From a virus, in the IMG/VR virus record IMGVR_UViG_3300046323_000362, positions 1 through 42,954 of that record: a DNA stretch of 42,954 nucleotides, one strand, 5' to 3'. The position numbers were made by a program, and so were the translations under genes. Positions 1 through 42,954 of this stretch are shown in pieces. Within the stretch, counting starts at the first letter, position 1. Each line of letters opens with the position of its first letter. The notes below the pieces were generated by a model. The model saw only the letters and a program-made list of their open reading frames with translations. It had not been told where the DNA came from and ran no database searches.

Positions 1-2
1 GT

Positions 3-2258
3 ATAGTAGGTGCTGCATCTGGTGTACTTCAAGGTGCAAAAGCTTTCTTATCAGGTATGGGTGCTCAAAAGAGACAAAACCAAGTTATGAAAACTTATGC
101 CGAAGAGCAAAGAAAAGGCATGACAGGAGAAGGCCGAGAAGTTGCAATGGAATACGGTGGTTATTATCAAAATGGTGGTATGGATAAGTCTAATTATGAA
201 GACGAAATCAATGCAGAAATGGACAATAGCTATCCAGAAGTAGCAGCACAAAACAATCCAGTTTTTGCAAATCAAAATACGGAAGCCCCAGTAGTAGCAG
301 AAGAGAAAGCAAGTTCAAACTTTGATGCAAATTCTGCAAGAGATAACTGGGTACAAAAAACAGGATTACCTTGGTCAGAGGCTAAAAGACTAGGTTATAC
401 AGACGGAACAGCAAAAGATAACATAAAACTTTTATCAGAGCTTAAAGACCCTAGGTTTAAAGCAGAAAACTTAAGAAAGGCACCAGTTACAAGAAAGGCA
501 GTAAATACCACTAAGCAGGAAGTTACTGTTGATAAAACTGCACCAAAAGCACCGGCAGTAGTTAACAAAAAGAAAAGCAACTATGTAGATCCATATAAAG
601 GGATGTACGAAGATGAAGAAGGAGATATTAGAAATGCTAAAGGAGTTATGGTTGGTTTAGATGGACAGCCATTAAACTGGTTTGAAAGAAACTTCTCAGA
701 CCAAGGTGTTATACCACCTATGGATAAGAATGGTAGAAGAATGGCAAAACCTGGTTATGGTGCATCTACTGAAGATTGGAATGCATGGCATAATGCTAGA
801 TATGAAAACAAAAAAGCACAAGAAGCTCAAGAGCTTAGAGCAGCACAACTAAAAAGAAAACAGATAGAGGATACTTGGGGAACACCTAAGTATGGCCAAT
901 TCCAACTTTTCCAAGAAGGGGGTGTACAATCTCCAATGGAAGAAGGACAAGAAGGTGCTATGAGTAATCCTCAGGAAGAGCAAGGAGAGGTTCCACAACA
1001 AGCAGGTGGTGATCAAATGCAAGCTATAGCACAAGAAGTTGCAGGAATGTTACAACAAGGAGCAGACCCACAAGAAGTACTTCAACAATTAGTACAAGCA
1101 GGTATTCCAGAGGACCAAGCTATGCAAATCATACAAATGGTTATGGAGCAAATGCAAGGAAGTCAGCCACAAGCAACACCACAATTAGGTAGAGGCGGAG
1201 AGATGATGAAACGTGCTGATGGAAGCTACTCCAAGAGAGGCCTTTGGGATAACATTAGAGATAATGCAGGTTCTGGAAGAAAGCCAACTAAGGAGATGTT
1301 AGATCAAGAAGCTAAAATAAAAGCTAATAAAAAAGAAATGGGCGGTTATATGTATGCCGAAGGAGGTATAAACAACCCAGGCTTCAAAGCTTTGCCTGAA
1401 CATGTACAGGACAAAATTATGTCTAACATGTATCAAGAGGGTGGATCACAAGAAGCCGGTTCTATGGAAGAGGTAATGAGTCAAGTAGGGGAAATGTTAA
1501 ACCAAGGGGCTGACCCTCAAGAAGTTTTACAGATGCTTGTAGATTCAGGAATACCAGAACAAGAAGCTATTCAGATAATAGAAGCTGTAATGCAACAATC
1601 TGAACAAGCTCCACAAATGAGAGACGGTGGAATACCACAAAGGTATAAAACTATGGGCTTCAATAAAGTAGGGGCTAAAAAACAATCAACTCGACCAGGA
1701 AAAAAATGGATGGTCTTAGCTAAAAAAGGAGACCAGTATAAAGTAGTACACGGTGGAGATGATAGCATGAAGGATTTCTCTCAACATGGATCAGAAGATA
1801 GAAAAGAAAACTTCTGGAACAGAATGGGTGGAAGAGACTCAGCTAAAGCTAACGATCCTTTCAGTCCATTATACTGGCATAAGAAGTTTGGTACTTGGCA
1901 AGAAGGCGGAGAAATGATGGATGAACAAGTAGAGGGAGAAAATGAAGGTGCGGAAGGAGAAACTCCAAACCAAGAAGGTATAGAAAGCCAAGTTGAACAA
2001 GCTTTAAAACAAGGAGCTGACCCACAAGAAATCTTACAACAACTTGTACAAATGGGTATGCCAGAACAAGAGGCAATACAAATGATACAAGAGATCATGC
2101 AAGAAATTCAAAATGGGGAAACAGGCCAAGAAGCTCCAGAACAAGAGCAGCCAATGATGAAAGATGGTGGTGAATACTTAGAAGCCTTAAAAGGTAAAAA
2201 GATAAAAAACTACACTTATAATAAAAACACAGGAAACTATGATGTCGAAATCGAATAA
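3..2258 (+). CDS. Modular repeat virion-type protein, 5' end outside window
   Basis: The frame is open to the left edge: in-frame codons before the first ATG (57) encode a glycine-rich hydrophobic stretch, so the gene starts outside the window and 751 residues are visible. The protein is a string of short modules. One contains TGLPWSEAKRLG (about 355-450). Another, around 1210-1310, contains RGLWDNIRDN and GSGRKPTKEM. A third, about 1630-1900, has WMVLAKKG, SMKDFSQHG and a basic RKENFW segment, and resembles small domains seen in Bacteroidota phages and large DNA viruses. Three helical repeats with the core GADPQE(V/I)LQ lie between them. Short xxGG motifs (YQNGG, FQEGG, YAEGG, WQEGG, KDGG) separate the modules. 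It overlaps the next gene by 20 bp and is probably co-transcribed with it. A structural or virion-internal role is inferred from context; no enzymatic motif was seen. Confidence 0.8.
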   Translation: MVGAASGVLQGAKAFLSGMGAQKRQNQVMKTYAEEQRKGMTGEGREVAMEYGGYYQNGGMDKSNYEDEINAEMDNSYPEVAAQNNPVFANQNTEAPVVAEEKASSNFDANSARDNWVQKTGLPWSEAKRLGYTDGTAKDNIKLLSELKDPRFKAENLRKAPVTRKAVNTTKQEVTVDKTAPKAPAVVNKKKSNYVDPYKGMYEDEEGDIRNAKGVMVGLDGQPLNWFERNFSDQGVIPPMDKNGRRMAKPGYGASTEDWNAWHNARYENKKAQEAQELRAAQLKRKQIEDTWGTPKYGQFQLFQEGGVQSPMEEGQEGAMSNPQEEQGEVPQQAGGDQMQAIAQEVAGMLQQGADPQEVLQQLVQAGIPEDQAMQIIQMVMEQMQGSQPQATPQLGRGGEMMKRADGSYSKRGLWDNIRDNAGSGRKPTKEMLDQEAKIKANKKEMGGYMYAEGGINNPGFKALPEHVQDKIMSNMYQEGGSQEAGSMEEVMSQVGEMLNQGADPQEVLQMLVDSGIPEQEAIQIIEAVMQQSEQAPQMRDGGIPQRYKTMGFNKVGAKKQSTRPGKKWMVLAKKGDQYKVVHGGDDSMKDFSQHGSEDRKENFWNRMGGRDSAKANDPFSPLYWHKKFGTWQEGGEMMDEQVEGENEGAEGETPNQEGIESQVEQALKQGADPQEILQQLVQMGMPEQEAIQMIQEIMQEIQNGETGQEAPEQEQPMMKDGGEYLEALKGKKIKNYTYNKNTGNYDVEIE
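1020..2110 (+). repeat. Three copies of a helical GADPQEVLQ repeat inside the first gene
   Basis: Copies lie at about 1020-1158, 1464-1606 and 1977-2110. Each encodes roughly 40-45 residues with the shared core GADPQE(V/I)LQ, then (G)IPE or GMPE, then an amphipathic Gln/Met/Ile-rich helix. They read like a two- or three-helix UBA-like bundle. The spacer modules between copies are unrelated to each other. The copies differ at many synonymous positions, so the duplication is not recent. Confidence 0.75.
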
Positions 2259-4212
2259 AATATCAATACCTAAAGAGATTTTTGAAAACATTTTCTTTGC
2301 AGAAGGCGGTGAAAAAAAGGATTTGTTCAAGGCACTTACTGGAGAATACCAGTTTGCCTTGAGCGAAAAAAATCCTATAGGAGAACCAAATGCAGAGATA
2401 GAAGGTGGAGAATACCTTTTTGACTCTCAAGGGATAAGAAAGGCAGAAGGTAAGACCCATGAAAAAGGGGGTATGCCAGTTAAGCTAGAAGACGGTACAA
2501 AGATTCTTAGTGACCACCTTAAAATAGGTGCAGAGATTGCTAAAAAAGTAAACAAAGATTTAGGTATTCCAGCTAGAGCTACAGATACCTATGCAAAAGT
2601 ATTAGATAGATACAACAGTACATCAGGATTAGACAGAGCAAATGCTAAGCTTGAAGACTTGATGGGTATGATGAAAGATCAAAAAACAAGAGTTAAAGAT
2701 AAAAAAACCTCTAACTTGAATGTTGATTATATATCAAAGCAGTTGTATAGTGAGAATCAAAAGAAGAAACCTATGGAAAAAGAAAGGGAGAAACTTTTTG
2801 ATATCATTTTTCAAATACAAGAAGAGAGCAAAAGAAAAGCTGAAGCCCCAGAATACAAAATGGAAGAGGGTGGAATAGTTTCTATAGCAAATAAATACGG
2901 TATAAGCGAAGAAAGAGCAGCAGAGTTGCTAGGTTTACCAAAATACCAAAATGGAGACTATGTAAAAGGGGATCTTAACCTTGATGGAGTAGTAGATGAA
3001 AAAGACAAGTACTATGACAGATACAAAGATCTTTATAACCAAAATAAAGAACTTATTGTAAACTCATCAGGTAGACAAGACTTTACTAAGGCACCAAGAA
3101 CTGTAAATACACTACCTTATACTCCAAGAGAGGTAAGTACAAACCCTATCTGGAAAGGTACTAATTATACGAAAGCTTGGCAACCATTAGTTAGAACTAG
3201 TATGTCTGATCCAGACAAAGCGGCCAAGATTGATAAGTGGTTAACTGAAAACAAAGATAGCTACTCTCCTAATATACAAGCTCAATTAAAAGGTTTGACT
3301 GGCGAGGCTAGAATGAAAAGAATAGAGCAGTTAGCAACGGATGAAAAACCAGGACCTTTTCATAATGCTTTATTACAAGCAATGGTAGCAGTTAATGAAG
3401 AAGAAACTCCTAAAGAGACACCAGTTGAAGAAACTCCTAAAGAGGGGCCAGCAAAACTTGATTTAAACAAGGAGAATGAAATGGCTATTCTAGGATTACC
3501 TCAGAGGATTTACCAAACACCTACATTACAGCCATCATTAAAGGTAGCAACTAGGTTAAATAGAATAGAGCCTAACTACATATCTCCAACACAAAGTATA
3601 ATGGAGACAGATAGAGCAGTAGTATCAGCAAATCAGAACATGGCAGGTATGTCAGATGCACAGAGAGCAGCAGCTAATATAGGTCTTATAGCAAACCAAG
3701 GTTCAGCAAATAACAAAGCTATAGTAGAGGCAAACAGGTTCAACAACCAAGCACAAAATACAGCAGATATCTATAACGCCAAGATTGGAGATACAGAACA
3801 GCTATACGAAAATCAGAATGCGTTAAACTACGAAGCTAGAACACTTAAAGGATTAGCTAATTATGAAAATGATTGGCAGAACCTTAGAAACACAAGGTTT
3901 AATGATCAATTAAATAATTTTAAGACAACGGAGATGTACAATTATAACAACGCTGCAAATCCACAAATACAGTTTAGAGGAGTTAACCGAGGATATGATG
4001 TAAACTATGATCCAGATTTTGGCAAAGTACATAAGCCAGAAACAGATAACTTAACTAAACCGTTTAGCTTAAGCGATGTAAGTGATGAAGTTATTGGACA
4101 AGAGTACATAAATAGAGCAGCTAAAATAGAAGCTGATAAAAAAGAAGCTGAGAAAAAAGCTAAAGAAACCAAACCTGCAAAAAAATTCGGAGGTAGGTTC
4201 AAAAAAAAATAA
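2239..4212 (+). CDS. Large structural-type protein with GG motifs and a Ca-binding-like loop
   Basis: 657 residues. The ATG at 2239 (or the adjacent one at 2242) lies inside the end of the preceding gene, suggesting translational coupling. The N-terminus (about 1-100) has FFAEGG, EIEGGEYLF, GKTHEKGGMPV and ILSDHLKIG, a pattern I associate with structural proteins of crAss-like and other Bacteroidota phages. Residues 245-256 form a dockerin/EF-hand-like loop (DLNLDGVVDEKD) with Asp/Asn at the usual ligand positions. A short ETPKE repeat near 390-410 looks like a linker. The C-terminal third is rich in Asn, Gln and Ala and predicted helical, and the end is basic (KKFGGRFKKK). The same xxGG motifs as in the upstream protein suggest the two work together. 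Function is inferred only from context. Confidence 0.82.
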   Translation: MMSKSNKISIPKEIFENIFFAEGGEKKDLFKALTGEYQFALSEKNPIGEPNAEIEGGEYLFDSQGIRKAEGKTHEKGGMPVKLEDGTKILSDHLKIGAEIAKKVNKDLGIPARATDTYAKVLDRYNSTSGLDRANAKLEDLMGMMKDQKTRVKDKKTSNLNVDYISKQLYSENQKKKPMEKEREKLFDIIFQIQEESKRKAEAPEYKMEEGGIVSIANKYGISEERAAELLGLPKYQNGDYVKGDLNLDGVVDEKDKYYDRYKDLYNQNKELIVNSSGRQDFTKAPRTVNTLPYTPREVSTNPIWKGTNYTKAWQPLVRTSMSDPDKAAKIDKWLTENKDSYSPNIQAQLKGLTGEARMKRIEQLATDEKPGPFHNALLQAMVAVNEEETPKETPVEETPKEGPAKLDLNKENEMAILGLPQRIYQTPTLQPSLKVATRLNRIEPNYISPTQSIMETDRAVVSANQNMAGMSDAQRAAANIGLIANQGSANNKAIVEANRFNNQAQNTADIYNAKIGDTEQLYENQNALNYEARTLKGLANYENDWQNLRNTRFNDQLNNFKTTEMYNYNNAANPQIQFRGVNRGYDVNYDPDFGKVHKPETDNLTKPFSLSDVSDEVIGQEYINRAAKIEADKKEAEKKAKETKPAKKFGGRFKKK

Positions 4213-4221
4213 TTTAATTAA

Positions 4222-4253
4222 TTTGCACAAAACAAATAAAAGTTGTACTTTTG
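4222..4253 (+). promoter_or_regulatory. Bacteroidota-type promoter for the 4274 gene
   Basis: TTTG at 4222-4225, a 20-bp spacer, then TACTTTTG at 4246-4253 followed by CA. This matches the -33 TTTG and -7 TAnnTTTG consensus of the primary sigma factor of Bacteroidota. The start codon is 21 nt downstream, behind an A-rich leader without a Shine-Dalgarno sequence. The signal lies in the only sizeable gap between the second and third rightward genes. Confidence 0.85.
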
Positions 4254-4273
4254 CATAAATTATAAAGATAAAA

Positions 4274-7129
4274 ATGGCAAACGCATATTCAACACCTATA
4301 AATTACGGACAAACTATTCCTACAACTGACTTAGCTCAGTATGCAGGTGCCATACAGCGTGGTATGCAGCAAAAGTTTGATATAAACTTGGCTAAAATAG
4401 ATGACCTTATTTCAAAAGTAGCCACTGTGCCTTTAGCAAGAGATAAAGATAAGAAGTACCTTGGGGAAAAACTCCAAGGTTTACTTTCTATGGTAGATGC
4501 TAACTCAAAAGTAGACTTATCAGATAATGTAGTAGCTAGACAAATATCATCTTATGTGGCTTCAGCTATTGACTCAAATGTTAGAGAGCAATTAGCTAAT
4601 TCACAAAAGATATCATCTTACCAACAAACAGCAGCACAAAGAAAAAAAGACAAACCTGAGTTGTATAATGATGCAAACTATGCCTATGGTTTAGATAAAT
4701 CAGGCTATGCAGCATATATGAAGGGGGATACAGACAGTCTTGGAAGCATGCAGTATATTGACTATCATGATATTGACACTAACCTTAATAAGAAGTTAGA
4801 GAGTTTTGCAAAAGAAAGAGGCTTTGAGAAAGTTATGGACTCTAGTGTAGAAGGCGGTTACATATACAAAACTGTAAAAGGTAAAGAGCTAACACAAGAT
4901 GAAGTAAGTAATTTTTTCAACACTACAGTAGCATCAGATCCAAAATTGAAACAGCAGTTTATGATAAATGCTCATTATAATTACAGAGGATTATCAGACG
5001 ATGCTATCATAAAAGACTATAAAGAAAAAGCAGATCCTATTTTTAAAGAGTTTGATACAAAAATTGGCGATATAGAAGGTAGACTTAAGAATGTAAATCC
5101 GGATGATAAAGCTACAGCAGATTACTTGCATAGACAAAAATCTGAATTGCAAAAGCAAAAAGATGATTTTAACTCTCAGCTAGATCCTAAAAATTTCAAT
5201 AGGGACTCTTTCTTATATAGCCAGTACACAAATAGTCTTAAGAGTTCTTATATGAAGACTTATGCTTATTCAGCAGTTACTGACATAAAGTATGATGACT
5301 TTTTATTAGATATAGCAAAAGCAAAAGGTGAACTATCTGCAGATGGAACCCCTACAGGAACAGGTACAGATGCTTCAGGATTACCTGGAGGAACATTATT
5401 CCAGAGGGATATGGTAGCTACAAATAAAGATGAGCAACCAGACTACATGACAGATTTTAATAGCCAAAGAACAGGTTCTTGGAAAGAACTACAAGGTGTT
5501 ATAAAATCACAACTTATAAAAGACGGAAAAGGCACAACAGCTACAGACATAACAAATTACTATTTAGGATTAAAGAAAGCCTCAAAAGAGGGTATAGACC
5601 TAAATGCACAAGGCTATAACTCAGAGCTACTTTCTGCTTATGGAAAAGTTGAAAATTTAAATAAAACAGCTTACCAACTAACAAAAGTAGCTAAGGAAAA
5701 TTACGGTAAATCAACAAATGATATCTTAACAGGATTGTTTGGAGGTAAATCAAAAGACCTTTCTGTTGAAGGATTAGCAACTACAGCACCAGTAACAGCA
5801 GGATTACTTAAGAAATATAAAAGTGCATCTCAAATACCTAAAAAAGAAAAAGCTATAGCTTTATATGAAATAGCTAAGAACATTAAGGAAAATGTGCTTG
5901 ATGAAGATAAAGATAAAGCAAATATGGACTTCTATCTTCAGGCATTAAAAAGAGAGAATAACATATCAGACAAAGAGCTAGAAAAAGTAAAACCTAAAGA
6001 TACAGGTAGCGGATGGTCAGGTTTAGGTAACATGATAGTAGGTGCAGGACAAACTCTTTGGAACAGTACTGTAGCACCAGCATTATCAACATTGTCAAAT
6101 TTTACAGACGCAACTGGGGAAGACTATATGAAAGCTGTAGAGGAAGATGATGCAGGTAGATCAAGAGGTGTAGATAAAGCAGCTTCTGGAGCTAAACAGT
6201 TTTGGGGGTCATTATCTAGATCTTTTACACAAGATGCAGATTTATCAGAAATTGAATCTGGGGATATAAAGCTTGGAAAGTATCAAGGTGTTACAGATTT
6301 AATAACAGACACTAAAGCTAGTGTAAGTTCTAGATTTGAACAAATACTTGCAAAAGGTAAAGCTAACCTACAAAAAGAATCTTCTATTGTACTTAGCCCA
6401 GCTAATAAGAGAGACAAACCTTACTTAGATGCAATAAACTCAGCAATCGTAGCACAAGGGGGAACTCCAGTACAAGATGGTTTTGTAAATATAAAATCTA
6501 TAAAAGATGGAATTGCTACAATAAGCTATACTTCAGAGGATATGGTAGAAACAAAGTCAGGGGGTACAAAGAAACAAAATGTACCAGGAGTAGAAATACA
6601 AGTGCCTGTAAATAACTTACCACAGAATTTAATAAAGAACTTACAAACCTCTTTATCAGATTGGACTTATTCTGCTAGTAACCCTACTAAAATGGAAGTA
6701 TCAATGGCTTACTCTCCACCTAGTAACTTAGAGTCTAGATATGAATTAGCACAAAAGTATGTACAGAATAATAGTGCATACATGTCACCAGAAGAAATAA
6801 AGAATATACAAATGACAGGCTTTTCTGCGATAAAAACAAAAGAAGAGTTGCAAAAAGAAGCCGATAAAAAATTACCTAGAGAGTACGCCTCAGATTTCAG
6901 CAGTAAATACCTAAACAGTAAATACTCAGTTAAGTGGGAAAGACCAGAAGGTGGTGGAGGTTTTGTAGGGTACTTAGTAAAAGACGGTACAAAAGTAGAA
7001 CAAGTTCCACCATTAGGTACAGATTATAATCCTCATGTGTATAGTTTATATACTATGAAAGTAATTAATCAATATTTAGAAAACCAAATTACAGAGTATA
7101 GAAGAAACGCTATGTACTCAAATAATTAA
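4274..7129 (+). CDS. Large virion-associated-type protein, function unknown
   Basis: 951 residues, starting at the ATG 21 nt after a strong promoter. The N-terminal 100 residues (motifs QYAGAIQRGMQQKF and LARDKDKKYLGEKL) look like a helical bundle. Residues about 250-310 are strongly charged and likely coiled coil. A Gly/Thr-rich linker lies near 355-375. Residues about 575-615 form a glycine- and tryptophan-containing moderately hydrophobic stretch. No catalytic motif was recognised. It follows the two modular structural-type genes and precedes the giant genes, a position in which crAss-like phages keep tail or ejected-cargo proteins. The next gene starts after a 9-bp gap without a promoter, so the two are probably one transcript. 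The role is inferred from position. Confidence 0.82.
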   Translation: MANAYSTPINYGQTIPTTDLAQYAGAIQRGMQQKFDINLAKIDDLISKVATVPLARDKDKKYLGEKLQGLLSMVDANSKVDLSDNVVARQISSYVASAIDSNVREQLANSQKISSYQQTAAQRKKDKPELYNDANYAYGLDKSGYAAYMKGDTDSLGSMQYIDYHDIDTNLNKKLESFAKERGFEKVMDSSVEGGYIYKTVKGKELTQDEVSNFFNTTVASDPKLKQQFMINAHYNYRGLSDDAIIKDYKEKADPIFKEFDTKIGDIEGRLKNVNPDDKATADYLHRQKSELQKQKDDFNSQLDPKNFNRDSFLYSQYTNSLKSSYMKTYAYSAVTDIKYDDFLLDIAKAKGELSADGTPTGTGTDASGLPGGTLFQRDMVATNKDEQPDYMTDFNSQRTGSWKELQGVIKSQLIKDGKGTTATDITNYYLGLKKASKEGIDLNAQGYNSELLSAYGKVENLNKTAYQLTKVAKENYGKSTNDILTGLFGGKSKDLSVEGLATTAPVTAGLLKKYKSASQIPKKEKAIALYEIAKNIKENVLDEDKDKANMDFYLQALKRENNISDKELEKVKPKDTGSGWSGLGNMIVGAGQTLWNSTVAPALSTLSNFTDATGEDYMKAVEEDDAGRSRGVDKAASGAKQFWGSLSRSFTQDADLSEIESGDIKLGKYQGVTDLITDTKASVSSRFEQILAKGKANLQKESSIVLSPANKRDKPYLDAINSAIVAQGGTPVQDGFVNIKSIKDGIATISYTSEDMVETKSGGTKKQNVPGVEIQVPVNNLPQNLIKNLQTSLSDWTYSASNPTKMEVSMAYSPPSNLESRYELAQKYVQNNSAYMSPEEIKNIQMTGFSAIKTKEELQKEADKKLPREYASDFSSKYLNSKYSVKWERPEGGGGFVGYLVKDGTKVEQVPPLGTDYNPHVYSLYTMKVINQYLENQITEYRRNAMYSNN

Positions 7130-7138
7130 AAAATTGCT

Positions 7139-10100
7139 ATGCAAGAAGATAAATTATTAGATTTTAAAAACCAAGAGATTGGCTTTTTAGTAGAGGATAT
7201 AAGAGATAAGAATAGAGAAAAAGCATTATCAGTAGTAGCACCTATTGATGATGCTTTAGCTAATCTTGGAGCAATGGGCAAGTTGCCAAAACAAGCTCCA
7301 GGAACTTCTTTAGATTCTATGATAGCCTCTGCTACAAACAAACCAAAAATGGTAGACTACTCAAACGTAAAGTATGAGGATGTTTATAGTAAATATAGTG
7401 ATGGGACTTTTACTCCGAGATACGACCAGTACTCTACAGTAAACCTTGATCAGGAAGAGGTTGCAGCAAGCAGACAATCTTCTGGGGATATTTGGGCAAA
7501 TGCATTACCTAAATTTACAGGTAAGCTATTGACAAATACTATAGGCCAATTAGGTGGAATCTTCTATGGCATAGGAGCAGCAGTTAATACAGGTAGTATG
7601 CAGTCTATATATGACAACTCCTTTATGGATGCAGTCAATGACGCAAATACCTTTATGGATAACAAGCTTCCAACATATAAATCAAAAGCAGACAGAGAAG
7701 CAACAGGATTAGATTATTTGACTAAGCAAACAACTTGGGCAGATGATTTCTTGAATGGTACAGCCTTTTTTGGAGGAGCTATATTATCTGAGGCTGCTAT
7801 AGAGTGGGCTACAGGTGGTGCGGCATCAAGTACAGCATTAGCTAGATGGGGAGCTAAGTTAGAACAACTACCAGGATTTGCTAAGACTTTGAATGCAGCT
7901 AGAAAGGCTTCTAACCCTGCATCTAAAGCTTTTGCAACAGGTAAATTATCCACAGGACTAGCTACAAATTTAGGTAAGACAGGTGAATTACTTCATACAA
8001 TAAGATTTACAGCAACAAGTGCCGGATACGAATCTGCATTTGAGGCTAATGCTTATATGAAAGAATCTGAAGCTAATTACTACAATTCTTTCCAAGAAGC
8101 TAATGGTAGAATGCCTACAGCAGAAGAAGAAATGGATTTCAGAAGAAACCTAAAGACATCTGCTGATGGATTATTTGGCTTCAATATGGCGATAGTTGGA
8201 TCATCTAACTTAGCTATAATGGGAAAATGGTTTGACGTAAAAAGCCCCCTAACAGCACCAAGCAAATGGGCCAACTCTAAATTATTTGGGGTAGGTTACA
8301 AAAAAGTAGGTGATGAAGTAGTAGAGATAACAGGTAACAAACTTCAAAAAGCTTTAGGTAAAAGCTACGGCTTTGCTAAACCTATGTTTGTTGAAGGTGT
8401 CTGGGAAGAGGGTATGCAATCTGTTGGTACTAATACTGCCAGTAATTGGGTACAAGCTAAATACGATCCAAAATATACAAAAAATACATATGACTTAGTA
8501 GACTCTTTTTCAGACGGACTTGCCGAAACTTACGGTACAGCAGAAGGTTGGAAAGAGATACAAATGGGTATGCTTATTGGTTTATTAGGTGGAGCTGCAG
8601 GTAACAAGTACAGCACTGGGAAATTTAACCCAGAGTACTCACAAGCAGTAGCTAAAAATAAACTTACTGTAGATACCATGAATGCCTATTCTGGTAAAAG
8701 AGTTGCTGAAACTATGGCTTATGCAAACCGTGTACAAAGTGCAAACGAGGCATCAGAACAAGCACAAGCAGCAGGAGATTTTACAGGGTCAGAATTAGCA
8801 AGACAATCAGCAGCTTTAGCTCAATTAAACTTTGCATACAACCTTGACTACATGGATGATGCAATGGAGAATACTATAACATCTATCAGAAACATAGATA
8901 ATCAGTCTTTGATGACTGAGTATGGTGTAGATGAGAAATCTGCAGAAGACATGAAAGCAAAAATGATCGAGGAGTACAAAGGTACTGCAGAATCATACAA
9001 AAAGAATAGAGACTTTGCTGAGTACTTCATAGGTAATAAATTATCTTCAGAAGAAAAAGCATTGTTACAAAAACATGATGTAAACTCTTTAAAAGAAGCT
9101 TTAGCTTACGAGCTTACATTAGGTGAAAAAGCAGATAAATTTTCTAAAGATATCTTACAAGCTATCAAAGAAAAAGTTGGTACAACAGTGGCAGGGCAAG
9201 AGGTTTCTGATGCTATGACTATAGATGATGTACTGACTAAAGCCGGAAAACAAACAAAAAAAGAAGGTGAAAGAAAAGTATCTGAAATAACAAAGCTTAA
9301 AGCAAAAGTTACAGCCTTAGAAGAAGAGTACAAAAAAGTACAAAACACTTTTTATAACTCAGTTTCAGAAGAAGAGAAAAAGACATTGCTAGGAAAACTA
9401 GACAGCATAACTTCTCAAAAGCAAGAGGCAGAAACTAAAAGAGCTGAATTAGCAAAAGAATACGAAGCATTGTTTACTGCTGCTAAAATGAAAAACCCTT
9501 TCAGTAAGGACGGATCTAGTATTGTTATAACAGCAGCAAAACTTGATGTTTTAAGAGAACAAGCAGGAAATGTTAAATCAATAATTTCAGAATACCAAAA
9601 AGCTAACCCACAAGAGTCAGCTCAGTTAGAGAAGTTAGTTGAAGAGTATGGTAGATCATTGGATGCATTCCAAAAGTATGCAGATTTAGCTAGACAAATA
9701 ACTGACCCTAGCTTAGGGTTAAGAGGTAAAAGAAACTTTATTTCTGAGATAAAAAGAGACAAGTCTCCTAATGAAGTGACTGTTGAAATGCTTGAGACAC
9801 TTTCTGGACGTATGGCACAAGCTACAGAGCAAGTAACTCAAGCCACAATAGAGGGTAATGAAAGAGTAAAATCGGCAGTAGAAGAAGCAGAAGCTAAGAA
9901 AAAAGGAGCTACTATAGATAAACCTACAGCAGAACAAAAGCTAAACAAAAAGCAGAAAGAGATTGATAAAGTAAACGAAGAGTATAACTCTGAACCAATA
10001 GGTTCAAAAGCTATAACAGATACTATATCAAAACTAGCAGAGGATAACTACCTATTTACACATGTTACAAGTGAGCAAGAAGCTAAGAACATATTAGCTA

Positions 10101-12805
10101 ATGGGTTTACTGTAAGTTTAGGTAAAGGTATCTCTAGCACTCTTACACAGTTAGGCTTAGATGGTGCAATGGCCCAAATAGACAGCCTTATAAATGGGGA
10201 GATAGTACACAGAGATCTAAATAATGATAGTGTAGCTATTGTAGCTGTGCCTAAGTCGGCTATTGATGCCACAGAAGGTAACACTATTTCAGATAAATTT
10301 GAAAATTGGTTAGTAGAAAATAATCACATAAACGAAAAAGGTGATCTAGCTATACCTAAGGAATTAAATGCCGGGTATCTTAGTGAGAGAAGCAAATTTG
10401 TATTAAGCAATACAGAAGCTTCAGAAAAAGAAAAACAAGCTAAATTAGAGGCTATTGAGAAAAAGTATGAGCCTAAATCCAAAGAAGAGACAGTAGCTAA
10501 GCTTAGAGCTCAAGAGAAAAAAGAATTAGCAGAAGCTATCCCTAACATAAACGATTACAAAGTAAACGGGAAAGTAGACAAGGATAAGATAACTAATGCA
10601 GAAGATAAGGCTAAGTTTGAAGAGATCTATGCTAAATACGACAAGCTTATTACCCCTTTATTGGAGGAAGCTAAAAAGCCAGAAGTACAACAAGCAAAGA
10701 AATCAATAAGACAGACTGTTACAGACATGATCAAAAACAGTCCATATCTTTTAGAATACTATGGGCAAGATGCTGTTCCACAAACACCAACTTCTGATGA
10801 AATTGAAGAGTTTTATGAACTAGCAGCTAAAGCTATAGATGATCCTAAGATTGATACTGATCTTATTGCATTTAAGAACCCTTACAACTCTAAGAGATTT
10901 ACTCCAACAACAAGACCATCTTTAACTAAGGCAGAGGTAATAAGATTACAAGAGCTTAATAATAAAATGGCAGATTGGCAATTATTAGAGGGAGTAGCAA
11001 ATGACTCAGGGATATCTATAAAAGATATGTTGTTACAAGATATAGCAACTAATCAATTCGTAGAGCCTAAGATAAACAGTGAGCTTACAGAAACAGAGCT
11101 TATAAACATATCTGAAAGAGAGCCAAAAGAAACTGACGAAGGAGAGGGAATAAGAAATGAAGAGGTATTACAGGTATATCAAAACGTAGTTATAAAAAGA
11201 AACAAGTTTGGCACCACAATATCTCACTTAACACTTCCAGGATTGATTTCAAGAATGGATGTAGCTGATACCGTAGCTTATGTAGAAACAGAGGTTGTAG
11301 ACAAAAAGGTAAAAACTGTACCTAATACAGCCAAAGATATCTCAGTTGCACAAGTAGCTGCTAACGTTAAGCCAGGGGCTAATTTTGTTGTAACATTTAA
11401 AGACGGAGCAACAGCTACAATAATTGTAGATAGAAGTGGAAGCTTAGTTATAAAGAAAGAGTCAGAAGTAAACAAAGTACTAGAAGAATCTGGTATGAGC
11501 TATATAGAGAACTCTTTTACAAAAGACTCAGGTTTCTCTCCGGTATACAGTAATGACACTGGTGAGATGATGCTTACAGATTTTAAAGACTCTAGCGAAT
11601 ACTCTCCTATGGAACTTTACAATATGGTTCCAGGAGATACAGTGACTTTCACACTTGATTTAACTAATGACTACAATCAAAAGATAATTCAAGATTATAT
11701 GGATGCTGTACAAGAGTTTTCAGATAAAGGCGGATTACCAGAAGTTGATGGAAAGATATCTCCAGAACTACTTAAGATAGAAAAAGACCTAGCTGATCAA
11801 TTAAAGATCAATGTAACGGACATCAAAGGTAGAAAACTTGGAGACTTGAAGGCTAACTATGACACAAACAATAGTCCAGAGTTTTTATTACTTAGAGAAG
11901 AAGCTTTAAATATTGTTAAGAGTAAAGGTGCAGGTACCATAGTAGATATAGATTTACAACTATCAAAAGAGAGTTTTGTAAAACATGTTTTCTTAGGTAT
12001 GCCTAACTTTAACATAGAAGAAGGAGCTATAAAATACTTTGAAATATCACCTAAAGCTGTTGTTGACTACGGATACGTACAGGATGGTAAAGTGGTACTA
12101 AAAGGCAACACTAAGAATGTAAGACAAGACTATGTGAAAAACTCGCTTAAGAAAGAAGGTTTGCCAGTAGTTGTGTTCAGTCAAGGTAAGTATCTTGTTG
12201 CTTTCCCTATGCAGTTGAAAGAAACGGCATCAAATATGGGGGATGTAGCAGCCGACAATTTAGCATCAGCTAAAAATTTAGGAGTTGGAGTGTTAGAGTT
12301 TAACAAGACTTTAGCAGAAAATGGATTATCACCAGCTACATACAATTTGTATTACTTAAGTGGAGACAACCAAAGCTTATCAGATATGAATGGAAAAGCT
12401 TCTGAAAGTTTACTCAAAGCCATAGATGACCTAAACAAGGTAAAACAAACAGTAGATGTATCTACATGGATGTTACCAGAGCATAGCAAAGAGAACTTAG
12501 TAAATGAGGCATCTTTAGCTATAGACATTGAAAATAACCCCCTATCTTCACCTAAGCCAATAATAAACTTAGATAGAATGGTAGATTTTACTAGAGATTG
12601 GTACTCTGAGTTACAAGCTACAGGGTCACTATCAGATGAAAAAGCTGCTGAAATAGCTAATAAGATCTTAAACAGAGAACCTATTACAGTTAAAGAGAAC
12701 GAAGCATCTGATCATCCATTAGTACAAGAGTATATTGATGAGCAGTTAAGCCTAAATCAAGATCAGCAATCTGATATAGATGACGCTAAGAACGAAGAAT
12801 GTTAA
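7139..12805 (+). CDS. Giant polyvalent/ejection-type protein with ART-like segment
   Basis: 1888 residues. The N-terminal quarter has several glycine-rich hydrophobic segments (about 128-152, 210-236, 346-363 and 476-489), as expected of proteins that insert in a membrane during DNA ejection. Residues about 640-960 are Glu/Lys-rich and likely coiled coil. At about 970-1090 is a segment starting FTHVTSEQEAKNIL (His975), followed by a VAIVAVPKSAID strand. This pattern (HxTS, then A..IL..GF) is typical of ADP-ribosyltransferase-like folds, though the remaining catalytic residues cannot be fixed by eye. The last 800 residues form mixed alpha/beta domains I do not recognise. It is co-directional with its neighbours and has no own promoter. 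Packaging in the virion is inferred from size and context. Confidence 0.82.
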   Translation: MQEDKLLDFKNQEIGFLVEDIRDKNREKALSVVAPIDDALANLGAMGKLPKQAPGTSLDSMIASATNKPKMVDYSNVKYEDVYSKYSDGTFTPRYDQYSTVNLDQEEVAASRQSSGDIWANALPKFTGKLLTNTIGQLGGIFYGIGAAVNTGSMQSIYDNSFMDAVNDANTFMDNKLPTYKSKADREATGLDYLTKQTTWADDFLNGTAFFGGAILSEAAIEWATGGAASSTALARWGAKLEQLPGFAKTLNAARKASNPASKAFATGKLSTGLATNLGKTGELLHTIRFTATSAGYESAFEANAYMKESEANYYNSFQEANGRMPTAEEEMDFRRNLKTSADGLFGFNMAIVGSSNLAIMGKWFDVKSPLTAPSKWANSKLFGVGYKKVGDEVVEITGNKLQKALGKSYGFAKPMFVEGVWEEGMQSVGTNTASNWVQAKYDPKYTKNTYDLVDSFSDGLAETYGTAEGWKEIQMGMLIGLLGGAAGNKYSTGKFNPEYSQAVAKNKLTVDTMNAYSGKRVAETMAYANRVQSANEASEQAQAAGDFTGSELARQSAALAQLNFAYNLDYMDDAMENTITSIRNIDNQSLMTEYGVDEKSAEDMKAKMIEEYKGTAESYKKNRDFAEYFIGNKLSSEEKALLQKHDVNSLKEALAYELTLGEKADKFSKDILQAIKEKVGTTVAGQEVSDAMTIDDVLTKAGKQTKKEGERKVSEITKLKAKVTALEEEYKKVQNTFYNSVSEEEKKTLLGKLDSITSQKQEAETKRAELAKEYEALFTAAKMKNPFSKDGSSIVITAAKLDVLREQAGNVKSIISEYQKANPQESAQLEKLVEEYGRSLDAFQKYADLARQITDPSLGLRGKRNFISEIKRDKSPNEVTVEMLETLSGRMAQATEQVTQATIEGNERVKSAVEEAEAKKKGATIDKPTAEQKLNKKQKEIDKVNEEYNSEPIGSKAITDTISKLAEDNYLFTHVTSEQEAKNILANGFTVSLGKGISSTLTQLGLDGAMAQIDSLINGEIVHRDLNNDSVAIVAVPKSAIDATEGNTISDKFENWLVENNHINEKGDLAIPKELNAGYLSERSKFVLSNTEASEKEKQAKLEAIEKKYEPKSKEETVAKLRAQEKKELAEAIPNINDYKVNGKVDKDKITNAEDKAKFEEIYAKYDKLITPLLEEAKKPEVQQAKKSIRQTVTDMIKNSPYLLEYYGQDAVPQTPTSDEIEEFYELAAKAIDDPKIDTDLIAFKNPYNSKRFTPTTRPSLTKAEVIRLQELNNKMADWQLLEGVANDSGISIKDMLLQDIATNQFVEPKINSELTETELINISEREPKETDEGEGIRNEEVLQVYQNVVIKRNKFGTTISHLTLPGLISRMDVADTVAYVETEVVDKKVKTVPNTAKDISVAQVAANVKPGANFVVTFKDGATATIIVDRSGSLVIKKESEVNKVLEESGMSYIENSFTKDSGFSPVYSNDTGEMMLTDFKDSSEYSPMELYNMVPGDTVTFTLDLTNDYNQKIIQDYMDAVQEFSDKGGLPEVDGKISPELLKIEKDLADQLKINVTDIKGRKLGDLKANYDTNNSPEFLLLREEALNIVKSKGAGTIVDIDLQLSKESFVKHVFLGMPNFNIEEGAIKYFEISPKAVVDYGYVQDGKVVLKGNTKNVRQDYVKNSLKKEGLPVVVFSQGKYLVAFPMQLKETASNMGDVAADNLASAKNLGVGVLEFNKTLAENGLSPATYNLYYLSGDNQSLSDMNGKASESLLKAIDDLNKVKQTVDVSTWMLPEHSKENLVNEASLAIDIENNPLSSPKPIINLDRMVDFTRDWYSELQATGSLSDEKAAEIANKILNREPITVKENEASDHPLVQEYIDEQLSLNQDQQSDIDDAKNEEC

Positions 12806-12822
12806 TAAAAAAAGTTAACAAA

Positions 12823-12854
12823 TTTGGTTTTTACAAAAAAAAGTACTAATTTTG
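12823..12854 (+). promoter_or_regulatory. Bacteroidota-type promoter for the 12876 gene
   Basis: TTTG at 12823-12826, a 20-bp spacer, then TAATTTTG at 12847-12854 followed by CAT. It lies in the 70-bp gap between two giant genes. The ATG at 12876 is 22 nt downstream. An alternative TTG start at 12852 would fall inside the -7 element, which supports the ATG. Confidence 0.85.
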
Positions 12855-12875
12855 CATAAAAATAAACTAAGAAGA

Positions 12876-15800
12876 ATGAGCTTAAAGTGTAGAATTTATA
12901 AAGATGAAAATGGGGAGATTGATTTTGTTGAAACTGCCAATGGTAGTAGAAGTAAATTATTTGATACATTAGTAGATATAACAGGCGGTAATAAAAACAC
13001 CGCCTTAAATCTTTATGCCTTGACAGAAGTTGAGGATTTTAAAGACATTGCAGCGGCCAAAGTAAACTCTATTAAGAATAGAGTAAAAGGTTTAGCAAAA
13101 AAAGACAGTTTATCTAATAGTGTTATAGCTCAATATAATAAACTAGAAGACGGATCCACTCCAAAAGACATTACAGCTAATATAATAGAGAAACTATCTA
13201 ACACAGGTTTATCTAATAGTGTTGCAATGCTTAACGGGGCACAAATTGCAAGCAAACTAAGAGAGTTTGGTAGAGAGAATGTATCAGAGAATACTGCAGG
13301 GTTTGTACACAAAGGAAATGTGTATTTAAACTCAGATATTATGGACTTAGATACACCTATCCATGAGTTTGGCCATATCTATTTAGACTGGTTAAAAACT
13401 AATAAGCCTGAACTTTACGAGGCAGGGGCAGCTTTAGTAATTAAGAATAAACAAGAGGCTAAGTCTTATGTAAACTATGTTAAACAAAATCAACCTAATC
13501 TAGTAGAGGGTACTGAGGAGTTTAACAATGAGGTGCTTTCACAAGTTATAGGGGACCAAGGAGCAAAGCTTATCAACTCTAAAGTTAGAGGTAGCTTAAA
13601 ACAATGGTTAAACGATTTATTTGAGGCTATCAAAAATGTACTAGGGCTTTCAGACTATACAGCTAAACAGATTTCTTCTATGACATTAGGAGAGTTTGGT
13701 AAAGCTGCTGCTACAGACCTATTAACAAAGAAGTTTGAAGGAAGCAGAGACTTTACAGACTCAGACAGCATTATGCTATCTGTACTTTCTGACTATAGAG
13801 ACAATACTAGATTTAAGTTCTCAGATCTTATTTATCCAGACGTTGTTTTTAAAGATGTATCTAGCAAAGCAGAAACAAAAGTAGCAGTAGATTTCTACAA
13901 AAAGATTGTTAGTAAATTCAACAAAACTTTCGACAGAGATTTAAAACTAACCTCATCGAATACAGCAGAAGACTTCACAGTAACAGTTGAGTATGAAACA
14001 GGGCTTAAACCAAAGTACTTTGCATACCCAACAGCGACTATGGGAGAGCATGCTACAGTGGATAACATAGACAAAAATGTACCTTTAACAAGTCTTAGAC
14101 ATGAATTGATACATGAGATGCTTGTTAAGAATATTACAGATAAGTTTGAAAGAATAAACAACCTTGATAATAGTGCTAACATAGTATCTATAGAGGAGGT
14201 ACAAAGAAATAGAGCATACAACTACACATTAGAAGATGTGTTCTTTGAAAGAGTTGTAGAGAATGTAGAGAGAAACCCGGACAACAAAGATACTTTTGAA
14301 GTTTCTACTTTTGGTACAGACATCATAAACAGAGTTAAGAAAGAATTAGAAGGGGCTGAGATCACAAAAGACAATGTGATAAGCACTTTAGAAGAACTTT
14401 TTGATGGAAGTAACCCATGGTTAAAGTCTACAGTACTTGATATTTTTGAGAATAAAGTAGACTATTCTGTAGAGGACCTTTCTCAACTAAACGAAGAAGT
14501 AGGAATAATGTTCAAACAAAGGTTTGATCTTTCTAGAGATATCTTTAGTAAAGAACTACAAAGTAAAATATTTGACTTTGCTACTTTTTTCAACGAAGAG
14601 TATTCAGGGGTTCTTACTAGATTGAATAAAATAGAAAAAAGAAATAAACTTACTAGGGTAGTTCCTGGTAATACATTATTTGTAGAGAGTTTGCCGGCTG
14701 CTACAACTATAGCAAATGCTTACAAGAGGGATATGGGGATACCTTTATCAGAGACTCGTAAGATAGAAATGCTAGACATAGACAACAGCAAAAAAATAGC
14801 TCAAGAATTTGAGAGCATGGTAGACGAAAGAGGTAACCTAAGCTCTGAAACAAAAGAGGCTTACGATGCTTTAATAACAGAAACTTTAGCACAGTATGAA
14901 AAGATACTAGACTATGGTTATGTTATGGAGATCAATAATGATGAGCCCTATTCAAGTTCTAAAGAGATGATAGAAGACCTACGTGATAACAAACGTATGA
15001 AAGTATTTTCTACAGAGTCAGGATTTGGAGTAGGGGGAATAACAGCTGCTGAAAAAGCAAGTGACCCTAGACTTGAAACTACAAAGTTTACAGATGTAAA
15101 TGGATACCCTTTATTATTTAATGACGTATTCAGATTTGTACATGACTTTTTTGGACACGCTAAATTAGGAAATGGATTTGGTGCGATAGGTGAAGAGAAT
15201 GCTTGGAATGTACATTACGAGATGTACTCTCCAAAAGCTAAGAGAGCGATGACAACTGAGACAAGAGGTCAAAATTCTTGGGTTAATTTCTCAGGAGTTA
15301 ATGATGAAGCTTTTGCTCTTAGAGATCAAGCTAGAAAGCTTAGAAAAGAGGGTAAATTGGAAGAAGCAAATGCTATCACTAGTCAAGTATACGATATGAT
15401 GAAGTTTGCAGATCAAAAGCTAGGTCTTATGCCTATGTGGGTATCAAAAGCAAACTACACATCTCTAGAAGATAGAAGATCAATAGAAGTTGATGGAAGC
15501 AAGATATTCTTCAGAAACCAAATCAACCCTATAACAGGGGAAGCTACAGGTAAAGTAGAGATGGAGTTGATAGAGACACCAGTAGAGCTAAGAGGCCAAG
15601 GTAAAGCAAGAGAGACGTTCAAAACAGCTTTAAGATATACAGACTCTTTAGGAAAAGATACAGTCTTAACAATAGCAAGTAGAGATAAATTTACTACAGA
15701 TGCCGGACTAGAGAGATTCTATTCATCATTAGGTTACTCTAAGACATCGGACTTTGAAATGGAGAGAAAGGCTAAGCCAGTTCTTCCTGCAAGCTATGAT

Positions 15801-17702
15801 GATAATGGAGAGCCTGGAGTTAAGGATTTGATGGAGTACATAAACTCTACTAGCACATCTGAAAAGTTATCAATAGAAGATCAAATTGTTTCAAGAAATG
15901 TAGCATTATCTATGGGGGCAAAATCTTCTGATGAACTTATTTCAAACCTAGAGAAAGCTATACTAAAAAATGGAATGTTTGTTTTTGATAAAGGATCTCT
16001 TCAAAAAAGTGGAGTGTTTAATAAGTATGAAGCTACTAAAATAGCAAACTCATTGCCTTTACAAAGAAGCATAAAAAATGCATTTTTACAATTAAAAAAT
16101 ACAGAGCCTTTTACACTAGAGTACGATGAAAATTTTATCACTACTATAGGTTCACAACTTAATATTTTTGGTAAGCAGGAAGCTATGAACCCGTTTGTAG
16201 CAGAAGCAGAATTAGCTACAGATATTGCAGGAATTAGCGAGGAAGAAGTTGCAGATTACTTACTACCAGAACTTGGAGAGAAGTACTTAAGCAACCCAAA
16301 ATTCAAAGAGGCTGTAAACAATATAGCTCTGAATAACAAGCTTACAAATGTAAAGGTAGTAAAAGACGGATTGCTAGAGGACAAAACAGTAGAAATAGAA
16401 GAGACTATAGCTAACACATTAATAGACACTGAGAACCAGGAATTAGCCGAAAATATAAGGTTTATAAATGAGGATATTTCAGAAGAAGTTTGGGACGAAA
16501 ATCCAAACCTAGTTGTAAGAGTCTTGGAGGCTATAAAGAAAGATGCTATTAATAGTGGTATAGACTTAAAGGATATTTCAACCAGAGTTCTTAGCAATAG
16601 TAGAGAGGACATTTTATATTTATTAGAAACTGTTGAAAACCTATTACAAGATGGTTTAACAGAACCTAACGTAAGAGAGTTCTCAGTAGCTTATAAAAAG
16701 TTCTTTGAGTTAGATACTATAGAGACCCAAGTAATAAAGACAGACAGTGAATTTGATGTAGTAGTTGAGGCGAATATGTCTGAGTACGAATTATTCAAAA
16801 ACTTTGGTTTAGTTAAAAAGCAGGGGGATATCTACAGACAGACAGAAGAGCAATCACTAGAAGATCTATACGAAGCAATTCTTGAATATCCAGAGGTAAT
16901 ACCATCAGATATCACAACAGTAGAAGATCTGAAATCTTTTGTAGAAAAAGATATTACAAACTTAGAAGTTTCTGACTATGAAGTAGATCCAGATATGTTA
17001 GCTAAGATGTACTTATACAAAAGGTATTTTGGATTCCCTATTAAAGCTAGGGAGATACAGGTTTCTACAGAAGGCTTAAACAAAGTTACATCTAGCCCTG
17101 AGTACTTAGTTACAGAATTTGTAAAAGAGTTCAACAAGTGGGTCCTAGAGACAGAGAATAAGTACTTCAAGGTAACAGAAAAAGGTATAGAGTTAACAGA
17201 AAAAGACCCTTTATCAAAAGAGGAGGCTATCTTAACTGTACCAGAAGAGTTCTTGAAAGATCTCTCAGAGTATGATGCATTATCAAAAAACCTTAATTTA
17301 GGTATAGAGTCAAAAGAACTAGTTTTTGAAGACTACGATAGTCAATCACAACAAAGAGACTTCTTTGCTAATAACCCAAGCCTTGCTAAAAAGTTATCAG
17401 GAGATTACTTATACATAGAAGACGGTGTACTAGCTGCTAAGAATGAAACTGAGACTTTTGTAAGAACACCACAGGGGGTTTTTGAAATGATATACGAAGC
17501 AGGGAACGTTAAGTTTTACAACAAACTGCCATCTATGGATGCAAATTTTAAATTGATCGGTTTAGAAAAACCTTTATCGGATGTCAATTTTAATAAGTAT
17601 CAGTATCTAGAGAATTCACCAAGTGAGTTTAAGGTGGCTAAAAACTACTATACTAAACAAGAGTTGAAACAAATAGACGATGAATATTTCAACTGTCAAT
17701 AA
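12876..17702 (+). CDS. Giant polyvalent protein: two HExxH motifs, HDFFGH domain, GNAT
   Basis: 1608 residues from the ATG at 12876; a longer version starting with TTG at 12852 would begin inside the promoter. The first 55 residues resemble the N-terminus of the 17797 protein. A metallopeptidase-like motif HEFGH is at 163-167, after LDTPI. A second motif, HELIH, is at 409-413. Residues about 590-860 match a phage polyvalent-protein domain I recognise by its motifs: LAQYEKI, STESGFG, HDFFGH (756-761), GEENAW, TETRGQNSW and GLMPMW; its activity is unknown. Residues about 895-970 look like a GNAT acetyltransferase, with RGQGKA (906-911) as the acetyl-CoA loop and FYSSLGY near the end. The remainder is Glu/Lys-rich and unrecognised. 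A promoter precedes it and a hairpin terminator follows, so it is its own transcription unit. It is likely delivered with the phage DNA to act on host proteins (inference). Confidence 0.85.
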   Translation: MSLKCRIYKDENGEIDFVETANGSRSKLFDTLVDITGGNKNTALNLYALTEVEDFKDIAAAKVNSIKNRVKGLAKKDSLSNSVIAQYNKLEDGSTPKDITANIIEKLSNTGLSNSVAMLNGAQIASKLREFGRENVSENTAGFVHKGNVYLNSDIMDLDTPIHEFGHIYLDWLKTNKPELYEAGAALVIKNKQEAKSYVNYVKQNQPNLVEGTEEFNNEVLSQVIGDQGAKLINSKVRGSLKQWLNDLFEAIKNVLGLSDYTAKQISSMTLGEFGKAAATDLLTKKFEGSRDFTDSDSIMLSVLSDYRDNTRFKFSDLIYPDVVFKDVSSKAETKVAVDFYKKIVSKFNKTFDRDLKLTSSNTAEDFTVTVEYETGLKPKYFAYPTATMGEHATVDNIDKNVPLTSLRHELIHEMLVKNITDKFERINNLDNSANIVSIEEVQRNRAYNYTLEDVFFERVVENVERNPDNKDTFEVSTFGTDIINRVKKELEGAEITKDNVISTLEELFDGSNPWLKSTVLDIFENKVDYSVEDLSQLNEEVGIMFKQRFDLSRDIFSKELQSKIFDFATFFNEEYSGVLTRLNKIEKRNKLTRVVPGNTLFVESLPAATTIANAYKRDMGIPLSETRKIEMLDIDNSKKIAQEFESMVDERGNLSSETKEAYDALITETLAQYEKILDYGYVMEINNDEPYSSSKEMIEDLRDNKRMKVFSTESGFGVGGITAAEKASDPRLETTKFTDVNGYPLLFNDVFRFVHDFFGHAKLGNGFGAIGEENAWNVHYEMYSPKAKRAMTTETRGQNSWVNFSGVNDEAFALRDQARKLRKEGKLEEANAITSQVYDMMKFADQKLGLMPMWVSKANYTSLEDRRSIEVDGSKIFFRNQINPITGEATGKVEMELIETPVELRGQGKARETFKTALRYTDSLGKDTVLTIASRDKFTTDAGLERFYSSLGYSKTSDFEMERKAKPVLPASYDDNGEPGVKDLMEYINSTSTSEKLSIEDQIVSRNVALSMGAKSSDELISNLEKAILKNGMFVFDKGSLQKSGVFNKYEATKIANSLPLQRSIKNAFLQLKNTEPFTLEYDENFITTIGSQLNIFGKQEAMNPFVAEAELATDIAGISEEEVADYLLPELGEKYLSNPKFKEAVNNIALNNKLTNVKVVKDGLLEDKTVEIEETIANTLIDTENQELAENIRFINEDISEEVWDENPNLVVRVLEAIKKDAINSGIDLKDISTRVLSNSREDILYLLETVENLLQDGLTEPNVREFSVAYKKFFELDTIETQVIKTDSEFDVVVEANMSEYELFKNFGLVKKQGDIYRQTEEQSLEDLYEAILEYPEVIPSDITTVEDLKSFVEKDITNLEVSDYEVDPDMLAKMYLYKRYFGFPIKAREIQVSTEGLNKVTSSPEYLVTEFVKEFNKWVLETENKYFKVTEKGIELTEKDPLSKEEAILTVPEEFLKDLSEYDALSKNLNLGIESKELVFEDYDSQSQQRDFFANNPSLAKKLSGDYLYIEDGVLAAKNETETFVRTPQGVFEMIYEAGNVKFYNKLPSMDANFKLIGLEKPLSDVNFNKYQYLENSPSEFKVAKNYYTKQELKQIDDEYFNCQ

Positions 17703-17708
17703 TAAGAA

Positions 17709-17739
17709 AAGGCTGCTGAAAAGTAGCCTTAACTTTTTT
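17709..17739 (+). terminator. Intrinsic terminator after the 12876 gene
   Basis: A 9-bp stem (17709-17717 with 17722-17730, one G-U pair) with a GAAA loop is followed by six T at 17734-17739. It starts 7 nt after the stop codon and just before the next promoter. Confidence 0.8.
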
Positions 17740-17745
17740 AATGTA

Positions 17746-17777
17746 TTTGGATATCACAAATAAAAACCTTAATTTTG
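17746..17777 (+). promoter_or_regulatory. Bacteroidota-type promoter for the 17797 gene
   Basis: TTTG at 17746-17749, a 20-bp spacer and TAATTTTG at 17770-17777 followed by CAT. The start codon is 20 nt downstream. The arrangement is nearly identical to the promoter before 12876. Confidence 0.85.
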
Positions 17778-17796
17778 CATTATAATAATAAAAAAT

Positions 17797-20700
17797 ATGA
17801 GCTGTACGATTAAATATAATGAGAATGGTAGTATAAAAAACGTTCTTGACCTAGAAGGTAACGAAAGTAGACTATTCAAGCAGATAGCTAGACTACCACA
17901 TGTTGGAGGTTTAGAAGAAGCTTTGTCTATTTTTAAGAATGTTTATTCAGAAAAAATAAATGAGCAAAATCCTATCTCTTTCTTATCAGATAAAGGAGCC
18001 AAATTAGAGTCTTTCAAAGAGGCTTTAGCTGACTCTTCCGGAGGAAATATAGAAATAGGTATAGATACAGATGCAGGTTTCAAAACCTTATTATCTGTGT
18101 CATCTAACACAAACCCAGCAACTTACGAAGGGTTCATAAACAACTTGATAAAAAGCGATATTTTATCAGATGAAAAGATTATTGAAGACGGGCTGACTTA
18201 CCACAAGGCAGCAGGTAACCATGCACCGTTACAAATAGCGAATGAGCAGATTATAAAAGAGGAGGCCAAAACCAATCTAAATAGAAAAAACTTTAAGATC
18301 TATAAAGACGGTAGAATTGAACTTATCAACAAGAAGAATACCATAGAAGTAAATGGTAAAGACATGCCTGTTGAAGAGTTGAGAACTATGTCTTTGAGAG
18401 AGTTAGAAAAATCTATGAGTAAAGAGGATGCTTTGGAGCTGATTATCAACAATGCAGTCTCTGAGGCACTACCTTCTGGAGTAAGTTCAGAAACTATGAC
18501 AGCTACAGAAGAAGCTCTTAAACTTAACTTATTGGATTTACTAAACGGTATGGGAGTTAAAGTAACTTCTATCGCTAGCTACGTTAGTAACTACAACACA
18601 AGAAACGGTGTAGATCCATCGGCCAGAGCCCTTTTAGATGTAGCTGAACAAGTTATAGCTTTTAAGGACGGTCTTATTTCTATAGACTCTCTTACAGAAG
18701 AGACTTCACACTTTATTGTAGAGACTTGGGATGATGCAGAAATTGAAAACTTACTAAGAAATATACACAAAACTAGTTCTTATGTAGAGTTCTCTCAATC
18801 ATACAGAGAGTTATACACAAGAGAAAATCCAGGTATGTCTGCTGAACAAGTAGAGAACTTGGTTAGAAGAGAGCTATTAGGTAAGGAATTAGCAAAAGCT
18901 ATACAAGAAAGATTTAATACAGAGGGTAAAACAGAAACCCAAAAAAGCATAGTAGGAAGACTTTTTGAATTATTAAGAAAGTTTTTTGACTCAGTGGTTG
19001 CAAACGATACATTCTATTCAGACTTAGAGGCATTAACATTGAAAGTGGAGGACTTGCTGTTAACAAAGGATGTGAATAAGTATTTGAACTTAGATAAAGC
19101 TAAGACTAAGACTTTTAGAATGTATCAGCAACAAGCTAGTGGTAATGTAGTTATAGATACCAAAAATGCTATTGTTAAGAAATTAGTAAAGTCTTTATTA
19201 GAACAAGAAAAAAGTCTTAGAAAAGCAGGTAGAGGATCTAGTGCAGGTATTCAAATGTTAAATGAGACTCTAGAAAAAGCTATTACAAAAAGCTCAATAC
19301 TAGACCTTGTAGCCTTGGCAAAAAGACAAGCAGACTACGTTTCAACGGCTATCGAAACTTCAAAAAAGAGAGGGGAAACTTTATCAAATGAAGAAGGTAT
19401 AGTACTTAAAGGTTTGACAGAACAAATTGTACCTATTTTATCTAGGTTATCAGCTTTAGCTAAAGAGGATACAGATTTGGCAGACATCTTAACAGACATT
19501 GAAGCAGTAAGCACAAAAGTTTTAGCTGTAACCGGAGCCGCTAAGAATGTACAGAATGATGTACTTGATAGAATTATAGACCGTTTAATGGTTAGACATA
19601 GATTAGACGAAGATGTAAGGGATAAATTAAAAGATGCAGTACTTGTTGCTACAAGAGATACACAAATGTTGTATGCTGTTTTTGGTCAAATTACCCACGC
19701 ACACGATCCATTACTAAACATATTAGGTAGTGTTATTGCTGATATGACACTTGATGCAGAACACAGTTATTTAAAAAGAGCTAAGGAGTTTCAAGCAAAA
19801 ATACGTGAGCTTGGTTTTACAGAGTCTGACTTGCCTAAACTTATGGACAAAGATGGTTACATCCTGAGTGCATACGATTTTACAGCTTTTGAAGAGGATG
19901 TATTGAACTTAAAACTAGAGGCTTATAAAAAGTATTCTGGTACAACTATGTCTGATGAGGCTATTAAGAAAGGTATAAAAGAATACAACTTACCAAAAAT
20001 TGAAGATGAAGATGCAGAAAAAGCTTATACAAAAGAAGTTAATGATGCAGTTAATTCTAAGATAGAAAGAAGCTTTACTGAGGAATACTACCAAGGAAGA
20101 GAAGATAAATACAATAGATTAGGTATAAGTGAGGCTACAAAAACACACCTTAAATTATTGTCTGTAGACTTAGGTAGCCTTATGTCTAGAGTAAAGAATG
20201 AAAAAGGATTACCTAGATATACAGCTCAAAATAAATATGAGTTAGATGCAATAAACTTGAAAAGAAAGGCCTTAAAGTCTTTACATGATAGTTTGGGGGA
20301 TCTAAAAACTGGTATAAGACCGGTAGACTCACCATCAAGTACTTCAATAGAAGTGAATGGATCATATTTTGAACTTAGACCTAATGCAAACGAAGAGTCT
20401 AGAATAGCTTTTGAACTAAACAAATTAGATCAAGCGTTCTTAGCTGAGAAGCAAGAAGAGGCACGACAAGCAGGAGGCCAAAAAATAGATGTAGAGAAAC
20501 TTGCACCTAAATTTTTGGAAGAGTTAAACAGAATTGAAAAAGAAGAGGGAAGAGAAGCAGCAGTAGAATTCTTTACATTGAATTCAAGCATAGGTTTTTC
20601 TAACGACTTCTGGAACAACTTTGATAACTCTGAAAGTATGATGACTTTCTTAGACTCATACAGTCAAAGACCAGATGCAGAAGAAGTTTGGTCTGATAAA

Positions 20701-23511
20701 ATAAAAGCATACAAAGAGTTTCTAGATAACAGAAAAGCTATATTAAAGCAATACCAAGACTCTAGAAACTATACTAACACTATGGCTGAAGAGATGTCTG
20801 ATCAACAAAGAGCCAAGGTTATTGAGTTGTCAGAAGACATAGACAGAATATCTTCAGAGCTTTACACAATATTCAAGAATAATGTAGAGCAGGATTCAGA
20901 AAGAACGGTAATAGCAGAGTCTACACCAAACCAAGCTTACTATCAAGCTCTAGAAGATGGTAGAATTACAAAGCCAGAGGCTAAGTATGAGTTTGCATTG
21001 AAAAACATGACTGTAGACAACATTAAGAAAGCTAGACAATTTGCAGATGCTTTAGATGATGCAGTTAGAGGAAGAAGGGTATCTGAGAGTCATAGAAACT
21101 TAATACTAAGAACAGTAGGTATTAATGACCTATCTGAGTTGAATGAAGATGACATAATAACAGCAAAATTAAAGTATGCAGAGTCTAAATTGGCACCTTA
21201 CTATAAGTCTTTTGCACCTCTTGGATTAGAGAGCTTTTACAACTCTTTGAAAAATGGTACACAAGATGTCTCTACTTTAGTTAAACAACTAAATGAAAGA
21301 ACAGACATAAAAGTAAGTAACAATTTTTCTTACTACGAGATGGGGGAGATTAAATTCAAAAACCCTAACTATAAAGAAGATTTCGAGGGTGGTTCTAAGC
21401 AACCAAAACTTGATCAATATCTTAACAAAGAGTTTGTAAGATTGTTCAACCCTATCCTAGATAGCAATAACAATCCTATCTTAGATAGCAATGGTAAAAT
21501 ACAAGCTACTAGCAACCAGAAATTATTTGCTTTGTACGATGAGTACATAGAGTTTCAAAAAGAGAGTTTAAGATCTTACGGTGAATTAGGGACACACAAT
21601 TTATACCTAGCTCCACAAGTATCGAAAACTAGTCTTGAAAAAACTAACGATTTGCTGAAAGGTAAAAAAGGTACGATAAAAGAATGGTGGAGAGATATTG
21701 TTAGATTTAGAGTAGACGAACAAGCCTTTGGAGAGGAGTTGGATGGGGAAGCATTAGCAAAGACTGCTGATATGAGAATCGTACCAAAGTACTTCTTAAA
21801 GAAACTAGAAGAGCCTACAGATGTATCTACGGATCTTTTTTACAGTTCTATGTTACTAGCTCAACAATCACAATTATATAAGGCTAGAAAAGAGAGATAC
21901 TCTGAGTTTGCTACCCTTAATGATTTAGCTTTAAACAGAGCTTATCCTGAAGGTAAAGCAGCTACATCTACAAATACTTACAAGATGTTTCAATCTTACT
22001 ACGACCATAATTTATTTGGGGTAAAAGAAAAGAGAAACTGGCGAGTAAATGTACCAGTACTAGGACAGATAGATGTAACAAAAGTTGTGAATGTATTACA
22101 CGGATGGATCCGAAATAACTCTTTGGCATTGAACTTTGTTGTACCAGTTACTTCATGGGCTACAGCTGAAGCCTCTCTTCTTATAGAGAAGTATGTAGGA
22201 CAGTACGTAGATAAAAATTCAGTTAGCTTAGCAGGGAAAGAGTTTTTAAAAATATCTTACCCGGCCATAAAAGAGAACTTAGAGATTGATTCTAAATCAA
22301 GGCTTTCTATGTTGGGAGAACACTTCAACATATTTGAACTGAGCAATAGATTTGAAAACTCTATGTATGCAAAAGCACCAAGAGTACTTGCAAAATCCAT
22401 GTATATTTTACATACCGCAGGTAACTTTGTGCCACTATCAAAAGCAATGTTGTCACAGTTATATGGTCACAGAGTATATGAGGGAGGATTAGCAGATTTC
22501 AAACAGTTTGAAAAGTTGTACAAAAGGTCTAACCCATCTGCTACTATAAAGGATGTAAAAAATCAATGGGAGCTTCTTGCTGATAAATCTTTTTATAACT
22601 ACTTAATAACAGATGAGGCTTCAGTGTCTTATGATTATGACAGATTAGCAGAAGATATGAATAGAGTTAACGATGACAAGTTCAAAGAAGACTTTAGAAA
22701 CATGGAGTTAGGAGTAGCTAATAAACTTAAGAAAGTTGTAGAGAGAATAGATGGTATGATTACCAACGAAGAAAGAACGAGTATGCAAAGAGACGTTCTT
22801 GGAAGATTTGCAATGACACATAAAGGTTGGTTAGCAATTTCTGCAGCAAACAGGTTTAAAAGAAGACACTTAAATCTACAGACAGGACAAATGGAAGAGG
22901 GTACTTACTACTCTTTATATAATTTTGTTGTAGAGAACTTCAACAACGGTTTGAAAAAAGGTGGTATGAAAGCCGCTTTAGCTGAGTTAAAGGATCAGTA
23001 CGTTAATGGAGACGAAGTACAAAGAGAAAATATTAGAAGAATCCTTGTTGACTTTAACTTCCTTACATTATTGTTCTTGCTAACATTAGGGTTAGGGCAC
23101 TGGGCAGATGATGAAGAAGATATGTGGGCAGCTCAATTCTCAGCTTATATGTTAGAGAGGGTTACCACAGAGACATCTTCTACTCAACTAGGTGTTTTTG
23201 GAGAGTTTTATGCTTCTGTAAAAGAACCTCTAGTAGGGGTTCAAAAGTTAGAGAACTTATTTAAGGTTACTCAAGCATTTGATACAGACGTAGTAAAAAG
23301 TGGTAGATTTTCAGGGATGACAAATCAACAAGTTTATTTCTTAAAGAATGTTGTTGGAGCAAAACCTACATTTGATATCTGGAACGCAGGTAATTTGAAC
23401 TCTTTGAGAGAGACATACGATTACTTTAATAAAGATGAAGCTCTTATACCAGTGGCTTACCTTATAGATGAAGATGATCTTAAGCCAGGTGGATGGGCAG
23501 CAGAATATTAA
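17797..23511 (+). CDS. Giant virion/ejection-type protein
   Basis: 1904 residues. The first 55 residues (CTIKYNENGSI, NESRLFKQI, EEALSIFKNVYS) parallel the N-terminus of the preceding giant protein, suggesting a shared delivery or packing module. At 301-305 is EETSH within LTEETSHF, which looks like a HExxH-type site whose first His is replaced by Glu, so probably not an active zinc peptidase. Residues about 440-620 and 900-1150 are charged and helical. The NPILDSN unit is duplicated at about 1218-1233. Hydrophobic segments occur near 1440-1470 (SLALNFVVPVTSWATAEASL) and 1750-1770 (FLTLLFLLTLGLG), giving possible membrane insertion near the C-terminus. No RNA polymerase DxDGD motif was found. 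It is the last gene of the rightward block, with its own promoter and a terminator behind it. Confidence 0.83.
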   Translation: MSCTIKYNENGSIKNVLDLEGNESRLFKQIARLPHVGGLEEALSIFKNVYSEKINEQNPISFLSDKGAKLESFKEALADSSGGNIEIGIDTDAGFKTLLSVSSNTNPATYEGFINNLIKSDILSDEKIIEDGLTYHKAAGNHAPLQIANEQIIKEEAKTNLNRKNFKIYKDGRIELINKKNTIEVNGKDMPVEELRTMSLRELEKSMSKEDALELIINNAVSEALPSGVSSETMTATEEALKLNLLDLLNGMGVKVTSIASYVSNYNTRNGVDPSARALLDVAEQVIAFKDGLISIDSLTEETSHFIVETWDDAEIENLLRNIHKTSSYVEFSQSYRELYTRENPGMSAEQVENLVRRELLGKELAKAIQERFNTEGKTETQKSIVGRLFELLRKFFDSVVANDTFYSDLEALTLKVEDLLLTKDVNKYLNLDKAKTKTFRMYQQQASGNVVIDTKNAIVKKLVKSLLEQEKSLRKAGRGSSAGIQMLNETLEKAITKSSILDLVALAKRQADYVSTAIETSKKRGETLSNEEGIVLKGLTEQIVPILSRLSALAKEDTDLADILTDIEAVSTKVLAVTGAAKNVQNDVLDRIIDRLMVRHRLDEDVRDKLKDAVLVATRDTQMLYAVFGQITHAHDPLLNILGSVIADMTLDAEHSYLKRAKEFQAKIRELGFTESDLPKLMDKDGYILSAYDFTAFEEDVLNLKLEAYKKYSGTTMSDEAIKKGIKEYNLPKIEDEDAEKAYTKEVNDAVNSKIERSFTEEYYQGREDKYNRLGISEATKTHLKLLSVDLGSLMSRVKNEKGLPRYTAQNKYELDAINLKRKALKSLHDSLGDLKTGIRPVDSPSSTSIEVNGSYFELRPNANEESRIAFELNKLDQAFLAEKQEEARQAGGQKIDVEKLAPKFLEELNRIEKEEGREAAVEFFTLNSSIGFSNDFWNNFDNSESMMTFLDSYSQRPDAEEVWSDKIKAYKEFLDNRKAILKQYQDSRNYTNTMAEEMSDQQRAKVIELSEDIDRISSELYTIFKNNVEQDSERTVIAESTPNQAYYQALEDGRITKPEAKYEFALKNMTVDNIKKARQFADALDDAVRGRRVSESHRNLILRTVGINDLSELNEDDIITAKLKYAESKLAPYYKSFAPLGLESFYNSLKNGTQDVSTLVKQLNERTDIKVSNNFSYYEMGEIKFKNPNYKEDFEGGSKQPKLDQYLNKEFVRLFNPILDSNNNPILDSNGKIQATSNQKLFALYDEYIEFQKESLRSYGELGTHNLYLAPQVSKTSLEKTNDLLKGKKGTIKEWWRDIVRFRVDEQAFGEELDGEALAKTADMRIVPKYFLKKLEEPTDVSTDLFYSSMLLAQQSQLYKARKERYSEFATLNDLALNRAYPEGKAATSTNTYKMFQSYYDHNLFGVKEKRNWRVNVPVLGQIDVTKVVNVLHGWIRNNSLALNFVVPVTSWATAEASLLIEKYVGQYVDKNSVSLAGKEFLKISYPAIKENLEIDSKSRLSMLGEHFNIFELSNRFENSMYAKAPRVLAKSMYILHTAGNFVPLSKAMLSQLYGHRVYEGGLADFKQFEKLYKRSNPSATIKDVKNQWELLADKSFYNYLITDEASVSYDYDRLAEDMNRVNDDKFKEDFRNMELGVANKLKKVVERIDGMITNEERTSMQRDVLGRFAMTHKGWLAISAANRFKRRHLNLQTGQMEEGTYYSLYNFVVENFNNGLKKGGMKAALAELKDQYVNGDEVQRENIRRILVDFNFLTLLFLLTLGLGHWADDEEDMWAAQFSAYMLERVTTETSSTQLGVFGEFYASVKEPLVGVQKLENLFKVTQAFDTDVVKSGRFSGMTNQQVYFLKNVVGAKPTFDIWNAGNLNSLRETYDYFNKDEALIPVAYLIDEDDLKPGGWAAEY
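21448..21495 (+). repeat. 24-bp tandem duplication inside the 17797 gene
   Basis: Two adjacent 24-nt units (21448-21471 and 21472-21495) both encode NPILDSN plus one residue. They differ at a few positions and keep the frame, so the duplication is in-frame and slightly diverged. Confidence 0.7.
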
Positions 23512-23516
23512 GCATT

Positions 23517-23557
23517 AAAAAACCCTACTAGATTAATTTCTGGTAGGGTTTGTTTTT
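23517..23557. terminator. Bidirectional terminator between converging blocks
   Basis: A perfect 9-bp stem (AAACCCTAC at 23520-23528 with GTAGGGTTT at 23543-23551) has an A-run on its left and a T-run (23553-23557) on its right, so it can terminate transcription from both sides. It fills the 54-bp gap between the last rightward gene and the last leftward gene. Confidence 0.85.
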
Positions 23558-23565
23558 ACAATAAA

Positions 23566-24804
23566 CTAAAATAAATGTGTTAGTCTGGCAATCTGGCCAT
23601 GCAATGGGTGATGAATGTAACCTTCAATCGCCTTAGGGGCATGTTGATATTGGTTTCTGTGATGCCATGAATCTGTCCCTGAAGGACTTCTTAAAGCCTC
23701 TACACATACGCTCATATAATCTTTACTGATCTTGTGATGAAAGTGGTGGATATAAATATATCTATGTTTACAAGAACCCCAATCCGGACTTTCGTGAGCC
23801 ATAGTTAATGGAAGATTATCCATTTTACCACCATCTCCATGCGTTGTACCGATTAAGTTAGATCCGTATCTATAATACTTTCTGTGAGCGATAGAACAAT
23901 CAAAAGTAATATTCTTACAGTCTTTGAAGTAAGTTTGGATAACATCAGCCAAAAAGAACCCATGAGTATAATCATGGTTACTAGGGTTGAATACAAAATG
24001 TACATCTGCAACTTTAATAAGCCTAGTCAAGATCTCAATATAAAGTTCTTTTGCAATTAAAAAGTTGGTATACCACATACCATCAGTATCTTGATCAGTA
24101 CCTGAAGTAGTGGTTCTCTTAGGTGTGTCAATATGCAAAATATCATTACCTCCAACAAACAAAATCTTATCAATCCTAAAACCCTTGGCTTTATTAAGAA
24201 GACCTTCAACACCTTCACGAACTCTTTGTACTGCAATCTGGTTATCATAATCTTCCCCTGTTTCAAAGCTTGTAGCTAATTTTCCAATATGAACATCTGC
24301 AGGATCTATTACAAATAAATGCTCATCATCTAATTTTACATCATCTGTATCAACTCTACGTATTGTTTTAGGTTTGTTAGGAATATTTGCGATATCCTCT
24401 AATAATTTTTTGTGGAATGCTTCTGCATACCCTCCATCAACTTGGTTAGATGCTATATTATAATAGGCACCTTTACCAGTATGAGTTACTAACTTATAAG
24501 TACGCACATCTTCAAAAGGAATACCGTAGAAACTACAGTACTCTTTTATGTTCATTATTGTGCCATCAGGCTTCAAGGCAGAAAGAGAAGATACTTTTTC
24601 ATACTGATTTGTTTCTGTGTCTGTATTGTTCTCTAAGTCATCGTCCTCTGGAGCACGCTCAGATTTTAATATGTACGAGTTTGCTTTTTTACGAAAGCTC
24701 TCATCATATATAATACCCACTTCTTCACAATAAGCTTTTGCAGCTAATGTTTTACTTTGTTCTTGCTCGTAAAGCTCTTGTAATCTTTTTTTGTTAATTT
24801 CCAT
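23566..24804 (-). CDS. SbcD/Mre11-like metallophosphoesterase
   Basis: 412 residues, ending in TAG. The C-terminal two thirds carry a calcineurin-type metallophosphoesterase signature: DxH at 170-172 (DPADVHIGK), GGND at 218-221, NPSNHD ending at 278, THGD at 321-324 and HHFHH at 353-357. These residues bind two metal ions; related phage proteins are thought to be DNA nucleases or recombination proteins. The first 60 residues are helical and charged, perhaps DNA binding, and a second small domain (about 75-130) precedes the catalytic part. The gene is the last of the leftward block, with its own promoter 34 nt upstream and the bidirectional terminator behind. No SbcC/Rad50-like ATPase is present in the window, so a partner would be host-encoded or elsewhere. 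Metallophosphoesterase is certain; the DNA nuclease role is an inference. Confidence 0.9.
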   Translation of the reverse strand: MEINKKRLQELYEQEQSKTLAAKAYCEEVGIIYDESFRKKANSYILKSERAPEDDDLENNTDTETNQYEKVSSLSALKPDGTIMNIKEYCSFYGIPFEDVRTYKLVTHTGKGAYYNIASNQVDGGYAEAFHKKLLEDIANIPNKPKTIRRVDTDDVKLDDEHLFVIDPADVHIGKLATSFETGEDYDNQIAVQRVREGVEGLLNKAKGFRIDKILFVGGNDILHIDTPKRTTTSGTDQDTDGMWYTNFLIAKELYIEILTRLIKVADVHFVFNPSNHDYTHGFFLADVIQTYFKDCKNITFDCSIAHRKYYRYGSNLIGTTHGDGGKMDNLPLTMAHESPDWGSCKHRYIYIHHFHHKISKDYMSVCVEALRSPSGTDSWHHRNQYQHAPKAIEGYIHHPLHGQIARLTHLF

Positions 24805-24961
24805 TCTTTTTAATTTCTGTTATACTTATTCTTTTTACAAAATTACTACTAATATTTGGTTTTTCCAAACAAATTAAATTTATTGGCACCGAATTACATA
24901 AAAGGGCATACTTCTTTTTGTATGTTAAATAATCTTTTCTATAAAAATCTTTCTTATTCAT
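24794..24961 (-). CDS. Possible 55-residue basic protein
   Basis: Translation of the gap between the primase-like gene and the phosphoesterase gives a 55-codon frame starting MNKKDFYRKDYLTYKKKY and ending in TAA. Its ATG overlaps the end of the primase-like gene by 8 bp and its end overlaps the phosphoesterase start by 11 bp, the packing seen elsewhere in this block. Against it, a consensus promoter (24838-24869) sits inside the frame. Function unknown. Confidence 0.35.
   Translation of the reverse strand: MNKKDFYRKDYLTYKKKYALLCNSVPINLICLEKPNISSNFVKRISITEIKKNGN
24838..24869 (-). promoter_or_regulatory. Leftward promoter for the phosphoesterase gene
   Basis: Read on the minus strand: TTTG (24866-24869), 20 bp, TAATTTTG (24838-24845). 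The start codon of the phosphoesterase gene is 34 nt downstream. Spacing and -7 match the rightward promoters. Confidence 0.8.
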
Positions 24962-25853
24962 TTTTTAAATATAGTGGGCTTTGCATACCCTTTATTAACA
25001 TCTCTTTAGCAGTCATTTTATAACCTCTTGTGTTTTTTTGCAGGTAATTATTATCTTCAATCAGAGAGAATAATAAATCTTCTGCCTCTTCTTGTGACAT
25101 ATAACCACTTGCAACGTAACCTCCTGCACATAATGCTGTAGATCTTACGATATAGTGTCCAGAGTCCACAATCTTTTCCATTGATCTAGTAAGAATAGTT
25201 CTGACAGTGTTTCTATCTTTTTCACTAACATTGTCTAAAACTTCTATCTCACCAACATGTGGTTTGAACTCGTCAATCTTTAATCCTCTTTTGGTCCAAG
25301 TCTCAGCATTATCTCTGTAAAGGAGATCTGGATCTATTGAAAGGAACAAAGGTAAAATACAGTTTTGTGTAGAGGGGTCAAAACCTTCATACTTTTCTAA
25401 GTAGTAACCCATACCATAGAAGTAACTCTTAAATTCATCTGTAGTCTTACAGACAGGGATCTTAACAATAAACTTACATCCTTTTTTACTAGGAGACAAA
25501 TAAGCTGCTATAATACTAGGTACAGCATCAAATAAAAACTGTTTGAAAGCAGGGGCATCTTGTAACTTATCAAAGTCAAGAACCATAAGTCCTGTAAACC
25601 CTGTAATGTTATCATATTTTCTCCCGGCTCCATTTGTTTTTACACATGGTGTAAAGTAGTATAGTTTAGACTTAAGTTTGTCTTTTAACTCCATATTACC
25701 TGCTGCCGAAGCATCTGATATCTGAGAGAATATGCCACTAATACTAGGACTAGGGGATTTATTTGCTCTCAAAAACTGCTCAAAAGTAACAGTACCTAGG
25801 GGCTCAGGTATCTTAACATCTGCAGGATAGTAAAAAAAGGATATATCGTTCAT
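24954..25853 (-). CDS. BT4734/VirE-N-like (AEP-type) primase-like protein
   Basis: 299 residues. Residues about 60-135 match the BT4734/VirE N-terminal family: YFTPC, then NITGFTGLMVLDFDKL with an Asp pair D93 and D95, then LSPSKKGCKFIVKIP (about 119-133). The DxD pair and the later KKGxK strand correspond to motifs of archaeo-eukaryotic primase-like (AEP) domains, and such proteins sit with replication helicases in Bacteroidota mobile elements. The C-terminal part (about 200-299) is helical. It is the last gene of a seven-gene leftward unit of small unknown proteins. With a DnaB-like helicase and polymerase A encoded nearby and no DnaG-like primase in view, it is the best candidate for the phage primase, which is an inference. 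Family assignment is fairly secure; activity is not. Confidence 0.75.
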   Translation of the reverse strand: MNDISFFYYPADVKIPEPLGTVTFEQFLRANKSPSPSISGIFSQISDASAAGNMELKDKLKSKLYYFTPCVKTNGAGRKYDNITGFTGLMVLDFDKLQDAPAFKQFLFDAVPSIIAAYLSPSKKGCKFIVKIPVCKTTDEFKSYFYGMGYYLEKYEGFDPSTQNCILPLFLSIDPDLLYRDNAETWTKRGLKIDEFKPHVGEIEVLDNVSEKDRNTVRTILTRSMEKIVDSGHYIVRSTALCAGGYVASGYMSQEEAEDLLFSLIEDNNYLQKNTRGYKMTAKEMLIKGMQSPLYLKNE

Positions 25854-25857
25854 TATT

Positions 25858-26310
25858 TTATTTATTTCTTATGTTTCTTACCTTATGGTAATAACTATTT
25901 TTATTTGTAAGTGATAAATATTTTATCTCACCATCTTCATCTAAATCATCACTCCGTACTGCTTCAACTTCAACCCATTTATCAGTCATATAATAGTTAG
26001 CTTCTAGCAATACTCTTCTCTCAGGGGTATACAACCATTTTACATAGTTCCATTCATCATTATCAAACTCCCAACCTGCCTTACCGTGCTCATCTTGGTA
26101 CTCTTGTATTTCTCTAGCTGTACGGTGCTTAAAATTATCATTAAGCAATGGCTCAAGCCTTACAAGCTCTTCACAAACAGATCCAACTACATAAGTAGCT
26201 CTACCTAATGCGTATCTAAAGGCACAAGCTAGTAAAATTTCATGATTAAGCGATACTGAGGGTACGATTTCTACGTACTTTCTACCTACTTTTTTATATG
26301 ATACTTCCAT
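25858..26310 (-). CDS. Conserved phage-type protein with RYALGR motif
   Basis: 150 residues. Near 28-50 is a hydrophobic helix ILLACAFRYALGRATYVV; the ALGR-x-TY pattern recurs in small unannotated phage proteins. A Trp-rich acidic region (about 75-100) follows. No enzyme signature is visible. The start overlaps the upstream gene by 17 bp and the stop is 4 bp from the primase-like gene. Function unknown. Confidence 0.78.
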   Translation of the reverse strand: MEVSYKKVGRKYVEIVPSVSLNHEILLACAFRYALGRATYVVGSVCEELVRLEPLLNDNFKHRTAREIQEYQDEHGKAGWEFDNDEWNYVKWLYTPERRVLLEANYYMTDKWVEVEAVRSDDLDEDGEIKYLSLTNKNSYYHKVRNIRNK

Positions 26311-26707
26311 AACTTTTAAGTTCTTTACGATATTGAATTTCTTTTCTGATCAAGGTTAGGTGTGAATTCTCTGTACCCTCTGGGTAGTAGTCTAAAACAG
26401 CTTGTAGCCACTCATCATTCATGTCACACAGTTTGGTCCAAGTCAAAGGCTCTTTACCATCTACACCACGACCACCTCTAGAAGCATATCTACGAACAAA
26501 CTTAAAGTCATCAGTATCAAAAACTGTAAAGGTATCAACCTTTGCTAGATCCTTGCCTCCAAATCTTATGTAAGCGTTACCTCCATCAATCATTGTCTCA
26601 TTAGGACAACTACATGTTTTGTAATCATGTCTATGTTGACTTACTAAAACCTCTCCACATTCTAGACAAGTGGCTTGGCTATGAACTATTGTTTTACTAT
26701 TCTCCAT
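26294..26707 (-). CDS. Small zinc-ribbon-like phage protein
   Basis: 137 residues. The N-terminus has a probable zinc site: CLECGE (14-19), then RHDYKTCSC, then a DGGNAYIRF strand. CxxC with CxC before a DGG strand is a recurring arrangement in small phage proteins of unknown role. The rest is polar and helical. Overlaps the neighbours on both sides by 11-17 bp. Function unknown. Confidence 0.75.
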   Translation of the reverse strand: MENSKTIVHSQATCLECGEVLVSQHRHDYKTCSCPNETMIDGGNAYIRFGGKDLAKVDTFTVFDTDDFKFVRRYASRGGRGVDGKEPLTWTKLCDMNDEWLQAVLDYYPEGTENSHLTLIRKEIQYRKELKSYGSII

Positions 26708-26996
26708 ATCTTACATCTAGTTCTTCGTTATAAATTTTCATAAACTCCTCTTTCTTACCAAACCAGTTATTTTCTTCTAGTAAGTCGTACCATCTATCAA
26801 AAGTACGATATGCTAGCTTTAGATCTTCCGTATATGTTTCTGGGTATTGGCAATTAATATTATAGGGGTCACAGTTTTTAGGACTACAACACCCAGACTC
26901 CCCACATCCGGAACATACTGGACAATAAGGGCTGTAATTCTCATTTTCTTCTTCCTCTAGCATGTAGCTTTGGATTAACGATTCTTCTTCTGTCAT
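26697..26996 (-). CDS. Cysteine-rich acidic small protein
   Basis: 99 residues. A dense cysteine cluster (about 25-50) has a CPVCSGCGESGCC core and further Cys downstream, in an otherwise acidic protein. It may bind zinc. The C-terminal half (FDRWYDLLEEN) is helical. No known family recognised. Lies 1 bp from the next gene. Confidence 0.72.
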   Translation of the reverse strand: MTEEESLIQSYMLEEEENENYSPYCPVCSGCGESGCCSPKNCDPYNINCQYPETYTEDLKLAYRTFDRWYDLLEENNWFGKKEEFMKIYNEELDVRYGE

Positions 26997-26997
26997 C

Positions 26998-27255
26998 TTA
27001 GATAATTTTATAAAGTTTATACTCTGAATTTTTGGTTTTGAAATGAACCATAGTTTCTGTTTTTTCGATTACTTTTTTAACCTCTGTTGTTTGCCAAGTA
27101 AAGAAAGCGTTAAAAGGACTCATCAATAAACTCCTACCTCTTCTAGGATTTTTGTAATGTTTTTTAAACTTACCTTGCTCATCAAATTCAAGCCACTTGA
27201 TATCTTTGGACTCTTTCATAAGCCCATCTTCTTGCCTAGTTAATCTATAATACAT
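26998..27255 (-). CDS. Conserved small phage-type protein
   Basis: 85 residues, beta-rich with the motifs KWLEFDEQGKF, GRSLLMSPFNAFFTW and HFKTKNSEYKLY. I have the impression of similar proteins in many Bacteroidota phages, without a known function. Its start overlaps the end of the upstream gene by 11 bp. Confidence 0.75.
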   Translation of the reverse strand: MYYRLTRQEDGLMKESKDIKWLEFDEQGKFKKHYKNPRRGRSLLMSPFNAFFTWQTTEVKKVIEKTETMVHFKTKNSEYKLYKII

Positions 27256-27532
27256 CTTTCTTAAATTTAGGACTGCAACCCATCAATATTGTGTTACGAA
27301 TCATACGTTGTTTTAATTTAGTAATCCTACGACCTTTCAAATGACTATCCAATATCTTTTCAAAGTTAGACTCTTCAATCTCATAGTCCATAAAAGCAAT
27401 ATACTTTCTACCACTACTATCTATAGGAGCCTCTTCTACCAACTTATTAAAATCTGCACTTGGGGTAGACTCTTTATAAAGGCCTATATAAATATCCCAA
27501 ATTATTTTCTCCTCTTTTTTTGTGGCTAACAT
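27245..27532 (-). CDS. Conserved small phage-type protein (YKESTPSADF)
   Basis: 95 residues with YKESTPSADFNKLVE, RKYIAFMDYEI and a basic C-terminal half (GRRITKLKQRMIRN) that could contact nucleic acid. No enzyme motif. Its last codons overlap the next gene and its start touches the upstream gene at 27532. Function unknown. Confidence 0.75.
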   Translation of the reverse strand: MLATKKEEKIIWDIYIGLYKESTPSADFNKLVEEAPIDSSGRKYIAFMDYEIEESNFEKILDSHLKGRRITKLKQRMIRNTILMGCSPKFKKDVL

Positions 27533-27762
27533 TACCCTTCAATTTTTTCAAGAACTTCTGTATGTATATCATCCATCTGAAAATCTTGAAGTAAATTAAT
27601 AATAGAAACACCTTCTACAAATACATCATATATCTCAAACTCTGATGCACTTCCTGGGTAACCACCCATATCTGAATCATACATAACCTGAGGTTCCCCA
27701 GGATAATAAGTACCTTCAACTTCCATGTCTATACCTAAGTATATAATTTTTTCTGTTGTCAT
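27532..27762 (-). CDS. Small acidic protein, first gene of a leftward unit
   Basis: 76 residues with YYPGEPQVMYDSDMGGYPG and an acidic C-terminal part. No known family. It lies 27 nt behind a CTTG-type promoter and heads a run of overlapping small genes ending with the primase-like gene. Confidence 0.73.
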   Translation of the reverse strand: MTTEKIIYLGIDMEVEGTYYPGEPQVMYDSDMGGYPGSASEFEIYDVFVEGVSIINLLQDFQMDDIHTEVLEKIEG

Positions 27763-27788
27763 AATCTTTATGTTTTAAATTTCTTCTG

Positions 27789-27820
27789 CAAAGTTAAGTA
27801 TAATTTTATTACCGTGCAAG
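27789..27820 (-). promoter_or_regulatory. Leftward promoter for the 27762 unit
   Basis: Minus strand: CTTG (27817-27820), 20 bp, TAACTTTG (27789-27796) followed by CA. It lies in the 61-bp gap behind the L,D-transpeptidase gene. The -33 begins with C instead of T, as at two other leftward promoters. Confidence 0.75.
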
Positions 27821-27823
27821 AAA

Positions 27824-28327
27824 TTATTCAATTATTTTTATCTTGGCCCCAATTTTAACATGTTCATAAAGCTCATCCATCTCAGAATTACTAACAGCTA
27901 TACATCCAGCCGTCCAATCTATATACCTATGGAACATTCCAAATTTATACCATTTTTTCATCAAACCGTGTATCTTTATATCTCCACCGGCAGACTTATT
28001 ATTAGCCGAGGCATTACTTAAGTCTTGTTCGTTAGGGTAAGATATGCCTAAATTTTTATAAGCTACACTATGAGGGTTCTTATCATTTATATAATAAACT
28101 CCCTCAGGTGTTTTCCCATCACCTTGAAACTCTTTTTTACCATTTGGTCTAAATCCAAGAGCTACCTTATACTTTTTTAGTAACTCACCATCTTGATAAA
28201 CATACATAGATCTTTTAGACTTATCTACCTCTATGTAGTCAATAACTGCATTTTTATCTAAGGGCTTATCAAAAAAGAAAAACCCACTAAATAAAAACAA
28301 TCCTAAAAACACTATTAAACTCTTCAT
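27824..28327 (-). CDS. L,D-transpeptidase (YkuD fold), membrane-anchored or secreted
   Basis: 167 residues from the ATG at 28327, 1 bp after the polymerase stop; a longer form from 28375 would overlap the polymerase gene and lose the signal-like N-terminus. Residues 2-19 (KSLIVFLGLFLFSGFFFF) form a signal or anchor helix without a lipobox. The catalytic domain shows VDKSKRSMYVYQ, then DGKTPEGVYY, an HG at 120-121 and the catalytic site TAGCIAVSNSEMDEL with Cys142. YkuD enzymes form 3-3 crosslinks in peptidoglycan or attach ligands to it in the periplasm. In a phage it could reshape the host wall, for example against lysis or superinfection, or serve another wall step; this is inferred. It sits at the end of the polymerase operon. 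Confidence 0.9.
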   Translation of the reverse strand: MKSLIVFLGLFLFSGFFFFDKPLDKNAVIDYIEVDKSKRSMYVYQDGELLKKYKVALGFRPNGKKEFQGDGKTPEGVYYINDKNPHSVAYKNLGISYPNEQDLSNASANNKSAGGDIKIHGLMKKWYKFGMFHRYIDWTAGCIAVSNSEMDELYEHVKIGAKIKIIE

Positions 28328-28328
28328 A

Positions 28329-30272
28329 TTAATGTACTGCTGCATAAGACTCCCCTGTTTGGATATCAATCTCAATTTCTACAGGAAAGTTGTATTGTTT
28401 ATTTACTCTATTTATAGACTGTTTAAGAGCCTCAATTGTTGAATCTATGTCTTCGTTCTTAACTCTTAATAAAACCTCGTCATGGGCTTGAAAAATGGGT
28501 CTAACACCACGTTTAATCATTTCATACACATAACCATCAAAGACTCTAACACCTGCTGACTGATTACAAGCAGAAAATCTATCTTTTTCAGAGGCTAAAA
28601 AGTAGTAAAAGTTTGTAATAGGGTTCCAAATCCAAGTTTTACCATCTACAACTATTACCTCTCTGTCTTCTGCATATTTCTTAACAGACCAGTTACGACC
28701 CCAATACCCATCGTATAAAATCTTAGCATCTTTTGTAGTAAGACCAGTAGACTCTTTAAGCTTAGGTACTCCACAACCATAAGTTAAAGCATAGTTACCT
28801 GTTTTAGAAGTTGCTCTTTTTTTACTTACTTTTTCAAATTGCTCAGACAACTCTTCATCTTTATAAACCTTGAATATCTCAGGTAAGTCTTCTCTCTTTT
28901 TATCTTTTGTTTTATACCAACGAAAGAAGTCAGACTCTTCTTGTGAGATAATACCACTTCTAACACCTAGATCCAAGTGGGCATCCCAACCCGGCCTGTT
29001 CATATCTTCAACATATCCAGGATCATAAGGATAAATAGAAATCTGTTTCATCTTGTCTTCCAAACTACTAACATCCGAACCAATAAGCACAGAACCTTTA
29101 GGAGCTATGATTACACTACGGATAAATTCTCCATAAGGGGCTGTCGGCTTTGGTAAATTAACAAACGGTTTGGCATGTTTCAACCTCAAAGTCTTAGTAA
29201 AACCGTGAGCATAAGCTACTGCATAACCATTCTCATCAGCTCTTTCTAAGAAGCCCTTCAAGTAACCTGCTCTGTGTGTTACTACAGATAAACCATCTAA
29301 GTGCTCAATAGCCGGCTCCTTTGCACCTAAAGCTAATACACTCTTACATAACATCTTTTCTTTATCTCTAACTTGTGGCACTTTACCATTTCTACCGTCT
29401 TCAAACAATAAAGGTTTCCAACCAAGGCCCATCAACCAATCTTTTACTTGTGTAGGACTTCCGGCATTAGGTTCTTCATAACCTGTAATCATGGTAACCT
29501 CACCATCATAATCTTCTCTGATACCATTTTGTTCTAAGATCTCAAACCATCTAGCTCCGGCAACACTAAGACTACCATCTTTTTTATAACAAACCTTAGG
29601 CTTTGTCAAAGACTTCTTGATAGGTATTTTTGGCATAGCAGCTTCTAATAAAGCTTTCTTTTCATTCTCAATACCTTGTAGATAGTCTAAGTTTTTTTGA
29701 CATTGTTCTACATCAATCAATATTTTATCTTCCTCTTGTATCTTAAGGCATGTTAGCTTAAAATTAAGGTAGCTGATAATTCTTACTATATCTCTAGGAT
29801 CTTGGTAGATCTTTTTAAGATAGTTGTATTGTTTAACCCAAAGGTTAGTATTAATCTTAACATCTTCTTCTACCCTGTTTCTGTATTCTTCTATAGAAAG
29901 GTTTTCCCAGTTGTCGATCTTCGGTTTAGGTACACCGAACTCTTCTCCCCAAGAAGCTAAACCATGGTCTCTTTGGCCTCTTTCTGGGTACAAGTACCAA
30001 GACAATCCTAAAGAGTCTATTACACTAGCTGTAACTTTTATACCAAGTATCTTTTCATACAAGGGTACATCAAACCTAACTATGTTATGGCAGACCAATG
30101 TGTTGTCAGGGTTAGTCAAGATATTACGCATATCCTCATAGTCAACAGTAGATTTAACTTTCCACTTACCAGACTTATCCATCCAACTTATTCCCATACA
30201 CCAGATCTTTGTAGACTGATCTACAAGTCCATCTGACTCTGCATCTATTACGTATATCTTATCTAAATTCAT
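28329..30272 (-). CDS. Family A DNA polymerase with 3'-5' exonuclease, T7-like
   Basis: 647 residues. The N-terminal proofreading exonuclease has Exo I with D10 and E12 (VIDAESDGL), Exo II around LVCHNIVRFDVPL and Exo III EEYRNRVEEDVKIN. There is no 5' nuclease domain. The polymerase domain has motif A SDVSSLEDK (D400, E405; the usual Arg is Lys407), motif B RATSKTGNYALTYG and motif C HDE at 597-599. Length and order fit T7-like replicative polymerases. It follows an HNH endonuclease gene by 1 bp and precedes the L,D-transpeptidase. It would copy the phage genome together with the helicase encoded upstream; any accessory processivity factor is not visible. The unit is expressed from the promoter at 31424-31455. 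Confidence 0.95.
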   Translation of the reverse strand: MNLDKIYVIDAESDGLVDQSTKIWCMGISWMDKSGKWKVKSTVDYEDMRNILTNPDNTLVCHNIVRFDVPLYEKILGIKVTASVIDSLGLSWYLYPERGQRDHGLASWGEEFGVPKPKIDNWENLSIEEYRNRVEEDVKINTNLWVKQYNYLKKIYQDPRDIVRIISYLNFKLTCLKIQEEDKILIDVEQCQKNLDYLQGIENEKKALLEAAMPKIPIKKSLTKPKVCYKKDGSLSVAGARWFEILEQNGIREDYDGEVTMITGYEEPNAGSPTQVKDWLMGLGWKPLLFEDGRNGKVPQVRDKEKMLCKSVLALGAKEPAIEHLDGLSVVTHRAGYLKGFLERADENGYAVAYAHGFTKTLRLKHAKPFVNLPKPTAPYGEFIRSVIIAPKGSVLIGSDVSSLEDKMKQISIYPYDPGYVEDMNRPGWDAHLDLGVRSGIISQEESDFFRWYKTKDKKREDLPEIFKVYKDEELSEQFEKVSKKRATSKTGNYALTYGCGVPKLKESTGLTTKDAKILYDGYWGRNWSVKKYAEDREVIVVDGKTWIWNPITNFYYFLASEKDRFSACNQSAGVRVFDGYVYEMIKRGVRPIFQAHDEVLLRVKNEDIDSTIEALKQSINRVNKQYNFPVEIEIDIQTGESYAAVH

Positions 30273-30273
30273 A

Positions 30274-30762
30274 TTATTTTGTTATTTTTGCTAATTCCTC
30301 TTCGTATGCGTAGTGAGCATCTAGCTCTGTAGTAAACCTTCCTAAATACTTAACTCTTCCACAAATAGAAATACGTGACACCCACTTACGTGAAGCTTTA
30401 TTCCAATAAACACCTGTGTACTTACTTGTAGAAGGTAAGTGTTTTTTATTAGCATTTTCTCTAAATGATATTACCTCTAAATTTACCGATCTATTATCAA
30501 GTCTATCAAAATTAATATGGTTTACAACTGTAATACGACCATTTGGTACATGCCCTAAAAAAGCACTTGCTACTAAGATATGAACACTATAACTCTTCAT
30601 TTTTTTATCATTCCATAAGTTAACAATTAAGTACTTATTTGAGCTAAGACTTTGTTTCATTATCTTAACCTTACCAAACCTAAGACTTCTAACTCTACCT
30701 AAATCTGAGACTTCATAAAAACCCTCATAATCTTTTACTGGCAACCAATTTTCTACTATCAT
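30274..30762 (-). CDS. HNH homing endonuclease (NUMOD4, HNH, AP2-like)
   Basis: 162 residues. NUMOD4-type N-terminus (about 4-55) with DYEGFYEVSDLGRVRSL. HNH catalytic part with H61 (SVHILVASAFL) and NHINFDRLDNRSVNLE (about 81-96). C-terminal AP2-like DNA-binding part (about 112-155) with SKYTGVYWNKASRKW and YLGRFTTELDAHYAYEE. This order is typical of free-standing phage homing endonucleases. Its start overlaps the preceding stop (TAATG) and it ends 1 bp before the polymerase gene, so it was inserted without disrupting either gene. It may target a polymerase gene or nearby DNA of related phages (inference). Confidence 0.92.
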   Translation of the reverse strand: MIVENWLPVKDYEGFYEVSDLGRVRSLRFGKVKIMKQSLSSNKYLIVNLWNDKKMKSYSVHILVASAFLGHVPNGRITVVNHINFDRLDNRSVNLEVISFRENANKKHLPSTSKYTGVYWNKASRKWVSRISICGRVKYLGRFTTELDAHYAYEEELAKITK

Positions 30763-31130
30763 TACTTACAAAATATTTTTAATGTTTTACCACCATCTTG
30801 GTATTGTACTTCAACATCTTTAGCGTTGTAGTTGGTATAAGCTCTTCCATTGTGTGGCTCAGAATGTTGTATTACTTCAACTCTTGTTACTTCTTCTTTC
30901 TCTCTATCAGCATAGGCTATCATTTCATTCAATAACCCAGAGTCTAAACTATTAACTATCATATCTAGATTTTTCTTATCTGATATCATTGTAGCCATCT
31001 TAAAACCTCTCATATAACCTTCACGAAAATCCTTTTGTCTTTGCTTCTCGTTCATAGCAGATATAAACTTACTTTCTCGCCAAGAATTTTTCCAATCCTC
31101 TAACTCTTCGTTTATGTTTGTGTACTCCAT
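30762..31130 (-). CDS. Hypothetical protein
   Basis: 122 residues, helical and charged in the N-terminal half (WKNSWRESKF, FREGYMRGFKMA), with a C-terminal beta strand region DVEVQYQDGGKTLKIFC. No known family. Start and stop overlap both neighbours by one base. Confidence 0.72.
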   Translation of the reverse strand: MEYTNINEELEDWKNSWRESKFISAMNEKQRQKDFREGYMRGFKMATMISDKKNLDMIVNSLDSGLLNEMIAYADREKEEVTRVEVIQHSEPHNGRAYTNYNAKDVEVQYQDGGKTLKIFCK

Positions 31131-31399
31131 TACTTCTTACCTTTATTTATTTTGTGAATATTCAGTTTTCTGTTTAAGGATAGTGTTATCTTAGAGTAAA
31201 CATCTGTAGGTCTAACTAAAGTCTTTTCAACTCCATCAGACTTAGGATACATTTCTGTAAAATCTTTTCTAAAACAATTAAACACCCCTTTTACTTTAGA
31301 CTCTTCTTCTTCTATAGAATCAAAGTCTATAAACTCGTAGGCACTACTTCTATTTGCCATTATTTCTTCTTTTGGTATAACCCTGCATTCATGTCTCAT
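31130..31399 (-). CDS. Hypothetical protein, first gene of the polymerase unit
   Basis: 89 residues from the ATG 25 nt behind a promoter; an internal ATG (31360) would give 76 residues starting MANRSSAYEF. The middle is acidic (DFDSIEEEESKV) and the C-terminus basic (NRKLNIHKINKGKK). No family recognised. It lies just downstream of the symmetric TGTTCA array, and genes in such positions sometimes encode regulators, but no helix-turn-helix is visible. Confidence 0.7.
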   Translation of the reverse strand: MRHECRVIPKEEIMANRSSAYEFIDFDSIEEEESKVKGVFNCFRKDFTEMYPKSDGVEKTLVRPTDVYSKITLSLNRKLNIHKINKGKK

Positions 31400-31423
31400 A
31401 ATAATTTGTTTTTAATTTCTATG

Positions 31424-31455
31424 CAAAGATACGAACAACATTTTAATCTCACAAG
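31424..31455 (-). promoter_or_regulatory. Leftward promoter of the polymerase unit
   Basis: Minus strand: CTTG (31452-31455), 20 bp, TATCTTTG (31424-31431) followed by CAT. It is 25 nt upstream of the first start codon. The TGTTCA array begins 22 bp upstream of the -33 element. Confidence 0.8.
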
Positions 31456-31477
31456 CTTTTTGTAAAATATTTTTAAA

Positions 31478-31548
31478 TGTTCATTAAAATTGTTTGTTCA
31501 TTGTGACTGAACGTTCACGTTTGCGTGAACAGTGTAAAAAAGTGAACA
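31478..31548. promoter_or_regulatory. Symmetric TGTTCA/TGAACA array: candidate operator or origin
   Basis: TGTTCA at 31478-31483 and 31495-31500, a 10-bp palindrome TGAACGTTCA at 31508-31517, and TGAACA at 31526-31531 and 31543-31548. The two outer pairs have the same 17-bp period and the whole array is mirror-symmetric about position 31513. A further hairpin (GTTCACG-TTTG-CGTGAAC, 31513-31530) spans its centre. It lies between the helicase terminator and the polymerase promoter, next to AT-rich DNA. Confidence 0.7.
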
Positions 31549-31549
31549 T

Positions 31550-31579
31550 AAAAAAACCCAACTAAATTAATAGCTGGGT
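31550..31579 (-). terminator. Terminator of the helicase unit
   Basis: Minus strand: 9-bp stem (31571-31579 with 31556-31564, one G-U pair), 6-nt loop, then a T-run (31550-31556 as A on the plus strand). It begins 7 bp after the helicase stop. Confidence 0.82.
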
Positions 31580-31585
31580 GTAATT

Positions 31586-32749
31586 TTAAAATGGTGCATC
31601 TTCATCATCTTCTCCGAAGTCTACTGCTGCTGGGCTACTAAACGTTTCACCAAAGGCATCAGCAAGTGTAGCTAAAGGTGGTGGAGGTAAAGGCTTCTCA
31701 ACAACATAAGGCTCTTCCTTTTTAAACATAGGCACTTCTATTGTTTTAGGAGAAGACATATCTTTGTGTCTGTTCTTTCTTATATTTTCAACATCCGGTA
31801 TGTTTAACTCTTCTGCATAAATATCTAGGTACATACCATCGGCCTCTCTACATTTTAATAAGTGTACATAGTTTACACCAAAAGGTTCTAAAGAAACTCT
31901 ACCTTTCAAATCCTCTTCTAAAAAGAACTTCTGTAAGTTTGGATATCTTTCCGGATCCACTTTACTGTACTCCTTGATACCAAGTCTGGTAGGGTTAGTC
32001 ATAACAGCTACAAAGTCTGCAACTTGGAAAGTAAACTGAGAGTAATACAAATCTGAAGGTTGAGGTTGAGCCATGATATCTTTATCTTTAGCTCTTTTAA
32101 TCATCTCAGAGTTTGTTTGGGACAGCAATATAAAAATTACATTCTCATACTCCATCTTTAAGTCATTCACTCTCTCGATAAACTTCTCAATAATAGTATT
32201 TCTACTTTCTCCCGAATCACCAGAAATCAATGCCAAGTGATCGACAGTAATAACAACAGAGTCTTTGTCTTTATTCAATTCTAAGAACTCTTTACAGCCC
32301 TCATAAAACTTGTTTGGTGTGGTAGGTACTTGTGAAATGCTAACTCTATCATCTTGCAAAGAGTCAAAATAAGCTTTAGCTTGAACTTTCTCTTCTTCTG
32401 TAAACTCTTGTAACAAGATCTCTTTCTTAGACTTAGATTTAATATTCTTGGCCATACCACGAAGAACTAAACTAAGAACTCTCATCTCAAGGGATATGTT
32501 AAGTACTGCAAAATTGTCAGAGGTAGGGTTTATTTCTTTATTCAAGATGTTATCTACCATCTTAGCCAAAGTATAACTCTTACCAATACCTGAACCTGCT
32601 GAAAATACAATTACTGAACCATTAACTACAGGGAACACATCATCAAAATAAGGTAGTCCTGTTTTTATAATACCTTTGTTACCAATTTGGTATTGCTTAA
32701 TCTCTTGAAAAGCTTTTTTAGTAAGGTCTCTAAATTTTTGTATTTGCAT
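31586..32749 (-). CDS. DnaB-like replicative helicase with acidic C-terminal tail
   Basis: 387 residues. RecA-type ATPase core: Walker A GSGIGKS at 52-58 (Lys57), LGI-type strand VVITVDHLALISG as Walker B, and FILLSQTNSEM as the H3/Q-loop region. It corresponds to the ATPase part of DnaB; the N-terminal primase-binding domain is missing. The last 40 residues are a Pro-rich linker (PLPPPPLA) and an acidic end FGEDDEDAPF, resembling the SSB C-terminal peptide and the acidic Phe-ended tail of T7 gp4. Preceded with 1 bp gap by a protein of unknown function and followed by a terminator. It would unwind the replication fork for the family A polymerase. Family certain; the role of the tail is inferred. 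Confidence 0.9.
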   Translation of the reverse strand: MQIQKFRDLTKKAFQEIKQYQIGNKGIIKTGLPYFDDVFPVVNGSVIVFSAGSGIGKSYTLAKMVDNILNKEINPTSDNFAVLNISLEMRVLSLVLRGMAKNIKSKSKKEILLQEFTEEEKVQAKAYFDSLQDDRVSISQVPTTPNKFYEGCKEFLELNKDKDSVVITVDHLALISGDSGESRNTIIEKFIERVNDLKMEYENVIFILLSQTNSEMIKRAKDKDIMAQPQPSDLYYSQFTFQVADFVAVMTNPTRLGIKEYSKVDPERYPNLQKFFLEEDLKGRVSLEPFGVNYVHLLKCREADGMYLDIYAEELNIPDVENIRKNRHKDMSSPKTIEVPMFKKEEPYVVEKPLPPPPLATLADAFGETFSSPAAVDFGEDDEDAPF

Positions 32750-32750
32750 T

Positions 32751-33338
32751 TTATTCTAAGGTTTTAAATTTATTATCAAACATTGTTTGGTGCTTCAAGT
32801 AGTACTTGTATAATCTAGACTCTTCAATATCAAACCTAGTGGTGTACATATTGGCAGGTTTAAAAAATAGATACTCTAATACTTTTGACCACTCAAACTG
32901 ACTAGTATCATTCATAAAGACTTTACAAAGGAAAGCTAACTTATTTCTATCAATGCCAGAGTTAGCTCTAAACAATGCTATATACAACTTTGTTTTCTTT
33001 CTATTTCCTATCTCTTTATTCTCAGACTTATAAACAGACTCTAACCAAGTATACAGTTTTAAATCATCTTCATTTATCATAGGTATTTGCAGCTCTTCTA
33101 AGAAAGCATTACCTTTAGGGGTTAACCTAACACGATTCTGAATAGTATCGCTTTTGTTCTTTGCCTTTACTAAAGAGACATACTCTAAAGACTGATATCT
33201 ATCTAAAGTAGATAGGGTCATAGTCTCTGTGATAATCTCCCACAAACTTTCTGTTTTGTTTTGAGAAATAAGTTGTAAGTTTACAACATCTGTAGGGGAA
33301 AACCCCTGCTTCTTTGCGATTTCAAAGTTTATATACAT
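32751..33338 (-). CDS. Possible winged-helix replication accessory protein
   Basis: 195 residues, lying 1 bp upstream of the helicase gene. The N-terminal 90 residues contain short helices, a WEIITETM region, RYQSLEYVSLV and a strand pair NRVRLTPKGNAFLEEL, which is the pattern of a winged helix. The C-terminal half is helical and basic. Its position, directly before DnaB-like helicase, is where phages keep initiators or helicase loaders. No ATPase motif is visible. Function is a hypothesis from position and fold impression only. Confidence 0.75.
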   Translation of the reverse strand: MYINFEIAKKQGFSPTDVVNLQLISQNKTESLWEIITETMTLSTLDRYQSLEYVSLVKAKNKSDTIQNRVRLTPKGNAFLEELQIPMINEDDLKLYTWLESVYKSENKEIGNRKKTKLYIALFRANSGIDRNKLAFLCKVFMNDTSQFEWSKVLEYLFFKPANMYTTRFDIEESRLYKYYLKHQTMFDNKFKTLE

Positions 33339-33339
33339 G

Positions 33340-33441
33340 CTAAAAAATATTTTTAATTAACCAAATTAGCCCTACTATTTCTGCTGACAGAATAAATAGG
33401 TACCAAATAACAACTGCCCAAAATCTAAATCTTTCTTTCAT
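33340..33441 (-). CDS. 33-residue membrane microprotein
   Basis: Translation from the ATG at 33441 gives MKERFRF, then WAVVIWYLFILSAEIVGLI, then WLIKNIF and TAG. It is a basic N-terminus plus one transmembrane helix, the positive-inside arrangement of a small inner-membrane protein. It ends 1 bp before the next gene's start. The -7 promoter element ends only 5 nt before the ATG, so a transcript from there would be leaderless or the gene is read from upstream. Possible roles are a holin-like or host-membrane effector peptide (inference). Confidence 0.5.
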   Translation of the reverse strand: MKERFRFWAVVIWYLFILSAEIVGLIWLIKNIF

Positions 33442-33445
33442 TGTG

Positions 33446-33477
33446 CAAAGATACAACTTACTTCTCAATTAACCTAA
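33446..33477 (-). promoter_or_regulatory. Leftward promoter of the helicase unit
   Basis: Minus strand: TATCTTTG (33446-33453) followed by CA, a very good -7 element. At the usual 20-bp spacing the -33 is only TTAG (33474-33477), so the promoter may be weaker or need an activator. It lies between dUTPase and the helicase unit. Confidence 0.6.
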
Positions 33478-33488
33478 TTAAATCTTAT

Positions 33489-33911
33489 TTATTTTCCTGT
33501 ACTACCAAAACCACCCTCTCCACGGTCAGTTGATGAAAGTTCTTGAACCTCATTAAACGTTATTTGTGGATAAGGTACAATTATAATTTGTCCAACTCTC
33601 TCACCAATTTCATACACCATACCTTCTTCAGGGTAACGAAACTTAAACATAATAGAACCTCTATAACCAGAGTCAATAACCCCAACAGAGTTAGACAATA
33701 TTAGTGATGTTTTTGATACCGAGCTTCTAGGAAAGACTAAACCAACATAACCCTCTGGAATTTCCATAGCAATACCTGTGTCATAGGTAACCATTGAGTT
33801 ATCCTCGCTCCACTCTTCACTGATACATGTTAGATCCATTCCGGCATCTCCAGGCTTCCCATAAGTAGGAATTACTGCCTTTTCTGATAATCTTTTTATA
33901 TTTACTTGCAT
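33489..33911 (-). CDS. dut: dUTPase
   Basis: 140 residues with all five trimeric-dUTPase motifs in order: PGDAGMDL (20-27), PRSSVSK (61-67), SVGVIDSGYRG (75-85), GERVGQII (103-110) and DRGEGGFGSTGK (129-140). It hydrolyses dUTP to dUMP and pyrophosphate in the cytoplasm, keeping uracil out of DNA and providing substrate for the thymidylate synthase encoded at 37651. Length is normal for the family. Its start overlaps the HAD gene by 10 bp. Last gene of its unit. Confidence 0.96.
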   Translation of the reverse strand: MQVNIKRLSEKAVIPTYGKPGDAGMDLTCISEEWSEDNSMVTYDTGIAMEIPEGYVGLVFPRSSVSKTSLILSNSVGVIDSGYRGSIMFKFRYPEEGMVYEIGERVGQIIIVPYPQITFNEVQELSSTDRGEGGFGSTGK

Positions 33912-34279
33912 ACAAATTTTTTGTTTATTATTTTATAAATTTTGTCCCATGATGGAAGCTCCTCTACACCTTTGTCGTCAATATACATATCTGCTGAGAT
34001 CTTACGACAATCAGCTTTGTAGTACTCTATTAAATGTGGAAAATTACAATTAACATAGTGGTAGGGAATGTCATTATCTTTTAGCCAATGCATTGCATCG
34101 GACAAAGGGTGACCTTCTCTACATGTATTAATCACAATACCAAACCCATCATTATACAACTTTGTAATAGCTTCTTTGGCTCCTTTTCTCATAGGGCCAA
34201 GCTTTGGGTAATCACTCATACATATAGTTAGATCGAAATCTATAGCTAATATGTGCTGCGGTTCAAATCTTGGATTCAT
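33902..34279 (-). CDS. HAD-superfamily hydrolase-like protein
   Basis: 125 residues. HAD motif I DFDLT with D14 and D16, motif II near VINTCREG, a Lys-region in HLIEYYKADCRK and motif IV DMYIDDKG (97-104). This is a short Rossmann-like HAD core with little cap, as in small phage nucleotide phosphatases. Genomic setting between dUTPase and a dNMP kinase suggests a nucleotide-related phosphatase, which is inferred. The start overlaps the dNMP kinase stop by 4 bp (ATGA). Confidence 0.85.
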   Translation of the reverse strand: MNPRFEPQHILAIDFDLTICMSDYPKLGPMRKGAKEAITKLYNDGFGIVINTCREGHPLSDAMHWLKDNDIPYHYVNCNFPHLIEYYKADCRKISADMYIDDKGVEELPSWDKIYKIINKKFVCK

Positions 34280-34995
34280 AGTATACCTTCTTTTATTAAA
34301 ATTATTTGTACCTTTTCTGCTAGGTCTTTGATAGTACCATCGTTTACAATTTCATAATTAACCACATAGTCATCAAGAGCTATTTCTGAGGGGTGAAAAT
34401 CTGTATTGATTGCTCTTGTACCATTATCTCTTACTACTCTAATAGTAATACCCCCTCTTTTAGCAACAGCTTCTAATTCATTAGGGAATCTCATGTCTGT
34501 AATAACCCAACTAGGATACTTACCATCATAAGTCTCTAAATCAAAAGAGTCTGCACTTCTAACTTTAAGAGGTTTATAATCAGCAAATAAAGCATTCACC
34601 CATACATTTGTATGTAAGCCATCACGCATTGCTTCTGTCCCAAGTTTTTGAAGAAACTCTCTATAAGTCATAGGTACAACAACAGGCTTTGAGTCAACCC
34701 AGTCTTCTCCTATCAACTCATAATCCCATTCAGAGCTCATATTAGTTTTCTTAAACTCTTGGTCTTCAAACTTTTCTACAGGCACTCCTGCTAATAAGGA
34801 ACCCATTGCCTTTAGTTTACCTGCAAACTTCTTAGTCTCAAAACCAGATTGCTCTTCTAACCACCAATTGTGATCCTCAGAAGAAGCTATGTCTTCTAAT
34901 GTTATACTTCCAACATTATTACATAAAAGATACTGTATAATTTTACCAACTGTATCTTTACCACTACCCATCTTACCGTTTATTCCTATAATCAT
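34276..34995 (-). CDS. Deoxynucleoside monophosphate kinase, T4 gp1-like
   Basis: 239 residues beginning MIIGINGKMGSGKDT with P-loop at 7-14. Later motifs YREFLQKLGTEAMRDGL, VWVNALF and WVITDMRFPNELEAV are typical of phage dNMP kinases, which phosphorylate dNMPs for DNA synthesis. It overlaps the downstream HAD gene by 4 bp and the upstream gene by 1 bp. It fits the dNTP supply set with thymidylate synthase, ribonucleotide reductase and dUTPase. Substrate specificity cannot be told from sequence. Confidence 0.9.
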   Translation of the reverse strand: MIIGINGKMGSGKDTVGKIIQYLLCNNVGSITLEDIASSEDHNWWLEEQSGFETKKFAGKLKAMGSLLAGVPVEKFEDQEFKKTNMSSEWDYELIGEDWVDSKPVVVPMTYREFLQKLGTEAMRDGLHTNVWVNALFADYKPLKVRSADSFDLETYDGKYPSWVITDMRFPNELEAVAKRGGITIRVVRDNGTRAINTDFHPSEIALDDYVVNYEIVNDGTIKDLAEKVQIILIKEGIL

Positions 34996-35246
34996 TATCC
35001 TAAAATTATGTCTCTTAAATGTTCATTTACATATCTGGTGCCATTTTTAAGGTCTTGCACCTTTGCAAAAAACTTGCCTTTCCTTTTTATAGATTGAAAA
35101 TGTATTCTCTCACCTTCAACTGCTGATTCGTAGTCTTCTTCTGCTAATTTCATTTCTACTCTAGCAAAGGCATCTACATCGTCTCCTGATACAAAGTAAA
35201 CTACATACCAATCATCGTCTTCTTTTCTTAGTGTTCCTACTGTCAT
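34995..35246 (-). CDS. Small hypothetical protein
   Basis: 83 residues from the ATG at 35246, chosen because it forms an ATGA junction with the preceding stop (35243-35245); a longer reading from 35282 would overlap by 40 bp. The sequence WYVVYFVSGDDVDAFARVEM suggests a small beta-rich fold, with ERIHFQSIKRKGKFFAKV as a second half. No family recognised. Confidence 0.72.
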   Translation of the reverse strand: MTVGTLRKEDDDWYVVYFVSGDDVDAFARVEMKLAEEDYESAVEGERIHFQSIKRKGKFFAKVQDLKNGTRYVNEHLRDIILG

Positions 35247-35824
35247 AGCCACTTGTCTTTTAAAATTATATCCCAATAACAAATTTTCTTTTCTGTACCT
35301 TTATCATAGTGAGTTATCCAAACACAAGGAAACTCTTTTCTAGCTTTGATAAGTCTATCTTTAGTTTTACCTTTTGTTTCTCTAGAATAGTATAACCAAC
35401 ACTCCCAATAGTGGTGCATCTCCGGAGCAATAAATGTAATAGCTATTTGATACCCAAAAAATACGAAGCTCCAAACAGGTGAGTTTTCAAATCTGTAATC
35501 ATTACCTGTCCATTTAGTTTTCCAACCTAAAGGTACAAAATCAAAACCTACTTTTTTAGGTACAGGTTTTCTATATCTTAAGAAACTATTGTACCACTCT
35601 ATAAAAGGTTTCCTAACATACTTACTATCATTCACATACTCAACTGCTTTATCAACAGCATCTTGTGGAGTAAATTTTACCCATTTCCTAGGTAAAAAAT
35701 AAGGTGTACCTACTGCTACCTTACCAAAATAGAATTTGATATTTGGTTTTTTAAAAGGTGAGAGGTAAACCTTAAGCCAATAAAATCTCTCTGCAAAAAT
35801 TCTTAAACTATCTAACATACTCAT
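35243..35824 (-). CDS. Conserved phage-type protein, basic and Trp/Tyr-rich
   Basis: 193 residues from the ATG at 35824 (MSMLDSLRIFAERF); a longer reading from 35887 would overlap the preceding gene by 80 bp. It is basic with VGTPYFLPRKW, a KPFIEWYNSFLRYRKP segment and WECWLYYSRET near the middle of the C-terminal half, ending KDKWL. I recognise similar unannotated proteins from other phages but no function. ATGA coupling with the next gene. Confidence 0.76.
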   Translation of the reverse strand: MSMLDSLRIFAERFYWLKVYLSPFKKPNIKFYFGKVAVGTPYFLPRKWVKFTPQDAVDKAVEYVNDSKYVRKPFIEWYNSFLRYRKPVPKKVGFDFVPLGWKTKWTGNDYRFENSPVWSFVFFGYQIAITFIAPEMHHYWECWLYYSRETKGKTKDRLIKARKEFPCVWITHYDKGTEKKICYWDIILKDKWL

Positions 35825-36101
35825 ATACTGTATTACTATTCCAATTACCACACTGCTCACATGTATCATGTGATGATTCTTCTGCATTTACCTCATACCT
35901 AGTATTATTGTTTACAGCCATATCTGCAATCTCTTTCCAATAATAGCTATTAATGTTATCTGAGTTTCTAAGTATCTCTAGCAATAAAGCCCCTCTTAGA
36001 GCTCTTTGCTCTTCCTTATCTGCAAACTCTTCATCACAAATATCTACACCATCTACTATAACGTAACTGCCAAAACAGTGCTCTCCTATTTCTATCTTCA
36101 T
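35808..36101 (-). CDS. Small phage-type protein with CxxC end
   Basis: 97 residues. N-terminal strand-rich region KIEIGEHCFGSYVIVDGVDI, helical middle, then CEQCGNWN near the C-terminus, a half zinc site that could form a dimeric metal site. Ends in TAG. No family recognised. Lies 3 bp from its upstream gene and overlaps the next by 17 bp. Confidence 0.74.
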   Translation of the reverse strand: MKIEIGEHCFGSYVIVDGVDICDEEFADKEEQRALRGALLLEILRNSDNINSYYWKEIADMAVNNNTRYEVNAEESSHDTCEQCGNWNSNTVYEYVR

Positions 36102-36104
36102 ATC

Positions 36105-36395
36105 TTATAGTAATTGCCTTTGGCCTGAAACTTCTATCAAGTAACTGTTTAGTACAATCTTTTTTAGTAAGATGCTTAGTTCTAGAGAATAAGAATAGTC
36201 CATCTCTTTTTTCGGCTTACTGTGATCAAAGATAAAACCATCTCCGGTATCTGTTATAGATAAGATCTCTTCACCTCTACAATGAGATGTCCAATGTGTA
36301 CCTTGACTTCTAGATAATATGTGGGTTATCCCTGTGTCTGTTATTTTTTCTACATAATTATAATCATGTATACCTTCTACAAATATTGCTTCCAT
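36105..36395 (-). CDS. Small hypothetical protein
   Basis: 96 residues. Contains VEKITDTGITHILSRSQG, THWTSHCRGEEI and an ITDTGDGFIFD strand; mixed alpha/beta with a hydrophobic C-terminal helix. No known family. 1 bp separates it from the upstream coiled-coil gene. Confidence 0.7.
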   Translation of the reverse strand: MEAIFVEGIHDYNYVEKITDTGITHILSRSQGTHWTSHCRGEEILSITDTGDGFIFDHSKPKKEMDYSYSLELSILLKKIVLNSYLIEVSGQRQLL

Positions 36396-36396
36396 T

Positions 36397-36579
36397 TTAT
36401 TCTATTTTTTTGTTTCTTTTTTCGTATTGTAGCTCTGATTGTAATAGGGCTATTTTTTGTTCTAACTCGTATATTCTCTGATTGTCAAAATGAGACTTAC
36501 CCATTTTTGGCTGTTTGAGTGTAGCTAAATCTGACTTAAAATGATTTAACTTATCTCTTATTGTTTTGATGATATCCAT
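36397..36579 (-). CDS. Small coiled-coil protein
   Basis: 60 residues, about two heptad-rich helices (DKLNHFKSDLATL and ELEQKIALLQSELQYEK) with a basic end. Probably an oligomerising small protein. Overlaps the start of the following upstream gene by 22 bp. No function recognised. Confidence 0.65.
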   Translation of the reverse strand: MDIIKTIRDKLNHFKSDLATLKQPKMGKSHFDNQRIYELEQKIALLQSELQYEKRNKKIE

Positions 36580-37073
36580 TGTTCAAATTTGTTTTTAAAT
36601 TTTGTCTCTTCTTGCACTTCGGGTAATAAAAGCCTCATCCTAGCCTTAGCAGATGCCCAAGCATTTGGGAACTCATCTTCTAACTTTTCAAACTCATGGC
36701 TATATAATAATTGGTCAAACCTAGTATGCTCATCTAATGTTAAATATACACAGTTTGTTAATTTGGCCTGTACACTTGGATGCCTAGCCTTATCAAAAAG
36801 GTGACAGCAATTTGCTCTAGTCGGAAAAAGTATACTTACACCACTATGCTCAGAGCTTCTACAATTAGCTATATGGTATTCAAAATAAGTATCTCGTATT
36901 GCAGATTGCGATTTGCGGTACTCCTTGTTTTTTGCAGTTTGTTTTACAGCTATTAGTTTTCTTTTTATACCACTAGAAGCTGCGATAGCACAACCTCGGC
37001 ATCTCTTTTTTGAGAACCAAGGTTGATCATCTCTACCACATTCAATGCATACCTTATTTTTCGCCTTTATCAT
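36558..37073 (-). CDS. Putative HNH/NinG-like nuclease with zinc finger
   Basis: 171 residues. N-terminal zinc motif C9-x2-C12 and C25-x2-C28 (VCIECGR and KRCRGC). The central part has NCCHLFDKARHPS and then NCVYLTLDEHTRFD, that is His91, Asn107, His116 and Asp120, in the spacing of a degenerate HNH betabeta-alpha-metal fold. The arrangement recalls phage recombination or junction nucleases such as NinG, but the match is from memory of pattern only. The C-terminal 40 residues are helical and basic. Overlaps neighbours by about 20 bp on both sides. Confidence 0.65.
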   Translation of the reverse strand: MIKAKNKVCIECGRDDQPWFSKKRCRGCAIAASSGIKRKLIAVKQTAKNKEYRKSQSAIRDTYFEYHIANCRSSEHSGVSILFPTRANCCHLFDKARHPSVQAKLTNCVYLTLDEHTRFDQLLYSHEFEKLEDEFPNAWASAKARMRLLLPEVQEETKFKNKFEQWISSKQ

Positions 37074-37278
37074 TCTTAGGCTTTCTTTTTCTATAAGGTC
37101 TTTTTTTCTTAGGTGCTGGTTTTTCTTCTTCCAAAAAAACTGGTTTTTCCTCTTCGGTGTTATTTAAAACAGGTACATCTTTAACCCAAAACTTAGGGCT
37201 AATCAAGCTGTATATAAATAAACCAAACAATAGTCCTGTGATTGACCATCCAACTACTTCCATAATAATTTTGCCCAT
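37054..37278 (-). CDS. Small membrane protein with basic C-terminal tail
   Basis: 74 residues. Residues about 6-30 form one transmembrane helix (VVGWSITGLLFGLFIYSLI). The rest is an acidic stretch then a Lys/Arg-rich end (APKKKRPYRKRKPKN). No known family. The architecture is compatible with a single-span inner-membrane protein or a holin-like/spanin-type protein; no specific claim. Confidence 0.7.
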   Translation of the reverse strand: MGKIIMEVVGWSITGLLFGLFIYSLISPKFWVKDVPVLNNTEEEKPVFLEEEKPAPKKKRPYRKRKPKNDKGEK

Positions 37279-37299
37279 TTACAGTTGGCTCTTCTGATT

Positions 37300-37578
37300 T
37301 TAAAACTTAATAATGATTGATAATAAAAATACCATAAGGCATACAAATAAGAATACAGCAAACCTGTTTTCTAAAACTGTAGTCCCTTTTAGTTCATTCT
37401 CTTCTTCTAAGAGATCTCTTAGTACAGATGCTTTCCTGATATCAGTAAAGTAAAACCCATCTTCTCCGTGATAATGTGTGTCTGCGACTACATCAAAGAC
37501 TTTAAATAGCTCTTCTACAGCATATAACTCTAAGTCTGGATGCCGTGAAACAATAAACTCTCTTGTTACTATATTCAT
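37300..37578 (-). CDS. Tail-anchored small membrane protein
   Basis: 92 residues, first gene of its unit, 20 nt after a promoter. The N-terminal 70 residues are soluble and polar (RHPDLELYAVEELFKVF), and the C-terminus is a transmembrane helix (VFLFVCLMVFLLSIII) with a short KF end, so a C-tail anchored topology. Function unknown; possibly host-envelope directed. Confidence 0.68.
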   Translation of the reverse strand: MNIVTREFIVSRHPDLELYAVEELFKVFDVVADTHYHGEDGFYFTDIRKASVLRDLLEEENELKGTTVLENRFAVFLFVCLMVFLLSIIIKF

Positions 37579-37597
37579 AATTATAATATTTACTCTG

Positions 37598-37629
37598 CAA
37601 AGGTAAGCATAATTATAATACCATGCAAA
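37598..37629 (-). promoter_or_regulatory. Leftward promoter of the dNMP kinase/dUTPase unit
   Basis: Minus strand: TTTG (37626-37629), 20 bp, TACCTTTG (37598-37605) followed by CA. The first gene starts 20 nt downstream. It lies in the 72-bp gap behind thymidylate synthase. Confidence 0.8.
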
Positions 37630-37650
37630 CTTTTTTTAAATTATTTTTAT

Positions 37651-38721
37651 TTAATTTGATAAAGGGGCTTTAATAGTAGGGTGCGATTGATAGTTTTCAA
37701 TCTTAAAAAAATCAGGTCTAAACCTGTCTATCTTTTCACTAAATGATATATCTCCTACCAACTTTGCATCTGTTAGGTAATGGTATTCGTCTAGGTAAAC
37801 AAGGCTTGGTAATTCAAACCCCTCTCTTCCAATTTGTTCTTTAGCTTGTTCAATATGATTTGAATACAAATGTACATCTCCAAGATTACCAATTAATTGG
37901 TCTGGGATCATATCTACTTCATTTGCTATAATCTCTAATAGTAAACCATAAGAAGCAATGTTAAACGGTAACCCTAAAAATGTGTCTACTGAACGTTGGT
38001 TCCACATTAAAGAGATTGCTCTGGTTGGGATAGTATGCTCGTATTGGTTAAAATTAGAACCATCTATAGCTTCATATTTTTTAATATACAAATCAATTCT
38101 TTGTTCAAAACTCAACTTTCTTGTATAAACTTGAAACCCATAATGACAAGGTGGTAGAACCATTTGGTTCAATTCCCCAACATTCCAAGCATTGACCATT
38201 AATCGTCTTGAGTCTGGATTTATTTTAAGGTCATTGATTAGGTTTTGGATTTGGTCTACTTCTACTTCACCTTCTTTATAACCCCATTCCAATATATCTT
38301 TTTGTTTCCACTTTCTCCATTGCTTACCATAAATTGGACCTAAATCACCCCACTTCTTAGCAAACTTATCATCGTTCTTTATCTTATCAATAAAATCAGT
38401 CATTGATAAAATCTTTTCAGGTTCATTACCAATCATTAATAATAGATAATTTTTATAAGCATCTCCATTCCAAATGTTACACCCATTATCAACCAAGTAC
38501 TTAATATTTGTATCCCCACGTAAGAACCAAAGTAGCTCAGTTACAATTGTTTTCCAAGGCATTTTCTTAGTTGTAAGCAGAGGAAATCCCTCTGACATAT
38601 TATGTCGTATTTGTCTTCCGAATACTGAAATGGTTCCTGTACCTGTCCTGTCTTCTTTAACTACACCATTATCAATAATGTCTTGTAGTAATTCTGTATA
38701 CTGTTTGTCTAACTTATTCAT
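37651..38721 (-). CDS. thyA: Thymidylate synthase ThyA with insertions
   Basis: 356 residues. Motifs EDRTGTGT, FPLLTTKK, WFLRGDTNI, GPIYGKQWRKW, SRRLMVNAWN, LPPCHYGFQ (catalytic Cys192), FLGLPFNIASYG and GDVHLYSNH. It methylates dUMP to dTMP using methylene-tetrahydrofolate. It is about 90 residues longer than the bacterial enzyme: there is extra sequence around residues 90-125 and again after the catalytic Cys (about 200-235), where the substrate-binding part is interrupted by a charged segment. Stops 72 bp before the next promoter and follows a phosphoribosyltransferase-like gene by 1 bp. Supplies dTMP with the dUTPase and dNMP kinase. Confidence 0.95.
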   Translation of the reverse strand: MNKLDKQYTELLQDIIDNGVVKEDRTGTGTISVFGRQIRHNMSEGFPLLTTKKMPWKTIVTELLWFLRGDTNIKYLVDNGCNIWNGDAYKNYLLLMIGNEPEKILSMTDFIDKIKNDDKFAKKWGDLGPIYGKQWRKWKQKDILEWGYKEGEVEVDQIQNLINDLKINPDSRRLMVNAWNVGELNQMVLPPCHYGFQVYTRKLSFEQRIDLYIKKYEAIDGSNFNQYEHTIPTRAISLMWNQRSVDTFLGLPFNIASYGLLLEIIANEVDMIPDQLIGNLGDVHLYSNHIEQAKEQIGREGFELPSLVYLDEYHYLTDAKLVGDISFSEKIDRFRPDFFKIENYQSHPTIKAPLSN

Positions 38722-38722
38722 C

Positions 38723-39421
38723 TTATTTTTCCCAATGATTATTATATTCTTCCCACCAAAATGTTAAGTCTTCTGTCTCGTTATCATAGTACTCACCAAC
38801 AAAATCTGACTTAAATATTGATCCAGAGTTTTCGTATAGTGCTAGTGTCTCTATCTTATTTACTATACCCATAGTATTTTTTAGATAGTCTATCATAAAC
38901 TTATAGTTGGAGCCTCTTATAACTCCGGCTTCCACCAACAGTATGTTTTTGTTATCTAGTTTGTATCGGTAAAGATCAAACAAAGCTTTTAACTCTACTA
39001 AATACCCATCGTCCCATGTTTGGTCTGGGTAAGGCACATCTACACTAAAACCATCGCAAATCTCTCCATCATGGGTCAAAGCGTGTCTTAGTATTTGACC
39101 AACTATACAAGAGTAGTCACCAGAAACTGATACAATTACTGTGTTACTTGCGTTAATACCTCTTTGCAAAAGTTGTCTACTAAGTTCGTAGATCAATATT
39201 GTCTCTTGCTTCTGGCTCACTTCAAAATTTTCTCTTTTCATCTTGTTTATTATTAACTCTTCTTCTTTGAACCACTCAAAGCTATCTGTATCTCCTATCT
39301 TAACTGCTATTGGATAATCTATAGGCTCTAATTCTTGGTCGACTACCACTAACTTAAATTGGTTTAGATGTTCATAACTAGAGCCCTCTTTTACTTTAAC
39401 CTCTGTTCCTTTTTCTATCAT
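38723..39421 (-). CDS. Phosphoribosyltransferase-like protein
   Basis: 232 residues. The N-terminal 60 residues form a small beta-barrel-like domain (VKIGDTDSFEWFKEEEL). The C-terminal part has a strand-loop NILLVEAGVIRGSNY (159-173) resembling the PRPP-binding loop of type I phosphoribosyltransferases, although the usual paired acidic residues are EA. Ending in TFWWEEYNNHW. Together with thymidylate synthase it sits in a nucleotide-metabolism setting, so a salvage role or a non-catalytic PRTase-fold role are both possible. Overlaps the next upstream gene by 4 bp (ATGA). Identification is moderately sure. Confidence 0.65.
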   Translation of the reverse strand: MIEKGTEVKVKEGSSYEHLNQFKLVVVDQELEPIDYPIAVKIGDTDSFEWFKEEELIINKMKRENFEVSQKQETILIYELSRQLLQRGINASNTVIVSVSGDYSCIVGQILRHALTHDGEICDGFSVDVPYPDQTWDDGYLVELKALFDLYRYKLDNKNILLVEAGVIRGSNYKFMIDYLKNTMGIVNKIETLALYENSGSIFKSDFVGEYYDNETEDLTFWWEEYNNHWEK

Positions 39422-39930
39422 AACTTGTTTATTAAAACTGAATATTCTACCGGTGTATAATTTACTACTTCACAAGATACATTTATATACCTAGGATCTA
39501 ATATTTTAAATTTTGGATCTTCATAAATATCTAATACACTATTCTCATGAACATGCCCATGGATATTGTAGCTGTATCTATAATCTAGTTGGCTAGGATG
39601 TATAGGACAATGTGTCAATATAGAATTCCCTTTGTAATCAATCATTCCGGCAACTTTATTTACATACTTAAGAAGCTCTCTAGCGTGCTGAGGCTCATCA
39701 TGGTTACCAAGAACAACTGTCTTTTCCCCTTTCAGTTCTAGAAGTAGAGGATAGTCTCTGACTTTCTCCATAGTTACATCTCCAAGGATATAAACTAAAT
39801 CCCTCTTGCTTATAACAGAGTTCCAGCACTTAATGATATGATTATTCATATCATCTGCACAGGTAAACCCCCTCTTTATAGCCATATTCTGGTGACCTAG
39901 ATGTAGGTCTGATATAAAAAATGTACTCAT
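39418..39930 (-). CDS. Calcineurin-like phosphoesterase
   Basis: 170 residues. Metallophosphoesterase motifs SDLHLGH (D8, H10), GDV (50-52), GNHDE (75-79), THCPIH (106-111) and HGHVH (124-128). This is a small single-domain enzyme of the YfcE/phage type. Substrate unknown; possible cyclic nucleotide or phosphate-ester hydrolysis. ATGA junctions on both sides place it firmly in the operon. It is distinct in size and motif spacing from the phosphoesterase at 23566. Confidence 0.92.
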   Translation of the reverse strand: MSTFFISDLHLGHQNMAIKRGFTCADDMNNHIIKCWNSVISKRDLVYILGDVTMEKVRDYPLLLELKGEKTVVLGNHDEPQHARELLKYVNKVAGMIDYKGNSILTHCPIHPSQLDYRYSYNIHGHVHENSVLDIYEDPKFKILDPRYINVSCEVVNYTPVEYSVLINKL

Positions 39931-40127
39931 AACTTATTTCTTTGTTTAAATTCTTCGTCTAAGCACTGGTCTGGGCTATACACTTTGTTACACTTTCCAC
40001 AAATGTGTGCCTCTCCGTCCTCAGTCCATTTATTTATGTACTCTCCCTCTTTTATATAAGGCTCGCATGTTTTACAATCGCATGCATTTTTAGTCCCACA
40101 GTGTGGGCAATGAAAGGCTCCCATCAT
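39927..40127 (-). CDS. Small double zinc-ribbon protein
   Basis: 66 residues with CPHCGTKNACDCKTC near the start and ICGKCNKVYSPDQC later, enough cysteines for two zinc sites. Contains no catalytic motif. The ATG overlaps the preceding stop (ATGA). Could be nucleic-acid binding; function unknown. Confidence 0.75.
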   Translation of the reverse strand: MMGAFHCPHCGTKNACDCKTCEPYIKEGEYINKWTEDGEAHICGKCNKVYSPDQCLDEEFKQRNKL

Positions 40128-40291
40128 ATCTTATTTTTTTTAAATTGTTCTAATTCTATTTTATAAGCTTCTATAAGCTTACCGTTCTTAACAATAGTAT
40201 CAGATAATAAACTCGGGTAGGTATTAGCTGTTGTTCTAACATCGTTTTTTAAATAGTCAATTAATATAGATATCTCTTTATCTCTTTCCAT
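40124..40291 (-). CDS. 55-residue protein between two small genes
   Basis: A clear 55-codon frame (MERDKEISILIDYLK at the start, FKKNKI at the end) fills the gap 40128-40294. It has an ATGA stop/start overlap with the next gene and lies 3 bp after the preceding one, the same packing as its neighbours. Predicted helical and charged. Function unknown. Confidence 0.65.
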   Translation of the reverse strand: MERDKEISILIDYLKNDVRTTANTYPSLLSDTIVKNGKLIEAYKIELEQFKKNKI

Positions 40292-40294
40292 ATC

Positions 40295-40504
40295 TTATTT
40301 GTTTTTAAGTGTTTCTTTGTCTATGTAATCAAGGACTTCCTTTATTGAAATTGCAACCTCATACTCTTCATCTTGTATTGCCTCTTGCTCTAACTCTAGG
40401 ATATCCTCTTTTGATATTTCCCTTTTTTTATAGTGCTCAAGTAAAGTCTTAGTATTCTCTTTTACTGCACTTAAGGTTTTTAATTTCAATGTAAACTCTG
40501 CCAT
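40295..40504 (-). CDS. Small helical protein with UVR-like motif
   Basis: 69 residues, helical throughout. The segment EAIQDEEYEVAISIKEVLDYI is reminiscent of the UVR motif (two short antiparallel helices) used by UvrB/UvrC and clamp-like proteins, here spread over about 45-65. No other domain. Might mediate a protein-protein contact. Low-level similarity only. Confidence 0.68.
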   Translation of the reverse strand: MAEFTLKLKTLSAVKENTKTLLEHYKKREISKEDILELEQEAIQDEEYEVAISIKEVLDYIDKETLKNK

Positions 40505-40507
40505 ATC

Positions 40508-41116
40508 TTACTTGTTATTTATTTCTAATGAATTTGGGTAATATAATAATGTTGGGTTCTTCTTCTGAATGTCGATGTTTGGGAAAAGCTTGCTAAACGT
40601 TAGTGCATCAAACCTCTCAGTAATAAGATGATTCCCATTTTTAGTTGGAATTATAGAAATAATCTTGTCCCCAAAGGGTTTACAATTATGCTCTAAATGG
40701 GCTAACATTAAGGGGCTAATTACCTTTTCATCAATATCAATAATCCACCTTTTCTCTTGTGTCTTAATCTGTCCTACAACTGAATCAAACAACCCTTTCT
40801 GATTATTATTTCCGTTTTGTATACGTTGTGCTAGTGCAACCATCATATTCAGAGATACATCAAAATGGTTCTGCTTCTGTACGTGAATATAAGCCCGTGC
40901 TTTAAACATCTCACACAGTTGGACTATCTCATCATATCTTCTATCTAAGTGCTCTAGGCTCTCAATACAGTATGTTTTAATAGTACGCACTGATTGGTGG
41001 TTATCTCTTTCTCCTTCTGGCTGATCTTTCTTACGTTTAAAAACGTACAGCATGTAAAAGTCCCCCTTCTCTGAGAAGTTTAACAGAGGTTTTATTAGTT
41101 CTAAATTATTTATCAT
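40508..41116 (-). CDS. Phage protein with AEP-primase-like motifs
   Basis: 202 residues. Residues 124-130 (RWIIDID, Asp127 and Asp129) and 158-163 (TKNGNH, His163) are arranged like motifs I and II of archaeo-eukaryotic primase-like folds, followed by NPTLLYYP. The N-terminal 110 residues are helical. I recognise this pattern from unannotated proteins of several large phages. Whether it is catalytic is unknown; its distance from the helicase unit argues against a simple main-primase role. The primase-type reading is an inference. Confidence 0.72.
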   Translation of the reverse strand: MINNLELIKPLLNFSEKGDFYMLYVFKRKKDQPEGERDNHQSVRTIKTYCIESLEHLDRRYDEIVQLCEMFKARAYIHVQKQNHFDVSLNMMVALAQRIQNGNNNQKGLFDSVVGQIKTQEKRWIIDIDEKVISPLMLAHLEHNCKPFGDKIISIIPTKNGNHLITERFDALTFSKLFPNIDIQKKNPTLLYYPNSLEINNK

Positions 41117-41121
41117 TTCTT

Positions 41122-41397
41122 CTAAGTTGTTCTAATTATTCTTCTTGCTTCGGCATCCGACTTACTTGCTCTTATTCTTTGTATCACTTCTGAGTTACCT
41201 ATTTGTTCTTGTTGCCATTTAGCACCAAATTCTATGCAATCTAAAAAACTTAAACTTTCTTGTTTATATTTTTTTTCAATCCATTTTACAGCAGCTTCTT
41301 CAAGTGTTTCTTGTTTAAAAGATTCTATTGCCTTATCAAGTTGGTCTATATTATTGTTTATAAACTCTACGTGTTGTTTAGGTTCTTCTTGTTTCAT
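41122..41397 (-). CDS. Small hypothetical protein
   Basis: 91 residues, helical, with LEEAAVKWIEKKYK, then FLDCIEFGAKWQQEQ, a pattern common in short phage proteins of unknown function (a helix ending in GAKWQ). C-terminal ASKSDAEARRIIRT is basic. Lies 5 bp after its upstream neighbour. Confidence 0.7.
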   Translation of the reverse strand: MKQEEPKQHVEFINNNIDQLDKAIESFKQETLEEAAVKWIEKKYKQESLSFLDCIEFGAKWQQEQIGNSEVIQRIRASKSDAEARRIIRTT

Positions 41398-41400
41398 ACT

Positions 41401-42015
41401 TTACTTTAATAAAAATTTAACAGGGTATTGGTAGTTACCCCCATGGTACTCCTTCATAACTTGTTCCCAATTACCGTACTTGTTGTATAGGTAGTTCAAG
41501 TAGGTTATCATAATGTCTACTTGTTTTTCTTCGTTAAATCTACCTCTTTTGCTAGTACCCTTTAACTTACACATCTCATTCCAAGTACCCTCTAAGAATT
41601 GGAATTGGCCTTTAGCTGTAGAGTGATCGTTCTTTGCATCTACATCAAACCTGCTCTCTTTATAAGATACCCACCAAACAAGTGTTGCAGGTATTTTAGC
41701 CTCTTCTATTTTATCTCTGTACTTCAAAGACAGTCTTTTAAAGGTAGCATACTGATCTGCTGTAAGGCTAAAACCTATGTTACTCTTAAGATCTTCCACA
41801 TAAGTTTCTTCTCTTAGGGGTGCCTTTATTAAAGCAATCCTTTTTTCTTTCTGCTTCACAACCTTCTCTAGGTGTTCTTTTTCTGTCACTAACTTCATAG
41901 CTGAAATAAGTGTGCCTCCAAGGGCTAATAGAAGTACAGTAGTTATCACTTTGTACTTTAATAGTTTGTAAGTTCTTTCAAAAAGTAAACTCTCATTGTT
42001 AAATTTGTATACCAT
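41401..42015 (-). CDS. Membrane-anchored lytic transglycosylase (SLT-type)
   Basis: 204 residues. A transmembrane helix at about 23-42 (VITTVLLLALGGTLISAMKL) precedes a coiled region, then an SLT/lysozyme-like domain: VWWVSYKESRFD with catalytic Glu120, then AKGQFQFLEGTWNEM, and HGGNYQYPVKFLL near the end. This is the fold of enzymes that cleave peptidoglycan glycan strands. The N-terminal anchor suggests a periplasm-facing enzyme, perhaps a signal-anchor endolysin or a wall remodelling enzyme. It is located in the leftward block together with replication and nucleotide genes rather than beside an obvious holin. Confidence 0.87.
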   Translation of the reverse strand: MVYKFNNESLLFERTYKLLKYKVITTVLLLALGGTLISAMKLVTEKEHLEKVVKQKEKRIALIKAPLREETYVEDLKSNIGFSLTADQYATFKRLSLKYRDKIEEAKIPATLVWWVSYKESRFDVDAKNDHSTAKGQFQFLEGTWNEMCKLKGTSKRGRFNEEKQVDIMITYLNYLYNKYGNWEQVMKEYHGGNYQYPVKFLLK

Positions 42016-42031
42016 AATATTGTCTTTTTAA

Positions 42032-42310
42032 TTACACTAAATCTCCTTCTTTAATACTAAAATCATCACAGTAACCCTTACATAACTTAGACGGTCTCCA
42101 ACCACAAGGAAATACTGTTTTTATTTGCTCTTGTCTGGTAAACAACTTTACTTCCTCGTTCTCAGGATCAACAGTGCCGGTAAGTTTATTAATAACACTA
42201 GGGCAGTTTTTACAAGGTACTTTATGTATCTCTTTATACCTGTTTGGGTACTTAAGTTCAACCTCTCTGTGGCTATCTAAACTTTTTTGTATTTTAGTTT
42301 TTAAATCCAT
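42032..42310 (-). CDS. Cysteine-rich small protein, first gene of its unit
   Basis: 92 residues with cysteines in VPCKNCPS, VFPCGWRPSKLCKGYC, likely forming a metal site. N-terminal helix KIQKSLDSHREVELKYPNRY. It follows a promoter by 27 nt and precedes the lytic transglycosylase gene by 16 bp. No known family. Confidence 0.72.
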   Translation of the reverse strand: MDLKTKIQKSLDSHREVELKYPNRYKEIHKVPCKNCPSVINKLTGTVDPENEEVKLFTRQEQIKTVFPCGWRPSKLCKGYCDDFSIKEGDLV

Positions 42311-42336
42311 AAGTTTAATGTTTTAATTCTACTATG

Positions 42337-42368
42337 CAAAATTACGTATAATATTTAACATGTGCAAG
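42337..42368 (-). promoter_or_regulatory. Leftward promoter of the thymidylate synthase unit
   Basis: Minus strand: CTTG (42365-42368), 20 bp, TAATTTTG (42337-42344) followed by CAT. The first start codon (42310) is 27 nt downstream. It follows the ribonucleotide reductase terminator. Confidence 0.8.
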
Positions 42369-42395
42369 AAAAAGTTAAACTTTTTTTAACTCCAT

Positions 42396-42420
42396 AAAAA
42401 AACCCTCTATTTCTAGAGGG
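42396..42420 (-). terminator. Terminator of the ribonucleotide reductase gene
   Basis: Minus strand: perfect 7-bp stem (42414-42420 with 42403-42409), TTTC loop on the plus strand, then seven T (A at 42396-42402 on the plus strand). It lies 30 bp after the reductase stop. Confidence 0.85.
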
Positions 42421-42449
42421 TCAAAAACAAAAAAATAATAGAAAATTAA

Positions 42450-42954
42450 TTAGCCTTCACAGCTAGAACACTCCATAAGGTTTCTACTAACCTCTTGTGC
42501 CATATTAACACTTCTTTGGTAGTATAAAGTTTTAATTCCTAGGTTCCATGCTTCAAAAAACAAAGCATTCACATCTTTCAAAGATGTCTCAGGGTGTATC
42601 ATTAAATTCAATGACTGACCTTGATCTATAAACTTCTGTCTCTGAGCAGCTTGTTGAACTATCTCTAGTTGGCTGATCTCTCCAAAAGTCTTGAATACAA
42701 ACTTTTCTTTTTCGTCTAAGATATCTAAGTGTTGTACAGAACCTCCTTTTAAAAGGATGCTGTTCCAAACCTCTGGTGTATCTTGATCTTTATCTTTTAA
42801 TAACTTTTTTAAGTAAGGGTTTCTGTAAACAAACTTACCTTTGGCCAAATCTTTAATGAAATAGTTTGATTGTAATGGCTCAATACTAGGGCTAACTTGT
42901 CCTAGAATAAAAGAAGAACTAGTCGTAGGGGCAATTGCCAATCTAGTAGTAAAT
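42450..42954 (-). CDS. Ribonucleotide reductase large subunit, C-terminal part
   Basis: The gene runs in from the right edge; 167 C-terminal residues are visible and the 5' end is outside. LAIAPTTSSSF and QVSPSIEPL belong to the conserved nucleotide-reductase core, and the chain ends CSSCEG, the flexible C-terminal Cys pair that re-reduces the active site of class I and II reductases. It converts ribonucleotides to deoxyribonucleotides. Class I is more likely from the strand layout, but a small subunit is not in view. A hairpin terminator follows. It fits the phage's dNTP supply set. Confidence 0.92.
   Translation of the reverse strand, partial: FTTRLAIAPTTSSSFILGQVSPSIEPLQSNYFIKDLAKGKFVYRNPYLKKLLKDKDQDTPEVWNSILLKGGSVQHLDILDEKEKFVFKTFGEISQLEIVQQAAQRQKFIDQGQSLNLMIHPETSLKDVNALFFEAWNLGIKTLYYQRSVNMAQEVSRNLMECSSCEG

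Follow-up and report, generated by a model that had tools for sequence, protein, structure and literature searches.

What does a mirror-symmetric array of short half-sites do between the helicase and polymerase units of a phage? The locus lies in the IMG/VR phage record IMGVR_UViG_3300046323_000362, the whole 42,954 bp of which were analysed and are referred to here as the window; the record is a fragment, as it ends inside a ribonucleotide reductase large-subunit gene (42450-42941). A preliminary description of the sequence had offered two readings of the array, an operator for a dimeric regulator or the iterons of a replication origin. The comparisons presented below lead us to lean, on balance, towards an AbiEi-type operator whose most likely role is that of a decoy for the AbiEi antitoxin-repressor.

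The array and its surroundings

The six half-sites of the preliminary description are all found in the sequence, with GTTCA at 31479, 31496 and 31513 and TGAAC at 31508, 31526 and 31543, and the same is true of the 17-bp period of the outer pairs, the symmetry about 31513 (the centre falls at 31512.5-31513), and the 7-bp inverted repeat with a TTTG loop, which coincides with one of the dyads listed in Table 1. These half-sites are packed within about 69-71 bp, compared with a maximum of four in 300 dinucleotide shuffles of the whole window, and the word TGTTCA is not enriched window-wide (26 observed versus 30 expected). Two dyads, GTTCA-N7-TGAAC (17 bp) and GTTCA-N8-TGAAC (18 bp), abut each other in the array, with a lone half-site on each side 17 bp outside the dyads, and on the minus strand the array reads >0 >17 <30 >35 <47 <64.

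The proposed placement between the helicase terminator and the polymerase-unit promoter also held, both signals being present. The promoter elements are TTG at 31452-31454 and, after 20 nt, TAtcTTTG at 31424-31431 on the minus strand, and the array is wholly upstream of this core promoter without overlapping it. Further along, an HNH endonuclease gene (30274-30762) separates the DNA polymerase gene from the small polymerase-unit genes, an arrangement as in homing endonuclease insertions. A structured RNA was rejected as a reading of the array, as an Rfam search of the region matched no family and the sole match was sub-threshold (E=0.14) and lay over the terminator. Folding of the array as DNA gave a cruciform-like structure (z -2.6), which is expected from the dyads and was not counted as evidence.

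Table 1. Features of the array and of the neighbouring genes and signals (window coordinates)
Feature	Coordinates	Strand	Remarks
DNA polymerase gene	28329..30272	-	PHROG 17, E=4e-83
First polymerase-unit gene, 89 aa	31130..31399	-	without family match
Bacteroidota-type promoter of the polymerase unit (TTG - 20 nt - TAtcTTTG)	31424..31454	-	kept in relatives with and without the array
Whole array	31478..31548	.	two full dyads and one lone half-site per side; from sequence and shuffle test
Outer half-site GTTCA	31479..31483	+	17 bp to next half-site
Second four-half-site operator (0, 18, 30, 47)	31479..31530	-	interlocked; shares half-sites with the operator at 31496..31547
17-bp dyad GTTCA-TTGTGAC-TGAAC, N7 spacer	31496..31512	.	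spacing standard in host AbiEi_2 operators
Complete four-half-site operator >0 >17 <30 <47	31496..31547	-	geometry identical to AbiEi_2 operator of host locus L121
18-bp dyad GTTCACG-TTTG-CGTGAAC, N8 spacer	31513..31530	.	geometry shared by about 22 distinct phage arrays and host AbiEi_2 operator L121
Outer half-site (GTTCA on the minus strand)	31543..31547	-	17 bp to next; missing in L008 and L010
Intrinsic terminator of the helicase unit	31556..31579	-	array begins right after it in transcription order; kept whether or not a relative has the array
DnaB-like replicative helicase gene, upstream of the array	31586..32749	-	PHROG 37407, E=3e-75

The same design at bacterial abiE loci

AbiEi_2 genes, chosen independently of the motif, were found in 48 of 395 Bacteroidota genomes. 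Among the 32 such loci that were read, 24 have a mirror-symmetric array at the gene start (>0 >17 <29 <46 or a one-step 1-bp variant) and in four more GTTCA/TGAAC pairs are set further apart; the gene that follows AbiEi_2, usually overlapping it, matched AbiEii in six of eight cases tested. A blind search of the same 395 genomes with the four-half-site pattern matched 35, with none for a reversed-pattern control among the genomes listed, and 22 of the 30 arrays fetched adjoin an AbiEi_2 gene. Some of the remaining arrays are near AbiEi_3-AbiEii or AbiEii-DUF6088 genes, and others are beside BREX/HipAB, Sa_NUDIX or HNH genes. The design is present at AbiEi_2 genes of Mycobacterium, Cellulomonas, Thalassolituus, and Marixanthomonas, and spans Bacteroidota, actinobacteria, and gammaproteobacteria (Oceanospirillales), and a scan of 84,980 genomes for the double-dyad array returned 20 stretches, mostly of 17+17 geometry.

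These abiE operators share with the phage array the half-sites, the 17-bp period, and the mirror symmetry, and that of host locus L121 has the same 18-bp inner dyad as the window. The window array follows the lattice of AbiEi_2 operators (its GTTCA/TGAAC half-sites keep to a 17-bp lattice and the inner spacer is 7-8 bp long), and we regard it with high confidence as identical in design to AbiE operators. It differs from them in having no abiE genes beside it and in being a double, interlocked version. As its neighbours are the helicase gene and the 89-aa gene that lacks a family match, and as whole-record searches of 27 virus records, array-bearing or related, found no AbiEi_2, it is an orphan operator-like array and not an abiE operator in place.

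Several bacterial loci depart from the common pattern. At L115, L116, L119, and L120 a second type of operator is found upstream of AbiEi_2, in which wider-spaced GTTCA...TGAAC pairs straddle the promoter and do not follow the 17-bp lattice, and at L113 the half-site is a variant, GTCCA/TGGAC. Some abiE operons are flanked by arrays at either end (L247:5980-6031 and 7874-7925; L246:5611-5662 and 7493-7544), and that of L247 is bracketed by its own operator, since its two arrays are similar inverted copies. Elsewhere, Bacteroidota arrays with no AbiEi_2 nearby are found beside defence-type genes (L301:7082-8002, L302:6718-7638, L295:9001-9846, and L296:7103-8801), which encode an HNH_2 nuclease, a Sa_NUDIX effector, HipA/HTH, and BrxA; defence islands may be under the control of AbiEi-like regulators or may titrate them.

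AbiEi represses its own promoter by way of inverted repeats, and its C-terminal domain alone is antitoxic; in Streptococcus agalactiae it binds two 23-bp repeats starting TGTTGCTTTTA, a sequence unlike the GTTCA arrays (PMC3985639), which counts against the AbiEi reading. The Rv2827c-type antitoxin of Mycobacterium tuberculosis binds four promoter repeats at graded affinity, and the Rv2827c-Rv2826c promoter resembles the phage array, by description and not by sequence, in being a multi-site operator at which several copies of an AbiEi-like repressor bind; its repeats, however, are 23 bp long with gaps of 13 and 4 bp, and it is chromosomal and beside its own genes (PMC7319586). By extension from these precedents AbiEi_2 should bind the phage array, and the position of the arrays at AbiEi_2 genes argues strongly for such binding. 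No solved structure matches an AbiEi_2 protein by sequence.

Orphan arrays across viruses

The double dyad GTTCA-N7/8-TGAAC-GTTCA-N7/8-TGAAC was found in 48 IMG/VR stretches, most of them 18+17, and these yielded 23 distinct 18+17 sequences, including one coincidental tandem repeat (L067). The four-half-site AbiE pattern matched at least 120 IMG/VR stretches, and an off-register control with the same half-sites and each spacing enlarged by 3 bp matched none; removal of near-duplicates left about 107 distinct arrays in the IMG/VR loci examined, some of whose contigs may be host fragments. BLAST searches of the consensus array against INPHARED phages and PLSDB plasmids returned chance matches only, and the named isolates discussed below were reached via IMG/VR loci.

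AbiEi_2 is encoded in one of the 115 viral flanks that were fetched, and AbiEii in none of them. The view that the arrays are scars of lost abiE operons is disfavoured, as a scan of the viral contigs for AbiEi_2, which used a single degenerate pattern of low sensitivity, found one gene. Host AbiE operators are located at gene starts, whereas the viral arrays occupy arbitrary intergenic positions: according to simple ORF calls, the nearest flank of the 78 distinct arrays that could be placed is a gene end in 52 and a gene start in 26, with 16 arrays between convergent genes and 13 between divergent ones. Their contexts include a tRNA cluster (L061), regions of structural genes for tail and capsid, and others.

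The consensus sequences of host and viral arrays agree beyond the half-sites, including the flanking AT steps. Arrays of different phages have the half-sites and the spacing in common and differ in their spacers. Spacer matching between phage and host exceeded that of column shuffles; palindromic spacers confound this test, and we do not build on it. In one Chitinophagaceae MAG the same 17-bp dyad, GTTCACGGGCAGTGAAC, occurs in a phage-like array (L062) and in a chromosomal AbiEi_2 operator (L097).

Gain, loss, and constraint

Twelve helicase relatives of the window (L001-L012) were compared, most of which keep the terminator and the promoter. Only the near-identical L001-L003, together with L008 and L010, carry the array, and it is cleanly absent between conserved flanks in L004, L005, L006, L007, and L012; L009 stops too early to be scored and the intergenic region of L011 differs. 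The helicases of L006 and L007, which lack the array, are 98% identical to those of L008 and L010, which have it, and the gain or loss is therefore recent. The full array also occupies this slot in a distant relative, L032 (38% helicase identity), and between L032 and the window none of 30 half-site positions has changed, compared with 14 of 39 spacer positions (Fisher p=1.3e-4). The array of the window can thus be dispensed with, behaves as a discrete unit, and is under constraint at its half-sites.

A similar picture emerges from cultivated phages. Mycobacterium phage Alvin (NC_026583.1) carries an array (L178:6819-6868; also L386) between genes 28 and 29 (minor tail), and alignment with Bxb1, Pinto, and Seabiscuit reveals it as an exact 57-bp insertion in Alvin without a target-site duplication. 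Of the 251 records matched by the Alvin array region, only 19 align over most of the query sequence. The inner dyad of the AbiE-type array in Alvin and in a minority of its relatives, GTTCAGTTTTACTGAAC, is one base off a dyad, GTTCAGTTTTAGTGAAC, in the AbiEi_2 locus L394. In Gordonia phage Bantam the array is between the protease and scaffold genes.

Among freshwater relatives of the viral locus L014 the corresponding slot holds a GTTCA array in two of 79 comparable cases, and otherwise other palindromic modules or nothing. In these phages (L305-L384) the modules are swapped in a slot that lies about 60-215 bp after the structural gene, and take the form of AGTAAAG-N6-CTTTACT pairs about 33 bp apart, GTTATAAC repeats, TGTCAC...GTGACA, or none. 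A second motif of the freshwater slot, AGTAAAG...CTTTAC, is essentially absent from 198 Bacteroidota genomes. The slot suggests a cassette locus that may hold decoys for several different regulators.

A proposed decoy for an antitoxin-repressor

The earlier suggestion of an operator for a dimeric regulator stands in so far as the array has the design of an AbiEi operator; the regulator itself was found neither in the 27 virus records nor, as an AbiEi-type protein, among the window proteins scanned. The array is for this reason probably aimed at a regulator of the host or of a prophage, and because the phage has the operator but, in the known sequence, not the regulator, a decoy is the most likely function, a hypothesis to which we give somewhat better than even chances. 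The more than one hundred other viral sequences with a gene-less array likewise suggest that phages soak up a bacterial control protein.

Under this hypothesis, dimers of AbiEi (AbiEi_2, PF09952, and probably related AbiEi families) would bind the abutting 17/18-bp dyads and the outward half-sites cooperatively, a mode of binding that we infer from the position of the arrays. In the host or in a resident prophage, AbiEi normally keeps the promoter of its own abiE toxin-antitoxin operon repressed, and as phage DNA replicates the copies of the array would titrate AbiEi off that promoter. The likeliest benefit would be that the derepressed abiE operon supplies fresh antitoxin during phage takeover and the AbiEii toxin is not released. 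Both the titration and the direction of the benefit are hypothetical: the advantage of a decoy is not obvious, since titration would raise the toxin along with the antitoxin, and on paper the opposite outcome, release of the toxin, may follow instead.

Titration by free operators has familiar parallels, in that lac or lambda operators on multicopy plasmids titrate their repressor and thereby induce its target. The likeness is that free operators compete for a repressor; those cases, however, are laboratory constructs or involve the phage's own repressor, whereas the phage array has the operator design of a host toxin-antitoxin system. DNA-mimic proteins such as Ocr sequester a defence component, and Acb4 is reported as a sponge anti-defence protein (PMC11722364). 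The resemblance lies in the sequestering of a defence component and the difference in the agent, a protein in these cases as opposed to DNA sequence alone. In the literature searched, no operator decoys against toxin-antitoxin systems were found. Whether many phage lineages carry DNA-only anti-defence decoys, that is AbiE-operator cassettes of about 50-70 bp in arbitrary intergenic slots that titrate an antitoxin-repressor, is in our estimation an evenly balanced question.

Alternative readings

It is possible, if unlikely, that the array is a hijacked operator by which host AbiEi represses or activates the phage polymerase-unit promoter, such that the replication genes respond to the state of AbiE. 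In the window clade, including L008, L010, and L032, the array, where present, is always about 22 bp upstream of this promoter, so a regulatory role there is possible, and a predicted gene start is at most 30 bp away in 26 of the 78 placeable viral arrays. Against this, the promoter persists in the array-less L004-L007 and L012, arrays elsewhere follow stop codons, separate convergent genes, or lie within a tRNA cluster, and host AbiE operators directly adjoin the start of their target gene, whereas the window array does not reach into the core promoter at all.

The array could also be the site of some other DNA-binding protein, of phage or host, that recognises a GTTCA half-site without involvement of AbiEi. 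Some host arrays that have BREX/HipAB, HNH, and Sa_NUDIX genes as neighbours, and no recognised AbiEi close by, would fit such a protein, but the exact lattice, down to the flanking AT steps, fits AbiEi_2 operators, and when the proteins near 18 array groups were compared all against all, no family was shared by every group, which speaks against a phage-encoded binding protein common to the array loci; we consider this reading improbable.

Movement of the array as a tiny MITE-like element by a transposase or recombinase would account for its clean presence or absence in mycobacteriophages and its clean absence in relatives of the window, and calls to mind the abiE operons with arrays at both ends, inverted in L247. 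It is nevertheless very improbable, given the missing target-site duplication between Alvin and Bxb1, the constraint on the half-sites, and the fact that different phages share half-sites and spacing but no copied sequence.

A replication origin with iterons, for which the position between the helicase and polymerase units, the AT-rich flank, and the palindromes had spoken, is hardly credible: close relatives with the same terminator, promoter, and gene order have no repeats, an observation that the preliminary description had itself named as contrary evidence and that tells against a core replication role, the GC-skew switch it had proposed to look for is missing at 31.5 kb, the skew being negative on both sides, and arrays occur in many non-replication contexts such as tail and capsid genes and a tRNA cluster.

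Implications

We return, then, to the AbiEi decoy and to how phages trigger or silence AbiE, which to our knowledge is an open question. Isolates in hand are suited to testing it, with Alvin carrying the array and Bxb1, Pinto, and Seabiscuit having the same slot without it, and the sequence rule of half-site and 17-bp lattice finds candidates in any phage genome. If the decoy reading is true, the arrays would represent a form of counter-defence that needs no gene and is invisible to gene-based annotation.
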